The translations under genes were made by a program, and so were the position numbers. From contig NZ_CP023396.1 in assembly GCF_008808095.1 (NCBI RefSeq), positions 2,621,501 through 2,685,500 of the forward strand: a DNA stretch of 64,000 nt, written 5' to 3'. The stretch is from Pseudoalteromonas ruthenica. GTDB taxonomy: Bacteria; Pseudomonadota; Gammaproteobacteria; Enterobacterales; Alteromonadaceae. Every line of letters starts with the position of its first letter. The first letter of the stretch is position 1. The notes under the pieces were generated by a model. It had not been told where the DNA came from and searched no databases. It worked only from the letters and a program-made list of their open reading frames with translations. Below, piece after piece: positions 1 to 64,000 of this stretch.

Positions 1-1335
1 GTGGGTGATGTCACACTTTTTTCCAGCCGAGATGTGGTTGTCAGCCGTATTATCGTGTCAATCTATCTTCTGGTCGGCAACGCCATGATCAAAACCGCGT
101 TTTTGATCTTATTGTTTTTATTGGCTTTTCGTAAACACCTCACCCATCCGCTCAATCAACTTACCGAGCAGATTGAAAGCCTTGAGCTAGATGACTTAGA
201 AGGGACAAGAATAAACCTCGATAGTAATGAAAAAAACGAGTTGAATGTCATGGCGCAGTCATTCAACAACATGATCAATAAAGTAGTCGAGTATCGCAAT
301 AAACTGGAACACACCCAAAAAGAGTTATTGAAAAGCAATGAAAAACTGGACCAGCAAAACTTACAGCTGGAGCAAGAGGTAGCAAGAAAAACCTCAAACC
401 TAAGCCAAGCGATGATGGATTTGCAGCAGCAGAAATATGAGCTGGAAAAACAAAAGCTCAACTTAACAGAGGAAATTGAACTGCGCCGTCATACCGAACA
501 AGAGTTGCTAACCAAGCAAAGCGAGATGCAGCGTTATGTCGATGAGCTCAATTTGGCCCAAGAGCGCTTGCTTGGCTCGGAGAAAATGGCAGCGCTGGGT
601 GGTTTAGTCGCGGGTATCACTCATGATATCAACACGCCTGTGGGAATAGGTGTTACCGCAACCTCCTTCTTACAAGAGCGTCTCGATGCCATTGAGCATG
701 CTTATAAAGAAAAAACACTTTCTCCGAAAGCGCTAGAAGAGTTTATTAAAGATGCGAAGCAAAGTACTGAACTGCTCACTTCAAACCTTGCCCGCGCCTC
801 AGAATTAGTTGCCAGCTTTAAACAAATAGCAGTCGATCAGGCCAGTGAAGCGGTACGCACCATAAACTTTAAAGAATACTTGGGCGAGGTGATTCGCTCA
901 CTGCACCCAAAAATTAAGAAAACTCAACACCAGGTGGATGTAAACTGCCCCGATAACTTGGTGCTCAATTTACCTGCTGGTGCTATTAGCCAAATCTTCA
1001 CTAACCTAATTATGAACTCACTCATTCATGGCTTTGAAGGTGTCGAAAAGGGCACTATCACTATTGATGTGAGCGAAAATGATGGCTTAGTGGATATTAA
1101 CTATCGTGATAATGGTCGTGGTGTTGATGCCGAACAGCTAGATAAACTGTTTGACCCCTTCTTTACCACCAAACGTGACCAGGGCGGCAGTGGTCTGGGC
1201 ACTCATATCACCTTCAATTTGGTTAAACAAACCTTGGGGAGTGAGATTGAAGTGAGCAGCGAGCCAGGCCAAGGTTTGCAATACCGGATTACTATCCCAA
1301 AAGACCTACCAAAGCCAATGCAAATGTTTAATTAG
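1..1335 (+). CDS. Sensor histidine kinase, 5' end cut by window
   Basis: C-terminal part of a membrane sensor kinase; the open frame runs to the first base, so the GTG there need not be the start and the periplasmic sensor is missing. Visible order: a membrane segment (about residues 14-43), a HAMP-like linker (47-98), a long coiled coil (98-190), the phospho-acceptor box with His208 in ITHDINTPVG, then the HATPase_c domain with an N box (NLIMNSLIHG, about 335-345), DNGRGVD (370-376), DPFFTTKR, and the GSGLG box. The HDINTPVG form of the H box is that of a subgroup of hybrid-like sensor kinases whose sensor part varies. No response regulator follows, so the partner is unknown. Kinase call sure; signal unknown. 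Confidence 0.9.
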   Translation: MGDVTLFSSRDVVVSRIIVSIYLLVGNAMIKTAFLILLFLLAFRKHLTHPLNQLTEQIESLELDDLEGTRINLDSNEKNELNVMAQSFNNMINKVVEYRNKLEHTQKELLKSNEKLDQQNLQLEQEVARKTSNLSQAMMDLQQQKYELEKQKLNLTEEIELRRHTEQELLTKQSEMQRYVDELNLAQERLLGSEKMAALGGLVAGITHDINTPVGIGVTATSFLQERLDAIEHAYKEKTLSPKALEEFIKDAKQSTELLTSNLARASELVASFKQIAVDQASEAVRTINFKEYLGEVIRSLHPKIKKTQHQVDVNCPDNLVLNLPAGAISQIFTNLIMNSLIHGFEGVEKGTITIDVSENDGLVDINYRDNGRGVDAEQLDKLFDPFFTTKRDQGGSGLGTHITFNLVKQTLGSEIEVSSEPGQGLQYRITIPKDLPKPMQMFN

Positions 1336-1356
1336 TAAGGTGACTCCTGCTATGAT
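1328..1356 (+). promoter_or_regulatory. Probable rdgC promoter (extended -10)
   Basis: TATGAT at 1351-1356 is preceded by TGC, giving an extended -10. A weak -35 (TTAATT) sits 17 bases upstream, inside the end of the kinase gene. The predicted transcript start is about 40 bases before the rdgC ATG. Inferred from sequence only. Confidence 0.45.
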
Positions 1357-1401
1357 GGCGCCACATTTAATTCGAGCCCACAGCTCAACGGAAGTAAAAC
1401 T

Positions 1402-2310
1402 ATGTGGTTTAGCAACCTTATCTGTTATCGCTTTAAGCAAGACATCAGTTACCAACAAGACGATTTTGAAAAAGCCCTAGAGCAAGACGTATTCCGCCCC
1501 TGTGGCAGCCAAGACATGCATACCTTTGGCTGGACCAAGCCGTTTGGCAAACATGGTCAGATGCTCAGTCACTTCTCGCAAAGTACTGTTTTGGTATGCG
1601 CTAAGCGGGAAGAAAAAGTACTGCCCCCTGCGGTCGTCAACGAGATGGTGCAGGAGAAGGTCGATCATTTAGAAGCTGAAGAAAACCGCCGCGTTAGCAA
1701 AAAAGAAAAAGATGAGCTAAAAGAAAACATTTTGCATTCTTTGCTGCCGCAAGCATTTAAGAAGTCTAGCCTCCAATTTGCTTTTATTGATATGGAAAAT
1801 GGCTGGGTTGTGGTCAATAGTGCCAGCTTTAATAAAGCAGAAGAGTTACTTGCGTTATTGCGCAAGTCATTAGGAACATTGCCTGTTGTGCCGGCGTTTG
1901 CAAATTATGATCTTGACTTGTTTTTAACGTCGTGGTTGAAGGAATTCAACGCTCCAGAAGGCTTCGCGATTGGCTTAGACGCCGAGTTGCAAGAGCAAGA
2001 TGACAATGGGGCACAAGTGAAGTTTAAAGGCCATGATCTATCCAGTGATGAGGTTAAAAACCACCTAGATAATGGTAAAGAGGTCACTAAGCTGGCGCTG
2101 GAGTATCAAGAACGAGTGAAGTTCTTATTGCAAAATGATGGCTCTATTAAACGCGTCAGTTATGCCGATACGTTAAAAGAAGAAAACGCCGATATTCCTA
2201 AAGAAGACATGGCAGTAAAGCTTGACGCAGACTTTATTCTTGCTTCCGAAGAAATCAAACAACTCCTTGATGCATTGACCAATCAATTAGGCGATGCCGA
2301 GGATCTGTAA
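1402..2310 (+). CDS. rdgC: Recombination-associated protein RdgC
   Basis: RdgC is a nucleoid-associated, ring-forming dimer that binds double-stranded DNA without sequence preference and restrains RecA filament use. The 302-residue length is the family norm. The N-terminus (MWFSNLICYRF), the FGWTKPFG stretch and the conserved C-terminal DADFILASEEI region are typical. Start: ATG with GGAAG ten bases upstream. It follows the kinase by 66 bases but probably has its own promoter, and it ends at a strong terminator. Confidence 0.96.
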   Translation: MWFSNLICYRFKQDISYQQDDFEKALEQDVFRPCGSQDMHTFGWTKPFGKHGQMLSHFSQSTVLVCAKREEKVLPPAVVNEMVQEKVDHLEAEENRRVSKKEKDELKENILHSLLPQAFKKSSLQFAFIDMENGWVVVNSASFNKAEELLALLRKSLGTLPVVPAFANYDLDLFLTSWLKEFNAPEGFAIGLDAELQEQDDNGAQVKFKGHDLSSDEVKNHLDNGKEVTKLALEYQERVKFLLQNDGSIKRVSYADTLKEENADIPKEDMAVKLDADFILASEEIKQLLDALTNQLGDAEDL

Positions 2311-2326
2311 GCACAATGCATAACTG

Positions 2327-2352
2327 AAAAAGGAGCCTGAGGCTCCTTTTTT
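2327..2352. terminator. Bidirectional terminator rdgC / HDOD gene
   Basis: AAAAAGGAGCC-TGA-GGCTCCTTTTT: an 11-base stem with a 3-base loop, an A run on the left and a T run on the right, so it can end both convergent genes. Confidence 0.93.
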
Positions 2353-3191
2353 CAACTGAATATTTCTCTTATATCACCCACGACTTCCTGATACTCATCG
2401 TCAGCAAATATCTCCACAGATGGGATAATCCCTTTATCGACATAAACATTCAGTGCGGACGACTTATCTGACACTTGTAAAATGCCCTCCATGATCGCGC
2501 CCATACGAATGAAATCGACAAACTCCACCTCTTTAGGGCGATAATTAGGGTCGGCCCAACACTTTGCAACTTCTACGAATTCATCAGAGAAGTCCCAAGC
2601 GGTTAAAATAGCAGCACCAATGCGCCCTGCTAGTTTTTGAATGGCATGAGCTAAAAAGCTCGGATTAGCAAACACCTCTGGGTGCTTCTCAGCCTCGGTG
2701 AGAATAGGCAAAATACCAATATTGTAGGTCAGTGCTGCCAAGGTGATAGTTTCGGTATTAATCGTGTCATGGCGCTGTTGCTTACGAAAGTTCTGCACCA
2801 ACGCTATCGAATGGCAGGCAACACGAATTGTCTTTTGCCATGCCTTATCCATATAGCCTTTGATCAGCTCATGCTGAGAGACGAATAGCTGCTCCATGGC
2901 CATCGCTGTGGCGATATTTTTTATCTGCCTTAGTCCAATGCGCGTAACGGCTTGGTTTATAGTCGTCACCTTCACCGAGCGACTCATCAAGGCGCTATTC
3001 GCAACTTTGATCATCCGTGCTGCTAATGCGGGATCATTGGCGATCACGTCCGCCATATCATGTAAGGTTATATCCGGGTCATCTGCAGCGTTACGCACTC
3101 GAAGTGCCACTTCCGGCAAGGTTGGCAGCACCAAAGTATCGTTATTTATGCGGTCAACCAAGATGGTCAGCAAAGCGTTTTCTGTGGACAT
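2352..3191 (-). CDS. HDOD domain protein
   Basis: 279 residues covering one HDOD domain (about residues 12-215), a degenerate HD-like fold common in bacterial signalling proteins. Seen: the N-terminal LPTLPEVALRVRNAADDP, NDPALAARMIKVANSAL, and a TAMAMEQLF segment, all typical. HDOD proteins lack the metal-binding HD pair and act as protein-interaction modules in signalling, motility or stress control; no partner domain (GGDEF, EAL, CheY) is present. The stop lies in the shared terminator. Family sure; function unknown. Confidence 0.88.
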   Translation of the reverse strand: MSTENALLTILVDRINNDTLVLPTLPEVALRVRNAADDPDITLHDMADVIANDPALAARMIKVANSALMSRSVKVTTINQAVTRIGLRQIKNIATAMAMEQLFVSQHELIKGYMDKAWQKTIRVACHSIALVQNFRKQQRHDTINTETITLAALTYNIGILPILTEAEKHPEVFANPSFLAHAIQKLAGRIGAAILTAWDFSDEFVEVAKCWADPNYRPKEVEFVDFIRMGAIMEGILQVSDKSSALNVYVDKGIIPSVEIFADDEYQEVVGDIREIFS

Positions 3192-3410
3192 GTCGCCAGT
3201 ATCCTTTATGTCAGCAAAGCCGTTTTTTCTTATAAATTAGCTATAAGTTACCGATAAAGTTTAGAAAGTGATAGCGCAATTGCCCATTTATTTACAAAAA
3301 ATAATTACCTATGTTCCCATAATCATTATTGCCAGCCAGCCCTTGAGTTGCTTTAATGCCCAACAACACGGGGCTCTCCCCCGCTATAACCGAATCATAA
3401 ACTCTCTCAA

Positions 3411-3443
3411 TGGACTGTGTTTTTTGTCTTACTTTACAGTCCA
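3411..3443 (+). promoter_or_regulatory. Inverted repeat in leader of the M49-like gene
   Basis: TGGACTGT (3411-3418) and ACAGTCCA (3436-3443) are perfect 8-base inverted arms around a 17-base T-rich loop. They end 28 bases before the ATG at 3472. It could be an operator or an mRNA hairpin; no known regulator consensus was matched. The rest of the 280-base gap upstream (3192-3410) shows nothing recognisable. Confidence 0.5.
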
Positions 3444-3471
3444 ATAACGAGTTACACCGAAAGAGGATCCC

Positions 3472-5163
3472 ATGAGTAAATTGTCGAAAATTTCTCAAGC
3501 ACTGCTTATTAGCTCTGTATTCGCACTTGGCGCCTGCTCCAAGCAACCACAGTCAACTACTGAACAAACGGCGGCGAGCGCACAACCAAGCAGTGGCCCT
3601 GAATTGATAAATATTGAACGCGAGCGGCTTAACATTTACACCGATTTTGAGCTCAATACCGACTTGTCACATCTAAGCGGGAATCAGCAAAAAATGCTCG
3701 CTAAACTGATTGATGCCTCAAAGATTATGGACCAACTGTTTTGGCGTCAGGCTTTCGGTGGCGAGCAACAAGATTTCTTAGCGAGCCTAGATGATGAACA
3801 AGTGCGTCACTTTGCCAAGATTAACTATGGTCCTTGGGATCGCTTAAACGGCGATCAGCCTTTTTTAAGCGGCTTTGAGCACAAACCAGCAGGGGCTCAA
3901 TTTTACCCAGCTGATATGACAAAAGAAGAATTAGAGCAAAGCAGTGTAAAAGATAAAACAGGCCTTTATTCCATCATCAAACGCGATGACAATGGTGAGC
4001 TTTACAGTGTGCCTTATTCAGTAGAATACGCCCAAGCATTGGAGGCTGCTGCAGATTTGCTGCGCCAAGCGAGCGAACTGGCCGATAATAAAGAATTCGC
4101 TAACTACTTGAGTATGCGTGCCGATGCCTTGCTAAGTGATGACTATCAAGCCTCTGATTTTGCTTGGATGGATATGAAAAATAACCCCATTGATGTGGTT
4201 ATTGGCCCAATCGAAACCTATGAAGATCAACTTTTCGGTTATCGTGCGGCTTTTGAATCCTATGTTTTGGTCAAAGACATGGCCTGGAGTGAGCGTTTAG
4301 CAAAGTTTGCGCAATTCCTTCCTGAGCTACAAAAAGGTCTGCCTGTGGCGGAGCAATATAAGCAAGAGGTTCCTGGTTCAGACGCCGACCTTAATGCGTA
4401 TGATGTCATCTACTATGCTGGCCACTCCAATGCTGGCAGCAAAACCATAGCTATCAATCTACCTAATGATGAGCAAGTGCAACTGGAAAAAGGCACTCGC
4501 CGCCTGCAACTTAAAAATGCCATGCGCGCTAAGTTCGACAAAATCCTCATGCCCATTGCCGCTGAGCTCATTGTGCCCGAGCAGCGCAAACACATTACTT
4601 TCGACGCCTTTTTTGCTAATACCATGTTCCACGAAGTGGCGCATGGCCTAGGTATTAAAAACACCATTACCGGTAAAGGCACCGTACGCCAGTCGCTTCA
4701 AGAGCACGCGAGTGCATTGGAAGAAGGTAAGGCGGATATCCTTGGCTTGTATATGGTTGAACAGCTATTGAAAAAAGGCGAGATTACCGAGGGTACGTTA
4801 GAAGATTACTATGTCACCTTTATGGCTGGAATCTTCCGCTCTGTACGTTTTGGCGCATCCAGCGCGCACGGTAAAGCTAACATGATCCGCTTTAACTTCT
4901 TCAAACAAGAAGGCGCGTTCTCCAAAGATGAAAACGGCCTATATCAGGTAAATATGGATAAGATGGCTGCAGCCATGAGCAAGCTATCGAATTTAATTCT
5001 TACCCTGCAAGGTGACGGTGACTATCAGAAGGTGGACCAACTCGTTGCTACCATGGGTGAAATTAAACCTGAATTGGCCGCTGATTTAGAAAAGCTCAGT
5101 AAAGCGAATATCCCTGTGGATGTCGACTTCATCCAGGGCAAAAAGGTATTAGGCTTAAACTAA
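3472..5163 (+). CDS. M49-like zinc metallopeptidase, lipoprotein
   Basis: 563 residues. The N-terminus is a lipoprotein signal (lipobox LGAC, Cys about residue 23) followed by a Ser/Thr/Gln-rich tether, so it is probably anchored in the periplasm. Zinc site: HEVAHG near residue 387, then EEGKADILG about 35 residues later, the spacing and second motif of dipeptidyl peptidase III-like (M49) enzymes. True DPP III has HEXXXH; here the motif is the shorter HEXXH. Start: ATG with AGAGGA upstream. Probably a peptidase on short peptides, but substrate is not shown. It stands alone between an inverted repeat and a terminator. Confidence 0.75.
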   Translation: MSKLSKISQALLISSVFALGACSKQPQSTTEQTAASAQPSSGPELINIERERLNIYTDFELNTDLSHLSGNQQKMLAKLIDASKIMDQLFWRQAFGGEQQDFLASLDDEQVRHFAKINYGPWDRLNGDQPFLSGFEHKPAGAQFYPADMTKEELEQSSVKDKTGLYSIIKRDDNGELYSVPYSVEYAQALEAAADLLRQASELADNKEFANYLSMRADALLSDDYQASDFAWMDMKNNPIDVVIGPIETYEDQLFGYRAAFESYVLVKDMAWSERLAKFAQFLPELQKGLPVAEQYKQEVPGSDADLNAYDVIYYAGHSNAGSKTIAINLPNDEQVQLEKGTRRLQLKNAMRAKFDKILMPIAAELIVPEQRKHITFDAFFANTMFHEVAHGLGIKNTITGKGTVRQSLQEHASALEEGKADILGLYMVEQLLKKGEITEGTLEDYYVTFMAGIFRSVRFGASSAHGKANMIRFNFFKQEGAFSKDENGLYQVNMDKMAAAMSKLSNLILTLQGDGDYQKVDQLVATMGEIKPELAADLEKLSKANIPVDVDFIQGKKVLGLN

Positions 5164-5184
5164 GCCTGTATTTATAGACGACAT

Positions 5185-5214
5185 AAAAACAGCGCCTTTC
5201 GGCGCTGTTTTTTT
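5185..5214. terminator. Bidirectional terminator
   Basis: Stem ACAGCGCC / GGCGCTGT with loop TTTC, A run on the left and seven T on the right. It serves the M49-like gene and the convergent HIT gene. Confidence 0.93.
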
Positions 5215-5605
5215 ATAGCTGCAAATTCTCTTTAATCTGTTGAATTTGCGCTTCAGTATAAGGTTTAGGTGGGTGTACCCCCCACACCGGTTTGGGCCAA
5301 GCGGGGTCTTGCTCAAAGCGAGCAATATGATGAATGTGCAACTGCTCAACCATGTTACCTAAAGCAGCAACATTTAATTTTGCCGGTTTGAACACTGTTT
5401 TTAACATACAGCTAAGCTTCGCCGATTCACGTCCTAACACGATTTGGTCACGATCACTTAAATCAATGATCTCTTTTAATCCGCTTTTGCGCGGTACCAG
5501 AATAAACCAAGGGTACTGGCTGTCATTCATTAACAACACTTTACACAACGGCCAATCCGCCAATTCAATACAATCTCGTTCCAACTCTGGTGCTAATGCA
5601 AACAT
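5213..5605 (-). CDS. HIT family protein
   Basis: Small nucleotide-binding hydrolase of the histidine-triad superfamily; relatives act on dinucleoside polyphosphates or AMP conjugates. The frame is open further upstream, but the ATG at 5605 has a perfect AGGAGG five bases before it and gives 130 residues starting MFALAPELERD, which is where similarity to HIT domains begins. The active-site stretch is EQLHIHHIARF, followed by DPAWPKPVWG: the first His of the canonical HxHxHxx is Gln and the nucleophile-region His residues remain. Divergent from the S9 peptidase gene with 97 bases between. Confidence 0.85.
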   Translation of the reverse strand: MFALAPELERDCIELADWPLCKVLLMNDSQYPWFILVPRKSGLKEIIDLSDRDQIVLGRESAKLSCMLKTVFKPAKLNVAALGNMVEQLHIHHIARFEQDPAWPKPVWGVHPPKPYTEAQIQQIKENLQL

Positions 5606-5702
5606 AGCATCCTCCTGTTGCTGCAAGTTTAGTGGCATAAAGTTGCGCTTATGACAGTGCATCAGTACCATCAACGCATCACTACAACAATAAGGTTTAC
5701 CC

Positions 5703-7934
5703 GTGTCTAATACAACCAAATACTTATCTGTTGCCTTGGCTGCAAGCTTAGCCTGCGGCGCAGCGACTGCCAAAGAGCTGACGCTCGAGCGCATTTTTGA
5801 CGACCCTAGTTTAGCTGGTAAAGCGCCTGTAAAGCTTAAGTTTTCTCCAGATGGTAGCCGCGTTACCTACTTGCAAGGAAAGAAAGAAGACTACAATCGC
5901 TACGACCTATGGGAATACAACCTCAAAGACAACAGCAACCGCATGTTAGTCGATTCGCAAGCATTGTTCTCAGGGCCGGAAAATCTTTCTGATGAAGAAA
6001 AAGCACGCCGTGAGCGCCAACGTATTTTTGGCCGTGGAATTTTGGAGTATACCTGGTCCAAAGACGGGCAAGCGTTGCTTTTCCCACTCAATGGGGACTT
6101 GTATTACTATCAACTGGCCAGTGGCGAAAGTCGTAAGCTCACCGATACCGAAGCGTTCGAAACCGACGCGCGATTCTCACCGAAAGGCAATTTTGTCTCT
6201 TTTATCCGCGACCAGAACTTATATGCCTTAGAACTGGCCAGTGGCAAAGAAATCCAGCTCACTCAGGATGGCGGCGGCGTCATTAAAAATGGCATGGCTG
6301 AGTTTGTAGCGCAGGAAGAAATGAGCCGCATGACCGGCTACTGGTGGTCCGGTGATGAACAGAAAATAGCCTTTACCCGTATCGATGAGAGCCCCGTAGA
6401 AGAGGCGATTCGTAACGAGATTTATGCCGACGAAGTGAAGCTATTTAACCAGCGCTACCCCTACACAGGCACCGACAATGTGGCCATAGAGCTAGGCGTT
6501 GTCCATATTGATGACAAACAGGTTGATTGGATTGATTTAGGCACCGACAAGGATATTTACATTGCCCGTGCAAAATGGCTCAAAGACAACCACACTCTGT
6601 CTTATCAATGGCAAAACCGCTCGCAGCAAGAGCTCGAGCTGCGCTTTTATGATAGCGCCGAAAAAACCCAACGCGTGGCCGTCAAAGAGAGCAGTGATAC
6701 ATGGATTAACCTGCACTTCGATTTGAAGTTTTTGCAAGATAAAGAGCACTTTATCTGGGCGTCAGAGCGCGATGGTTATAAGCACCTTTACCTGTACAAG
6801 GTCGATGGCACACTGGTACGCCAGATCACCCAAGGGGATTGGATTGTTGAGTCACTAAAAGGCGTTGATGAGCAAAATGGCGTCGTGTATTTTGCCGGTC
6901 GCAAAGACACGCCGCTAGAAAGCCATTTGTATAGCACTTCCCTATTTGAAGCTGGTGAGATTACGCGTATCACCGCAGCGGGTGAATATCATAACGTCGT
7001 TCTTGCAGAGGATAGCAAAACCTTTATTGACCGAGCCTCGTCGGTAAACCGCCCTCCCTATGTTGCACTGCGTAAAACCAATGGCGACTTTGTCACTTGG
7101 TTAGAGCAAAATGCCATTGATGAACAGCACCCACTCAGCCCTTACACCAGCGACTTAGTAAAGCCTGAGTACGGCACCATAAAGGCACAAGACGGTCAGG
7201 TAATGCACTACCGCCTGTTCAAGCCACGCAAACTGAATAAAAAGCAAAAGCACCCGGTCATTGTCAATGTATATGGCGGCCCACATGCGCAGCGAGTTAC
7301 CAACAGCTGGCGCAGTAAAAACCTATACTTTCAATACATGGTGCAACAAGGCTATGTGGTATTTCAGCTTGATAATCGCGGCTCCTACAATCGCGGAAAG
7401 CGCTTTGAAGACGTGATCTACAAACACCTTGGTGAAAGTGAGGTGCAGGATCAAATTAAAGGCGTCGAGTTTTTACGCACCTTAGATTACGTAGACCCGC
7501 AGCGCATAGGTATTTATGGCCATAGCTACGGCGGTTACATGGCGTTAATGGGGATGTTTAAAGCTGGTGATTATTTCAAAGCCGGTGTATCAGGTGCTCC
7601 TGTTACCGACTGGTCGTTGTATGATACTCATTACACAGAGCGCTATCTTGACCACCCAAAAACTAATGCCGAAGGCTATGAACAAAGCGCGGTCTTTCCA
7701 TACAGCGATGGCCTCAAGGGTCCGCTCATGATTTATCATGGCATGGCTGATGACAACGTGCTCTTTACCCACGCCACTAAGCTGTTTAAACAGCTACAAG
7801 ACAAGGCGTTGCCGTTTGAAATGATGACCTACCCAGGCTCGAAACATAGCTTGCGAGGTAAAAAGGTACAAACGCACCTGCATCACACCATTACCGACTT
7901 CTTTAACCGCCATTTTGATATGGCTCAAGAGTAA
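5703..7934 (+). CDS. S9 family peptidase (DPP IV-like), secreted
   Basis: Serine peptidase of the prolyl oligopeptidase / dipeptidyl peptidase IV family, 743 residues from a GTG start. Signal peptide about residues 1-23 (hydrophobic core, cut near ATA-KE), so periplasmic or exported. Residues 40-480 form the beta-propeller region with an EEMSRMTGYWWS stretch that holds the DPP IV-type substrate-binding Glu pair; residues 500-740 are the alpha/beta-hydrolase domain. Catalytic residues: Ser608 in GHSYGGY, Asp683 or Asp684 in ADDNV, His715 in SKHSL. Likely removes dipeptides after Pro or Ala. Terminator follows. Confidence 0.92.
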   Translation: MSNTTKYLSVALAASLACGAATAKELTLERIFDDPSLAGKAPVKLKFSPDGSRVTYLQGKKEDYNRYDLWEYNLKDNSNRMLVDSQALFSGPENLSDEEKARRERQRIFGRGILEYTWSKDGQALLFPLNGDLYYYQLASGESRKLTDTEAFETDARFSPKGNFVSFIRDQNLYALELASGKEIQLTQDGGGVIKNGMAEFVAQEEMSRMTGYWWSGDEQKIAFTRIDESPVEEAIRNEIYADEVKLFNQRYPYTGTDNVAIELGVVHIDDKQVDWIDLGTDKDIYIARAKWLKDNHTLSYQWQNRSQQELELRFYDSAEKTQRVAVKESSDTWINLHFDLKFLQDKEHFIWASERDGYKHLYLYKVDGTLVRQITQGDWIVESLKGVDEQNGVVYFAGRKDTPLESHLYSTSLFEAGEITRITAAGEYHNVVLAEDSKTFIDRASSVNRPPYVALRKTNGDFVTWLEQNAIDEQHPLSPYTSDLVKPEYGTIKAQDGQVMHYRLFKPRKLNKKQKHPVIVNVYGGPHAQRVTNSWRSKNLYFQYMVQQGYVVFQLDNRGSYNRGKRFEDVIYKHLGESEVQDQIKGVEFLRTLDYVDPQRIGIYGHSYGGYMALMGMFKAGDYFKAGVSGAPVTDWSLYDTHYTERYLDHPKTNAEGYEQSAVFPYSDGLKGPLMIYHGMADDNVLFTHATKLFKQLQDKALPFEMMTYPGSKHSLRGKKVQTHLHHTITDFFNRHFDMAQE

Positions 7935-7947
7935 GTTTCTACGCTTC

Positions 7948-7980
7948 AATCAGGCCGGCTTCTGCTGGCCTGATTTCTTT
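7948..7980 (+). terminator. Terminator of S9 peptidase gene
   Basis: Stem AATCAGGCC / GGCCTGATT followed by TTCTTTT; loop about 10 bases. Confidence 0.85.
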
Positions 7981-8070
7981 TACAATCTACTGAAAATCCA
8001 TACTTATTTTTAGGCTCACTCACTTAGAATCGACTAAACTCATAGCATTACCTCGTTCCAAGGATTTGTT

Positions 8071-9705
8071 ATGCAGCAACTTCGTCGCCTTAGTATTTAT
8101 CAACGCCTGATTGCCCTACTCGTTCTTGCCCTACTCGGTATCATCATATTAGTCGCGACCTCACTGACTAACCAATACAGCTCTTTGCTGGATGGGCAAC
8201 ATGAGAAAACGCGCAACCTAGTAGAAAATGCACACAGCATCGCGGCGTATTACCACCAACAAGCACAAACGAGCGCCCTCACGGATGAGCAAGCGAAAGT
8301 TGCCGCTAAAGATGCCATTCGCGCTTTGCGCTATGGTGATTCCAATTATTTTTGGATCAATGACACCAGCCCGACCATGGTTATGCACCCGTTTAAGCCA
8401 CAGCTCGAAGGCAAGTCATTAGCTAACACCGCCGACCCCGATGGCGTGAAACTATTCGTGCAAATGGCTGAGCTGGTTGAGCGTCAAGGTGAAGGCTTTG
8501 TGCCCTACAAGTGGCCAAAGCCAGGAAAAGATCAACCTGTCGATAAAATAGCGTTCGTTAAGGGGTTTGAACCTTGGGGCTGGGTGATTGGCTCCGGCGT
8601 TTATATCGATCACATTGAGGACACGTTTGCACGTAGCAAAACAATTCTTATCCTCGAGGGCGTTGTGATTCTCGCGGTGCTGTTAGTGATGGGCTATTTA
8701 ATAGCACAAAGTGTGATGGGGCCTATTCGTCACGCAGCAGACATGATGAAAGATATAGCGCAAGGTGAGGGAGACCTAACCCAGCGTTTAGACAGCAGCG
8801 GCAATGACGAAGTCTCTCGCCTTGCCAGGCACTTTAATGATTACACCGAAAAGATGCGCCAATCCATAGAAGCGGTCAATGAGCAAGCCAATAAAGTGAG
8901 TGAGCATGTGGCGCAACTACAATCGACGGCCCAGCAAAATCAACATCATATTGAGCTGCAGAGCGACAGCTCAGCACAAGTGGCCACAGCAATGGAACAG
9001 GTAAGTCACCAAGTGAAAGACATCAGTGATTATGCCAATAACGCCGAGCAAGCTAGCAACGAAGCGAACAGTTATGCAGATCAAGTAAAATCAGTGGTTC
9101 ATAACACAGTGAATGCGATCACCCGTTTAAGCACACAAATTGAACAAGTCGCTGAGGTGGTGCAGCAGTTAGCCAGCCAAAGTAATAATATTGGCAGTGT
9201 ACTGGATGTGATTCGCGGCATTTCCGAGCAAACCAACCTTTTGGCGCTCAATGCTGCCATAGAAGCGGCGAGAGCTGGCGAGCAAGGCCGTGGGTTTGCA
9301 GTTGTTGCTGATGAGGTGCGCACGCTAGCCAGCCGCACAGGCCAAAGCACCGATGAAATTCAAGCTATGATTGAGCAGTTGCAACAAGGTGCTGAAAAAG
9401 CTGTGCAGGCCGTACAAAACAGCCAACAGATCTCGGACAATACTGTTGAGTCCACCGCGAATACCACCGAAGCATTGGATGAAATCAACCGCTTGGTTGA
9501 CTCTATCCGGGAAATGAACGCTCATATCGCCCGCGCCACTGAGCAACAAAATGACGCCTCTAGCGAAGTGTCGCAGCGGCTCAATGATTTAGCCCATGCA
9601 ACCAATGAGTCGCTCTCCAGCACACAGGTTATGAACCAGGCGAGTAACGAACTAGAACAGGCCAGTCAAACACTCGACGGCATAGTTAAGCGCTTCAAAA
9701 TATGA
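8071..9705 (+). CDS. Methyl-accepting chemotaxis protein, sCache sensor
   Basis: 544 residues. TM1 about residues 10-32; periplasmic single-Cache domain about 35-185, with the [10 protein letters not shown] and [13 protein letters not shown] motifs of this class, which often bind small organic acids; TM2 about 190-213; HAMP 214-268; cytoplasmic signalling coiled coil to the end. The kinase-interacting tip [20 protein letters not shown] is intact. No C-terminal CheR/CheB pentapeptide is seen (ends VKRFKI). Ligand not determined. Monocistronic, with a terminator after it. Confidence 0.95.
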
Positions 9706-9725
9706 AGTCATCGCTTTCCGGTCAT

Positions 9726-9753
9726 AAAAAGGCCGCCCAACGGCGGCCTTTTT
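9726..9753. terminator. Bidirectional terminator
   Basis: AAAAAGGCCGCC-CAAC-GGCGGCCTTTTT, a 12-base perfect stem between the chemoreceptor gene and the convergent aminopeptidase gene. Confidence 0.94.
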
Positions 9754-9784
9754 AGCTTAACAATATCGGCTATTGCTGCCAGCG

Positions 9785-11326
9785 TTAGCGACAGTATTTA
9801 GCAAATAAGCTTGCTACCGTAGCCGCAGTTGGCTTTCCGTGCTGCCAATCGCCGCCTTCCACACCACTGCCGGCAATATCCATATGTACATAAGGAAGCG
9901 GCTGCTCGCTATCTAAGCCATGCTTATCTAACCCACCCACAATCGCCAAAAAGGCCATCGGGAACTGGTGGCCCCGAGCAGTGACTGCCGATGCGGCATT
10001 ATTACTGGAAAGCACATCGTCAGCTAAGGTGCGTGGTTGCACAAAATCATAGTCTTCGCGACGCGAACGCGATACCTCGGCGCAATCGACCCATAAGTCA
10101 CCCTGCTCCACCAATTGCTGTGAGAGCTGCGCTTTACGCGCTGGACCATTTTCAACATAGGCACTATAAGGCCCCACAGCTCGGGCGGCATGCCCGGTGA
10201 GAGTAGCTACGGTAAAGAGCTCAGGATTCACCTCGCCTTTGGCCACTTCTTTAGCCTCACTGAGTAAATCCCCCATTGCCAAGCGGCCCTCAGCATCGGT
10301 ATTACCAATGCGCACGCGGATGCCTTCACGGCTGGTAATAATCTCATCAGGAACAAAGCAATCCGAACCAATGGAATTACGAACCACGGCCAAATAGGCA
10401 ATCACTTTGACTCCTTTAGGCTGTGCTTCAGCGACGGCTTTCATAAACCCAGCTACAGATGCAGCACCGCCTTTATCGCGACTCATGCCGGCCATGAAGC
10501 CACCAACTTTTAAGTCCGCACCACCGGTATCGTAAACAAGGCCTTTACCGACAAAGATCAACGTGCGTTCAACATTGCCTTCAGGCACATAGGCCATTTT
10601 TACCACGCGTGGGTGATGACGCTCTACCGCATAGGATGCGCGAGCAACGGTACTAAGCAATGGATACTCTTTATCAATCGTCGCGATATCACTGATCACA
10701 TCGACCTTCACCGCAGTACCAGCAAAAGCCTCGACACAATAATCAGCGAAGCGAGGCGGCGCCATACGCTCTGGCTCAGTGCCACATAAATCGCGTGCCG
10801 CATATTGGCCAGCGGCAATCGCATTGACCTGTTTTAGTTGTTCATCTGTAGCGCCGACCAGGCTAATAGTATTCAGTGCAGAGATAGCATCGCCATGATA
10901 TTCACGTGCTTCTAAGGGCTGCCATAACGCTTGGTTAGCACCTAAAAAGGCCACTTCTAATGCGAACTCATAACCTGGACGCTGTTGAATATTATGCACA
11001 TACAAAGCCGGCTTGATTGCGCCTGCTTCCTTCGCTACGGCAATGCCTTTTTTAGCCGCTTCAAAGACACGGCGCACATCATCATAATCCCGCCCTAAAG
11101 GGCCTGTGGGAGTCACAATCAAGCGCTTACCTGGCGCTTGTTCGCTGATCAATAATGCCGGTTGCTTACCTACACGGCTATCTATCGCCGCGTGAGTATT
11201 GATTTGTTCAGCATAGGCTTGGGGCAGCGCATCAAGGGAGTCACAGATAATAATAAGAGCATCGTTTTCGCTGGTTGCACTAAGTGCATCAAGGCTAGCG
11301 CAAGACGTAGCGCGTGCATAAGACAT
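9785..11326 (-). CDS. M17 leucyl aminopeptidase family protein
   Basis: 513 residues, the size of PepA-type cytosolic aminopeptidases. Two-metal site motifs are present: VYDTGGADLK (metal and catalytic Lys region), SRDKGGAAS, and the family signature NTDAEGRLAMGD. The N-terminal half (residues 1-170) is poorly conserved, as usual. It departs from E. coli PepA around the first motif (VYDTGG for TFDSGG), so it is a second-type M17 enzyme and the symbol pepA is not assigned. Removes N-terminal residues from peptides, needing Mn or Zn. Start ATG at 11326, directly after a possible leader hairpin. Confidence 0.9.
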   Translation of the reverse strand: MSYARATSCASLDALSATSENDALIIICDSLDALPQAYAEQINTHAAIDSRVGKQPALLISEQAPGKRLIVTPTGPLGRDYDDVRRVFEAAKKGIAVAKEAGAIKPALYVHNIQQRPGYEFALEVAFLGANQALWQPLEAREYHGDAISALNTISLVGATDEQLKQVNAIAAGQYAARDLCGTEPERMAPPRFADYCVEAFAGTAVKVDVISDIATIDKEYPLLSTVARASYAVERHHPRVVKMAYVPEGNVERTLIFVGKGLVYDTGGADLKVGGFMAGMSRDKGGAASVAGFMKAVAEAQPKGVKVIAYLAVVRNSIGSDCFVPDEIITSREGIRVRIGNTDAEGRLAMGDLLSEAKEVAKGEVNPELFTVATLTGHAARAVGPYSAYVENGPARKAQLSQQLVEQGDLWVDCAEVSRSRREDYDFVQPRTLADDVLSSNNAASAVTARGHQFPMAFLAIVGGLDKHGLDSEQPLPYVHMDIAGSGVEGGDWQHGKPTAATVASLFAKYCR

Positions 11327-11331
11327 AAAAA

Positions 11332-11357
11332 AGGTCCTAATCTAAAACAAAGGACCT
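11332..11357 (-). promoter_or_regulatory. Leader hairpin covering the ribosome site of the M17 gene
   Basis: On the minus strand AGGTCCT and AGGACCT form a perfect 7-base stem around 12 bases, followed by six T and then the ATG. The right arm contains AGGA, the only likely ribosome site, so folding would hide it; the same shape also resembles an intrinsic terminator. Effect inferred. Confidence 0.45.
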
Positions 11358-11400
11358 ACATTATCGGTGATTTACGGGGTCTTGACTAGCGAAGCCCTGC

Positions 11401-11425
11401 GCCACCTTAGGGATTGTAAAGTGGC
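11401..11425 (-). other. Stem-loop downstream of cstA
   Basis: GCCACTTTA / TAAGGTGGC (one G-T pair) with a 7-base loop, 15 bases past the cstA stop. It has no T run, so it may be a 3' stabilising hairpin rather than an intrinsic terminator. Confidence 0.4.
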
Positions 11426-11440
11426 GTTGACAAGTTGTGC

Positions 11441-13126
11441 TTACGCTTGCTCTGAACCTTGCTGTTTTTCCCGCTTATGTTTAGCGATCACAGACCACGC
11501 CTCAAGCATGACCAACACACTAACAATAAGGACGATGGCATCGAGTACAACAAGCAACCAGTTCCCCTGTTGGTAGTACTCAGCAAGTTTAATGACCCCC
11601 GCAAAGAACGCCATAATCAATACAAAGACCATAGGGATCAGCGTGAATTTAGCCGGACGTCCTGCTTTTATAAGCATCACCGAGATCACCAGTAAGGTTA
11701 AGCTGGCAAGGATTTGGTTGGTAGAACCAAATAGCGGCCAAATGATCATGCCACCACTGCCAGATGCGCCACCGGCGCCAAAGGCAAGCAACAAACAACA
11801 CCCCACCGCAACTAACGTAGCAACGACGCCATTTTTAAGCGCCGATATTTTATAAATGTCGCCCCACTCTTGAATAATATAACGCTGGAGACGCACACCT
11901 GAGTCCATCGTTGTGCCTGCAAATAACACCACCATTACCGCCAATAGGGTTGAAGCAACTTCGGTGGAAATACCCCAGCCACTTTCAATTAAATTAGCGC
12001 CACCGGTAATAAAAGCACTCACACTGCCAGCGCCTAAATGACTGTATATTTCATGCCACTCCTCTGGGGAAACAGCCAAGGCCACGCCACTAACGGCCAC
12101 CAGCGTGATAAGCGCTAAACATCCTTCTCCTACGGCACCGAGGTATCCCACAAAGCGACCATCAGTTTCTTTATTCAGTTGTTTTGAGCTCGTTCCAGAG
12201 GACACGATGCCATGGAAGCCTGACACTGCACCACAGGCTATGGTGACAAACAACAAGGGGATAATACTGGGCGTGTCAGCAGCGGTTTGCATGTTAAACG
12301 CGGGAGCTGTGATATCAGGCATAGAAACAAAGACAGCGCCATAAAGCAGAACCAGCCCCACCAACAGCTGCATGCCGTTAATAAAGTCGCGCGGTTGCAG
12401 TAGCATCCAAACAGGTAATAACGAAGCAATTGCAGCATAGACGAAGAGAATAATGATCCAGTTGGCTTTATCCGCTAACCCAAACATTTCACTAGGCAGT
12501 GCCAGGGGCATTGAGCTGCCCATGTAAATCGTAGCGTAGAGTACGCCAACACCAATAGCACACAAAGGAATAAGCGGCATATTTCGTCGCAGCAACTGAC
12601 CTATCACTAAGGCCACCACAATCGCCGACCAAGCTGGGAATACCGCATTAGGTTGCGAGACAAATGAGTTCGCAATCACTACGCCAAATACCGCATTCAC
12701 CATCAATAGCACCAAAAACACCACAATCATGAATAGAGAACGCGTGCGCGAGCCTATGACTGATTCTGATAACGCCCCCATGGATTTGCCCTTGTGCCGA
12801 GCACTGGCCCATAGGGCGCCCATGTCGTGAACACCAGCAAAGAAAATAGTACCAAATACGACCCACAATACCGCAGGCACCCATCCCCAATAAACCGCAA
12901 TCGCGGGGCCTACAATGGGCGCGGCCCCCGCTACCGAGGTAAAGTGGTGTCCCCACAATACCACTTTATTGGTTGGCACATAATCAACGCCGTCTTGGAG
13001 CTCATGAGCTGGAGTTACAAACTTATCGTCCATTTTGAAGATTTTTTCGGCGATAAACTTGGAATAGACGAACCAGCCAAATAGCATGCCGACAATACCA
13101 AGCAAGACAATAACTACTGATTGCAT
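11441..13126 (-). CDS. cstA: CstA family carbon starvation / pyruvate transporter
   Basis: Integral membrane protein of the CstA family, 561 residues, more than a dozen hydrophobic segments. Conserved marks: GHHFTSVAGAAPIVGPAIA near residue 59-77, FFAGVHDMGALWASARHKGKS, FHGIVSSGTSSKQL and the FAGTTMDSG segment. Characterised members import pyruvate or peptides on carbon limitation. It is about 140 residues shorter than E. coli CstA, with a short C-terminal tail. Monocistronic. The 143-base gap to dinB shows nothing clear. Confidence 0.93.
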   Translation of the reverse strand: MQSVVIVLLGIVGMLFGWFVYSKFIAEKIFKMDDKFVTPAHELQDGVDYVPTNKVVLWGHHFTSVAGAAPIVGPAIAVYWGWVPAVLWVVFGTIFFAGVHDMGALWASARHKGKSMGALSESVIGSRTRSLFMIVVFLVLLMVNAVFGVVIANSFVSQPNAVFPAWSAIVVALVIGQLLRRNMPLIPLCAIGVGVLYATIYMGSSMPLALPSEMFGLADKANWIIILFVYAAIASLLPVWMLLQPRDFINGMQLLVGLVLLYGAVFVSMPDITAPAFNMQTAADTPSIIPLLFVTIACGAVSGFHGIVSSGTSSKQLNKETDGRFVGYLGAVGEGCLALITLVAVSGVALAVSPEEWHEIYSHLGAGSVSAFITGGANLIESGWGISTEVASTLLAVMVVLFAGTTMDSGVRLQRYIIQEWGDIYKISALKNGVVATLVAVGCCLLLAFGAGGASGSGGMIIWPLFGSTNQILASLTLLVISVMLIKAGRPAKFTLIPMVFVLIMAFFAGVIKLAEYYQQGNWLLVVLDAIVLIVSVLVMLEAWSVIAKHKREKQQGSEQA

Positions 13127-13269
13127 AGTCTTCTCTCTTTATTTTTGTTGTCATTACAATACTCTTCGCTTTAGCAAAGTGTACTAGTCGCACGAGCACA
13201 GGCCGACGAGGCTAAGTGCCTAAAGTAGCAATTTACCTTATCAGCTTAGTTTAAAAATTCATTAACGCT

Positions 13270-14322
13270 TTAGTCTAAAATGCTTAACTGGGTAGCTTGT
13301 TGCTGTTGCGATGAAATTCCAACGCCCAAGCCCAGTAATCTCACCTCTGGAGTGTTGCCGCGTTGGTAGGCTTTCGCCGTTAGCGCTGCGAAAGTGTCTA
13401 GATTCAAGGCGAATCCACTTTGATCAGCAGTAGTTACCTGAAAATCGGCAAACTTTACTTTGACTGACAACTTGTTAATGGCGTTGCTAAGTTGGTTGCG
13501 CTCAAGGCGTTGTTGCAACTCCTCGAGTAAAGCGGGTAAGGCCTGGTGACATTGTAGCAATGAGGTTTTGTTATATTCATAAGTGTGTTCAACGCTGAGT
13601 GACTTGCGAATGCGCTCGGTTTTAACTCGCCCTATTACTTCGCCTGCGCACTTTTGGTATAGGGACACACCAAAATTCCCTATATGCTGCTGCATCCAGT
13701 TTACTCCCTTATCCAGCACATCTTGGCCTTTGTATAATCCTTTCTGATGCAACCGCTCTAGCGTCACTTTGCCAACGCCGGGAATTTTCTTTAAGTCCAA
13801 CTGAGCAAGAAAGTCTGGCAGTTGCTCAGGAAGAATTACGCATTGCCCATTCGGCTTATTCTCGTCGCTAGCTATTTTGGCAACAAACTTAATAGGTGCG
13901 ACTCCTGCTGAGGCTGTCAGTCCAGTTTGTTGGAAGATATCTTGGCGAATTTGCTCAGCAATGAGTGTGGCACTGCCACGGCATACCTGTGCTTGAGTCA
14001 CATCCAAGTAAGCTTCATCCAAAGAAAGTGGCTCGATAAGGTCCGTATAACGGCTAAAAATGGCGCGAATTTGCTGTGAGATTTGCTTATAAACTTGCAT
14101 CCGCCCCGGGACAATGACTAAATCTGGGCACAGTTGTTTAGCATGGTAGTTAGACATCGCCGAACGTACGCCGTACTGACGAGCAATATAGTTTGCCGTT
14201 GATAGCACTCCACGACGACTACGCCCGCCAATGGCCAAAGGCAAGTTTGCCAGTTCAGGATTGTCGCGCATCTCTACGGCGGCATAAAAGCAATCCATAT
14301 CAATATGGATAAATTTCTTCAT
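13270..14322 (-). CDS. dinB: DNA polymerase IV
   Basis: Y-family translesion polymerase, 350 residues from ATG 14322. The open frame extends 26 codons further, but family proteins begin at this MKKFIHIDMDCFYAA. Catalytic carboxylates: the Asp pair in HIDMDCFYAAVE and the SLDEAYLDV motif with Asp-Glu. Helix-hairpin-helix (KIPGVGKVTLERL) follows, then the little-finger domain to residue 335. No strong beta-clamp motif can be asserted at the very C-terminus (QATQLSILD is possible). No LexA box was identified upstream. Confidence 0.95.
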   Translation of the reverse strand: MKKFIHIDMDCFYAAVEMRDNPELANLPLAIGGRSRRGVLSTANYIARQYGVRSAMSNYHAKQLCPDLVIVPGRMQVYKQISQQIRAIFSRYTDLIEPLSLDEAYLDVTQAQVCRGSATLIAEQIRQDIFQQTGLTASAGVAPIKFVAKIASDENKPNGQCVILPEQLPDFLAQLDLKKIPGVGKVTLERLHQKGLYKGQDVLDKGVNWMQQHIGNFGVSLYQKCAGEVIGRVKTERIRKSLSVEHTYEYNKTSLLQCHQALPALLEELQQRLERNQLSNAINKLSVKVKFADFQVTTADQSGFALNLDTFAALTAKAYQRGNTPEVRLLGLGVGISSQQQQATQLSILD

Positions 14323-14433
14323 CGCGCTTGTGTGAGGCCAGGGCAGCCCAACAGTTTTAGGTGAAGCTATAGTGACAAAAAGTGTAAGGAAAAGCCACAA
14401 ACAACTGTATAAAGCACTGTATAAATAATCAAA

Positions 14434-14610
14434 CTAAGGTTTTGGTGCGTTATCTCTGCGCTTGCCACGTTTAAATAGTCCAAGCCAAAAAATAAGCTCG
14501 CCTACGACCGCCACCAGCACCAAGGCAATCACACCTTGGCTACTACCGATGGCATAGCACAACAGCGCCAAAGGTAAGGCCCATAGCCACAGGTACTTTC
14601 TCAGCGTCAT
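14434..14610 (-). CDS. Small membrane protein, 58 residues
   Basis: ORF MTLRKYLWLWALPLALLCYA... to ...KRGKRRDNAPKP. Two hydrophobic segments (about residues 7-22 and 26-46) joined by a short GSSQG turn, then a basic tail, so probably a two-span inner-membrane protein with both ends in the cytoplasm. GAGAA lies 7-11 bases before the ATG. It sits upstream of dinB on the same strand with about 110 bases between. No family recognised. Confidence 0.6.
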   Translation of the reverse strand: MTLRKYLWLWALPLALLCYAIGSSQGVIALVLVAVVGELIFWLGLFKRGKRRDNAPKP

Positions 14611-14686
14611 TGATGTTTCTCGTAAATGTACTTAACTCTACCTTACTCAGTGCTCTCTATGCTGTATACGAACAAAATGTAAGCAG

Positions 14687-15202
14687 TTATTGCTGATAGC
14701 GTACTAAACGCACAAATACATCACTACTTTTAGCATGAAGACTATTTTTACCACTGTAAAATTCATACACCCAAGCATGATCTGCCGGTGTTACTGCAGA
14801 TGTGCTGGACCAGTAATTATCATTACTAGCATCTAAAAACAGGTCTAAATTTAGGCTGGGCTCAACACATCGATGCTCAACAATGGATGCGAGTTCTTTA
14901 CTGTTAGGCAAGTGCCAGTCATCAAAACCGGCAAACTCATCATTAGTGGCGCTTTGCAGTGCCTGCTGCCAGTTAAGCTGTTGCGCCGCCCCAGAGCAAC
15001 TTTGCAGTTCAGCATCGAACTGTTGCCCATAGCTACAACGTTGCCACATCAGCCCAGTGGCGTTATCAGTAATCGTACCATCAGTATTAATCACAAAGCG
15101 CTCTGCCGGGGTACTAGCTTGCAGATTATAACAACGCTGTTCAGCCCAAAGCGATGTACTCACCACAGCCGCCACGATTAGAAACGTATAATTCATGATC
15201 AC
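14687..15202 (-). CDS. DUF1566 domain protein, exported
   Basis: 171 residues: signal peptide (1-20, cut after LWA), then a DUF1566 domain (about 38-170). The hallmarks are visible: ITDNATGLMWQRC, then WQQAL, DDWHLPNSKELASIV, NYWSST and the ending VRLVR. DUF1566 is an exported fold related to sulfatase-modifying / lectin-like domains; its biochemical role is unknown. It starts two bases after the stop of the larger DUF1566 lipoprotein gene, with AGGAG before its ATG, so both are one operon. Confidence 0.82.
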   Translation of the reverse strand: MIMNYTFLIVAAVVSTSLWAEQRCYNLQASTPAERFVINTDGTITDNATGLMWQRCSYGQQFDAELQSCSGAAQQLNWQQALQSATNDEFAGFDDWHLPNSKELASIVEHRCVEPSLNLDLFLDASNDNYWSSTSAVTPADHAWVYEFYSGKNSLHAKSSDVFVRLVRYQQ

Positions 15203-15204
15203 TC

Positions 15205-16866
15205 CTATGGGTTGCGCACCAAACGTACGTAAGCGGTATTATCTTTGGGGTAAGCCAAATCGTTACCTGAGCTCATATCAATAATAAAGGCTTGAGATAA
15301 TGATTGGCCGTCAACGCTGGTGCGTGATGTCCAGTAGTTTAAATGCCCCAGTAAACTCACCGACGGGCTGTGAATAAAATAGTCCGGGCTAATCATGTGT
15401 GCCTGACCATGGCGTTGATAATCCACCAAGCTCAGCAACTCAACATAGGTAGGTAGACGCCAATTGGCCCCACCGCAAAAGTCGATGGCATTGACCTCAT
15501 CAATGTATTGTTGCACCGAGCAATCAACGTCACTAGGGCATGAGCTATTGGCTGGCGCGCGCTCACTCCCGATAAGCACGCCTCCCTCACCGTTAAGAGC
15601 CCAACTGTAATGATTCTGACCTTCGCGCAAGTCGGTATTTGGTAAAGTGTGGGTGTTGGCTTGTTTCACTTCCCATATAAGGCCAGTGACATTATCGCGT
15701 ACACAAGCAAACTCGGTAGCAGAGTCGGGCAATTCGTCGGCAAACTCATTCAGTTTAGTAAAGTCAAAGGCCATATCCCCTTTGCCCACTTTGTCTAAGC
15801 GCTGCGCTACACTGTCTCGGCCTTGCTGCGCATCTTGCCCTTGGAAGTCTGTGCTATCACAGCTGATTGCTTGGCTGTTATTAAAGCACGCGCTCATACC
15901 GGTGTCGTTAATCAGCCCCAACGCGCGACGCTGCACGCTCACAGTGACCTCATCACTTGCACTGCGGTTAAGTTCATCACTCACCCTAACGCTAAAGCTC
16001 AGTTGTTGTGCTACATCGATGTCGGGAGCAACAAACTGCGTTTCGCACTGGCGCTCACTGGCTAGGGTGACGGCACTGCCGCTTTGCTGCTGCCAGTAAC
16101 AGCTAAACTGACCACTCACCGTTTCACTATTACCGGCATTGAGAGTCACGGTATCAAACTCAGTGGCCTGCTGGTCGTCCCCTGCATTGGCAATGACCAC
16201 TTGCGCGGTTTTATTGAGCAGCAGGCTATACTCGGTGCTCACTTGACCGCCCTCGTCATCACTGACAAACACAGTCCACGCAAGCGTGGTATCACTATCT
16301 AGTAGCGGGTGACGAAAACTTAAAGTGGCTTCATCAACAGCGCTAAACTGCAGTTGCGGGCCCTCAGTTTGTTGCCATAAATAACTCGCAATAAAGCCGT
16401 TTTCATCAGGATCGCTAGAACCAGCCGCACTCAGGGTGACAACATCATTATATTGTGAGGGCAGTTGTTCGGGGGCAATTTGCGCTATGGCTATCTGTGG
16501 TAACTGGTTTGCTGAAGCGATATTAATGGTAAGCGTGTCAGATACTAGGGTGTTGTCTGGGGCCCGATAATCGACCTTAATTTGCGCCGCGCGGTCACCT
16601 TTAACGTCCGGGAGCATCAGCGCCAACTCTTGCTCTTCACTGGGTAGCCCTTCGATAGCCGGACCGGAAAGTTGTTGCCACCTGAAAGTACCTCCAGGAG
16701 GCGACACTTGCGCGTTGATGATTAATTCTGATTTTTCTACCGCATCGCGATCAGCGCCAACATTAATACTCGCATTTTCAGTGACTTCGTCGCCACCACT
16801 GCCACCACAGGCAACCAATCCCGTGGCCAAAATGATGCTGAGCGCGCTATGAATAAGTCGACCCAT
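15205..16866 (-). CDS. Lipoprotein with PKD-like repeats and C-terminal DUF1566
   Basis: 553 residues from ATG 16866 (GGGAG upstream; the frame is open 11 codons further). Lipobox LVAC with Cys near residue 19 and a Gly/Ser linker. Three beta-sandwich repeats of PKD / REJ-like type follow (about 35-125, 125-220, 220-315), each with the W-x-Q-x-S-G / SSDPDENG kind of motif. The last 210 residues are a DUF1566 domain (TGLIWEVK, NWRLPTYVELLSLVD, YWTSRTSVDG, AYVRLVR). Likely a surface or periplasmic binding protein, acting with the smaller DUF1566 protein encoded next. Function unknown. Confidence 0.8.
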   Translation of the reverse strand: MGRLIHSALSIILATGLVACGGSGGDEVTENASINVGADRDAVEKSELIINAQVSPPGGTFRWQQLSGPAIEGLPSEEQELALMLPDVKGDRAAQIKVDYRAPDNTLVSDTLTINIASANQLPQIAIAQIAPEQLPSQYNDVVTLSAAGSSDPDENGFIASYLWQQTEGPQLQFSAVDEATLSFRHPLLDSDTTLAWTVFVSDDEGGQVSTEYSLLLNKTAQVVIANAGDDQQATEFDTVTLNAGNSETVSGQFSCYWQQQSGSAVTLASERQCETQFVAPDIDVAQQLSFSVRVSDELNRSASDEVTVSVQRRALGLINDTGMSACFNNSQAISCDSTDFQGQDAQQGRDSVAQRLDKVGKGDMAFDFTKLNEFADELPDSATEFACVRDNVTGLIWEVKQANTHTLPNTDLREGQNHYSWALNGEGGVLIGSERAPANSSCPSDVDCSVQQYIDEVNAIDFCGGANWRLPTYVELLSLVDYQRHGQAHMISPDYFIHSPSVSLLGHLNYWTSRTSVDGQSLSQAFIIDMSSGNDLAYPKDNTAYVRLVRNP

Positions 16867-16945
16867 GATGTGCTCCCAATTATTGCATAGCGTTATCAAC
16901 GCAAGTTGCTTGCCAACATCATCAACAAACCGTATTTATCAGGTG

Positions 16946-17278
16946 TTATAAATAACTGTCCTGGTGAATACGAACAAATAGTTTAGTACCAACTTTGGAG
17001 TAATCGACTTTGTATTCTCGCCCATCCAAAGCTTGAATAAATAGCAAGCGTTTTTCTTCTGCAAAAACATCCGGGCTGGCAATGTACACCATCTCAAGAT
17101 AGCGCTCTTTAGCCTCTCGACGATTTTTGGGAAGCTCTTCTTTAAAGGGCTCTAGGCCGTGCTGAGTCACTTTAATTTTTGGCTGCTCTTCGCCATTAAC
17201 GATGACTAAATCCAGCTTCTTAACTTTATGAATGATGGTATTACGACCACTTTTTATAAATGCTCTATCGTCAGACAT
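16946..17278 (-). CDS. Hypothetical protein, 110 residues
   Basis: Not recognised. Soluble, charged, no signal peptide; begins MSDDRAFIKSGRNTIIHK and has a beta-rich C-terminal half (LFIQALDGREYKVDYSKVG). Starts 14 bases after the stop of the membrane protein gene upstream, so probably co-transcribed and possibly a cytoplasmic partner of it. Confidence 0.65.
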   Translation of the reverse strand: MSDDRAFIKSGRNTIIHKVKKLDLVIVNGEEQPKIKVTQHGLEPFKEELPKNRREAKERYLEMVYIASPDVFAEEKRLLFIQALDGREYKVDYSKVGTKLFVRIHQDSYL

Positions 17279-17292
17279 ATGTCTTATCCTGT

Positions 17293-18084
17293 CTACTTGC
17301 TACTGTGGCTATTGAGTTGCTGTTGCAACTGCACCACAGTGTTAGCCGGGTCGCGTTGCCATCTATGCAATAAATAGCTGAACGCCCAAATATCACGGTC
17401 TAACATAGCGGCGGGTATTAATATTTCATACCCAGTCAAAAATTTTAAGTTCTTCATTCTATTAGCAAACATAGCTAATAATCCAGTATATTTTTGCCCA
17501 GACTGGCTGACGTACTCGGTATCCTCAACCAACCACTGTGGCGGGCATTCATTGCCATCGCGGCAATACGCTTTGATCGCCTGCAGCAAATAATGACGCT
17601 GTTCCACCAGCAAACGGCCCGCCAACCGGGGTGAAAGCTTATTTAAGAACTCATCTTCTCGCTTTAAGCTTAGGCCCACAACATTTAACTCGAGCGTCTG
17701 CATTGCCTGTTCGATACTCACCACACCGACCTGTTGTAGGTTATCGACATCCAGCTGCCACCAGCCGTATTTATGATTATAGCTAAGTTTCTGTTTGTCG
17801 AGAAAAATGCTGTAAAACGGCTCTCTCAGCTTTAAGTACCCCACTAGCATGCCAACTAAAGCGGCGCTCAGTAAGAAAATCTCCGCTATCAATATGTCAG
17901 CGCTTTTAAACTGTATAAACAACACCAAGAAAACCAAGACAATCGCGCTGGTAATGAGTATTTCGCTGCCGTGGCGCGCACTGTGGGCACGAATTTTCGC
18001 GTATCGGCTGGCGCCCCCCTGTTCTGAGGGCTGCGTATTAGGGGGTGTTTTTTTATTACTCATACGCTCTCTTTTTGGTACCAC
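17293..18084 (-). CDS. Hypothetical membrane protein (DUF2982-like)
   Basis: 263 residues from a GTG at 18084 with AGGAG eight bases before it; an ATG at 18063 is a second possible start. A basic N-terminal tail is followed by two close membrane segments (about 38-60 and 64-83) and a cytoplasmic domain of about 175 residues with a YNHKYGWWQLDVDNLQQVG motif. The layout resembles DUF2982 proteins of marine gammaproteobacteria; that match is from memory and uncertain. First gene of a pair with the 110-residue protein. Confidence 0.6.
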   Translation of the reverse strand: MVPKRERMSNKKTPPNTQPSEQGGASRYAKIRAHSARHGSEILITSAIVLVFLVLFIQFKSADILIAEIFLLSAALVGMLVGYLKLREPFYSIFLDKQKLSYNHKYGWWQLDVDNLQQVGVVSIEQAMQTLELNVVGLSLKREDEFLNKLSPRLAGRLLVEQRHYLLQAIKAYCRDGNECPPQWLVEDTEYVSQSGQKYTGLLAMFANRMKNLKFLTGYEILIPAAMLDRDIWAFSYLLHRWQRDPANTVVQLQQQLNSHSSK

Positions 18085-18300
18085 TACGTATACTCCTATT
18101 GTACGTATAATTTGCGAGTTTTATACGCAGCAAGGGTAGGCAAAGGTTACAAAAATGCGGCAAATTGGGAATACAGTGCGTCATTTTTCTGAATTTTCGG
18201 TTAACACACAAAAATACAGGATTGGCGGTCTATGTGTTAGGGCGCAAGTTTGTAAACTAAGCTCTCACCTTTTTCAGCCGAGAAACCATAGGTACCGTCG

Positions 18301-19365
18301 ATGAACCACAGTAGGCATTCGGGCAAGGCACTTTTCCCTGTCATTATTATCATTTTCTTAGGGCTGTGTATTTACTTATATCTGCCCGAAGGACAATCAC
18401 AGCAACCCAACATGGGCGCTCAATCAACTCGCGTGCAAGCTCATACCGTGACCAAAGACAGCCGAGCTATCACCGTTGATGGTATCGGCAGCGCGCGAGC
18501 AAACCAAGCCGTATACATTAAAAGCGCCCAAAGTGACTATATCGACAGTATCCATTTTGATGATGGCGATAAAGTGCAAGCAGGACAACGACTGGTGCAA
18601 TTACGAGATACTGAGGAACAGTTGCGAGTCAAAGAGCTGCAAGCCAACCTCTCTGAAGTAGAGCGGCAATTGAATCGTTTGACCGAGCTGGCCCGTTCAC
18701 AAGCCACGGCAAAGTCACTGTTAGAAGAGCAACTAGCAAAATTTGAAGCCACCCAGGCTCAGCTTGAAGCTGCTAAAACCAAACTCGCGGAGATGCGTGT
18801 TACCGCGCCCTTTTCGGGAGTGCTAGGTAAACGCATGGTGTCTAAAGGGGCATTCGTGAGCACCAACACTGAAATTACCACGTTAGACGACATCAGCGTA
18901 ATTAAAGTCGACTTTAATGTGCCAGAGAAGTACCTTGCGCAGCTGGGTGTGGGAATGACAGTAACAGCGCGCAGTGACGCTTACCCAAATAAGCTGTTTA
19001 CCGGCAAAGTGTCTCATGTCAGCTCTCGTATCGACACCAACACCCGTAGCGTGCCAATTAGCGCCAGCTTTACCAATGAAGACAATATCTTGCGCCCAGG
19101 TATGTTACTGGGCACGCAACTGGAATTGCAAACCTATGAGGCCTTATTGGTACCAGAAAAGGCCATTATTCCACGTCAAAACAAACACTTCGTTTTTCAA
19201 ATTGTGGAAGGTGTAGCCAAAGAGGTCGAGGTGAAAATCGATAAGCGCTATAACGGTTGGGTAGGCATCAGTGAAGGTCTAAGCAGTGGCGATCAAGTGG
19301 TCACAGAAGGCATTATTAAACTGCGCTCAGGCTCAGCCGTGACTGTTGAGGAGGCTGCGCTGTGA
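18301..19365 (+). CDS. RND efflux periplasmic adaptor
   Basis: Membrane-fusion protein of the AcrA/MexA superfamily, 354 residues. N-terminal signal-anchor (residues 11-28, no lipobox), lipoyl half-motifs around GDKVQAGQRLVQLRDTEEQL, a short coiled-coil hairpin (about 100-160), second lipoyl part (VTAPFSGVLGKRMVSKGAFV), beta-barrel and membrane-proximal domains. It links the inner-membrane pump to an outer-membrane channel. Its TGA overlaps the GTG of the pump gene, so the two are translationally coupled. The 216-base region upstream contains no recognised regulator site. Confidence 0.93.
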   Translation: MNHSRHSGKALFPVIIIIFLGLCIYLYLPEGQSQQPNMGAQSTRVQAHTVTKDSRAITVDGIGSARANQAVYIKSAQSDYIDSIHFDDGDKVQAGQRLVQLRDTEEQLRVKELQANLSEVERQLNRLTELARSQATAKSLLEEQLAKFEATQAQLEAAKTKLAEMRVTAPFSGVLGKRMVSKGAFVSTNTEITTLDDISVIKVDFNVPEKYLAQLGVGMTVTARSDAYPNKLFTGKVSHVSSRIDTNTRSVPISASFTNEDNILRPGMLLGTQLELQTYEALLVPEKAIIPRQNKHFVFQIVEGVAKEVEVKIDKRYNGWVGISEGLSSGDQVVTEGIIKLRSGSAVTVEEAAL

Positions 19366-22300
19366 GAATCACCGACACTGCTGTTAAGCGTCCGGTTTTT
19401 GCGATTGTAATCAACCTCTTATTACTGACCTTCGGGTTGGTGGCATTCTCAATGCTGCCCCTTCGAGAGTATCCGGATATCGATAGTCCCATTGTCAGTG
19501 TCAGTACTGACTACACTGGTGCTTCTGCGGAAATTATCGAAACTAAAATTACTCAAGTAATTGAAAACCGCATCTCCGGGATTGAAGGCATAAAAAGTAT
19601 CACGTCCTCGTCGCGCAATGGCCGCTCTAATATCACCATCGAGTTTAATATCGACCGAGATATCGATGCGGCGGCAAATGATGTGCGAGAGCGTGTGTCG
19701 CGCGCATTGGACAATCTCCCCGACCAAGTCAGACCTCCGGAAGTATCTAAATCCAATTCCGATGAAAGTCCTATTGCCTGGTTTGTACTCAATAGCTCAA
19801 CGATGAATACCTTGCAGCTATCCGATTATGCTCAGCGCTACATTGTTGATCGCCTTGCGGTTGTTGACGGCGTATCCAATGTTCGAGTGGGTGGTGAACG
19901 CCAGTATGCAATGAAGATTTGGCTAGACCGCGAGGCCATGGCAGCACGGGGCGTTACAGCCAGAGATATTGAGCAAGTTTTGCGAGCTGAAAACGTAGAG
20001 CTGCCAGCAGGGGAAATCGAGTCTGTTGATCGTGATTTTTCGGTCCGTACCGCGCGTAGCTATATAAGTCCTACTGACTTTCAAAACTTGGTTATTGCTC
20101 GTGGTGATGATGGCTATCTCGTGCGTTTAAACGAAGTCGCTGATGTACAGCTTGAAGCCGCCGACGAAGAAAGTTTATTCCGTGGCAATGGCCGCAACAT
20201 GATTGGCCTAGGTGTGGTTAAACAAGCAAAGGCTAACACCCTCACCGTGGTGGAAAACGCTCGCAAAGAATTAGAAAAAATCAAACGCAACTTGCCTCCA
20301 GGTACCACCATCGAAGACAGCTATGACTCCTCGATTTTCATTAAAGAGTCTATTGATGAGGTGTATCGTACGCTGGCCATATCAATGGCCTTAGTAGTTT
20401 TGGTTATCTACCTGTTCTTAGGCAACGTGCGCGCCACGTTAATTCCAGCAATCACCGTCCCTGTAGCCTTAGTTGGCAGCTTTATGTTTTTACTTGCCAT
20501 GGGCTACTCTATCAACTTGCTAACCCTGTTGGCACTGGTGCTTGCTATCGGTTTAGTGGTCGATGACGCCATTGTGATGTTGGAGAATATTCACCGCCGT
20601 ATTGAGCTCGGTGAGCCTCGTTTACTCGCCGCGTATCGCGGTGCCCGCGAAGTGGGTTTTGCCATTGTCGCAACCACACTGGTACTGATCTCCGTGTTTG
20701 TGCCCTTAGTCTTTATGGATGGCCGTATCGGCGCTTTATTCACTGAGTTTGCCATGGCGGTGAGCGCGGCTGTGTTCTTCTCCAGTATCACCGCACTCAC
20801 ACTTTCCCCAGCTCTGTGTTCAAAAGTGCTGAAGCAAAGTGAAAGCGAGGGCCGGTTTAGTCAGTGGATGGACCGTCAATTTGCAAAACTTGAAGGCGCC
20901 TATGCTCGCACTCTTGAGGGCAATGTTCGACGCTCAAAAATGTTGGCCGTGCTGCTGATGCTAGCGGGTCTTGCCAGTTATCTGCTGTTTCAGCAGATTC
21001 CATCTGAACTGACACCTAAGGAAGACCGAGGCACCTTCTTTGTGATGATGAACGGCCCAGAAGGCGCAAGCTATGAAAACAACGCCGCCAATATGGATAA
21101 AATTGAGCAACGCTTGTTGCCGTATGTTGACTCGGGTGAACTCAATCGTGTTCTGGTTCGAGTGCCGGGTTGGGGTGGTCAAGGTGGCGTTGCGATTATC
21201 GGCATGGCTGATTGGGGCGAGCGTAAACGCGATACCTGGACGGTAATGAATGAGATCAGTGGCAAAATGCGTGAAGTAACGGATATTCGCGCCTTTGCTA
21301 TCATGCGCAGAGGCATTGGCGGCGGAGGCTCTTCGCGCCCTGTTGAGTTTGTTTTGCAAGGCAATGATTATGACGAGCTCGCCGATTGGCGTGACCGCAT
21401 TATTGCTCGGGCAGAGAAAAACCCCGGGTTAGTACGTATCGACCATGATTATAAAGAGACGTTCCCACAATTTTTGGTCAGTATCGATAAGAACAAAGCC
21501 GCCGACTTAGGGGTCTCTGTCTCTGATATAGGCCGCACCTTGGAGACGATGCTCGGGCAACGCCGTGTCACCACCTTTATTGATCGTGGTGAAGAGTATG
21601 ATGTGATTTTAAAGGGCGAAAAACAAGATTTTGCCAGCCCACAAGATGTCTCTAATATCTATGTAAACTCACGCTCCGGGCAACTGGTGCCCCTTGATAG
21701 CTTAATCAGTATCTCTGAAGAAGCCACGGCGTCTAGGTTGAATCGTTACAACCGTATGCGCGCTATTACCTTAAGTGCCAACCTCGCTAGCGGCTACACT
21801 TTAGAGGAAGCCTTAAGTTTCTTAAACCAAGTGGCTGCAGAGGAAAATGATATTGATGGCGCCATTGACTATAAAGGGGAATCACAGTTGTTCTATGAAG
21901 GCGCCTCCGCCATGGTGTATGTCTTTATTCTGGCATTAACGGTGACCTTCTTGGTGTTGGCAGCACAGTTTGAGAGCTTCGTTCACCCCTTGGTGATCAT
22001 GCTCACCGTACCACTGGGGATTGCTGGGTCGTTATTTGGTTTGCATATAACCGGTTTGACCCTCAATATTTACAGCCAAATTGGTATCGTTATGCTTATT
22101 GGTTTAAGCGCCAAAAACGGTATTCTTATTGTTGAATTTGCCAACCAGTTGCGTGATAAGGGTCTGGAATTTCAAACAGCGCTAATCCAAGCTGCCACAC
22201 AACGTTTGCGCCCTATTATTATGACGTCGCTAACCACAGTGATGAGCTCGGTGCCCTTGGTGTTAGCAAGCGGCCCTGGAGCTGAAAGCCGCATGGTTAT

Positions 22301-22460
22301 TGGTGTGGTGATCTTTACCGGGGTAAGCATCGCGACCATACTCACCTTGTTCGTCGTGCCCAGTGCTTACTATGCCCTTGCTCGTCATACTCAGTCACCA
22401 GAGTATTTACAGCAACGCTTGGCAAAACAGCAACAAGATAACCCGCTCAAACAGCAATAG
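19362..22460 (+). CDS. RND efflux pump, inner-membrane transporter
   Basis: 1032 residues, full-length AcrB/MexF-type proton antiporter from a GTG start (GTGA overlap with the adaptor stop). Twelve membrane segments in the usual arrangement; TM4 has the proton-relay Asp pair (GLVVDDAIV) and TM10 the Lys (GLSAKNGIL). Both periplasmic porter loops are present. The operon contains no outer-membrane factor, so it must borrow a TolC-like channel encoded elsewhere, and no TetR or LysR regulator is adjacent. Substrates cannot be told from sequence. Confidence 0.96.
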   Translation: MRITDTAVKRPVFAIVINLLLLTFGLVAFSMLPLREYPDIDSPIVSVSTDYTGASAEIIETKITQVIENRISGIEGIKSITSSSRNGRSNITIEFNIDRDIDAAANDVRERVSRALDNLPDQVRPPEVSKSNSDESPIAWFVLNSSTMNTLQLSDYAQRYIVDRLAVVDGVSNVRVGGERQYAMKIWLDREAMAARGVTARDIEQVLRAENVELPAGEIESVDRDFSVRTARSYISPTDFQNLVIARGDDGYLVRLNEVADVQLEAADEESLFRGNGRNMIGLGVVKQAKANTLTVVENARKELEKIKRNLPPGTTIEDSYDSSIFIKESIDEVYRTLAISMALVVLVIYLFLGNVRATLIPAITVPVALVGSFMFLLAMGYSINLLTLLALVLAIGLVVDDAIVMLENIHRRIELGEPRLLAAYRGAREVGFAIVATTLVLISVFVPLVFMDGRIGALFTEFAMAVSAAVFFSSITALTLSPALCSKVLKQSESEGRFSQWMDRQFAKLEGAYARTLEGNVRRSKMLAVLLMLAGLASYLLFQQIPSELTPKEDRGTFFVMMNGPEGASYENNAANMDKIEQRLLPYVDSGELNRVLVRVPGWGGQGGVAIIGMADWGERKRDTWTVMNEISGKMREVTDIRAFAIMRRGIGGGGSSRPVEFVLQGNDYDELADWRDRIIARAEKNPGLVRIDHDYKETFPQFLVSIDKNKAADLGVSVSDIGRTLETMLGQRRVTTFIDRGEEYDVILKGEKQDFASPQDVSNIYVNSRSGQLVPLDSLISISEEATASRLNRYNRMRAITLSANLASGYTLEEALSFLNQVAAEENDIDGAIDYKGESQLFYEGASAMVYVFILALTVTFLVLAAQFESFVHPLVIMLTVPLGIAGSLFGLHITGLTLNIYSQIGIVMLIGLSAKNGILIVEFANQLRDKGLEFQTALIQAATQRLRPIIMTSLTTVMSSVPLVLASGPGAESRMVIGVVIFTGVSIATILTLFVVPSAYYALARHTQSPEYLQQRLAKQQQDNPLKQQ

Positions 22461-22472
22461 TGCACGAAAAAT

Positions 22473-22507
22473 GCTCACCTGCGAGGGTATTACCCTCGTA
22501 GGTGAGC
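22473..22507. repeat. 16-base-pair palindromic hairpin after RND operon
   Basis: GCTCACCTGCGAGGGT, loop ATT, ACCCTCGTAGGTGAGC: 15 Watson-Crick pairs and one G-T. No T run on either side, so it is not a textbook intrinsic terminator; it may be a 3' stability hairpin, a cruciform-forming or REP-like element. Confidence 0.8.
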
Positions 22508-22564
22508 GATAAACATCAGACGGCCGTTCTACTATTAAAAGGGTAAATACATCGAGGTGTTAGT

Positions 22565-23098
22565 ATGACAAATTTACACACAGCCACCTTTGGCGGCGGT
22601 TGTTTTTGGTGCATCGATGCGGCCTTTCGTCGCGTTCGTGGCGTGCATAAGGTTCAATCGGGTTATACCGGTGGACACAGCAATTCACCAACATACCGTG
22701 AGGTATGCAGCGGCGAAAGCGGTCACGCAGAAGTTGTGCAAGTGCACTTTGACCCCGCTGTGATAGATTACACCACCCTGTTGGCGATGTTTTTCACACT
22801 TCACGACCCTACCCAGCTTAACCGCCAGGGAAATGATATTGGTAGTCAATATCGCAGTGTGGTGTATTACCACGATAGCGCCCAAAAGCAGCAGAGCGAG
22901 GCGATGATAGCGCAGCTACAAACTCATAGCGCCGCAAAAATTGTAACCGAAGTTAGTCCCGCATCAAGGTTCTATCCCGCAGAGGATTATCATCAAGACT
23001 ATTACAGCGAAAATCCAAACCAAGGTTATTGCAGTATCTTAATTGCTCCTAAAATAGAGAAGTTTGAGCATACCTTTAGTGACTTGCTCATATCATGA
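22565..23098 (+). CDS. msrA: Peptide methionine sulfoxide reductase A
   Basis: 177 residues, class A reductase acting on the S-epimer of methionine sulfoxide in proteins. The active-site GGGCFWC holds catalytic Cys13; SGYTGGH, HAEVVQVHFDP and NRQGNDIGSQYRS motifs follow. No signal peptide, so cytoplasmic. No MsrB domain is fused. Own gene, ended by a bidirectional terminator. Confidence 0.96.
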   Translation: MTNLHTATFGGGCFWCIDAAFRRVRGVHKVQSGYTGGHSNSPTYREVCSGESGHAEVVQVHFDPAVIDYTTLLAMFFTLHDPTQLNRQGNDIGSQYRSVVYYHDSAQKQQSEAMIAQLQTHSAAKIVTEVSPASRFYPAEDYHQDYYSENPNQGYCSILIAPKIEKFEHTFSDLLIS

Positions 23099-23115
23099 CG
23101 ACGGGAAAACAATTA

Positions 23116-23142
23116 AAAAAGCCTCCCAAGTGGAGGCTTTTT
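23116..23142. terminator. Bidirectional terminator msrA / btuB
   Basis: AAAAAGCCTCC-CAAGT-GGAGGCTTTTT. Confidence 0.92.
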
Positions 23143-23151
23143 GTTACGCTG

Positions 23152-25002
23152 TTATAAATCGAATTGTAATCCAGCGTATACCTTACGCTCAGCGCCGCGA
23201 TACGCAGAGGTGACCTCACCCGTGCTCCAATCCGTGGCCGCCACGTTGGTGATATATTCTTTGTCAGTGAGATTATCAACACCGAAGGTGAACGTGAGGT
23301 CGCGTAACAATTGATAGCGAGCATTGAGGTTCACCAAAGTATAGCTTGGCAAGTCAGTACGATAGTAACTTAACCTATCGGAGCGGTACTGCAGTTGTGC
23401 ACCGACATACCATTTGTCGAACTGCTTACCTACGGACCAATTGAAGGCTTTTTCGGCTCTAAGCACCAATGCTTGCCCGGTATTGTCGTCTTCGGCGTCA
23501 ACATAACTAAAGTTAAGCTGGTGATCGATACCAAACATATCTTGCACTTGTGCACTCAACTCAACTCCTTCAAAGCTCGCTTTGGCAATATTTTCCGGGC
23601 CGTTATTGCCCCATGCGATGAGGTTATCGAATTGGTTTTGATACAAGGCGATATCGTATTGCCCAGATTGCAAATCAAGGCGCAGACCGAGCTCGGCATT
23701 GTTTGACTCTTCAGGTTGCAAAGCATCGTTGCTGCCCCAGATGGAACTCGCGTCATTAAACGAGGGAGCCTTAAACGCCGTGCCGTAGCTGGCGCGAAAC
23801 GTCGCAATGTCACTTAGCGGCACACCCGCCGCAAGGTTGTAGGTGAAATGACCACCAAATTGTGAATGATCATCATGGCGCACAACGGCATTGGTGTTAA
23901 ATGCCTGGCCATCATAATAGCCTCCCACATACACACCTTTATTATTACGCGTTTGCACGGTAAAACCGGACGCAGGCTGCTCTGGTGTCGCCGAGCTGCT
24001 GTAGGAATCGCTAATGTCTTCATAGTAGTAATCGGCGCCACCACTGACAGTGATAGCTGGACTAAAGACATAATTAAGCTGATAGCTTAGCTCACCTCGT
24101 GCAGTGCTGTACTCATTGCCACGATAACCCGGCGCGCCATGTTGCTGAGTATTAATCTCATCATCTTGAGCAAGACTGGTTTGTAGCTTGTGAGCAAAGG
24201 CACCATGGTTTTTACGCCAACCCAGTTGCACATGGTATTTTTCAAAGTCGGTGTAATCATCACCAAAGCTAGTGTCGTATTCGACATAGCCTTCACTGTA
24301 CTGCCCTAACAACTCTAGCACGCCATAATCGCCGAGATCATAGCCGAAACGCGCACCGAGGTTTTGATTTTCATAGCCATCTTCATCTGGGTCTTGCCCA
24401 GTGGTGACGTCAAAGCCGTCGGTGTGCTCATAGCCAAGGTTGAATGCCGTATTGAACGCTCCTTGGCGAAAAGCAAAAGCACCTTGCGCATTCACGTAGT
24501 TGTCACTGCCACTTTGTACACTCACGCTTTGGCTATCGCCGTCTCGAGTGACAATATTGATGACTCCGGCTAAGGCGTCTGAGCCATACCATGCGGCGCG
24601 GGCACCACGGATCACTTCGACTCGTTCAATACTATTGAGCGGCACACTAGAGAGCGCCTTATACCCTGTTGTGGCTGAACCAACACGAACGCCATCTACA
24701 ATAACCAAAGAGTGGCTGCTAGCCGCCCCACGAATAAAGAGGCTGGTACTTTGACCTTGGCCGCCACTGCGGACAATATCGACCCCGGCATAATGAGATA
24801 ATAACGCCGGCAAATCACGTACGCCAAGGCGCTCGATGTCTGCACGAGTGATCACATTGATACTGGCGAGCACATTTTCGATAGGTTGTTCGAACTTATT
24901 AGCGGTGACAGTCAATCGCTCGATAGACTGTTGCTGCTGCGCACATACCGCGCCGGAGAAAAGTGCCGCTATGCCTACAGCGACTTTGGTTTTGTTATAC
25001 AT
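23152..25002 (-). CDS. btuB: TonB-dependent vitamin B12 receptor
   Basis: Outer-membrane cobalamin transporter, 616 residues from ATG 25002 (a GTG at 25026 is less likely because the signal peptide MYNKTKVAVGIAALFSGAVC begins here). TonB box region SIERLTVTA just after the signal, plug domain (about 35-150, with RGARAAWYGSDALAGVINIVT), then a 22-strand barrel ending in the aromatic FDL terminus. Control by a cobalamin riboswitch in its leader makes the substrate assignment strong. No btuCDF is nearby. Confidence 0.93.
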   Translation of the reverse strand: MYNKTKVAVGIAALFSGAVCAQQQQSIERLTVTANKFEQPIENVLASINVITRADIERLGVRDLPALLSHYAGVDIVRSGGQGQSTSLFIRGAASSHSLVIVDGVRVGSATTGYKALSSVPLNSIERVEVIRGARAAWYGSDALAGVINIVTRDGDSQSVSVQSGSDNYVNAQGAFAFRQGAFNTAFNLGYEHTDGFDVTTGQDPDEDGYENQNLGARFGYDLGDYGVLELLGQYSEGYVEYDTSFGDDYTDFEKYHVQLGWRKNHGAFAHKLQTSLAQDDEINTQQHGAPGYRGNEYSTARGELSYQLNYVFSPAITVSGGADYYYEDISDSYSSSATPEQPASGFTVQTRNNKGVYVGGYYDGQAFNTNAVVRHDDHSQFGGHFTYNLAAGVPLSDIATFRASYGTAFKAPSFNDASSIWGSNDALQPEESNNAELGLRLDLQSGQYDIALYQNQFDNLIAWGNNGPENIAKASFEGVELSAQVQDMFGIDHQLNFSYVDAEDDNTGQALVLRAEKAFNWSVGKQFDKWYVGAQLQYRSDRLSYYRTDLPSYTLVNLNARYQLLRDLTFTFGVDNLTDKEYITNVAATDWSTGEVTSAYRGAERKVYAGLQFDL

Positions 25003-25053
25003 GTTAGTCCCTATACCTGCGCCCACCGCACAGGAAAATGTAATGAAATGGAT

Positions 25054-25181
25054 GTTATGGCCGGTCTCCGGACTGAATGAGCAAGATTCATATCACCGTT
25101 GCGGGGGCAGTGCAGGCTTTTCACCTGTTTCCCGATTATCCCAGTAGCTTAACTGCGTTCTGCGCTTGCGGGCACCATAAC
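25054..25181 (-). promoter_or_regulatory. Cobalamin riboswitch
   Basis: Read on the minus strand: P1 arm GTTATGG (25181-25175) followed by GTGCC, the core CTGCACTGCCCCCGCAACGG, the B12 box AGTCCGGAGACCGGCC (25074-25059), and the closing P1 arm CCATAAC (25060-25054). Every conserved block of the family is present and the element ends 51 bases before the btuB ATG, so B12 excess should block expression. Confidence 0.95.
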
Positions 25182-25272
25182 AAGGTGGCGCTATTTTGCG
25201 GACTGATGACAATAAAGTCAATGGACGTCTAAACATCTATAAAAAGATGGACTATGGCATTTACTTCACCAA

Positions 25273-25302
25273 TAAAAAAGCCAAGTGCGAATGACTTGGC
25301 TT
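25273..25302 (-). terminator. Terminator of yajQ
   Basis: On the minus strand AAGCCAAGT, loop CATTCGC, ACTTGGCTT, then TTTTTATT. It lies nine bases past the yajQ stop. Confidence 0.88.
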
Positions 25303-25311
25303 GAGAGGCAT

Positions 25312-25794
25312 TTAGTCGCGGAAGTTCTTAAATTGGAAGGGCTGACCTAACTCAGCTTCGCGTACTAATTGCATTACTTGTTGTAAGTCGTCGCGCTTTT
25401 TCCCGGTGACTCGTACCTCTTCACCTTGGATGGCGGCCTGAACTTTGATTTTGCTGTCTTTAATCAGCTTAACCAACTTTTTCGCGATATCTTTAGCAAT
25501 GCCTTGTTTCATCGTAACTTGGCGGGTGACGTATTTACCGTGCAAATCAGCTTTTTGAATCTCAAAACTGTTTACATCTAAGCCGCGTTTTGACGCCTTA
25601 CTGGCAAACATATCAAATAACTGCATCACCTGTTGTTCAGCTTCTGCGGTAAGTTCGATAAGTTCATCTTTTAGTTCTATCTTGGCATCTACGCCGCGAA
25701 AATCGTAGCGGGTTTCGAGTTCGCGTTTAGCGTTTTCAACCGCATTTTTTGCTTCGCTCATTTCGATTTCAGAAACGATATCAAATGAAGGCAT
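25312..25794 (-). CDS. yajQ: YajQ family nucleotide-binding protein
   Basis: 160 residues from ATG 25794 with GGAGA upstream; longer open frame ignored because the family starts MPSFDIVSE. Typical blocks [33 protein letters not shown] and [12 protein letters not shown]. Family members bind nucleic acids or nucleotides, and a Xanthomonas homologue binds cyclic-di-GMP; the role here is unproved. Confidence 0.95.
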
Positions 25795-25930
25795 GAAATT
25801 CTCCGTAACTGGCTTGTCGTTTCGGGGATTATACCCCGAGATCGGTATTTTTGTGCACTGATACACAGTGAATTCAGTTTACAGTTTGTTATACTGCCTG
25901 CGATTTCACCAGTAATAAAGGTAAAGTAAA

Positions 25931-26278
25931 GTGACGCGCAGAGTTTATCAGGGGTTGTTTCTAATCACATTGGTGGTCTGCACCCTGCTATTTGTTCAAG
26001 AAGTAAAAGGCTCTGTTACGCAGCTTTTCCCTCACGTCGATAAGGTCGCTCACTTTGGTATTTTCTTCGTGCTTGCCTTTATTATGGATAAAGCCTTTAG
26101 GATTCCCTTTTTTGTCCAGGTGGTATTGTTGTTATTATACGGCGGAGCAATTGAGTGGATGCAGGATATGCTGCCCTACAGGCAGGCATCTTTTTATGAC
26201 TTTCTCGCCGACGCGGCAGGCGCGGCTAGCTACTTTGTGATTCACTACCTATGGCAGAAAAAACGGGCCAAGGCTTAG
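25931..26278 (+). CDS. VanZ-like small membrane protein
   Basis: 115 residues from GTG. Four hydrophobic segments; the conserved FPHVDKVAHFGIFF and GGAIEWMQDMLPYRQASFYD blocks are those of the VanZ-like family (PF04892). Function unknown; the family name comes from a teicoplanin-resistance gene but carries no resistance inference here. Its last 28 bases overlap the panE start, so the two are co-transcribed. Confidence 0.85.
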   Translation: MTRRVYQGLFLITLVVCTLLFVQEVKGSVTQLFPHVDKVAHFGIFFVLAFIMDKAFRIPFFVQVVLLLLYGGAIEWMQDMLPYRQASFYDFLADAAGAASYFVIHYLWQKKRAKA

Positions 26279-27168
26279 CGCCTACTTACCTTATCGGGCC
26301 GGGGGCACTCGGCCTCACATTTGCCCACTTAATGGGGCAACACCGACCGCTAAAGCTGTTGGTGAAACCTTCTCATCCCAGCACTTTTTATTATTGCCAT
26401 GGGCAGCAGAAAAGCCCCGTGGCAGCCACAGCTTGTTTAAAACCGTGCGAGCCAATTACAGAATTGTGGCTATTCGTTAAAGCGCATCAGCTGCAAGCAG
26501 CACTGGCACAGTGGCGCCCTTATCTGGCCCTCGATGCAGATATTATTATTAGCCATAATGGCATGAGCGACCTAGCACCACTTAAACAGCAACTGACTCC
26601 TCAGCAGGGGTTATTCTTTATGCTCACCCAGCAAGCAGCTTATAAAGCCGATGATAAGCATGTCGTCCATGTCAGTCAGGGTGACTCCGTGATAGGAGCC
26701 GTCAATGCCTGCGCACAGCAAAGCTTTAAGGCGCAGTTAAAGCAGTGGCAGAGATTAATCCCCGCTCTAACTGGGAGTGATGATATTACCCATGCGCGAT
26801 GGCAAAAATTACTGGTGAATTTGGCAATAAACCCCATAGCAACCTGGTATCAGCTGCGCAATGGTGATGTCGCCGCTCCCTGTTATGCCAGTGATATCTT
26901 TGCACTGCTGCAGGAGGCCATTGCCGTAGCTAAAGCGCAGGGAGTTGAATTATCGCTGCCGCAAAGCCTCGACAGCGCCTATCAAGTAATGCGCCTCACA
27001 GCGAGTAACCGCTGCTCGATGTTGCAGGATAAGTTATTGGGAAGGGAGACAGAAATAGCAGCCATGTGTGGCTTTATTGTCAGCTCGGCGCGCCAGCTTG
27101 GCCTCAGCGCGCCTATCAATGAACTGTATTATCGGCGAATTACGGGCGATACACCTTCACATTGTTAA
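26251..27168 (+). CDS. panE: 2-dehydropantoate 2-reductase
   Basis: NADPH-dependent ketopantoate reductase of pantothenate synthesis, 305 residues. Rossmann motif GPGALG near residue 17, the NGM active-site turn (SHNGMSDLA) and the catalytic Lys in ARWQKLLVNLAINPIA. The start overlaps the upstream gene; an internal start is unlikely because the Rossmann strand begins at residue 13. The 3' end overlaps thiI by 29 bases on the opposite strand. Confidence 0.92.
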   Translation: MAEKTGQGLAPTYLIGPGALGLTFAHLMGQHRPLKLLVKPSHPSTFYYCHGQQKSPVAATACLKPCEPITELWLFVKAHQLQAALAQWRPYLALDADIIISHNGMSDLAPLKQQLTPQQGLFFMLTQQAAYKADDKHVVHVSQGDSVIGAVNACAQQSFKAQLKQWQRLIPALTGSDDITHARWQKLLVNLAINPIATWYQLRNGDVAAPCYASDIFALLQEAIAVAKAQGVELSLPQSLDSAYQVMRLTASNRCSMLQDKLLGRETEIAAMCGFIVSSARQLGLSAPINELYYRRITGDTPSHC

Positions 27169-28597
27169 AGCCGTTTTCGTGCAGGATCAATGCCTGTAGT
27201 TGACTCATCACCCCTTTAGCACAATACAGGTAGTACTCTTTGCTCTGATCTAAGTCGCCAAACTGAGTCGCTAAACGGTAAAACGGCAAGTGTTTGACCT
27301 TCACCCCGTCAATCTCTAGCGGCTGAGCATCTTCCTCTTCGGGTGAGCGAATATCCAGCACCACCGCATCCGTTGGCAATTGTGATACCGATTCCGCTTC
27401 CTTGACCTCTTCTTTAGCTTGAGTATCGATATCACGAATATCCATCACTCGGGCATTATCAACCACGGTTTCGAGAACCTCGAAATCAAACTGCTGCTCT
27501 TGCTGCTCAATTACTTCTAACTTGGCTTTCACCGTTGGTTTGCGCGAAATCACACCACAGTACTCGGGCATGGCTTCGGCCATCTCGGAGGTGCCAATAG
27601 CGCGAGCAATATCAATAATATCTTGCTTATCATGTTGGATAAGTGGGCGAATGATCAGCGCATCGGTCACTCGGTCAATAACACTTAAGTTTGCTAGAGT
27701 TTGGCTTGATACTTGGCCAATACTTTCACCAGTAACCAGGGCTGGAATCCCCAACTTTTCAGCGATAATGCTACCAGCACGCATCATCATGCGCTTGAGC
27801 ACCACACCCATTTGCGAGTCTTCGACATTTTCTAGAATCTCAGCAACCACCGGCTCAAAGTCGACGGTGATAAACTTAACCTTGTGGGTCGAGCTATATT
27901 GTGACCAAAGATAATGGCTTGCTTGCTTCACGCCAATTTCATGGGCCGCGCCGCCAAGATTGAAAAACAAGAAGTGCGTACGCGCCCCTTTGCGGATCAT
28001 TTGGTAGCTGGCCACCCCGGAATCAAAGCCACCAGACATCAGCGATAACACATCTTCTTGAGTTGGCAATGGAAATCCACCCATGCCTCGGTGCGCTTGG
28101 GTGACAATGTACGCGCGCTGGTCTTTAATTTCGATCTTTACCGTTACCTCAGGCCGCGTAAGCTTAACCCGAGCACCGGGTACATGCTGGTTTAGCCCGC
28201 CGCCAACATAGCGTTCGACATCGCTCGAGGAAAAGTCATGCTTACCTTGACGCTTACAGCGCACACAAAAGGTTTTACCGGCAATTTCATCGCCAAGAAG
28301 TTGCTGTGCCTGTTGGTAAATTTCATCAATGGTGGTGAATTCAATTTCTTTTACTTCATTAAATTGCACGATACCAGGAATACGCCCGAGGCTGTCAGCC
28401 ATTGCGCGGCGCACTGAGTCATCGGTTAATGCCGATTCAACCGTGAGGTTATCCCAGTTGTTGCGCACCTTTACCTGCTCATCAATGCGTCGCATCATGA
28501 TCTTAATGTTGTTCTCTAACACCTTGGTAAAGCGTTTACGAACGGACTTACTTTTTATCGCAATTTCGGGATGCAATTTAACAATAAACTTGATCAT
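27140..28597 (-). CDS. thiI: tRNA sulfurtransferase ThiI
   Basis: 485 residues. N-terminal ferredoxin-like and THUMP domains (about 1-165), PP-loop ATPase (SLMSGGFDSGVA), and a C-terminal rhodanese domain (about 400-485) with Cys459 in YLYCAKGVMSQLQ. It makes 4-thiouridine in tRNA and, in enteric bacteria, supplies sulfur for the thiazole of thiamine; the rhodanese domain makes both plausible. Convergent overlap with panE. Confidence 0.97.
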   Translation of the reverse strand: MIKFIVKLHPEIAIKSKSVRKRFTKVLENNIKIMMRRIDEQVKVRNNWDNLTVESALTDDSVRRAMADSLGRIPGIVQFNEVKEIEFTTIDEIYQQAQQLLGDEIAGKTFCVRCKRQGKHDFSSSDVERYVGGGLNQHVPGARVKLTRPEVTVKIEIKDQRAYIVTQAHRGMGGFPLPTQEDVLSLMSGGFDSGVASYQMIRKGARTHFLFFNLGGAAHEIGVKQASHYLWSQYSSTHKVKFITVDFEPVVAEILENVEDSQMGVVLKRMMMRAGSIIAEKLGIPALVTGESIGQVSSQTLANLSVIDRVTDALIIRPLIQHDKQDIIDIARAIGTSEMAEAMPEYCGVISRKPTVKAKLEVIEQQEQQFDFEVLETVVDNARVMDIRDIDTQAKEEVKEAESVSQLPTDAVVLDIRSPEEEDAQPLEIDGVKVKHLPFYRLATQFGDLDQSKEYYLYCAKGVMSQLQALILHENGFNNVKVYRP

Positions 28598-28708
28598 GAC
28601 TTAACTCACAGCACACAGATAAAGCCACACCTCTGAATGAGAAAGTGGCGGAAGATTCACCAAAGCGCGCGATTATAGCAAAAACCGCTCGCCTTCGGAA
28701 ATAATAGC

Positions 28709-29374
28709 TTAACTATGCGTGGAGGGTGACGTTTGTAGTTGCGCTTGGCGCTGCTGGTAGTGTTGCTTTAACAACCCCAGAGGCTCGCGTCCAGCTGCGG
28801 TAGTAAAAGCCATAAACAAGGTGATTATTTTCAACAAGCCTTGATAAATATCGCCGCGATTCAGCTCGCCGCTTTGACGACGCGCTTTGATATAGGGGGT
28901 CCAAAAACTAACAGTCAGCTTTAGCATATGGGTTAGTTCTCCCGCCTGCTCTTCATCGATCTCAAGAATGCCATTCTTTCCTAGGGCGAGCACAATACTT
29001 TTTACCTGATCGAATAAGCGCTGCTGAAAGGTTATGTAATCGGCTTTCAGCTCGGCATCGCGAGATAAAATGTCGGTCATATTGTCGTAGAAAAAATGAA
29101 ACTTCCACATGAGCTCAAACAAGGCATCGAAATAATGAGTAAGTTGCGCCATCACCGGCTCATCATGATTGATGGGCTTAAACTGAGTATCTAAGTGCTG
29201 ACGGTACAACTTAAAGATATGGCGAATGATGTCTTCTTTATTTTTAAAGTGGTAACACAAATTTCCAGGGCTGATTTGCAAATGGGCTGCGATATGATTT
29301 GTTGTGATAGCGCGCTCACCGTGGCTATTGGAAAGCTCAATGCTGGCTTGAATTATGCGGTCCTTGGTACTCAT
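28709..29374 (-). CDS. TetR family transcriptional regulator
   Basis: 221 residues from ATG 29374 (GGGGAAG upstream); the open frame runs a further 69 codons but no TetR protein starts there. N-terminal helix-turn-helix: ITTNHIAAHLQISPGNLCYHFKNKEDI (positions 24-50, two short blocks conserved). The C-terminal part resembles the DUF/TetR_C group of marine gammaproteobacteria with a FHFFYDNMTDIL segment. Divergent from coaD with 153 bases between; target unknown. Confidence 0.88.
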   Translation of the reverse strand: MSTKDRIIQASIELSNSHGERAITTNHIAAHLQISPGNLCYHFKNKEDIIRHIFKLYRQHLDTQFKPINHDEPVMAQLTHYFDALFELMWKFHFFYDNMTDILSRDAELKADYITFQQRLFDQVKSIVLALGKNGILEIDEEQAGELTHMLKLTVSFWTPYIKARRQSGELNRGDIYQGLLKIITLFMAFTTAAGREPLGLLKQHYQQRQAQLQTSPSTHS

Positions 29375-29431
29375 TATTACTTCCCCACCCTGATTGCAGG
29401 TGAGCAGTATAAACATCTTAGTCACAGTTAA

Positions 29432-30007
<576 letters not shown>

Positions 30008-30014
30008 ATATACC

Positions 30015-30050
30015 GGTGGTAACGCTACCCGTTATCACCTACTTTCTTTG
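30015..30050 (+). terminator. Probable terminator of coaD
   Basis: GGTGGTAACG, loop CTAC(C), CGTTATCACC (one G-T pair), then TACTTTCTTT. It overlaps the 3' end of the convergent membrane-protein gene. Confidence 0.55.
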
Positions 30051-30552
30051 GTGCCAGAGAGGCCTTTAAAAACCGCCCTATTCGACATAGACCGAGAAAA
30101 TCTCGCCAAATGATGAAAGACAGTATGACTATAATATCAACGGTATTTACGCCATAAGTGTACAAATCCCATAACCACCAAGGCTCTACATTACCAAGTT
30201 CCCAAATATCTATATGGACTGTTAAGTGCAGGCAAGCATTGATAGATAAGGCTGTTAATACGTAGTAATAAGCATAGGGCTTGCTTGTAAAGAAGAGTCT
30301 GTAGGCTAGCCATATGCAGCCTATAGTAATAAGCTCTGCAAGAATGTAATACATATATACCTTGCTAACATTTGGCATAAATGTAGTACTGAGGTATGAA
30401 ATATTAACTATTAAGCAAATGGCTATAGGTGAGTTTTTACGAATTGCTTTGTCAGAGAAAGCCACTAAGTTGTAGAGCAAAGCCATCATCAAGCCCCACT
30501 CTATAAAAGTACTAATTAGGTTTGATATTAAGAAGCCTCGATATGACAGCAT
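30025..30552 (-). CDS. Unknown membrane protein, paralogue B
   Basis: 175 residues, five probable membrane spans, no signal peptide, basic C-terminal tail. No family recognised. It aligns along its length with the protein encoded just upstream: shared ALxxNL near the N-terminus, ISY, IN...HID, PWWxW, VNxxD and a closing DxLG. Start ATG lies 25 bases inside the upstream gene, which implies translational coupling. A+T-rich compared with flanking genes (a sampled 60-base line has 17 G+C). Confidence 0.72.
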   Translation of the reverse strand: MLSYRGFLISNLISTFIEWGLMMALLYNLVAFSDKAIRKNSPIAICLIVNISYLSTTFMPNVSKVYMYYILAELITIGCIWLAYRLFFTSKPYAYYYVLTALSINACLHLTVHIDIWELGNVEPWWLWDLYTYGVNTVDIIVILSFIIWRDFLGLCRIGRFLKASLAPKKVGDNG

Positions 30553-31094
30553 TTATTGCCAAACCAGCTTGAAGGCTGAAAATTAAACAATTGCTTCTTT
30601 AAAGTCCTTTTAATCAGTAGAATTCCCAAGATATCTTTATCTACAATAAGAGCAACTATCATAGCCAAATCGCATAGGTTTACTGTTATCGAGTAAAAAC
30701 TCCAAAACCACCAAGGCTGACTATCTACATTTAGGTAGACAAGGTCTATGTGCATCCCCAGAAACAGAATCGAATTTATAACTAACCCAATGGTGACGTA
30801 TATTACACCTGGTGAGACGCTTGTAGTCCTCTTGATCAAAAACACTGGCAGAATGGCTAAAAGAGTAACTATGTCGTAAACAAACCAAGTAAAGTAGGTT
30901 TCAATTGTGGAGAAAAAGTCGAAAAAGTGGTCGCTAGTTACATAAGAAATGGCCATGACAAAGCTGCACCACAAAAGTTTGGGGTCATTTTTTGCCTTGT
31001 ATGCTTTGAGCATCAAATTAAAGAATAAAGCCATTAGGAAGCCCCAAACCACAAAGGCTCCCATAAATATGCCTAGACTTTTTTCAAAATACAT
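30528..31094 (-). CDS. Unknown membrane protein, paralogue A
   Basis: 188 residues with five probable spans: about 6-28, 41-62, 66-86, 95-113 and 128-150. Motifs shared with paralogue B include MHIDLVYLNV, PWWFWSFY and VNLCDLAMI, placed around the last two spans, so conserved His, Asp and Trp residues sit at one membrane face. No family recognised. GAG and GGCGG precede the ATG. It follows the 68-residue gene by 19 bases and overlaps paralogue B, giving a three-gene operon. Confidence 0.72.
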   Translation of the reverse strand: MYFEKSLGIFMGAFVVWGFLMALFFNLMLKAYKAKNDPKLLWCSFVMAISYVTSDHFFDFFSTIETYFTWFVYDIVTLLAILPVFLIKRTTSVSPGVIYVTIGLVINSILFLGMHIDLVYLNVDSQPWWFWSFYSITVNLCDLAMIVALIVDKDILGILLIKRTLKKQLFNFQPSSWFGNKCCHIEAS

Positions 31095-31113
31095 CCGCCA
31101 TCTCGTTAAAGTC

Positions 31114-31320
31114 CTAGTTTTCCTTTTTACGATCTGTGATTACGGTTCCACCGCCGCGCTGGATTTCAGCTTGGCTAGCAGCGACAGCATCACTTGATAA
31201 ACTTACTGTATCAGATTGTAACGTCTGGGTGCTAGTAGTTTGTGCGGTAGGCTGTTGTGTTTGTTGTTGTAACTTAGTGTAAGCCTGTGTTTGTAGTTGA
31301 GCATTAGCATTAACTTGCAT
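31114..31320 (-). CDS. Small Gln/Thr-rich protein, 68 residues
   Basis: Starts MQVNANAQLQTQAYTKLQQQ; no Cys, no membrane segment, low complexity, likely disordered in the N-terminal half; the middle has DTVSLSSDAVAAS, a phrase also common in flagellar and anti-sigma type peptides. AGGAG six bases plus spacer before ATG makes it a real gene. First gene of the cassette with the two paralogous membrane proteins. Function unknown. The 160 bases upstream hold no clear promoter. Confidence 0.68.
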   Translation of the reverse strand: MQVNANAQLQTQAYTKLQQQTQQPTAQTTSTQTLQSDTVSLSSDAVAASQAEIQRGGGTVITDRKKEN

Positions 31321-31481
31321 GATGTTAACTCCTTTAAAATTTTGTTAATTGTTTGCTAAGCAAACCTAACTTAACATGCTTTGGGTACACACGTCACACT
31401 TCAAAGGCAATTTCTTAGCAACTCACTTTTAGCTTATGCACCACGCGTGCCAATATTTTTTGACACGCTCAGAAGCCCCAA

Positions 31482-33350
31482 CTAAGCAACGTTTTTACAT
31501 GGTATATCACCCACAGAGTGTTGCTGGTGTAGGTAGAAATCCATAGCAACTTCGTCACAGTTATCTTTACGCAGACAAAGCTCACAGTCTTTCATCACCT
31601 TTTCAGGAAGGCTTTCTTTGCTGCTGTCTGCAAACCCAAGTTTAGCAAAGAAATCCGGTACACGCGTAAGTACAATCACTCTTTTAAGCGCCAACTTTTT
31701 GGCTTTCACTAACAGGTGATGAACCAATAAACGCCCCTGCCCTTTTACTCCGGTATCAGGATTAACCCCTAATGAGCGTATCTCCGCTAAGCCGGTATCA
31801 TAAATATACAACGACGCACAACCTGTTACCTGGCCATTCACTTCGGTCACGGCAAACTCATTAATGGAATGCACCATATCGCTTTTAGCACGGGGTAAAT
31901 TCTCCCCTACCTTGGCCCAATATTGCACCAGCTCACTGATAGCTTCAACATCATGCAGATTGGCATCACGTACTTTAATTGTACTTTGCTGTTTAGCTTG
32001 CTTAATGGCGAATTCCACTTGCTTTGGTGATGTTCCACCTAGGGCCTTACGTGCCGCCAAACAGGCATCGAGTGCCAACATAGGATAAACATCTTCAGCA
32101 ATAACATCGCACACCGATTGAAATTCGGACAAACTCAACTGCTCAAGGCTTTTTCCTTCTGAAATTGCCAGCTGCACCAGTTGCCCAACAATATGATGCC
32201 CTTCACGAAACGGGATCCCTTTCACCACCAAATAATCAGCGAGCTCGGTGGCATTCGCATGCCCACCTTGGGCGGCGGCTTCGGTCTTATCACTATTGAC
32301 CTTAATGCCGTTTACGCATGCTTGCGCCATATGTAGACATGCCAGCCAAGTCGGTAGCGCATCGAAAAGTCCTTCTTTATCTTCTTGCATGTCTTTGTTG
32401 TAGGCTAAAGGCAGTGACTTTAACGTCATCATCATCGCACTCATAGCACCAAAAACACGCCCTGTTTTGCCGCGAATCAACTCTAAAGCATCGGGGTTTT
32501 TCTTCTGCGGCATCAACGATGAGCCGGAGGTAACGTTATCGGCCAACTCAATAAAACCGGCTTCGCCAGAATTGTAGAAAATTAAATCTTCAGCAAAACG
32601 TGACAAGTGCAACATTGAAATGGATGCCGCGCTCAGCAGCTCGACCACAAAGTCTCTATCAGAGACCGCATCCAAGCTATTACGAGTCGGCGCTGCAAAA
32701 CCAAGATCTTGCGCTAAATGCTCGCGGTCAATGGCATATGCAGTGCCCGCCAGCGCACCACTTCCAAGTGGACATTGGTCCATACGCTGAACCGCATCAT
32801 TAAGGCGACTACTATCGCGCTCTAGCATTTCCACATAGGCCATGCACCAGTGACTAAAAAGTACCGGCTGAGCGCGCTGTAAATGAGTATAGCCAGGTAG
32901 TACGGTGCCCAGCTCTCGCTCGGCTAAGGCAATCAGTGCATTCTTGGTCTCACTAATGGCTTCACTGACTGTCGCCGCCGTTTTTTTGCACCACAAACGA
33001 AAGTCGGTAGCGACTTGGTCATTACGGCTGCGGCCAGTGTGTAGCTTCTTCGCGAGGTCACCCACTTTATCAATCAGCGCGGCCTCAACAAAAGAGTGAA
33101 TATCCTCCTCGCCGCTGATAGCCACACTTTCGGGCTGCGCTTGCACTTGCTCCAACAACTCATACAGCGCCGCAACTAAACGTCGGTGTTCATCATCGTT
33201 GAGTACCGCCACACGATTTAGCGCGCCGGCCCACGCCACTGAACCAATAATGTCTTGCTCCGCCATGACATAGTCAAATGGCAATGAATCATTAAACTGT
33301 TTAAATGCTTCATCCGGTCCAGATGAAAAGCGCCCGCCCCATAATGCCAT
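31482..33350 (-). CDS. argH: Argininosuccinate lyase fused to N-acetylglutamate synthase
   Basis: 622 residues, about 160 longer than ArgH alone. Residues 1-460 are the lyase: [13 protein letters not shown], and the fumarase/aspartase signature [12 protein letters not shown] near 278-289. Residues 465-615 are a GNAT acetyltransferase of short ArgA type, with [17 protein letters not shown] (acetyl-CoA loop) and the Cys-containing KDCELC...CDE ending. This argHA fusion is known from Moritella, Vibrio and relatives and supplies both the first and last steps of arginine synthesis. Last gene of the argCBFGH operon, 14 bases after argG. Confidence 0.95.
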
Positions 33351-33364
33351 TGTTGCTCTCCTCG

Positions 33365-34564
33365 TTACTTCTTCAGTGCTGCAATTCTGCTTGAAAGTGA
33401 AAATAGCCGTATAAAGCCCTCGGCATGAGACTGGTCATACACATCGTCCTCGCCAAAAGTGGCAAAGTCTTCGCTGTATAAACTGTTTTCTGACTGCTTT
33501 TGTACGGCGATTGCCTGACCTTTGTATAGTTTCACCACCACTTCACCATTGGCATGCTCGGCAAACGCATTGGCCGCCCCCAGAATCGAATCTTTTAAAG
33601 GCGTAAACCAACGACCGTCATAGACCAAGTGCGCAAACTCTAGGGCAAAAGTGTCTTTCCATTTACGGCTCGCTTTATCCAGCACAAGTTCGTCAATAGC
33701 CTGCAACGCGGCCATCATCACCGTGCCGCCAGGTGTTTCATAACAGCCGCGAGATTTCATACCCACCAAGCGGTTCTCAACAATATCGACACGGCCAACC
33801 CCGTGCACAGCAGCAATGTCATTGAGCTTCACTAAGCATTGATAAGGGCTCAGCGCTTCTCCATTTACGGCAACCACCTCACCGCGTTGAATTGTTAGCG
33901 TCACTAACTCGGCTTCATTTGGCGCTTGCTCAGGCGATTGCGTCATGGTCCACACTTGCTCGCTGGGCTGACACCAAGGATCTTCAAGCTCCCCACCCTC
34001 ATGGGAAATGTGCCATGCATTAGCATCACGACTATAAATTTTCGTTGCCGATGCAGCGCAGGGAATATCTCGCTGCGCTAGGTAATCCAGTAACGACTCC
34101 CGGCTTGATAGATGCCACTCTCGCCACGGTGCAATCACTTTTAAATCCGGTGCCAACGCCGCAAAACAGGACTCGAAGCGTACTTGGTCATTACCTTTCC
34201 CGGTGCAACCATGAGAAAGGGCATCAGCACCCACTTTGCGGGCTATCTCGACCTGTGCTTTGGCAATAATAGGACGTGCCATTGACGTCCCTAGCAGGTA
34301 GGTGCCTTCATACACACAGCCGGTTTTGAGCGTCGGGTAAATATATTCAGCCACCATCTGCTCTTTTAAATCCACCACGTAACATTCGGATGCCCCTGAG
34401 GCGATGGCTTTTTCCTCAACCCCTTCGAGCTCTTCGGCGCCTTGGCCCACATCGGCGACAAAGGCAACCACTTCACAGTCATAGTTTTCTTTTAGCCATG
34501 GCACGATGGCTGATGTATCTAGTCCGCCGGAATAGGCCAGTACGACTTTTTTAATTGCGCTCAT
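33365..34564 (-). CDS. argG: Argininosuccinate synthase
   Basis: 399 residues; ATP-dependent joining of citrulline and aspartate. N-terminal PP-loop [11 protein letters not shown], then [15 protein letters not shown] and the [17 protein letters not shown] block. Full length for the type 1 family. Nine bases after argF. Confidence 0.98.
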
Positions 34565-34573
34565 TTCGGATCC

Positions 34574-35494
34574 TTAGCAAAAATTTGGGTTCAAAAGGGT
34601 TAATAGCAAGGCATTTTGCGCATACATACGATTTTGTGCCTGCTGAATAATTTTGGCCTGCGGCGAGTCCATCACTTCAGAGGTGATTTCAAACTCACGA
34701 TGCGCTGGCTGACAGTGCAAAATAGTTTGCGCGCCGGTCATATCCACCAGCTGTTTATTGAGCTGATAAGGCAGATATTTATCTTTAACCTGCTGGAGCG
34801 GGGTGTCATCCCCCATCGACACCCAAGTATCGGCATAAAGCGCATTCGCCCCCACAGCGGCCTCGACTCTGTCACTCACTAATACTGACGCGCCTTTGCT
34901 CGCGGCAATTTGCTCTGCTTGCTTAACAATTTGTGCATCTGGACCGCTGCCTTTAGGGCATACAGCCACGAAGTCAGTCCCGAGGGTGGCGGCCAACAAC
35001 ATTAATGAGTGGGTGACGTTATTACCCTCGCCGAGATAAGCCAGCTTGAGCTCGCTCACCTCACCGTGCACCTCTTGCAAGGTTAAAAAATCCGCCAATG
35101 CTTGGCAGGGGTGGTACAGGTCACACAAAGAGTTCACCACAGGTTTAGATGAGAACTGTGCCAGCTCTTGCACTGTGTTATGGTGATTAACACGCGCCAC
35201 GATGGCATCGGCCCAAGTGCTGATATTCAAAGCAAAGTCCTTTACCGACTCGCGGTTGCCCATGGCGCCATTTTGCTGATCTAAGTAGACCGCATGGCCA
35301 CCGAGTTTATTGATGCCTATATCGAAGCTTAGGCGAGTTCTGAGGCTTTGCTTTTCAAATAAGGTAACCACCGATTTGCCCGCTAAGGCTTGGGCATAAT
35401 CATTGGGTTGCGCTTTCATTTTCTGCGCTAGGGCGAGTAGCGCGAGTACGGCTTTGTCGTCCAGCTCGAGGCCGGTAATAAAATCATGTTTCAT
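34574..35494 (-). CDS. argF: Ornithine carbamoyltransferase
   Basis: 306 residues; carbamoyl phosphate plus ornithine to citrulline. Carbamoyl-phosphate loop SLRTR (FEKQSLRTRLSFDIG), HPCQALADFLTL, and the ornithine-specific DTWVSMGDD loop support OTC rather than ATCase. The C-terminal HCLP motif reads HCQP here (His260-Cys261-Gln262-Pro263), an uncommon Leu to Gln change next to the active site. The acetylornithine-specific enzyme is an alternative, less likely because argE is present. Nine bases after argB. Confidence 0.94.
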   Translation of the reverse strand: MKHDFITGLELDDKAVLALLALAQKMKAQPNDYAQALAGKSVVTLFEKQSLRTRLSFDIGINKLGGHAVYLDQQNGAMGNRESVKDFALNISTWADAIVARVNHHNTVQELAQFSSKPVVNSLCDLYHPCQALADFLTLQEVHGEVSELKLAYLGEGNNVTHSLMLLAATLGTDFVAVCPKGSGPDAQIVKQAEQIAASKGASVLVSDRVEAAVGANALYADTWVSMGDDTPLQQVKDKYLPYQLNKQLVDMTGAQTILHCQPAHREFEITSEVMDSPQAKIIQQAQNRMYAQNALLLTLLNPNFC

Positions 35495-35503
35495 GGTCTA
35501 TGC

Positions 35504-36280
35504 TTACATTGTAATTTGCGTGCCAACATGCTCACCATTGAGCAATGCAACTAAGTTCTCTGGCTTTTGCCAGCTCGAAATGTAAACACCCCGTCGTAAA
35601 TGCTGGGCAGCAAGAAGGCTGGTCTTTACTTTGACCTCCATCCCACCCGAGATAACTCCTTGGGCTATCAATTCATCTATTTGCTCAGCACTTAATTGGT
35701 GTAACGGCTGAGCGGATTTATCCAGTACGGCCTCAACGTCGGTCATAAAAATCAATTCACCATCGAGTTGTTTGGCAATTGCCGCTGCGGCCTCATCAGC
35801 GTTAACGTTGAACCATTGTCCTTGCTCATCAAAACCAACTGAGCTCACAACAGGCAGCTTTCCTACCTCTAGCAAGGCTGGAATAGCCGAGCGAGCACCT
35901 TGACTACACTCACCCACCCGACCCAGTGCCTTGAGTTTTTGCTGCGCATTGACCCCGGCTTCGTATAAACTCAGCCCTGCAGGCTCGAGGCCATTGGCTA
36001 TGGCTGCTCCCATCAATTGTTTATTGGCACACCCAGCTAGGGCACCAACGATATAGGGCATTTGCTCGGCAGGACTGATGCGGAGACCTTGGTGCTTCGC
36101 CGTGGCGAACCCCGCATCGTGCAGCCAGCGGTCAACCAGTGAGCCACCGCCGTGAACCACGACAAAGCGGGTGTCGGTCATGGTCGCCAAGGTTGCGAAC
36201 AATGCTTGCACTGACTGTGGGCTGTTTAACAGGGCGCCGCCCAATTTAATTACCCAAGTGGTGTTGCTACTCGTCATCAT
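35504..36280 (-). CDS. argB: Acetylglutamate kinase
   Basis: 258 residues; amino-acid kinase fold. VIKLGGALLNS (phosphate loop Lys), VVHGGGSLVDRW, and FMTDVEAVLD with IDELIAQGVISGGMEVKV near the C-terminus. The short N-terminus lacks the arginine-sensing helix of the hexameric type, so it is the E. coli-like dimer class. Two adjacent ATG codons; AGAGGA precedes both. Eight bases after argC. Confidence 0.97.
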   Translation of the reverse strand: MMTSSNTTWVIKLGGALLNSPQSVQALFATLATMTDTRFVVVHGGGSLVDRWLHDAGFATAKHQGLRISPAEQMPYIVGALAGCANKQLMGAAIANGLEPAGLSLYEAGVNAQQKLKALGRVGECSQGARSAIPALLEVGKLPVVSSVGFDEQGQWFNVNADEAAAAIAKQLDGELIFMTDVEAVLDKSAQPLHQLSAEQIDELIAQGVISGGMEVKVKTSLLAAQHLRRGVYISSWQKPENLVALLNGEHVGTQITM

Positions 36281-36288
36281 TTTCCTCT

Positions 36289-37296
36289 TTATACCAAACC
36301 AGTCGTTGGGTCTAATCCAGCGTTAATGTTCATACATTGCAGCGCTTGACCTGATGCGCCTTTTAGTAAGTTATCGATGGCAACACTGATAATCAGTTGC
36401 TGCTGTTGCAAGTGCCAACCAATATCAACATAAGGGGTTTGCGCGACGCCTTTAATTGATGCCAAACCACCGGCACCGAGGAGGCGAATCAAAGGCTCAT
36501 CGGCAAGGCATTGATAAGCATCGGTGATGTCGATAAGCGTAGTTCCTGCACTTACTTGCGCGTATATGGTTGCCAAGATACCGCGATTAAAGTTCCCTAA
36601 ATGCGGGGTAAATAGCACTGGATGCCCTAATGCTTGCTCAATCTCCGGAGTATGGCGGTGATTAAACACGCCATAAGGAGCCAGTGATACTTCGCAAAAG
36701 TGGGTGTTCATACTGGCTTTGCGCCCCGCCCCAGTCACCCCGGATACAGCATTAATGATCACTTTTTGCTGCGGCGCTAATAACCCTGCTTGTTGAACCG
36801 GTTTAAGCGCGTTGAGGCTGGCTGTTGGGTAACAGCCCGCCACAGCAACCAGTTGTGCATCCATAATGGCGCTGTTGTGCCACTCAGCTAGCCCATACAC
36901 TGCTTGGCGCAATAGTTCAGGGTGGGGATGATCAAAACCATAGTACTGGGTATAGAGTTCGGCATCGGTAAGACGAAACCCGCCAGAAAGGTCAAAAACT
37001 TTAATACCCTGCTCGAGAAATTGCGGCGCCAATTCAACACTTACTTTGTGCTCGGTACACAGGCACACGGCGTGCGCATGCTGACCAATATCAGCAATAG
37101 CATCAGCTGTTAGGCCTTGCAGTGGCATGTCTAATAACCCACGGTGCTGAGGATAAAGATCGCTGAGTTTTTTGTCGCGATCATGACTCCCGGCAGAGAC
37201 ATAGCAGCCCTGCAAGACAAAATGAGGATGCTTGGCAACTAATTGCGCCAACTCAGCGCCGCTATAACCACTTGCGCCAATAATTACGATGTTCAT
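36289..37296 (-). CDS. argC: N-acetyl-gamma-glutamyl-phosphate reductase
   Basis: 335 residues from ATG 37296; the frame is open 14 codons further. NADP motif IIGASGYSGAELAQL and the active Cys in VAGCYPTASLNAL. First gene of argCBFGH(A); divergent from argE, sharing the ARG box region. Confidence 0.97.
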   Translation of the reverse strand: MNIVIIGASGYSGAELAQLVAKHPHFVLQGCYVSAGSHDRDKKLSDLYPQHRGLLDMPLQGLTADAIADIGQHAHAVCLCTEHKVSVELAPQFLEQGIKVFDLSGGFRLTDAELYTQYYGFDHPHPELLRQAVYGLAEWHNSAIMDAQLVAVAGCYPTASLNALKPVQQAGLLAPQQKVIINAVSGVTGAGRKASMNTHFCEVSLAPYGVFNHRHTPEIEQALGHPVLFTPHLGNFNRGILATIYAQVSAGTTLIDITDAYQCLADEPLIRLLGAGGLASIKGVAQTPYVDIGWHLQQQQLIISVAIDNLLKGASGQALQCMNINAGLDPTTGLV

Positions 37297-37446
37297 GAAG
37301 ATGCTCTTTTTTGGTTTAATCATGGGCGAGATGCCCAACGCGACACACTCTCACACTAGGATTTTCTAGGTGAGCGGCTTATCGTCGTCGCGCTGTACAA
37401 AGGGGGTGATAAACCATCATAACCAAACCAATACTTATGCTTAAAA

Positions 37447-37464
37447 AGTGAATTGATATTCACT
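37447..37464. promoter_or_regulatory. ARG box (ArgR operator)
   Basis: AGTGAATTGATATTCACT fits the wNTGAATwwwwATTCANw consensus at every fixed position. It covers the -35 of the argE promoter and lies between argC and argE, so ArgR with arginine should repress both. Confidence 0.9.
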
Positions 37465-37481
37465 ATAAAGACATTTATATT
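37453..37481 (+). promoter_or_regulatory. argE promoter
   Basis: TTGATA (37453-37458), exactly 17 bases, TATATT (37476-37481). The -35 is inside the ARG box. The argC promoter on the other strand was not resolved. Confidence 0.75.
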
Positions 37482-37494
37482 AATATGCAACAAT

Positions 37495-37512
37495 CGCGAA
37501 TAATTATTTGGA
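37495..37512. promoter_or_regulatory. Possible second, weak ARG box
   Basis: CGCGAATAATTATTTGGA matches 7-8 of the ten fixed ARG-box bases. It ends just before the argE ATG. The spacing of 30 bases from the first box is not the usual 2-3, so weak. Confidence 0.35.
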
Positions 37513-37517
37513 AATGT

Positions 37518-38663
37518 ATGGCTCTTCCCGACTTTTTGCACCTTTACCGGGAGTTGATCGCTACCCCATCGATCAGTTCACTGGATCCGAAATTAAGCCA
37601 AAGCAACCGCGCCGTTATTGAACACTTGGCATCTTGGTGCGAGGAGCTGGGCTTTGCGTGTGAAATAAAACCACTCAGTACTGATGCCGATAAGTTTAAT
37701 TTGATAGCGAAGCGTGGCCATGGCAGCGGCGGATTGATGTTGGCAGGGCATACCGATACCGTTCCTTTTGATCAAGGCCGTTGGAGTATGGACCCCTTCA
37801 CTTTGAGCGAGCGAGATAATAAGCTCTTTGGCCTTGGCAGCATCGATATGAAAGGGTTCTTTGCTTTTGTGCTCAATGCCATCGCTGAGTTGGACGCGAG
37901 TAAGCAACAACAACCGCTGCTTATTCTCGCCACCGCCGATGAAGAAACCACCATGGCTGGTGCCCATGAAGTGGCAAAGTATCCAGACTTAAGACCGGCT
38001 CGCTGCGTTATTGGCGAACCCACCGATATGACCCCTGTATTTACTCACAAAGGGCATATGACATCGGCGATTCGTATCGTTGGCAAAAGCGGGCACAGCT
38101 CTGATCCTGAGCGCGGCATCAATGCCATTGAAGTGATGCACTTGGTGATTCAAAAATTATTGGTTCTAAAAGAGGATCTTAAGAATAAATATTCAATTGA
38201 ACATTTTGCCATTCCCTACCCGACATTGAACCTTGGTCACATACATGGCGGTGATAACGCTAACCGCATTTGCGGATGTTGTGAATTACAGTTAGATATG
38301 CGCCCGTTACCTGGGCTGAGTATCGTCGAGCTGCAAGCCATGTTATTAGCGGCAACTCAGGACATCACTGCTCGCTACCCAGGCTGCGTTGAAGTCATTG
38401 ATATGCATGACCCGATCCCAGCCTTTGCAGGGACCACTGATAGCGCGCTAGTGCAGCTGGCGCAAAAGATTTCGCAACAGCCAGCAATAGCGGTGAACTA
38501 CTGCACTGAAGCCCCCTTTATTCAGCAATTGGGCTGTGAAACCATAGTCATGGGCCCAGGTTCCATCAACCAAGCACATCAGCCCGATGAATTCTTGGCC
38601 ATGGACCGTATTGCTCCATCACAACGTATTATCAAAGAGCTTATTCAACAAAGTTGTTGGTAA
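37518..38663 (+). CDS. argE: Acetylornithine deacetylase
   Basis: 381 residues from ATG 37518. M20 metallopeptidase fold: metal ligands in GHTDTVPFD and GSIDMKGF, catalytic Glu pair in TADEETTMAG, later EPTDM and FTKGSIN-like ending (MGPGSINQAHQPDEF). Removes the acetyl group from N-acetylornithine, the linear-pathway step; with an ArgA domain on ArgH it fits the linear route and not the recycling ArgJ route. Divergent from argC. Confidence 0.96.
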   Translation: MALPDFLHLYRELIATPSISSLDPKLSQSNRAVIEHLASWCEELGFACEIKPLSTDADKFNLIAKRGHGSGGLMLAGHTDTVPFDQGRWSMDPFTLSERDNKLFGLGSIDMKGFFAFVLNAIAELDASKQQQPLLILATADEETTMAGAHEVAKYPDLRPARCVIGEPTDMTPVFTHKGHMTSAIRIVGKSGHSSDPERGINAIEVMHLVIQKLLVLKEDLKNKYSIEHFAIPYPTLNLGHIHGGDNANRICGCCELQLDMRPLPGLSIVELQAMLLAATQDITARYPGCVEVIDMHDPIPAFAGTTDSALVQLAQKISQQPAIAVNYCTEAPFIQQLGCETIVMGPGSINQAHQPDEFLAMDRIAPSQRIIKELIQQSCW

Positions 38664-38695
38664 TACTGACTTCATGACGCCCGGATAGCGAGCAC

Positions 38696-38721
38696 AAAAA
38701 AGCCCCTCATGGAGGGGCTTT
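38696..38721. terminator. Terminator between argE and pstS
   Basis: AGCCCCTC-ATG-GAGGGGCT with six A on the left and three T on the right; strong for pstS on the minus strand, weaker for argE. Confidence 0.85.
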
Positions 38722-38752
38722 AAACTAATCAACAAGATTCAAAGATACAATG

Positions 38753-39721
38753 TTACTGTAAGCCTAAACGCTTAAGTTCACGCTCAACCATCTTGCTTGA
38801 AAGTGGCACATAACCATCTTTCTCAACAATTTTTTGACCTGTTTGTGATAGCACCATTTTTACAAACTCAGCATCGATAGGAGATAGTGGCTTGTTAGGG
38901 TGCTTATTCACGTAAACGTAAAGGAAGCGTGATAATGGATATTTGCCCGTTGCAACGTTATCAAGTGTTGCATCAACAAACTTATCGCCTTTTTTCGCCA
39001 GTGGCACCGTACGTACACCTGAGGTCTTGTAACCGATACCTGAGTAACCAATCGCATTCACAGAAGAAGAGATTGACTGTACTACCGATGCAGAGCCAGG
39101 CTGCTCGTTTACGTTATTACGGAAGTCACCTTTACATAAGGCTTTCTTCTTGAAGTAACCATAAGTACCAGATACTGAGTTACGACCATATAATTGAATA
39201 TCTTTTGCCGCCCAATCACCCGTTAGGCCAACATCGCCCCAACGGTTAATCTGTTCGCTGGCGCCACATTTACGCGTTGAAGAGAAAATGGCGTCAACTT
39301 GGTCAATGCGCAAGCCCTCAATGGGGTTGTCTTTATGCACGAATACTGCCAAGGCATCAATCGCTACGCGAATTTCTGTCGGCTTATAACCATGGCGCTT
39401 TTCAAACGCTTCGATTTCCTTTGACTTCATCTTACGGCTCATAGGGCCGAAGTTTGCCGTTCCTTCAGTGAGCGCCGGTGGTGCCGTTGATGAACCTGCA
39501 GCTTGGATTTGAATATTGACGTTAGGATAAATACGCTTATATTCTTCAGCCCAGAAGGTCATCATGTTTGCTAGCGTATCGGAACCAACCGATGAAAAGT
39601 TACCAGAGATGCCGCTCGTTTTTTCGTACTCTGGAATTGCTTTATCTAGAGCAACTGCCTGACCTGCTGTCAGGGCACTTACAGCAACCCCCATTGCAGC
39701 AACTAAGTTTTTAAATTTCAT
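38753..39721 (-). CDS. pstS: Phosphate ABC transporter substrate-binding protein
   Basis: 322 residues from ATG 39721 (GGAG at nine bases). Signal peptide 1-24 (AGQAVALDK). PstS-family blocks [34 protein letters not shown] and [13 protein letters not shown] contact phosphate. The pstCAB-phoU genes of the transporter are not in the window, so pstS stands alone here. It lies downstream of phoR with its own Pho boxes. Confidence 0.95.
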
Positions 39722-39762
39722 TGGGTTCTCCAATTTGTTCTTCCCGTGTTTCAACTGCTGTC

Positions 39763-39818
39763 ATTGTGCAGTGACAAGATGACAGTTAAATTACTTGAGT
39801 ATTACAGTTTTATGACTT
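39763..39818 (-). promoter_or_regulatory. Double Pho box and -10 of pstS
   Basis: Minus strand: AAGTCAT-AAAA-CTGTAAT-ACTC-AAGTAAT-TTAA-CTGTCAT, four 7-base half sites at an 11-base period (39818 to 39779), i.e. two adjacent PhoB sites. A -10-like CACAAT (39768-39763) follows ten bases later, the class where PhoB replaces the -35. Confidence 0.88.
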
Positions 39819-39820
39819 TG

Positions 39821-41140
39821 CTAATTTTGTACGTGTTCTAGTGCTGGGACTAACCAACTTGGTTCAAAGGCGAACCAAAAACAAGAGCCTTTACCGACGA
39901 CACTGTCGATATGCAGGTGTGAGTCGTGACGCGACAACACATGTTTAGTAATAGCTAGGCCGAGGCCCGAGCCCCCCGTTTTCCGACTTCGCGCTTTATC
40001 CACTCGATAAAAGCGCTCGGTTAAACGGTTGATATGTTCAGGCGCGATGCCCTCACCATTATCGGTCACGCTAAAGACCGCTTGACCGTCTTGACGATAC
40101 CAACGCACCGTAATTTCTCCCTCATCGGGGGTGTAGTGCACAGCATTAAATACCAGGTTTGAAAACGCGCTGCGTAACTCATCAGCAGCGCCAACGATAT
40201 CTAAGCTGGTATCGACATCAAAATACAGGCGGTGGCCTTTATCTTGATTCAACGATGTCGCTTCTGTTTCGATAACTTCCAACATTTTCGGCACATTGAC
40301 TGGTTTATCATTGTCGTGTTTGCGTGCTCCTTCAATTCGCGACAGCGACAACAACTGATTGACCAAGCTATCCATTCGCTGACACTGCTCAATCATCGTG
40401 CCATGGGCTTTATCCCACATCGCTGGCGGTGGTAAGTTGTCGCCATCAAGCATCTCTAAGTAGCCGGTAACCACAGTTAAAGGTGTACGCAGCTCATGTG
40501 ATACGTTGGCAACAAAGTCTTTACGCATCTGCTCCAATTGCTTAAGGCGAGTAATATCACGGACCACCATCATGATCTGTGATTGTGCATAGGGCATCAC
40601 CCGAAATTCCAACACTTGTTCACCGGTGTGGGTTAAATCAAGCTCAAGGGCATCGTTGAATTGGTGCTGCTGCATATAGCGGCTAAATTTGGGGTGTCGA
40701 ATAAGGTTATCTATACGCTGACCATGATCAGTGGGCCACTGCAAGCCCAATAACCGCAGCGCTAATTGGTTACACCAGACGATGCTGAAGTCCTGTTGCA
40801 GCACAATCACAGCATCAGGTACGGCTTCGGCCCCCTCGCGGAAACGACGGATCAAGTCAGCCAGCTCATTGCGCTTTTTACGGTTGCGTTGTTGGAGCTG
40901 GTAAATTCCCTCGAAAACTTGCTCCCAAGCCCCTTCTCCCTCCGGCGGATTAAAGCTACGTTGGTTAATAAGCCAATCACTAAGGCGGTAAAGCTGGCGA
41001 TAATGCCACAGTAACAATGTGATAGCGCCCAAAAATAGAAGCAAAAAAGGCGCGCCTACTAGCACGCCTATCAACAATAAAGGCAGGAAAAAGATAACTA
41101 AACGCTTGGTAAGTGTGCGTTTATTAACCACTCGGTACAT
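39821..41140 (-). CDS. phoR: Phosphate regulon sensor kinase PhoR
   Basis: 439 residues. Two N-terminal spans (about 12-29 and 31-46) with almost no periplasmic loop, as in PhoR; PAS domain (about 105-195); DHp with His215 in FVANVSHELRTPL; HATPase_c with NLVFNAVHYTP, DNGEGIA and GSGLGLAI. Follows phoB by 65 bases. Phosphorylates PhoB on phosphate limitation, normally under control of the PstSCAB-PhoU complex. Confidence 0.96.
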   Translation of the reverse strand: MYRVVNKRTLTKRLVIFFLPLLLIGVLVGAPFLLLFLGAITLLLWHYRQLYRLSDWLINQRSFNPPEGEGAWEQVFEGIYQLQQRNRKKRNELADLIRRFREGAEAVPDAVIVLQQDFSIVWCNQLALRLLGLQWPTDHGQRIDNLIRHPKFSRYMQQHQFNDALELDLTHTGEQVLEFRVMPYAQSQIMMVVRDITRLKQLEQMRKDFVANVSHELRTPLTVVTGYLEMLDGDNLPPPAMWDKAHGTMIEQCQRMDSLVNQLLSLSRIEGARKHDNDKPVNVPKMLEVIETEATSLNQDKGHRLYFDVDTSLDIVGAADELRSAFSNLVFNAVHYTPDEGEITVRWYRQDGQAVFSVTDNGEGIAPEHINRLTERFYRVDKARSRKTGGSGLGLAITKHVLSRHDSHLHIDSVVGKGSCFWFAFEPSWLVPALEHVQN

Positions 41141-41205
41141 AGACTCGCTCTACTTAAAACAATGTGTCATCGGCTTGATGCCGATGCAATGAGCAATAAA
41201 GATAG

Positions 41206-41895
41206 TTATACCTTGCTAGAAAAACGATAACCAGCACCACGCACAGTTTGTACTAAACGATCATGTCCCATGGGAGCAATTGCTTTACGCAGGCGACGAA
41301 TATGCACATCAACGGTGCGATCCTCAACGTAAACATTGGTTCCCCATACATGATCCAGTAGCTGCTCACGACTATATACTCGCTCAGGGTGGGTCATAAA
41401 AAAGTGTAGCAAACGAAATTCGGTAGGCCCCATATCCAACTCGCTGCCATCGGATGTCACACGATGAGAAATAGGGTCTAAACGCAAGCCGTGCACTTCG
41501 ATAGCCTCTTCAAGTGATGTCGGCGCCACACGGCGAATAACGGCTTTAATACGTGCCATTAATTCTTTCGGAGAGAATGGCTTAGTCACATAATCGTCAG
41601 CCCCCACTTCCAGGCCTTTCACTTTGTCTTCTTCTTCACCTCGGGCGGTGAGCATAATAATGGGAATTGCGCGGGTATGATCGTTTTGTTTAAATTTCTT
41701 CGCAATCTGAATACCGCTGCCTCCGGGCAACATCCAATCCAGTAATACCATATCTGGGTAGGGCTCTACCATGGCTGCTATGGCAGAGTCGTAATCCTCA
41801 GCTTCGATGGCTTGAAAACCATTCTGTTCTAAAACAAACACCAGCATTTCGCGGATGGGCGCTTCATCATCGACCACAAGAACTTTACGTGACAT
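41206..41895 (-). CDS. phoB: Phosphate regulon response regulator PhoB
   Basis: 229 residues: receiver with DD at residues 9-10, phospho-acceptor Asp53 (LLDWMLPG) and Lys in [10 protein letters not shown]; OmpR-type winged helix (about 130-227), with [14 protein letters not shown] as recognition helix. First gene of phoBR. Its own Pho box lies 61 bases upstream of the ATG. Confidence 0.97.
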
Positions 41896-41955
41896 TCCGT
41901 TTATCTCTTTCGCTTTATTGAACTGAATTTACTGATGTCATTATTATGACTTTTT

Positions 41956-41973
41956 GTGACAATTTTATGAAAG
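41956..41973 (-). promoter_or_regulatory. Pho box upstream of phoB
   Basis: Minus strand CTTTCAT-AAAA-TTGTCAC, two half sites with an AT-rich 4-base spacer, matching the CTGTCAT-N4-CTGTCAT plan. Implies autoregulation of phoBR. Confidence 0.8.
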
Positions 41974-42012
41974 CGTACACCTTCAATGGAAATGCTGCAA
42001 AATTAAACTTGG

Positions 42013-42310
42013 GATCAAGACGTTAGGGGCCTTAAAAGCAAGGATCATAGTCTTACCAACTGAGCCGTTACAAGATCAGATTTATACCAAGCTGGCTATC
42101 AGTGGATCAGAGTTTTACCCATTGATCTGCCCTGAGATCACACTCTTACCAAGTGATGTTCTTTATGTGTATAAATCTCGCTCAAACCTTGTTTAAATAT
42201 CAACCACATATAGTTTCATCGCCTGAGCAGCGCGTAAGAACGTGATCCCATAATCAGTGCAGTTGATAAAAATCTGATCCCACTATGATCCACTCAGTAA
42301 AATAGTGATC
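42013..42310. repeat. Phased GATC array: opposed 31-base repeats
   Basis: Ten GATC sites start at 42013, 42043, 42074, 42105, 42124, 42136, 42244, 42276, 42287 and 42307. Eight head units of about 31 bases; seven begin with (or nearly with) GATCANNNTYTTAC. Units at 42013-42166 point right; three units ending at 42247, 42279 and 42310 carry the same motif on the minus strand, so they point left, toward the centre. One unit in each block has an extra GATC 19-20 bases in. The centre (42167-42216) holds a DnaA box. It fills the gap between phoB and fba and has no ORF. Confidence 0.9.
42166..42174 (-). promoter_or_regulatory. DnaA box in the centre of the GATC array
   Basis: TGTGTATAA, whose complement TTATACACA is a perfect TTATNCACA DnaA box. 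Alone it could be chance; inside the GATC array it is notable. Confidence 0.6.
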
Positions 42311-42313
42311 CAT

Positions 42314-42337
42314 AAAAAAGCCCCGCTTATGCGAGGC
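42314..42337 (-). terminator. Terminator of fba
   Basis: Minus strand GCCTCGC-ATAA-GCGGGGC (two G-T pairs) followed by TTTTTT. Confidence 0.85.
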
Positions 42338-42358
42338 TCATTCAAGTCGTGAACGCGA

Positions 42359-43423
42359 CTATTTTATTTTTGCATCCAGTTCGCCGTTCAAGTAACGAAG
42401 GTGCATATCATCTAACGAGATAGGCTTAATCTTGTCGGCCTGGCCTGCTGTGCCAAAAGCTTGATAACGATCAACACAAATTTCCGTCATCGCTTTCGTT
42501 GCCTCCGCTAGGTATTTACGCGGATCAAAATTCGCGGTGTTGTGCGCGAGGTGGCGACGAATAGCCCCTGTTGCAGCTAAACGTAGGTCGGTATCGATAT
42601 TCACCTTACGTACACCATGCTTGATGCCTTCAACAATCTGATCAACAGGCACACCATAGGTCTCTGGGATCTCACCACCGTACTCATTGATAATCGCTAA
42701 CCACTCTTGTGGGACGGATGATGAGCCGTGCATAACCAAGTGAGTGTTAGGGATACGGGCGTGAATTTCCTTGATACGATCGATAGCAAGAATGTCCCCT
42801 GTTGGTGGGCGGGTGAACTTATAAGCTCCATGTGACGTGCCACAAGCAATAGCCAACGCATCGACATTGGTTTTAGCAACGAAATCCGCTGCTTCTTCTG
42901 GGTCAGTAAGCAGTTGATCTTGTGTCAGCTTGCCTTCGGCGCCGATACCGTCTTCCTCACCTGCTTCTCCGGTCTCTAGAGAGCCAAGTACGCCCAGCTC
43001 ACCTTCTACCGATACACCACCAGCATGAGCCATTTCTACGGTACGACGGGTTACATCAACATTGTACTCATAAGATGAAGGCGTTTTACCATCTTCAAGT
43101 AATGAGCCATCCATCATGACCGATGAAAAGCCAAGCTGGATAGAGCGCTGGCACACGCCAGGAGACGTACCATGATCTTGGTGCATAACCACTGGGATAT
43201 GAGGCCACTCCTCTACCGCAGCAAGGATCATATGGCGAATGAATGGGGCACCTGCATATTTACGTGCACCAGCTGAGCCTTGCACAATCACTGGGCTGTT
43301 TGTTTTATCAGCCGCTTCCATGATGGCACGCATTTGCTCTTGGTTATTAACGTTAAAGGCTGGCACGCCATAACCATTTTCTGCTGCATGGTCGAGTAGT
43401 TGACGCATACTGATCAAAGCCAT
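42359..43423 (-). CDS. fba: Class II fructose-bisphosphate aldolase
   Basis: 354 residues from ATG 43423 (GGAGA eight bases before). Zinc-dependent aldolase of the Calvin-cycle subtype (CbbA-like): VVMHQDHG (catalytic Asp and zinc His), [16 protein letters not shown], and [11 protein letters not shown] near the C-terminus. Third gene of epd-pgk-fba, separated from pgk by a hairpin-rich 138-base gap. Confidence 0.96.
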
Positions 43424-43481
43424 TTCGCTTATCTCCAATTTTTGATAGCACCGAGACTATCTGGTTTTTGAACGGGATGAA

Positions 43482-43549
43482 GCTTGGTTTCCCCAAGCAA
43501 GGGCTTAATGCCCAAAACACAAGGCCGGCAAAGTGAGAGAGGCCGGCCT
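43482..43549 (-). other. Cluster of three stem-loops between pgk and fba
   Basis: GCTTGG/CCAAGC (43482-43498), GGGC/GCCC (43501-43513) and AGGCCGGC/GCCGGCCT (43522-43549). The largest is G+C-rich and lacks a following T tract on the minus strand, so it may attenuate or protect the mRNA rather than end it. Confidence 0.5.
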
Positions 43550-43561
43550 GGTGATTATTCG

Positions 43562-44737
43562 TTATTTTGCTCGCTCTTCAAGCATAGCAACTGCGGGTAG
43601 TTTTTTCCCTTCAAGGAACTCCAAGAAGGCTCCACCACCTGTGGATATATAAGAAATTTTATCCGCGACATTGTATTTATCGATGGCCGCCAAGGTGTCA
43701 CCGCCGCCAGCAATAGAAAACGCTGATGATTCGGCTATGGCTTTGGCAATGCTTTGAGTGCCATTACCAAACTGATCAAATTCAAACACGCCCACTGGAC
43801 CATTCCATACAATCGTGCCCGCTTGCGCAATAATATCGCCAAGCTGTTTAGCGGTATCGGGGCCTATGTCGAAAATCATGTCTTCTTCGGTGACATCGGC
43901 AACCTCTTTGAGTTGCGCGACCGCGGACTCTGAAAATTCATTGCCGACAACCACATCCACTGGCACCGGAATATCACCGCCATTACTGCGAGCGGTCTCT
44001 GTTAGTTTCTGAGCCTCGCTAATAAGGTCTTGCTCGTACAAAGACTTACCTACCGGGTGACCAGCTGCAGCAATAAAGGTATTGGCAATACCGCCCCCTG
44101 TCACTAATTGGTCAACGACGTTTGACAGTGAGTCTAACACGGTTAACTTGGTCGATACCTTCGAGCCACCCACAATCGCAACTAGCGGACGCTTCGGGTT
44201 ATCTAGTGCTTTACCGAGTGCCTCCAGTTCAGCCGCAAGCAAGGGGCCAGCACAGGCGATTGGGGCATGAAGGCCTACACCATGGGTTGAAGCTTGTGCT
44301 CGGTGTGCAGTACCAAAGGCATCCATCACATATACGTCACACAGCGCCGCAAGTTGTTTTGCGAGGGTCTCATCATTGGCTTTTTCGCCTTGATTGAAGC
44401 GCACATTTTCAAATACAACCACTTCGTTGTCGCCAATCTCTACGCCATCAAGGTACTCTTTGGCAAGACGGACATTTTGTGACAAGGCATTGTTAAGATA
44501 GTCAACTACAGGAGCCAGTGAGTAAGCCTGGTCATATTCTCCCTCGGTAGGACGGCCAAGGTGAGACATAATCATCACTTTAGCGCCTTTTTCAAGGGCG
44601 AGCTTGATGCTTGGTAGCGCCGCACGCAAACGAGCATCTGAGCTTACTTTACCGTCTTTGATTGGCACATTGAGGTCTTCACGGATCAGCACCCGCTTCC
44701 CGGCTAAATCTAAATCCGCCATCTTAATGACCGACAT
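43562..44737 (-). CDS. pgk: Phosphoglycerate kinase
   Basis: 391 residues. [13 protein letters not shown] near the N-terminus, [17 protein letters not shown] and the nucleotide-binding GGGDTLAA close to the end. Reversible phosphoryl transfer from 1,3-bisphosphoglycerate to ADP. Second gene of epd-pgk-fba. Confidence 0.98.
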
Positions 44738-44774
44738 TCTCTTCTCCTTAGTTATACGTTTTATTCATTTGCGT

Positions 44775-45785
44775 TTATTGGCGCATCCAGGCTGCACTGG
44801 TATCTAACATACGATGGGCAAACCCCCACTCGTTGTCACACCATACCAATAACTTTATCAACCGTTTATGACTAACCCGTGTCTGTGTACCGTCTATGAT
44901 ACAAGAATGGGGATCATGGTTAAAATCAACAGATACCAATGGCTCCTCGGTATAATCCAAAATACCTGCCAAGCGCCCATGTACAGCCTTAGCAATCGCT
45001 TGATTAACATCATCTAGGGAAACATCAGTATTTACGGTGACACTCAAATCCATCGCCGTCACATTGATGGTTGGAACACGTACGGCTATCGCTTCAAAAC
45101 GGCCATGAAACTTGGGCAAAATACGTTCAATGCCGCGCGCTAGCTTAGTATCCACTGGAATAATAGACTGGCTAGCCGCCCGGGTACGTCGTAAATCATC
45201 GTGATACGCATCGATCACTTGTTGGTCGTGCATAGACGCGTGAATAGTGGTGATAGCGCCTGATTCAATGCCAAAAGCATCATCCAATACTTGAATCACC
45301 GGAACAATACAGTTTGTTGTACACGAGCCATTGGAAACAATATGTTGCTCACTGTGAAGCACATCATCGTTGATACCATAAATAATCGTTGCATCAACAT
45401 CAGCATCTGCGGGTTGAGAAAATAATACTTTTTTAGCGCCTGCCTGAAGGTGTTTTTGCGCATCCTCACGGGAATGGAAAACCCCAGAACACTCCAAGAC
45501 GATATCAACGTCATGTTGGTGCCAAGGCAAAGCGCTCGGGTTTTGTTCGCAGTACAAGGCGATTTCATCGCCATCAACGACTAAAGCTTGCTCACGAAGC
45601 TCAACAGGAAAGGAAAACCGCCCATGGGCAGTATCATATTTTAGTAGATGGGCTATGCCCTCAGGTTTGGCCAATTCATTGATTGCCACAATCTCGAACT
45701 CGTGGCGACGTTCACTCTCATACAAAGCGCGTAAAATGTTACGCCCTATTCGCCCAAAACCGTTAATCGCAAGCTTTATTGCCAT
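44775..45785 (-). CDS. epd: D-erythrose-4-phosphate dehydrogenase
   Basis: 336 residues of the GAPDH family: NGFGRIGRN, catalytic Cys in [13 protein letters not shown]. The [22 protein letters not shown] block has the MHDQQ pattern of Epd rather than the MTATQ / DQ pattern of GapA, and gene order epd-pgk-fba is that of E. coli. The product, 4-phosphoerythronate, feeds pyridoxal phosphate synthesis. A true GAPDH role cannot be excluded. Confidence 0.92.
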
Positions 45786-45901
45786 AATTACAGACTACCG
45801 CCATCAAAGCAGACACAGGTCTAAGAAGAATGGCGGCTATTGTAATCGACTCGCGCTCTGAGTGTAAGGGGTGCGCAAAAATAAAACGCTGATAGAGGAT
45901 G

Positions 45902-46750
45902 TTACGACAGGCCGCCAAACAAAGTAAGTAAGGCTATCAGTGCCAAGAAAAATAACACATTGCGTTTTACTAAGCGGATCATGCACTGCGCTTCGATGGT
46001 GCAGCCATAGTGAGCCAGTTCTATCTGTTCAGCAGCCAAGGCAGTTTCGGTAATAACCTGACGATTGCTGACTCTAAAATCGAGCACATGGCGCAACCAA
46101 CATTGCGTGCCTTTGCTAAAGTTACCAATCACTAAGTAGCCCAAACTGGCAATTCGTGCAGCAGGCCATTCAAGCCAATGACCGACACGAGCTAACAATG
46201 TATGCTGTTTTGATAGAGGATGGGATGTCTGCTCACTGTCATCTACGCAAGTCCGTACCAAGGCATAAAAAACGGCCCCAGGTGCGCCCAGTACAACAAA
46301 CCAAAAGATCACCGCACAATAAAAACGAAAATTGACCCACGCTAAAGTTTGCGCAAAGGTTTCACCACCGCTTTCATTTTCAGTACGTTTTTGCCCCATT
46401 TGCAACGCATACAAAGTGGCCGCTTCACCGTCGTCTCGGGTCAGGGCATTGAGGTAGCCTTTATAATTCGCGCGCATGTGCGCGCAACCAAAGCAGATGA
46501 GTATGACCAGCGTATTGACCGCTAATTGCCACAGAATAAAATCACTCGCATGCACAAAGACAGCAATAACTAAGGTTGGCACAAGTAACCACAGCAACAA
46601 CCCAATGCCGTTATGCAGCTGTTGCAAGCGCGACAACAGGGGCGCACTTTTGCGCTCATACCAGTGCGCATAGGTCGCTATTTGCCAACGCGCTGAGCGA
46701 GCGCCTAAGCGTTCAGCTATTAATGCAAATAAGATTGATATCAAAGTCAT
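45902..46750 (-). CDS. ampE: AmpE inner-membrane protein
   Basis: 282 residues, four to five spans, N-terminal MTLISILFALIAERLGA typical of AmpE/CobD-like fold proteins. Encoded 18 bases after ampD. In enteric bacteria ampE lies with ampD, and both affect beta-lactamase induction through cell-wall recycling; no ampC or ampR is in this window. Confidence 0.9.
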   Translation of the reverse strand: MTLISILFALIAERLGARSARWQIATYAHWYERKSAPLLSRLQQLHNGIGLLLWLLVPTLVIAVFVHASDFILWQLAVNTLVILICFGCAHMRANYKGYLNALTRDDGEAATLYALQMGQKRTENESGGETFAQTLAWVNFRFYCAVIFWFVVLGAPGAVFYALVRTCVDDSEQTSHPLSKQHTLLARVGHWLEWPAARIASLGYLVIGNFSKGTQCWLRHVLDFRVSNRQVITETALAAEQIELAHYGCTIEAQCMIRLVKRNVLFFLALIALLTLFGGLS

Positions 46751-46768
46751 GGCGACTACTTTGCTCGC

Positions 46769-47341
46769 TTAAGTTGACCTTAGTTTATCGCAATCTTGGG
46801 CAAAAGTAAGGTCAAAAAAATGTTCCCAATCAAAGCCTTCGCCGGGGTCTGTTTTTCGCCCGGGAGCAATATCGCTGTGACCCACAATGCGCTGTCTATT
46901 CAAATGCGGATAGGTGCGTAATAAGCTTTTTGTTAATTGCGCCAAGGTGAGATACTGCGCTTGAGTGTAGGTGGACTTGTCGGTGCCTTCTAGTTCAATG
47001 CCGATGCTAAAGTCATTACACCGCTGGCGCCCTTCGAATTGTGATACTCCAGCATGCCAAGCACGTTGCGTAAATGGCACATATTGGCGTAATTTCCCAT
47101 CTCGATCGATCAAGCAGTGCGCTGACACATTCACGCCTGCGAGTGAGGAAAAACTCGGATGTGCTTGGCAATCGATCTGCCCTGCGAATAAATCATCAAT
47201 ATAGGGTGTACCATACTGGCCCTCAGGCAGTGAAATGCAGTGAATCACCAGTAAGGACACTTCACTTTGCGGACGCTCATCATAATGCGAACACGGCAAC
47301 TGCTGCGCCTGTTTGCATACGCCCAAATCATCTATATCCAT
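46769..47341 (-). CDS. ampD: 1,6-anhydro-MurNAc-L-alanine amidase AmpD
   Basis: 190 residues, amidase_2 fold in the cytoplasm. Zinc ligands in VIHCISLP (first His), SAHCLIDRDG, and the C-terminal VGHSDIAPGRKTDPG with Asp. It cleaves anhydromuropeptides during peptidoglycan recycling. No signal peptide, so AmpD rather than AmiD. Confidence 0.95.
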   Translation of the reverse strand: MDIDDLGVCKQAQQLPCSHYDERPQSEVSLLVIHCISLPEGQYGTPYIDDLFAGQIDCQAHPSFSSLAGVNVSAHCLIDRDGKLRQYVPFTQRAWHAGVSQFEGRQRCNDFSIGIELEGTDKSTYTQAQYLTLAQLTKSLLRTYPHLNRQRIVGHSDIAPGRKTDPGEGFDWEHFFDLTFAQDCDKLRST

Positions 47342-47385
47342 GTTTTTCGTTTATAAAAACTTGATTGTGCCTGCATGGTAAGAGG

Positions 47386-47643
47386 CTAAGAATCACTGCG
47401 CAAGTTGATCTGGGGAGAAAAGTTACACTCGCCAGTGTGATTGACACTGACCAATTCATCATCGCGGCGCAGCACCGCCAACCGCCGGTATTTACTAATG
47501 GTACGAACAAACTCCAGCTCAAAGCCCATTTTGGTGAGCGCATATACCTTATCTACCTGTTCGCCGGTCAAGTTCGCATAATGTTCGCGAAACGTCCTTT
47601 GACCACTGCGGCGTTCGCTATCTGCTTTTTTCGCCTGTGCCAT
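47386..47643 (-). CDS. Hypothetical protein, 85 residues
   Basis: ATG at 47643 (the open frame continues to a TTG at 47673). Basic N-terminus (MAQAKKADSERRSGQRTFRE) then a helical EQVDKVYALTKMGFELEFVRTI segment and a LRRDDELVSV strand. No signal peptide or recognised domain. Lies between ampD and the gpsA terminator, so it may start its own unit with ampD-ampE, 44 bases upstream of ampD. Confidence 0.55.
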   Translation of the reverse strand: MAQAKKADSERRSGQRTFREHYANLTGEQVDKVYALTKMGFELEFVRTISKYRRLAVLRRDDELVSVNHTGECNFSPQINLRSDS

Positions 47644-47692
47644 GGTATTAATCCGTTGGGAATCCCTTTCCAATATAGTCGAATTTGCTCAT

Positions 47693-47726
47693 AAAAAAAG
47701 CGCCATGCGATTGCATCGGCGCTTTT
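47693..47726 (-). terminator. Terminator of the yibN-gpsA operon
   Basis: Minus strand AGCGCC(G)ATGC, loop AATC, GCATGGCGCT, then TTTTTTT. Confidence 0.88.
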
Positions 47727-47742
47727 TACTTCATTTTAATGC

Positions 47743-48753
47743 TTACTCTGCACGCTGCTCGCGCCCTAAAAGAGCCATAGCAGCTTCTTTTACATTCTTA
47801 TTTTCATATAAGACTTGGTAAATTTGCTCAGTAATTGGCATCTCGATACCGCTGCGTTTCGCCAGCATATACACTTCTTTGGTGTTACGGTACCCTTCTA
47901 CGACCTGGCCTATTTGTTGCTGCGCAGAGTCGACATCGAGCCCCTGCCCTAAAGCTAAGCCAAAGCGACGGTTGCGCGATTGATTGTCGGTACAGGTAAG
48001 AATCAAATCACCTAAACCTGCCATGCCCATGAAGGTTTCCGATTTGGCACCCAGTGCACAACCCAATCGGCATAACTCCGCTAAGCCCCGTGTGATCAAC
48101 GCGGTTCGAGCATTGGCACCAAAACCAAAGCCGTCAGAAATCCCGGCGCCTATCGCAATGACATTTTTCACTGCACCACCTAATTGGATGCCGATGAAAT
48201 CATTGTTTCGATAAACCCGGAATGAGCGTCCACAGTGCAACAAACCCGATAAGCGTTCACAAAACTCATCACTGGTGGCTGATACCGAAATAGCGGTAGG
48301 TAAACCGGCGGCCATTTCTTTGGCAAAGGTTGGCCCCGATAACACCGCTAAATCCATATCTTCGCCAAGATGCTGCTTAGCGACATCTTGAAGGAGACGA
48401 CCAGTGTTCGGTTCCAAACCTTTAGTTGCCCAGGCAACCTTGGCACCGCTGCGTAGCATGGGTGCGATGGTCTGCAATAGATCCGCAAAAGCATGGCTAG
48501 GTACGACCACCAAAACGATGTCGCTACTGGCAACAGCTGTTTGCAAATCACTTTGCATCTCTAGGCTATCAGGAAAAGCGATATCACCGAGGTACTGCTG
48601 ATTTTTTCGCTCATCGGCTAAACGCTGTATATGGTCGCTGTTGCGGCCCCAAAGAGTCACTTTGTGACCGTTTCGAGCAAAACAAATAGCAAGGGCGGTG
48701 CCATAAGACCCCGCCCCTAAAACCGTTACAGCGCTGGATGCTGAAGTGGTCAT
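47743..48753 (-). CDS. gpsA: Glycerol-3-phosphate dehydrogenase [NAD(P)+]
   Basis: 336 residues. [11 protein letters not shown]ossmann motif, VWATKG-like [17 protein letters not shown] and [12 protein letters not shown] blocks. Makes sn-glycerol-3-phosphate for phospholipids. Starts three bases after secB. Confidence 0.97.
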
Positions 48754-48756
48754 GAC

Positions 48757-49227
48757 TTATGCGTCAGCTTGCTCAGCAGCTCGTTGCTGCATGTACTGGG
48801 CAAATAGCGCATCAAAATTCACTGGTGCTAGGTTTAGCTGTGGGAAAGTACCACGGTTCACCAAGTTTGATACGGCTTCACGCGCATATGGGAATAATAC
48901 ATTCGGGCAGAAAGCGCCAAGCATGTGTGCTGTTTGCACTTCTTCCATTTCACCAATAGCGAAAATACCTGCTTGCTGGATTTCACAAAGGAAAGCCGTC
49001 TCTTCACCTAGCGTTGCTGTAACAGTTAACGCTAATACAACTTCAAAAATACCGTTATCAAGTTTGTTTGAGCGAGTATCCAAATCTAACTTTACTTCAG
49101 GCTTCCATTCTTTTTGGAAAATTTCAGGTGAGTTAGGTGTCTCGAAAGAAATATCTTTGGTGTAGATACGTTGAATAGAGAATTGCGCCTGTTGTTCTTG
49201 TGCTGCGCCTTGATTTTGTTCTTCCAT
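48757..49227 (-). CDS. secB: Protein-export chaperone SecB
   Basis: 156 residues from ATG 49227 (AGGA upstream). [19 protein letters not shown] and [28 protein letters not shown] blocks are typical. Tetrameric chaperone that delivers preproteins to SecA. Confidence 0.97.
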
Positions 49228-49300
49228 TGTTGTTCCTATCAATTCTTTTTGCAATAAATTAGCCGCGTGAGGACGCGGCAGCATATATGTTCGCAAGCAA

Positions 49301-49558
49301 TTACGCGTTTAGCAGAGTGTTTAATTCGCCACTGGCTTCTAACGCCATCATATCATCACAGCCACCTACATGATGCTCACCAATGAAAATCTGCGGCACC
49401 GTGTGCGCGCCATTTGCGCGGGTGAGCATTTCATCGCGTAGCTCTGGTTGTACACCGATGTCAAACTCAGTGTAAGTTACCTCTTTTTTATCCAGCAAGG
49501 CTTTCGCGCGCTGACAAAAGGGGCAATAGGCTTTAGTGTATAATACAACGTTACTCAT
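49301..49558 (-). CDS. grxC: Glutaredoxin 3
   Basis: 85 residues; active site CPFC (Cys12, Cys15) with the HTVPQIFIG cis-Pro block and GGCDDM glutathione-binding turn. Cytoplasmic dithiol glutaredoxin. Follows yibN by 18 bases. Confidence 0.96.
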
Positions 49559-49576
49559 AAATGCTTCCTAATAAAG

Positions 49577-50008
49577 TTATCGGCCTGATACCACAGGCAG
49601 ACCTGCGCTTTGCCAAGATTGCATTCCACCTGACAAAATAAATACGCTTTCAAAGCCTGCTTTATTCAAGCCATTGGCAATACCTGAAGCCGTCATGCCT
49701 GTCGCACATACCAATATAATGGGTTTGCTTTTGTACTTTTCAAGCGCACTAAAGTCACCCTGCTTTGCTTTTTCGGCGCTCAGGTGCACGGCATTAGAGA
49801 TATGCCCAGCGTTGTAGTCCTTTTGCGCGCGAATATCCGTTACGACGGCATCTTCACGATTCACTAAAAGGGTTAATTGCTGTGGGTTAATCTGCTTGAT
49901 GGCAGAAAACTTACTTTTAAACCACCCCGATATCAACATCGCGACAATCGCTAGCCAAATGATGCTTAAAATAGGGTGGTTTCCGATAAATTCTATGTAT
50001 TGTTCCAT
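49577..50008 (-). CDS. yibN: Rhodanese-like membrane protein YibN
   Basis: 143 residues from ATG 50008. One N-terminal span (8-27), then a rhodanese domain with Cys in LVCATGMTASG and VTDIRAQKDYNAGHI. Gene order yibN-grxC-secB-gpsA is that of E. coli. Sulfur-transfer activity is inferred. Confidence 0.92.
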   Translation of the reverse strand: MEQYIEFIGNHPILSIIWLAIVAMLISGWFKSKFSAIKQINPQQLTLLVNREDAVVTDIRAQKDYNAGHISNAVHLSAEKAKQGDFSALEKYKSKPIILVCATGMTASGIANGLNKAGFESVFILSGGMQSWQSAGLPVVSGR

Positions 50009-50230
50009 ACGTCTTACTGTATTGTTCAAACCTTGCGGGCGGCACAAGTATACACACTTGCCTTCGACTTACCAATTGATGAAATATTTTCTACTGCTAA
50101 GGCGGATAAAAAACGGTAGGATACATTATAAGAGCGCAGTTCTGTGGCCACAGTGAACATCATAGAGCTGTATTCTTAATAATTAGTATCAAGCAATTCA
50201 TTTGTCGTGCCGACACTAGCAGGAGATCCA

Positions 50231-51766
50231 ATGACACAGCCAAAGAAACCTCTCGTACTGATGATTCTGGACGGTTGGGGTTACCGTGAAAACAGCGAAA
50301 GTAATGCGATTTTAGCCGCCAACACCCCCGTTTTAGATAAGCTTTGGGAGCAGCGCCCGCACACTCTGATTTCCGGTTCTGGTATGGATGTTGGTTTGCC
50401 TGATGGGCAAATGGGCAACTCTGAAGTAGGTCATGTTAACCTCGGTGCTGGGCGTGTGGTATATCAAGATTTTACCCGCATTACCAAAGCCATCGACGAT
50501 GGAACATTTGCTGATAATAAAGCGCTTACCACTGCGATAGATAATGCCGTAACAGCGAACAAAGCAGTGCATCTGATGGGGCTATTAAGCCCAGGTGGCG
50601 TCCACAGCCACGAAGAACATATTATTGCCGCTATTGAGCTTGCTGCCGAGCGCGGCGCTGAGCATATTTATATGCACGCCTTTTTAGATGGTCGTGATAC
50701 GCCTCCACGCAGCGCTGAAGCATCACTTAAACGCATCGATGAAACATTCGCTCGCCTCGGTAAAGGTCGTATCGCCAGTGTTGTTGGGCGTTACTTCGCT
50801 ATGGATCGTGATAATCGCTGGGATCGCATCGAAAGTGCATATAACTTGATGGTCCTCGGCGAAGCTGACTATCAAGCTATAGATGCAGTGTCAGCGTTAC
50901 ATGCAGCCTATGAGCGTGATGAAAATGACGAATTTGTAAAAGCAACGACCATTGGCGATAGCCCCGCAACCATCAATGATGGTGATGCAGTGTTATTTAT
51001 GAACTTCCGAGCGGATCGAGCACGGCAGATGAGTCGCGCTTTTGTTGATGCCGAATTTAATGGCTTCAGTAAAAAGAAAGCGCCGCAATTAAGCGGTTTC
51101 GTTATGCTGACTGAATATGCTGCAGACATCAAGGCGCCTGTGGCATTTCCACCAGAGCCACTCAATAATGTGCTGGGTGAGTGGCTTGCCAAACATAACA
51201 AAACGCAACTACGCATTTCAGAAACAGAAAAGTACGCTCATGTGACCTTCTTTTTCAGCGGCGGTCGGGAGCAAGAGTTTGATGGTGAAAGCCGTGAGCT
51301 TATCCCCTCGCCGGATGTTGCTACCTATGACTTACAACCAGAAATGAACTCTCAACTGCTAACCGACAAACTAGTGGCGGCTATTCAAAGCAACAAGTAT
51401 GACGTCATTGTGTGTAATTATCCTAATGGCGATATGGTTGGCCACTCAGGCGTATTTGCAGCAGCCGTAAAAGCTTGTGAAGCTGTCGATAGCTGTATTG
51501 GCCGCGTGGTAGAAGCGTTAGAGCAAGTCGGTGGCGAGGCCTTAATTACCGCCGATCACGGTAATGCCGAGCAAATGGTAAACCCACAGACTGGTCAAGC
51601 GCATACCGCCCACACCAGCGAGCCTGTGCCATTCATTTACGTTGGCCGTGATGCTCAAGCTATTGATGGCAAAACGCTCAGTGACGTAGCTCCCACTATG
51701 TTGCACCTATTAGGCATGGAGCAGCCAGAAGAAATGACTGGTTCACCCATCATGCGTCTTAAGTAA
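50231..51766 (+). CDS. gpmI: 2,3-bisphosphoglycerate-independent phosphoglycerate mutase
   Basis: 511 residues from ATG 50231, AGGAGA ahead. Alkaline-phosphatase fold: LDGWGYR (metal Asp), catalytic Ser in [26 protein letters not shown] near the C-terminus. Mn-dependent. Starts the gpmI-envC-ctpA-yibQ operon, divergent from yibN with 222 bases between. Confidence 0.97.
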
Positions 51767-51771
51767 TCTCG

Positions 51772-52926
51772 ATGCCGATGGTTTTATTGAGTCACAAACG
51801 TCAAAAAGTGTCGCTACTGTGCGCGACGCTTTTGGCGTTCCTAAGCTTCAATAGTTTTGCTAACGAGAACCGTACCAAGCAAGACTTAACCGAAGTCCAA
51901 CAAGAATTAAAAAAGAGCCAACAAAATTATCAGCAGCAGCAACGCTCGCTGGATAAGTTACAGAGCCAACTCAAGAACTCAGAGCAAGCTATCGCTGCAA
52001 ATGCGAAGGAGTTACGTGCGCTCGATAACAAACTCGCAGACAACGAACGGCAACACCAAAAGTTACAACAACAGGCTGAACAGCTGGAGTCGCGTCGTAA
52101 AAAGCTTGATAAAGTTCTTGCAGCCCAAGTAAAGAGCGCCTACATGGTGGGTGGGCACGATTATTCAAAGATGCTGTTAAACCAACAAGACACAGCCAAG
52201 TTAGAGCGCACCATTAGCTATTACGACTATTTCAACAAAGCTCGTTTGCAACAGCTTGAAGCGTTACAACAAACAATGCGTGAAATAGCGCAAAACCAAG
52301 CAGCGCTGCAACAAAACAGACAACAACTGGCGAAGCTACGCGAGCAAGAACAACAGCAGCAACAGCAATTAGTTGCCGCGAAAGCGCAACGACAATCTCA
52401 GGTCCAAGAGCTACAAGGTAAATTAAATCAACTGCAAAGCTCAATAGCGTATTTAAAAGATAACGAGCAGACCTTACTGGATACCTTAGCAGAGCTAGAG
52501 CGCAGTAAAGACCGCCAAGTAGCTATGTTAGGTCTGGGTAGCAGTAAAGGAAAATTAACTTGGCCGACACGGGGTAAGCTTACCCACCGCTTTGGCACCC
52601 GTAAACGCCAAGGGTTCAATTGGAAAGGAGTGGTGATCGCAGCCAGTGAAGGGAGCAGTATAACCAGTATAGAGGATGGCCAAGTGGTCTTTGCTGACTG
52701 GCTAAGAGGTTTTGGTTGGGTCATGGTGGTCGATCACGGCAAAGGTTATATGAGCCTATACGGCCACGCTCAAGCACTACTTAAAGAAGTGGGCGATCCG
52801 GTTTATAAAGGCGAAACAATCGCTTTAGTAGGCCAGAGCGGCGGTCAAATTGATCCTGGTCTATACTTTGAAATACGCCACAAAGGACGTGCCGTTAACC
52901 CAACGACATGGTGCAAATCCTCCTAA
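51772..52926 (+). CDS. envC: EnvC murein hydrolase activator
   Basis: 384 residues. Signal peptide 1-30 (cut near SFA-NEN), long coiled coil (about 35-250, Gln-rich), C-terminal LytM/M23 domain (about 262-380). Zinc ligands are lost: the HFE of active enzymes reads YFE (GLYFEIRHKG). That fits EnvC, which activates division amidases without being an enzyme. Five bases after gpmI. Confidence 0.94.
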   Translation: MPMVLLSHKRQKVSLLCATLLAFLSFNSFANENRTKQDLTEVQQELKKSQQNYQQQQRSLDKLQSQLKNSEQAIAANAKELRALDNKLADNERQHQKLQQQAEQLESRRKKLDKVLAAQVKSAYMVGGHDYSKMLLNQQDTAKLERTISYYDYFNKARLQQLEALQQTMREIAQNQAALQQNRQQLAKLREQEQQQQQQLVAAKAQRQSQVQELQGKLNQLQSSIAYLKDNEQTLLDTLAELERSKDRQVAMLGLGSSKGKLTWPTRGKLTHRFGTRKRQGFNWKGVVIAASEGSSITSIEDGQVVFADWLRGFGWVMVVDHGKGYMSLYGHAQALLKEVGDPVYKGETIALVGQSGGQIDPGLYFEIRHKGRAVNPTTWCKSS

Positions 52927-52959
52927 TTGAATAGAGGCTGCACCTCAAGGGGGCAGCCG

Positions 52960-54159
52960 ATGTTTGTATTCACAACTTACCTATACAAGCGCTTGTTACT
53001 GGGGCTCAGTTTTTTAGCCTTAGTGGTGCTAGCGCCTGCTTCATTGGCAAAGGACAGCCAACTCGATGAAGTGCTTTTCCACATCAACAACTACTACGTT
53101 GAGGAAGTGGATCGCGACAAGTTAGACCAACATGTACTCAGCAGTTTATTACAAGAGCTTGACCCATATAGCGAGTTCCTTGATGAGCAAGAGTTAAAAC
53201 GATTATTCGATGTTACCAATGGCCAATACAAGGGCTTGGGTATCGAGGTAGAACAGCGTGATAAACATATAGTGGTGATCTCCGCTCTACCCAACTCACC
53301 CGCTCGGGCCGCTGGCTTACAGCGTGGTGATGTTATCGTCTCTATCAATGGCACTAAGGTGAATAACACTACCTTAGAAGAAGTCTCTGCTCTGATCAGC
53401 AGTCGTGAAGATGGGCAAGTGCATTTAGCCGTTGCTCGCGCAGGCCACTCACAACGCCTCGACTTTCAGCTTACCCGTCAGCCTATCCACATTGAAAGCG
53501 TCGCCAGTGAGCTCAAGGCCAATGGTATGGGCTACTTACGTATTAATAGCTTCAACAATCATAGCTTTCATGATGTCGCGCGTCACATCACCATGATGCA
53601 AAACGCCAACGGCGCCATACTCAACGGTTTGCTAATTGACCTGCGTGACAACCCAGGCGGTACCCTCGACAGTGCCATTGCCATTGCCGATTTATTTTTG
53701 TCTCAAGGTGTTATCGTCTCTACTCGAGGTCGCTTTGTGGAGGCTAATCAACGCTTTGAAGCGAAAGCAGGGGACATAATTCAAGGCGCCCCCATGGTCG
53801 TGCTGATCAATGAGGGCTCCGCTTCCGCTGCAGAAATTGTTGCCGGTGCGCTCAAGGATAATGACCGGGCAACCGTGGTAGGGACTCGCTCCTATGGTAA
53901 AGGGTCGGTGCAGTCATTGATCCCCTTAGGCGATGGCCGCAGTGCTTTGAAGCTGACCACAGCGAAGTACTATACCCCCTCTGGCGTGTCCATTGAGGGG
54001 ACTGGCATCGTACCTGATGTGCCGATATTGCAACCTGCCCTTTCGCAATCAAATAAAGAAGTTATAATCAGCTTAGCTGAGGGGCAAAGTGCGCATAAAA
54101 ACTTAACCGCACTGCTTGATAAACAATTACTAAAAGCTCAGCAACTATTAGAACAATAA
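52960..54159 (+). CDS. Carboxy-terminal processing peptidase (S41)
   Basis: 399 residues from ATG 52960 (GGGGG upstream; a TTG further up is ignored). Signal or anchor 7-27, PDZ domain about 75-155 (YKGLGIEV, LQRGDVIVSINGT), S41 protease domain after it. Catalytic Ser289 (NEGSASAAE) and Lys314 (SYGKGSVQ), 25 residues apart as in CtpA/CtpB. Trims periplasmic proteins. E. coli has no such gene between envC and yibQ. Confidence 0.93.
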   Translation: MFVFTTYLYKRLLLGLSFLALVVLAPASLAKDSQLDEVLFHINNYYVEEVDRDKLDQHVLSSLLQELDPYSEFLDEQELKRLFDVTNGQYKGLGIEVEQRDKHIVVISALPNSPARAAGLQRGDVIVSINGTKVNNTTLEEVSALISSREDGQVHLAVARAGHSQRLDFQLTRQPIHIESVASELKANGMGYLRINSFNNHSFHDVARHITMMQNANGAILNGLLIDLRDNPGGTLDSAIAIADLFLSQGVIVSTRGRFVEANQRFEAKAGDIIQGAPMVVLINEGSASAAEIVAGALKDNDRATVVGTRSYGKGSVQSLIPLGDGRSALKLTTAKYYTPSGVSIEGTGIVPDVPILQPALSQSNKEVIISLAEGQSAHKNLTALLDKQLLKAQQLLEQ

Positions 54160-54223
54160 AAACGCAGGCTCGGCTTTAAGCACGGGCCTGCACACTAATC
54201 ATCAACAAAGATAAAAACACATT

Positions 54224-54988
54224 GTGCGCTTTTTAATATGGACTACGTTGTGTGTGCTGGTGCTCTTATCACCAGTACATGCGAAGCAAATCGCTATTGT
54301 CATTGATGACATCGGCTATCATCGTAACGACATGGCTGCCTTGCACTTGCCTGGCGCTGTGACCTATTCGGTGCTCCCTTTTACTCCTTACGCCGCTCAC
54401 TTTGCTCAACAGGCAGGGGCCTTAGATAAGGAGGTGCTTTTGCATGCCCCTATGCAAGCTATAAACGGTAAAGCGTTAGGGCCTGGGGGGCTGACAATGG
54501 ATATGTCAAAAGAAGCTTTCCAACACGAGTTACGCAAGGCATTAGCCAGCCTACCCAATGCGCGCGGCGTCAATAATCACATGGGCTCGCTGCTAACACA
54601 GCAAAATGCGCCGATGAGCTGGACTATGGAAGTGCTAAAAGAGCAAGATTTGTTTTTTCTCGACAGTAAAACAACTCCCAATTCAAAAGCGCAAACAATT
54701 GCCGGGCTATACGGTGTCAGCAATATTGCTCGCCATGTTTTTCTCGACAATATTACCACCGAGCAGCAACTACGTTATCGCTTTGAGCAGTTAAAGACTC
54801 TCGCTGATAAGTATGACTACGCAGTTGCAATTGCTCACCCCTACCCCGAAACGTTTGCGTTCTTGCAACAGGCATTGCAAGAACTCGAGGGTGAAGGTTT
54901 CCAACTTGTGCCTTTATCTCAGCTAGTGCAGCAGCGCACAATTCGACTTGCCCAGGCCGATAAAAAAAGTGTAACCGAGGAAGAGTAG
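54224..54988 (+). CDS. Divergent polysaccharide deacetylase family protein YibQ
   Basis: 254 residues from GTG. Signal peptide 1-20, then a DUF610-type deacetylase-like fold with IVIDDIGYH, LHAPMQ and VNNHMGSLLT; the metal motif Asp-Asp and His are kept. Periplasmic; activity unproved. Last gene of the operon. Sequence from 54989 to 55249 (261 bases) holds no clear gene or promoter apart from a dubious 38-codon frame. Confidence 0.85.
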   Translation: MRFLIWTTLCVLVLLSPVHAKQIAIVIDDIGYHRNDMAALHLPGAVTYSVLPFTPYAAHFAQQAGALDKEVLLHAPMQAINGKALGPGGLTMDMSKEAFQHELRKALASLPNARGVNNHMGSLLTQQNAPMSWTMEVLKEQDLFFLDSKTTPNSKAQTIAGLYGVSNIARHVFLDNITTEQQLRYRFEQLKTLADKYDYAVAIAHPYPETFAFLQQALQELEGEGFQLVPLSQLVQQRTIRLAQADKKSVTEEE

Positions 54989-55249
54989 AGGCCTCTAAAG
55001 CAATCATAGGTGGCATGGCTGCTGATGACTGGGTTCTGGTGCCGATAAACCACCTCCTCCGTATTCAGCACCTGCCCAAGTGCTTGTTCTATGAACATAA
55101 AATTAATCTGTATCTTTTACACAAACAGTGAAAGCTTTTCTTTTCCCCTAGTCCACAAAAAACAACAAACCCATTAAAATCAACATCTTAAAAGTTGGCA
55201 TGGACTTAGCAACGTATATTCCGAAACGCAAATCTATGGAGGGTACATT

Positions 55250-55423
55250 ATGTTAGGTTGGTCAATTGCATTTTTAGTTATCGCTTTGGTCGCAGCACTT
55301 TTAGGTTTCGGTGGCATTGCTGGCGCAGCCGCTGGCATCGCTAAAATTATTTTCTTTGTATTCTTGGTACTGCTGGTTATCTCCCTTGTTGCTGGCGCCA
55401 TTCGTGGTAAAGCGCCAAGGTAG
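55250..55423 (+). CDS. DUF1328 small membrane protein (YtjA-like)
   Basis: 57 residues, [20 protein letters not shown]... to ...RGKAPR. Two hydrophobic segments (4-24, 31-50) around a Gly/Ala-rich GGIAGAAAG turn, the DUF1328 pattern. GGAGG seven bases before ATG. Function unknown; homologues rise in stress and stationary phase. A TATATT at 55215-55220 could be its -10. Confidence 0.88.
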
Positions 55424-55532
55424 TTATTAATTTTACAGTACAAGCGGTCACAGGTGGGATGAAACCCGCGACCGCAACCAAAACACGTTATTTGAATCCA
55501 GATTTAAAGAGTTAATATTCAAGGAGAGTTCT

Positions 55533-55730
55533 ATGTTTAATCATTCAGCAACAAAAGCATTTATCGCTACATTATTTGCCGCAGTATTCGCTATGGGCTG
55601 TGAAGACAGTGGCGGTGCCGAAGAGGCAGGTGAAAAAATTGATGAGGCGATCACTGACACTCAAAACGCGGTTGAAGACGCGTGTGAAAATGTTAAAGAA
55701 AACGCCGGTGCAGAAGAAACAAACTGCTAA
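55533..55730 (+). CDS. Small acidic lipoprotein
   Basis: 65 residues: basic start, hydrophobic core, lipobox FAMGC (Cys23), then an acidic helical tail (EEAGEKIDEAITD) ending in NC, with a second Cys pair (CEN, NC). AGGAG precedes the ATG. Resembles entericidin-like small stress lipoproteins in plan but no family is asserted. 109 bases after the DUF1328 gene and followed by a terminator. Confidence 0.75.
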   Translation: MFNHSATKAFIATLFAAVFAMGCEDSGGAEEAGEKIDEAITDTQNAVEDACENVKENAGAEETNC

Positions 55731-55748
55731 TACAGGCTTATCTTCAAA

Positions 55749-55778
55749 CAAAAAACCCGCGAAGTTCGCGGGTTTTTT
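55749..55778. terminator. Bidirectional terminator before tkt
   Basis: AAAAACCCGCGA-AGT-TCGCGGGTTTTTTT; serves the lipoprotein gene and the convergent tkt. Confidence 0.93.
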
Positions 55779-55793
55779 TACGTCTCTAATTAT

Positions 55794-57785
55794 TTAAAAC
55801 TGACTGTTGGCCGCCGCAACCACATTGTCTACGGTGAAGCCAAAGTGCTTAAACAATTCGCCCGCTGGCGCTGATTCACCAAAGCTAGTCATGCCGATAA
55901 CTTTGCCATTCAAACCAACATACTTGTACCAGAAGTCGGCAATGCCTGCCTCTACAGCGACACGGCGAGTCACACTGCTGGGTAGGACACTTTCTTTGTA
56001 CTGTGCGTCTTGTTGGTCGAACAAGTCCGTTGATGGCATAGATACCACGCGTACCTGACGACCTTGAGCGCGAAGCTCAGAAGCTGCATCCATAGCAAGC
56101 TGTACTTCCGAACCTGTGGCAATCAGAATAACTTCTGGCTCGCCATCACAGGTTAATACATACCCACCTTTTTTCACATCAGCAAGCTGCTGCGCATCGC
56201 GTGCTTGCTGAGCAAGGCCTTGACGCGTAAAGACCAGCGACGTTGGCCCATCTTTGCGCTCAATCGCTTGCTGCCACGCAATGGCTGACTCAACTTGGTC
56301 ACATGGACGCCAATTCACTAGATTCGGTGTATAACGTAGGCTCGCCATTTGCTCAACCGGTTGGTGAGTCGGTCCATCTTCACCCAGGCCGATGGAATCG
56401 TGGGTGTAAACAAAGATGCTAGGCGTCTTCATTAGTGCAGCCATGCGCACCGCATTGCGTGCATACTCCATAAACATCAAAAAGGTTGCACCGTAAGGAA
56501 TGAAACCTTTGTGCAGGGCAATGCCATTCATAATGGCGGACATGCCAAATTCACGCACACCATAGAAAATATAGTTACCTGACGCGTCGTCTTTACTAAG
56601 GCCTTTTGAACCACTCCAAATAGTTAAGTTCGATCCGGCCAAATCGGCTGAGCCGCCCATAAACTCGGGTAGCATGGGACCAAAGGTATTCAAGGCATTT
56701 TGCGATGCCTTACGTGTTGCTGGGCTATCAGGGTTTGCTTGTAACTGCTCAATATAGGCTTGCGACTTCTCAGCCCAGTCAGCAGGCAATTCGCCATTTT
56801 GGCGACGTTCAAACTCAGCAGCAAGCTCAGGGTATGCCGCCTTGTATGCCGCAAACTTATCCTGCCAACTCTGCTCTGCTTGTGTGCCCTTCTCTTTAGC
56901 ATCCCACTGTTGATAGATATCATCAGGAATCGCAAAGGCGTCATGAGACCAACCCAAGAACTCGCGCGCAGCTTTAATTTCATCATCACCCAACGGCGCA
57001 CCGTGGCAATCATGGCTTCCTGATTTATTAGGAGAGCCGTAACCAATCACTGTTTTACAACAGATAAGCGTTGGCTTGTCACCTTGGGCGCGGCCTTCAT
57101 CAATAGCAGCGCGAATAGCCTCGCTATCGTGGCCATCAACATTACGAACCACGTGCCAGCCGTAAGACTCAAAACGCGCGGGAGTGTCGTCACTAAACCA
57201 GCCTTCTACCTCACCATCAATAGAAATACCATTGTCGTCCCAAAACGCAATCAACTTACCAAGGCCTAGAGTTCCTGCAAGCGAACACGCCTCGTGAGAA
57301 ATCCCTTCCATTAAGCAGCCGTCGCCCATAAAAGCGTAAGTATAGTGATCAACAATTTCATGGTCAGCGCGATTAAATTGAGCAGCAAGGGCTTTCTCCG
57401 CGATTGCCATGCCTACCGCATTGGTGATCCCCTGTCCAAGCGGGCCCGTAGTAGTCTCAATACCCGGAGCGTAACCGTATTCAGGGTGGCCCGGAGTTTT
57501 TGAATGAAGCTGACGGAAGTTTTTAATTTCCTCAATAGGAAGATCATAGCCGCTTAAGTGTAAAAGCGAATAAATCAGCATTGAACCGTGGCCATTTGAG
57601 AGAATAAATCGGTCACGGTCAGCCCAGTTAGGGTTGCTCGGGTTATGCTTAAGATAATCGCGCCACAGTACTTCGGCGATATCGGCCATGCCCATCGGGG
57701 CACCCGGATGACCTGATTTAGCTTGTTGAACCGCGTCCATGGAAAGCACGCGAATGGCGTTTGCAAGTTCTTTGCGTGATGGCAT
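55794..57785 (-). CDS. tkt: Transketolase
   Basis: 663 residues from ATG 57785 (AGGAGA upstream); the extension to 57836 is ignored. HPGAPMG, the thiamine-diphosphate [12 protein letters not shown] site, DDNGISIDG, and [11 protein letters not shown] are all present. Two-carbon transfers in the pentose phosphate pathway. The 367-base gap to metK (57786-58152) holds the metK operator and no gene. Confidence 0.97.
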
Positions 57786-58024
57786 GAATTCTCCTACCTT
57801 TAAATGTATTTGCGCTGGGGCTTCACTCGCGCTCATGCTGGCGCGGGTAAAGAATAAGACGAAAGCCCATTCTTACTTATTCATCTGCCCCCTGCAATTA
57901 AAAATTGGGCATCGAACGAGTAACTTTAGAATTACTCATAACGAATAAAAATACTGATAACTAAAAGAGTACAAAAACACCAAGCAATAAAGGTCAAAAG
58001 ACCGCTATACAATCAATTTTATTT

Positions 58025-58040
58025 AGACGTCTAGGCGTAA
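58025..58040 (+). promoter_or_regulatory. MetJ operator (met boxes)
   Basis: AGACGTCT is a perfect met box, followed directly by AGGCGTAA, matching 5 of 8. MetJ binds tandem 8-base boxes with S-adenosylmethionine as co-repressor. 113 bases before the metK ATG. Confidence 0.78.
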
Positions 58041-58049
58041 AAAGCTAGG

Positions 58050-58065
58050 AAATCACCTGTGATTT
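58050..58065. promoter_or_regulatory. 16-base perfect inverted repeat before metK
   Basis: AAATCAC-CT-GTGATTT. It lies between the met boxes and a -10-like TAGAAT (58069-58074). Possible operator; resembles half of several dyad classes but fits none securely. Confidence 0.5.
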
Positions 58066-58152
58066 AGCTAGAATACGCGCCTTAATTTATGCTGCGCTCA
58101 ACCCAGTGGCTGGTATGATCTTGGGAAGCGCGATACTTGTGAGCAGAAACTT

Positions 58153-59304
58153 ATGGCAAAACATTTATTTACTTCTGAGTCTGTGTCTGAAGGACACCCG
58201 GATAAAATCGCTGACCAAATTTCTGATGCGGTACTCGATGCTATTTTGGCGCAAGATCCCCATGCCCGTGTAGCCTGCGAAACCTATGTCAAAACCGGTA
58301 TGGTGATGGTGGGTGGTGAAGTCACAACCAGTGCTTGGGTCGACATTGAAGAGTTAACGCGCAAAACCGTGCGCGAAATCGGCTACACCCATTCCGATAT
58401 GGGCTTTGATGCCGACTCATGTGCAATTCTAAACACCATTGGTAAGCAGTCTCCTGATATTAATCAAGGTGTTGACCGCGCTCGTCCAGAAGAGCAAGGT
58501 GCAGGTGACCAAGGCTTGATGTTTGGTTATGCCTGTAATGAAACTGACGTGCTCATGCCAGCGCCCATTACCTATTCACATCGCTTGGTACAACGCCAAG
58601 CCGAAGTGCGCAAAAATGGTGAATTACCGTGGTTACGCCCAGACGCCAAGTCACAGGTGACCTTTGCTTATGAGAATGGCAAGGCCGTTGGTATCGATGC
58701 CGTCGTGCTGTCAACGCAACACTGCGACTCTATTGCGCAAGATGACTTGGTTGAAGCAGTCATGGAGACCATTATCAAACCAACGCTACCGGCCGAGCTT
58801 ATTACCGATGCGACTAAATTCTTCATTAACCCCACAGGACGCTTCGTGATCGGTGGCCCGATGGGTGATTGCGGCTTAACAGGTCGTAAAATCATCGTTG
58901 ATACTTATGGCGGTATGGCACGTCACGGTGGTGGCGCATTCTCAGGTAAAGATCCATCGAAAGTGGACCGTTCTGCCGCTTACGCAGCACGTTACGTTGC
59001 CAAAAATATAGTCGCGGCTGGCCTGGCCGATAAATGCGAAATCCAAGTGTCTTATGCCATTGGCGTTGCCGAGCCAACCTCCATCAGTGTTGAAACCTTT
59101 GGCACCGGCAAATTAGACGAAACGCGTTTAATCGAACTGATCCGCACGCATTTCGACTTACGTCCTTATGGTTTAATTCAAATGCTTGACTTAGAACGTC
59201 CGATTTACCAGCCTACAGCGGCTTACGGCCACTTTGGTCGCAATGAATTCCCATGGGAAGCGACCGATAAAGCACAGGCACTTAAAGCCGACGCTGGATT
59301 ATAA
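58153..59304 (+). CDS. metK: S-adenosylmethionine synthase
   Basis: 383 residues. [20 protein letters not shown]-terminus, [12 protein letters not shown] loop (ATP), [15 protein letters not shown] loop. Makes SAM from methionine and ATP. Control by MetJ inferred from the operator. Monocistronic with a terminator. Confidence 0.98.
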
Positions 59305-59327
59305 GTGAATTACCTATAAGTTAATTG

Positions 59328-59353
59328 AAAAGCGCCTATATGGCGCTTTTTTT
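59328..59353. terminator. Bidirectional terminator after metK
   Basis: AAAAGCGCC-TATAT-GGCGCTTTTTTT. Confidence 0.92.
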
Positions 59354-59378
59354 ATAGCTATAACTCCACTCTCGGCAG

Positions 59379-60026
59379 TTAATCCTCGCTGCAATCGCCG
59401 ACACTGATTGGCGCGACTTGCAGAGCCTGTACTGCTGCTAACTGACTTTTCAAGCTCATCATAGATTTAGATACACTTTTCAACGACACTTTATTACTGA
59501 GCCAGTGTGGAAGCTTACCACCTGGGTCGGCATAAACCTGATAGCGGATAAGTAAGCCGTCGTCTTGCTGCGTCATTCGCCAGTTAGCAGTCAAGGTTGT
59601 GATGCGTACCCTATCACTTTTACGAGCGATATTTGGGTTATAGGCATGCACCCGTAACTCAGTGGTATAGTCATTGACACGCTGATAGCAACTTTGTGTA
59701 TAAAGCTCCCTATCAGCAACGGGCCAAGGCGAATTAATCACCGTGTATACGCGGTTGCGATTGCCTTGCGAGTGCAAAAGACGAACTTCTTGTACTGCAT
59801 GCAACCACTGCGATGCTTGTTGGGTGTTATACAGTAGCGTCAGTAACTGAGCTGTGCGGGCGTCGGCAACGAAAAGCTCAGCATAAATATGGTAGATACC
59901 ATCTTTACTGACGGTATAGACCACTTTCAAATCAGGGAGGTTTTTATAATTCCGCCAAGGTTGGATTTCAGCCCCAGCTGCAAAGCTGAGGCTAAGTAGG
60001 CTAATCGCGCCAATAAGGTTGAACAT
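59379..60026 (-). CDS. START-domain-like exported protein
   Basis: 215 residues from ATG 60026 (226 if the upstream ATG at 60059 is used). Signal peptide about 1-18 (FAAGA-EIQ), then a START/SRPBCC helix-grip fold with the INSPWPVADREL motif and YADPGGKLPHWLSN near the C-terminus; such folds bind lipids. Overlaps the end of ygiF by 25 bases, so co-transcribed. Ligand unknown. Confidence 0.82.
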   Translation of the reverse strand: MFNLIGAISLLSLSFAAGAEIQPWRNYKNLPDLKVVYTVSKDGIYHIYAELFVADARTAQLLTLLYNTQQASQWLHAVQEVRLLHSQGNRNRVYTVINSPWPVADRELYTQSCYQRVNDYTTELRVHAYNPNIARKSDRVRITTLTANWRMTQQDDGLLIRYQVYADPGGKLPHWLSNKVSLKSVSKSMMSLKSQLAAVQALQVAPISVGDCSED

Positions 60027-61524
60027 CACGAGTCGCTTCTCGGCTTTGCTCCATGGCACTCAACAGACTATCGGTTTTTTGCGTCAACCAAGCCTGAATT
60101 TTGATGAATTGCTCGCTCTCATTACCTTGGCACAGCTGACCGAGGTAATCGAGGGTGAATAATTCAAAAGTGCCGTGCACAATATCTAGCCATGGCGCCC
60201 GGAAGCTCATGCGCAAAGACTCATCAAACAATGCGCCCAAACAACAGCCACTTAAAAGATTGCGTTCCAAGCGCTGCTTAAGCTGTAAGTATTGCTCGCT
60301 AGCTAGCGGCTGTTGAGGCTCAACGAGCTCTTTCATTTCCTGCCAATCATAGTCGAGTAGCCGTGCCGCCAGATCATGAATTGGCTGTTCACCAGCCTGA
60401 AGTTGCGCTTGCCCCCATGATTGTCGCCACCCTCGCTCGGTCAACCAGATTGTTAAATCTAACAACAGCAGGTTATAGCGTGTGCTAGTGAATATAGCCT
60501 GGACATCGTCAATGCTTGGTTGGATGGATTTTAGATCGCCTATCACCTGAGTCAGCTCTGGTGCTGCATTGATTTTCTTATAATAAGCATGCTTTTTCGA
60601 GGTAAAGGTCTTCAGTTGAATCGCCGTCTCGACCCAACTTAATTCGCTCAGTAACCACTTAAGTTCGCCGCGCAGACGCTCGGTCGCTTGTTTTTCAACG
60701 ATATCGCTGAATAGCCACAAACTATGGCGAATAAGACTGACACCATCGGTTACCCGTTTCAGTGTTTTAAGGGTCGGCTTTTGGAAATAACATTGTTCGT
60801 GTTTTTGTACAAAAGCAATGCCATAACTCAAGCACTTCTCCAGTGCCCGCTCTTGGCTGTCATCGTTGCTCAGCGGCACAAGGCCAATCTCTTTACTGGC
60901 TTTGAGCGGCTGGTCATCCGCCAGCCGATAACCTCGAGCTGCCTTTGAGTAATAACCCATGCGTAGAGGCAGGTTATCGATTAATTTTTCAGCTAGGGAA
61001 AACAGCTCACTGCGTTCCCCCTTTACTAATTCAATCTCAAGTTCGCAAATCGGCTCTACATTGGCGTTGGCCGATACCTCCCCCTTATCCAGCACCACTT
61101 CAATTTCAGTCCCCGCTTGGGTTTCAACTAACCAAGTACGACGAATAAAGTTAGTACTAAATAGCGGATAGAGATTGTCGGCTAACGCGTCCACTTGCAC
61201 CCCATGAGGCCAAATACTGGCATCAAAGTCGTGCAGCTCTGGACGATTTCCGTCAATAGGCAAATTGTACTCTGGACGCTGGTGTAGACCACCCACGTTC
61301 TCACCTGCAAGTTTAATGGTTTGCTCACAAATGCCGTCACAACAGCGAGTGCGAAGACCAATATCTAATGCTCTAAGCTCTCGGCTTGGGGTGTCGAAAT
61401 AAGCATTTTGCAGGTTGCGTGCGGGTTTATTTTTTACGGTTTTTGCAAACTGGGTAATGAGTGCGGGTATGGACGGTATCACCGCCTCGGAAACTAAAAA
61501 CTTAAGCTCTATCTCAGTGTCCAT
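60001..61524 (-). CDS. ygiF: CYTH and CHAD domain protein (YgiF-like triphosphatase)
   Basis: 507 residues. N-terminal CYTH domain (1-200) with ExExK motif EIELKF, then the helical CHAD domain (about 215-500) with its His/Lys-rich repeats. E. coli YgiF hydrolyses inorganic triphosphate; CHAD domains bind polyphosphate. Divergent from ygiM, as in E. coli. Confidence 0.9.
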   Translation of the reverse strand: MDTEIELKFLVSEAVIPSIPALITQFAKTVKNKPARNLQNAYFDTPSRELRALDIGLRTRCCDGICEQTIKLAGENVGGLHQRPEYNLPIDGNRPELHDFDASIWPHGVQVDALADNLYPLFSTNFIRRTWLVETQAGTEIEVVLDKGEVSANANVEPICELEIELVKGERSELFSLAEKLIDNLPLRMGYYSKAARGYRLADDQPLKASKEIGLVPLSNDDSQERALEKCLSYGIAFVQKHEQCYFQKPTLKTLKRVTDGVSLIRHSLWLFSDIVEKQATERLRGELKWLLSELSWVETAIQLKTFTSKKHAYYKKINAAPELTQVIGDLKSIQPSIDDVQAIFTSTRYNLLLLDLTIWLTERGWRQSWGQAQLQAGEQPIHDLAARLLDYDWQEMKELVEPQQPLASEQYLQLKQRLERNLLSGCCLGALFDESLRMSFRAPWLDIVHGTFELFTLDYLGQLCQGNESEQFIKIQAWLTQKTDSLLSAMEQSREATRDVQPYWRD

Positions 61525-61727
61525 GCGCTATAGGAAGACCAATGAAATCGTCAAAAGCACAACATAAACAAAGCCGCCTACGAATGCAAACATTTTGCCA
61601 TTTGGCCGTGCTATTTTGCCCCTTTACCAGCGTCGGTGAGTTACAAAATCACCCTTGCCAATCACTGCGCCAACCCATACTATGCTGGGATTGGAGAAAT
61701 TATTTACGTAAAACAAGGTTAAGTTGG

Positions 61728-62318
61728 ATGGTCAAACACGCCTGTGTCGCGCTTGCTTTTATGCTCAGCGCATTGTTCACCACCGCAGCACACGCAGAAC
61801 AAGGCACCGCCTATATCAGTGATGAACTGTATATTTTTATGCACTCTGGAGCAGGTAAAAACTACCGCATTTTAGGTTCAGTTGATGCGGGCACGCCAGT
61901 GACACTGGTGAGCGGTGAAGAAAATAACGGCTTTCTCGAGATAATCGATGATAAACAGCGCCAAGGCTGGGTTGAAACTAAGTTTATTAACCAAGATAAA
62001 AGCTTAAAGATTCAATATCAGGAACTTGGTGAGCAACTGGCACAAACTCAGCAGGCATTGCGCAATGCCCAAGCACAGCTTCCCGAGCTACAAACGCTGA
62101 ATCGCGACTTGCAGGAGCAAGCCCAGCAGTTGCAAGCTCAACTAGATCAAGCGATTGCCGAGCGCGACGCGCTTAATGCTAAACAACAAGGTTTAAAGGC
62201 CAAAGAAAAGCGACAGTTACTCACCTACGGTGGGGCAATTGCATTTATTGGTCTATTCTTAGGAATAATCCTCACCGTTATCTTGTCGCGCCGCAAGCGC
62301 TATGACGGATGGGCATAA
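61728..62318 (+). CDS. ygiM: YgiM-like SH3 domain membrane protein (TIGR04211)
   Basis: 196 residues from ATG 61728; the open frame starts earlier, at 61542, but the signal peptide begins here. Signal 1-22 (AHA-EQG), bacterial SH3 domain 25-95 (YISDELYIFMHSGAGKNYRI), coiled coil 100-165, one span 168-190 and a basic end. Likely periplasmic peptidoglycan-facing. Neighbour of ygiF. Confidence 0.88.
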   Translation: MVKHACVALAFMLSALFTTAAHAEQGTAYISDELYIFMHSGAGKNYRILGSVDAGTPVTLVSGEENNGFLEIIDDKQRQGWVETKFINQDKSLKIQYQELGEQLAQTQQALRNAQAQLPELQTLNRDLQEQAQQLQAQLDQAIAERDALNAKQQGLKAKEKRQLLTYGGAIAFIGLFLGIILTVILSRRKRYDGWA

Positions 62319-62344
62319 TCATTATTTTCAATTTGCATTGAGCC

Positions 62345-62373
62345 AAAAAGAGCACCTAGGTGCTCTTTTTTTT
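62345..62373. terminator. Bidirectional terminator ygiM / lrp-like
   Basis: AAAAAGAGCACCTAGGTGCTCTTTTT, a continuous palindrome. Confidence 0.93.
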
Positions 62374-62438
62374 GCCAGTCGCTAATAGCGCTATTCGTAA
62401 ACTCTATATTACAGCTTGTGTTTGCATGCTCAGGACAT

Positions 62439-62921
62439 TCACAGCTCGATACTGAGCCCGGTATCTTCTTTTACCTTTTCAATCACCATGTACGTATGAT
62501 GCGTACCGACTCCAGGAATATCCACTAAATCTCCCAGTACTTGGCGGTATTCGTTCATATCACTGACACGCACCTTGAGTAAGTAGTCGTAGCCTCCAGC
62601 AACCATATCGCACTCCACTACTTGTGGTGTATTGAGGATATGCTCTTTAAAAGTTTTAAATACCGAAGTATTAGATGTCACTAACGACACCTGCACATGG
62701 GCCAATAAACTTTGGTTTAATTTTTGCTCACTGAGCTTAGCATGATAGCCTTCAATAAAGCCTTCTGATTCGAGCCGTTTTACACGGTCGAGGCAAGGGC
62801 TAGGACTGAGGTTAACTTGCTTAGCTAAATTGACGTTAGAGATCCGACCATTGCGTTGTAAAACGTCGAGAATAGCGAGATCGATTCGGTCTAAGGTGCG
62901 AGGTTTAGCTGTTAAAGACAT
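62439..62921 (-). CDS. Lrp/AsnC family regulator
   Basis: 160 residues. Winged helix (about 10-65: LDRIDLAILDVLQRNGRIS, NLAKQVNLSPSPCLDRVKRLE) and a RAM ligand-binding domain (75-155, VVECDMVAGGYDYLLKV). Very close to Lrp in plan. Divergent from putA with 256 bases between, so it is probably a proline or leucine responsive regulator of putA, possibly the main Lrp of the cell. Confidence 0.9.
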   Translation of the reverse strand: MSLTAKPRTLDRIDLAILDVLQRNGRISNVNLAKQVNLSPSPCLDRVKRLESEGFIEGYHAKLSEQKLNQSLLAHVQVSLVTSNTSVFKTFKEHILNTPQVVECDMVAGGYDYLLKVRVSDMNEYRQVLGDLVDIPGVGTHHTYMVIEKVKEDTGLSIEL

Positions 62922-63000
62922 AGCAGCATTTTATACGGACAACGAAGAAATATGCCCTGTAAATTATCGTATTTCGAAAAATTAAACCAGCATATTCTGC

Positions 63001-63040
63001 GGCATTTTCATTAGAATGCCCGCGAATATGTATTCATATT
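63001..63040. promoter_or_regulatory. Paired inverted repeats in the lrp-like / putA gap
   Basis: GGCATT-N8-AATGCC (63001-63020) and AATATG-TATT-CATATT (63025-63040). AT-rich dyads of this kind are what Lrp-family proteins bind; assignment inferred. Confidence 0.4.
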
Positions 63041-63177
63041 GAGTGCAATCTCACCTTCGCGTTTTAGCAGCGAGGTGACCTACACTGTAGTAATTGTCGT
63101 AACCGAGGCCCCACCATCTCACCTTGTGGTGTGGGTACAGTTGCTATTTTTAGACTCCATGATTTTGAGGGTTGCTT

Positions 63178-64000
63178 ATGTTATTTGAAGGCAATTTGAT
63201 TACTGAATGCCCTATCCGCCAGAAGATCCGTGACTTCTATCGCATTGATGAAAATGAAGTGATTGATCATATTTTACCACTGGCTGAAGTAGGCGTTACG
63301 GCACGCAGTCGCGCTTGGGAGCGCGCACGACAAATGGTATTGAATATTCGCAAGGACCAAGATGGTCAAAACGGTATTGATGCCCTGTTAAATGAGTTCT
63401 CCCTGTCGACTGAGGAAGGGGTGGTGTTAATGTGTTTGGCCGAAGCGCTATTGCGAGTGCCAGACAAAGAAACACAGGATAATTTAATTCGCGATAAACT
63501 CGCTAATGGCGACTGGAGTTCGCACTTAGGTAGCAGTGAGTCGCTATTTGTTAATGCCTCATCGTGGGGCTTGTTGGTCACCGGAAAAATGGTGAACTAC
63601 ACCGACAAAAACAAAGAAGAACAGTTTGGCCTGCTAAAACGCACCATGGGCCGCCTTGGCGAACCGGTGATCCGTAAAGCAGTGAACTATGCCATGAAGA
63701 TCATGGGCAAGCAGTTCGTTATGGGGCAAACCATTGATGAAGCCATTGAGCGCGCCGAAGAGACCGAGCGCAAAGGCTATGTTTATTCATACGACATGCT
63801 AGGCGAAGGCGCCCGCACTATGGCGGATGCTGATCGCTACTACGACAGCTACGTCAATGCAATTAATGCCATTGGTAAAGCGGCCAATGGTCGCGGCCCA
63901 GTAAAAAGCCCCGGCATTTCCGTTAAATTATCAGCAATTCATCCACGCTACGAGTTCACCCACCGTGAACGCGTCATGTCAGAGATTGTGCCCAAGCTAA
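63178..64000 (+). CDS. putA: Bifunctional proline dehydrogenase PutA, 3' end cut by window
   Basis: 274 codons visible from ATG 63178 (GAGGG upstream), continuing past the window. It begins directly with the PutA arm and proline dehydrogenase region (FEGNLITECPIRQKIRDFYR; later SYDMLGEGARTMADADRYY and GVKLSAIHPRYE-like SVKLSAIHPRYE). E. coli PutA has an N-terminal ribbon-helix-helix of about 47 residues that represses put; it is absent here, so regulation likely comes from the Lrp-like neighbour. The P5C dehydrogenase part lies outside the window. Confidence 0.94.
   Translation, partial: MLFEGNLITECPIRQKIRDFYRIDENEVIDHILPLAEVGVTARSRAWERARQMVLNIRKDQDGQNGIDALLNEFSLSTEEGVVLMCLAEALLRVPDKETQDNLIRDKLANGDWSSHLGSSESLFVNASSWGLLVTGKMVNYTDKNKEEQFGLLKRTMGRLGEPVIRKAVNYAMKIMGKQFVMGQTIDEAIERAEETERKGYVYSYDMLGEGARTMADADRYYDSYVNAINAIGKAANGRGPVKSPGISVKLSAIHPRYEFTHRERVMSEIVPKL

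Follow-up and report, generated by a model that had tools for sequence, protein, structure and literature searches.

What is a dense, regularly spaced cluster of GATC sites doing in the short gap between fba and phoB of Pseudoalteromonas ruthenica? In the 64,000-nucleotide stretch of DNA that we analysed (the window), the 463 bases separating the two genes hold ten GATC, all within 298 bases (42013..42310), as against 0.73 expected at the rate of the whole window (157 in 64,000). At most four GATC were found in any other 298-base stretch of the window (starts outside 41601-42400), and shuffling the dinucleotides of the gap 2000 times gave a mean of 2.1 and a maximum of 8. The excess over chance reported by the initial annotation is therefore real, and so is the geometry it described: eight of the ten GATC, at exactly the starts it had given, fall in units of about 31 bases arranged in two opposed blocks, five units on the plus strand and three on the minus strand. 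The other two (42124..42127 and 42287..42290) lie outside the phased units.

Five of the eight units match the motif GATCANNNTYTTAC exactly, two carry one mismatch and one is degenerate. In the left block, unit 1 (42013..42026) is the degenerate one, with its GATC in phase and three mismatches to GATCANNNTYTTAC; it is followed by unit 2 (42043..42056, exact), unit 3 (42074..42087, one mismatch) and units 4 and 5 (42105..42118 and 42136..42149, both exact). In the right block, units 6 (42234..42247, GATC at 42244) and 8 (42297..42310, GATC at 42307) are exact and unit 7 (42266..42279, GATC at 42276) has one mismatch. We regard the whole, 42013..42310, as two opposed blocks of chromid-type iterons and as a candidate chromid replication-triggering site. 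A tRNA-like or other RNA element, which the left units bring to mind by eye, was rejected: the window is without tRNA, and Rfam, searched over 41000-43500, yielded nothing up to E 1.

A lack of conservation in every related genome was one of the outcomes that the initial annotation had named as counting against it. Instead, a converging array downstream of fba was present in 99 of the 99 genus genomes sampled, with 3-8 sites each (mean 5.4), while of 297 dinucleotide-shuffled regions (three for each genome) 276 scored 0, 21 scored 1 and none scored higher. At least two sites (with at most one mismatch) lie within 2 kb of the fba 3′ end in 95 genomes, at a median array-fba distance of 81 bases (range 9-1542, n = 95); in the other four (G016, G081, G084 and G088) the array sits just beyond 2 kb. 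The gene for class II fructose-bisphosphate aldolase (fba by NCBIfam; 42359..43438, minus strand) is thus a constant neighbour. This constancy does not extend to phoB (also assigned by NCBIfam; 41206..41895, minus strand), a usual neighbour that was found within 2 kb of the fba 3′ end in 90 of the 99 genomes. In those 90, the phoB-to-array distance varied from 118 to 1545 bases, and the two can be separated by an ORF that, by eye, resembles a porin gene. A stretch of some 40 bases ahead of phoB (41938-41977), which we take to be Pho-box-like, recurs in many genomes of the genus as a block separate from the array. The variable distance, the intervening ORF and this conserved block at the phoB promoter all speak against the proposed phase switch for phoB.

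The spacer between the blocks (42150..42233) is poorly conserved. When we aligned the 63 of 99 genomes whose gap is 95-122 bases long and inspected the alignment as a consensus plus 24 rows, no conserved element beyond the iterons was apparent between the blocks. The DnaA box suggested for the centre does exist in this genome, as the match TGTGTATAA on the minus strand at 42166-42174, but it is not conserved: an exact TTATNCACA occurs between the blocks in only 2 of 99 genomes, this one included, so that DnaA finds no support as a general feature of the array.

Exact pairs of the motif at a spacing of 31 bases, the search that the initial annotation had recommended, occurred somewhere in the genome in 56 of the 99 genus members. 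An order-wide sample yielded three such genomes among 295, two of them in the genus, hence 1/293 outside it; all of our genus, order and family sets are samples of the available genomes. Among 22 outgroup genomes searched in the same family, 8 had Fba at E 1e-100, and none of the fba flanks of these eight RepA-less relatives contained an array; three of the eight loci held one match each over their whole length. As the eight flanks have no phoB nearby, they constitute a limited control.

The motif is shared with the second replicon. This two-replicon Pseudoalteromonas genome consists of two contigs, chromosome 1 (3,269,379 bases) and the chromid (848,326 bases), on which GATCANNNTYTTAC has 8 and 19 exact matches, respectively, 27 in all; a reversed-pattern control had none. 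Five of the eight matches on chromosome 1 belong to the array, which is the only cluster there, the other three being lone. Six of the chromid copies sit at ori2, directly upstream of repA. In five of the six other complete genomes listed, too, the array is the only place on chromosome 1 with at least two exact matches within 1 kb, and the sixth (G113) has one exact match at the array. This chromosome-wide search covered 23 genomes; G008, G021, G063 and G103, of the timing set described below, were outside it. Lone matches are common in some genomes, as in G022 (13, versus 9 for the reversed control).

The consensus of the chromosome-1 array sites (n = 532) is RGATCANNNTTTTACTAAC, and that of the ori2 sites (n = 304, from repA-flank loci) is nearly the same, with A favoured over G before GATC. 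The ori2 set comes from 48 of the 98 RepA-bearing genomes and comprises all sites in the loci, possibly including a few inside repA. The two sets, compared at bases that had played no part in site selection, showed a correlation of 0.90 over positions +14..+20 and of 0.77 over all unselected positions. The array and ori2 carry the same 18-base word. Given this shared word and the copies beside repA at the chromid end, the repeat is presumably the iteron of the chromid origin. The array is thus built of repeated copies of a word present at its cognate origin, in line with the annotated iteron-like array and replication-linked control site. The ori2 of this genome (L031:9990-10170) also contains four exact DnaA-box matches, TGTGNATAA, all on one strand.

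The RepA candidate of this genome is an ORF of 423 aa next to the chromid-end iterons. A gene 99.8% identical to it is annotated as replication protein A on the 801-kb replicon of Pseudoalteromonas sp. THAF3, where it adjoins a replication-terminus protein gene, and close relatives in named genomes amounted to 74 loci, 73 from Pseudoalteromonas and one from a MAG. On the strength of these matches, we take the 423-aa protein as the RepA of the work on the P. spongiae and P. tunicata chromids, whose replication requires RepA and ori2 according to the available text of PMC7858055.

RepA was detected in 98 of the 99 genus genomes, Fba in all 99. The exception for RepA, G001 (L172), is a single 3.6-Mb contig with the array present and no RepA match; perhaps the chromid is absent from the deposited record, or the strain has lost it. 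Searches of Pfam, NCBIfam and PDB gave no convincing sequence match for RepA: Rep3_N was matched weakly by 2 of 31 members (E 0.0054), and a match to a plectin chain (E 0.0087) was taken as chance. At E 1e-15 RepA was found in 1 of the 293 order-sample genomes outside the genus, at 28% identity. A protein search retrieved relatives at about 46-50% identity in Shewanella and Rheinheimera, and 1246 plasmid records match RepA at under 60%, so the protein has kin beyond the genus. The rep region of one Pseudoalteromonas plasmid (L328), whose RepA is 49% identical to that of the chromid, is without the iteron; with one plasmid checked, this suggests that the word may be specific to the lineage of the chromid.

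Within the word, GATC is the most conserved part in the chromosome-1 arrays. Among array sites with one mismatch, the mismatch fell within GATC in 1 of 304 cases (about 111 if evenly distributed), compared with 23 of 164 at ori2. This stricter constraint on chromosome 1 suggests that methylation contributes to the function. The repeats are also helically phased: the spacings within blocks (n = 334, of which 225 are 30-32) have a period of 10.45 bases (R 0.90), and the 30 distinct spacing values, taken once each, have a best period of 10.55 (R 0.82), equalled in 0 of 5000 random sets. As in SeqA targets, at least two GATC lie within about three helical turns of each other, and the genome encodes SeqA (PF03925 match, C1:980460). 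An involvement of Dam and SeqA at the array is therefore plausible from the sequence.

The position of the array was examined by a comparison modelled on a published test in the Vibrionaceae, in which, according to the available text, the offset agrees with the delay observed for V. cholerae (PMC5854411); the V. cholerae crtS delay is given as about 200 kb (PMC6090056, available text). Measured from oriC towards the terminus, the array is found at about 0.3-0.45 of the distance. In all 28 complete genomes of the timing set, the array-to-terminus distance exceeded the longest chromid arm, by 64-551 kb; for the 7 of them that lacked a usable dif2 match, the length of the entire chromid served as an upper-bound arm. 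The 21 genomes with a dif2-like match gave an excess of 144-551 kb (mean 285), and in 14 of these 21 the match lies within about 20 kb of ori2. In G002 and G081, which have 1.6-Mb chromids with the dif2-like match opposite ori2, the excess was 197 and 198 kb. The position of the array would thus leave room for the chromid and chromosome 1 to end together.

For these measurements ori1 was set at dnaA, and ter1 at a dif1-like match in 7 of the 28 genomes and at half the length of chromosome 1 in the remaining 21. The dif-like matches used were those near the expected place with a perfect XerD arm, and the rest, among them an off-centre one in this genome, were ignored. Genomes whose chromosome 1 is split, such as G020, were kept out of the set, as was G001, whose record has no chromid. 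The array-to-terminus distance correlated with the chromid arm (0.71 for the 21 genomes, 0.89 for the 28), but the partial correlation given chromosome length was 0.33 (p 0.14) and 0.53 (p 0.004), respectively, all of these statistics ignoring relatedness. Since the value for the 21 genomes falls to 0.33, the fit in part reflects genome size. In the present genome, one dif-like match on chromosome 1 (G000:C1:1135128-1135152) is off-centre, far from the point opposite oriC, and could represent a dif1 that has moved, an integrated element or a chance match; if it were the real dif1, the excess for this genome would rise from 194 to about 694 kb.

The timing of second-chromosome replication has an established mechanism in few models, Vibrio cholerae first among them. 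The array resembles the crtS of the Vibrionales in that it is short and non-coding, lies on the main chromosome well away from ori1 and is conserved across the group (here in 99/99 genomes, intergenic and downstream of fba), and possibly also in its remaining distance to ter1, which would accommodate a chromid arm plus a delay (144-551 kb, 21 genomes). It differs in its initiator, which is RctB in the Vibrionales and would here be RepA, a protein without a significant profile match to any PDB chain. Structures of RctB are present in the PDB. The construction is different as well: the array is assembled from the GATC iterons of the chromid origin itself, whereas V. cholerae crtS is not homologous to the RctB 12-mers and 39-mers (PMC6090056, available text) and is bound independently of methylation, to judge from the title of a cited reference. 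With another initiator and an iteron-based build, the array may work like crtS without being a member of crtS.

These lines of evidence make it probable, in our judgment, that the array provides RepA with a site on chromosome 1 and serves as a trigger that times chromid replication, a functional analogue of crtS that arose independently. Both the binding of RepA and the triggering, as opposed to titration, are inferred. In such a scheme RepA would bind the array as long as Dam keeps the GATCs there fully methylated; the chromosome-1 fork, on passing, would displace RepA and leave the sites hemimethylated, perhaps held by SeqA; the hemimethylated array would release or remodel RepA, as a reservoir emptied by the fork; and the array, re-formed in two copies, would license the firing of ori2 so that both replicons finish together. 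More tentatively, since we give the full version rather less than even chances, the array could form a second, independently evolved inter-chromosome checkpoint, in which a methylation-gated RepA reservoir sheds a pulse at fork passage that fires the chromid origin. If so, the signal would be the origin's own word, unlike crtS, and Dam methylation would serve as the memory that the array had just been copied.

The strongest rival holds that the array titrates RepA, as datA would, or acts as a handcuffing site, restraining chromid initiation and setting copy number. It owes this rank to the iterons outside the V. cholerae origin, which inhibit ori2 (PMC3937223 and PMC6090056, available texts); because these external iterons titrate RctB and crtS is unlike iterons, a site built from origin-type iterons, such as the array, could titrate. 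Several Pseudoalteromonas chromids, moreover, carry distal iteron clusters that could do so. Yet with clusters already on the chromids, a genus-wide, mid-replichore site on the other replicon would not be needed, and the opposed two-block layout, found in 99/99 genomes, suggests more than a decoy. We consider this explanation unlikely, while still according it appreciable weight. A RepA-mediated pairing of the array with ori2 or with clusters on the chromid, serving chiefly to tether the two replicons or position them for segregation, seems to us distinctly improbable: phased, converging sites would suit a bridged complex, and crtS contacts ori2 in V. cholerae (available texts of PMC6090056 and PMC13342612), but timing alone accounts for the position relative to ter1.

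The two remaining explanations appear very improbable. A locus for Dam and SeqA alone, independent of RepA, in which clustered hemimethylated GATCs would hold SeqA at about three turns, would agree with the density and spacing of the GATCs, with the presence of seqA and with GATC being the best-kept part of the word; SeqA, however, would not be expected to need the TTTTACTAAC tail that is common to ori2, nor would a SeqA site be expected to be nearly restricted to the genus with this RepA. Hardly any greater or smaller credence is due to the idea that the array is left over from an integrated origin, of a chromid or a plasmid, or to a regulatory switch for phoB. The resemblance to ori2 and the presence of phoB within 2 kb in 90/99 genomes would favour these readings, but the two opposed blocks persist in 99/99 genomes, no rep gene is found among the ORFs listed at 38-46.5 kb, and the distance to phoB varies while fba is a median of 81 bases away.

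Other known systems offer partial parallels to a RepA-dependent timing trigger. Like the RctB iterons (11/12-mers) of V. cholerae ori2, the units have GATC within the repeat and a regular, helical-scale spacing (PMC6090056, available text); the word here is longer (18 bases), with another tail and another initiator. The external RctB sites of V. cholerae chrII and datA of E. coli are likewise initiator sites outside an origin, but they are close to the origin and on its own replicon (PMC3937223, available text) and the array is on the other replicon. Plasmid RepA/RepB initiators are related in sequence, at about 49% identity for the Pseudoalteromonas plasmid RepA and about 27% for RepB-annotated proteins of other plasmids; the one rep region checked (L328) lacks the motif.

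In 2021, both Pseudoalteromonas replicons were found to terminate in synchrony and a crtS-like trigger on chromosome 1 was suggested, nothing similar to Vibrio crtS having turned up when the main chromosome was searched (PMC7858055, available text). The array is the best candidate for that trigger. The term crtS is absent from the main text of PMC12053903, and the available text of a 2026 survey names the discovery of such timers in additional systems as a task still to be done (PMC13342612). Among the papers listed in our searches of an open-access collection, none reported the array. A named locus of about 300 bases carrying the origin's own repeat makes the timing question directly testable by deletion or relocation; if the array is indeed a trigger, the same logic of control evolved twice, each time around a different initiator.

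The chromids themselves contain further clusters of the same iteron, with up to 12 sites, at distances from ori2 of roughly 9-62 kb. These clusters recall the titration locus of V. cholerae, which is 40 kb away from ori2. They were located on the chromid (C2) of this genome (L029:9207-9956 and L030:5847-8589), where they lie partly over short ORFs, and on other chromids (L244:10061-10858, L246:9281-10088 and L248:9626-10285), those of L246 and L248 being mostly intergenic. In G113, an iteron group is found about 126 kb from ori2.
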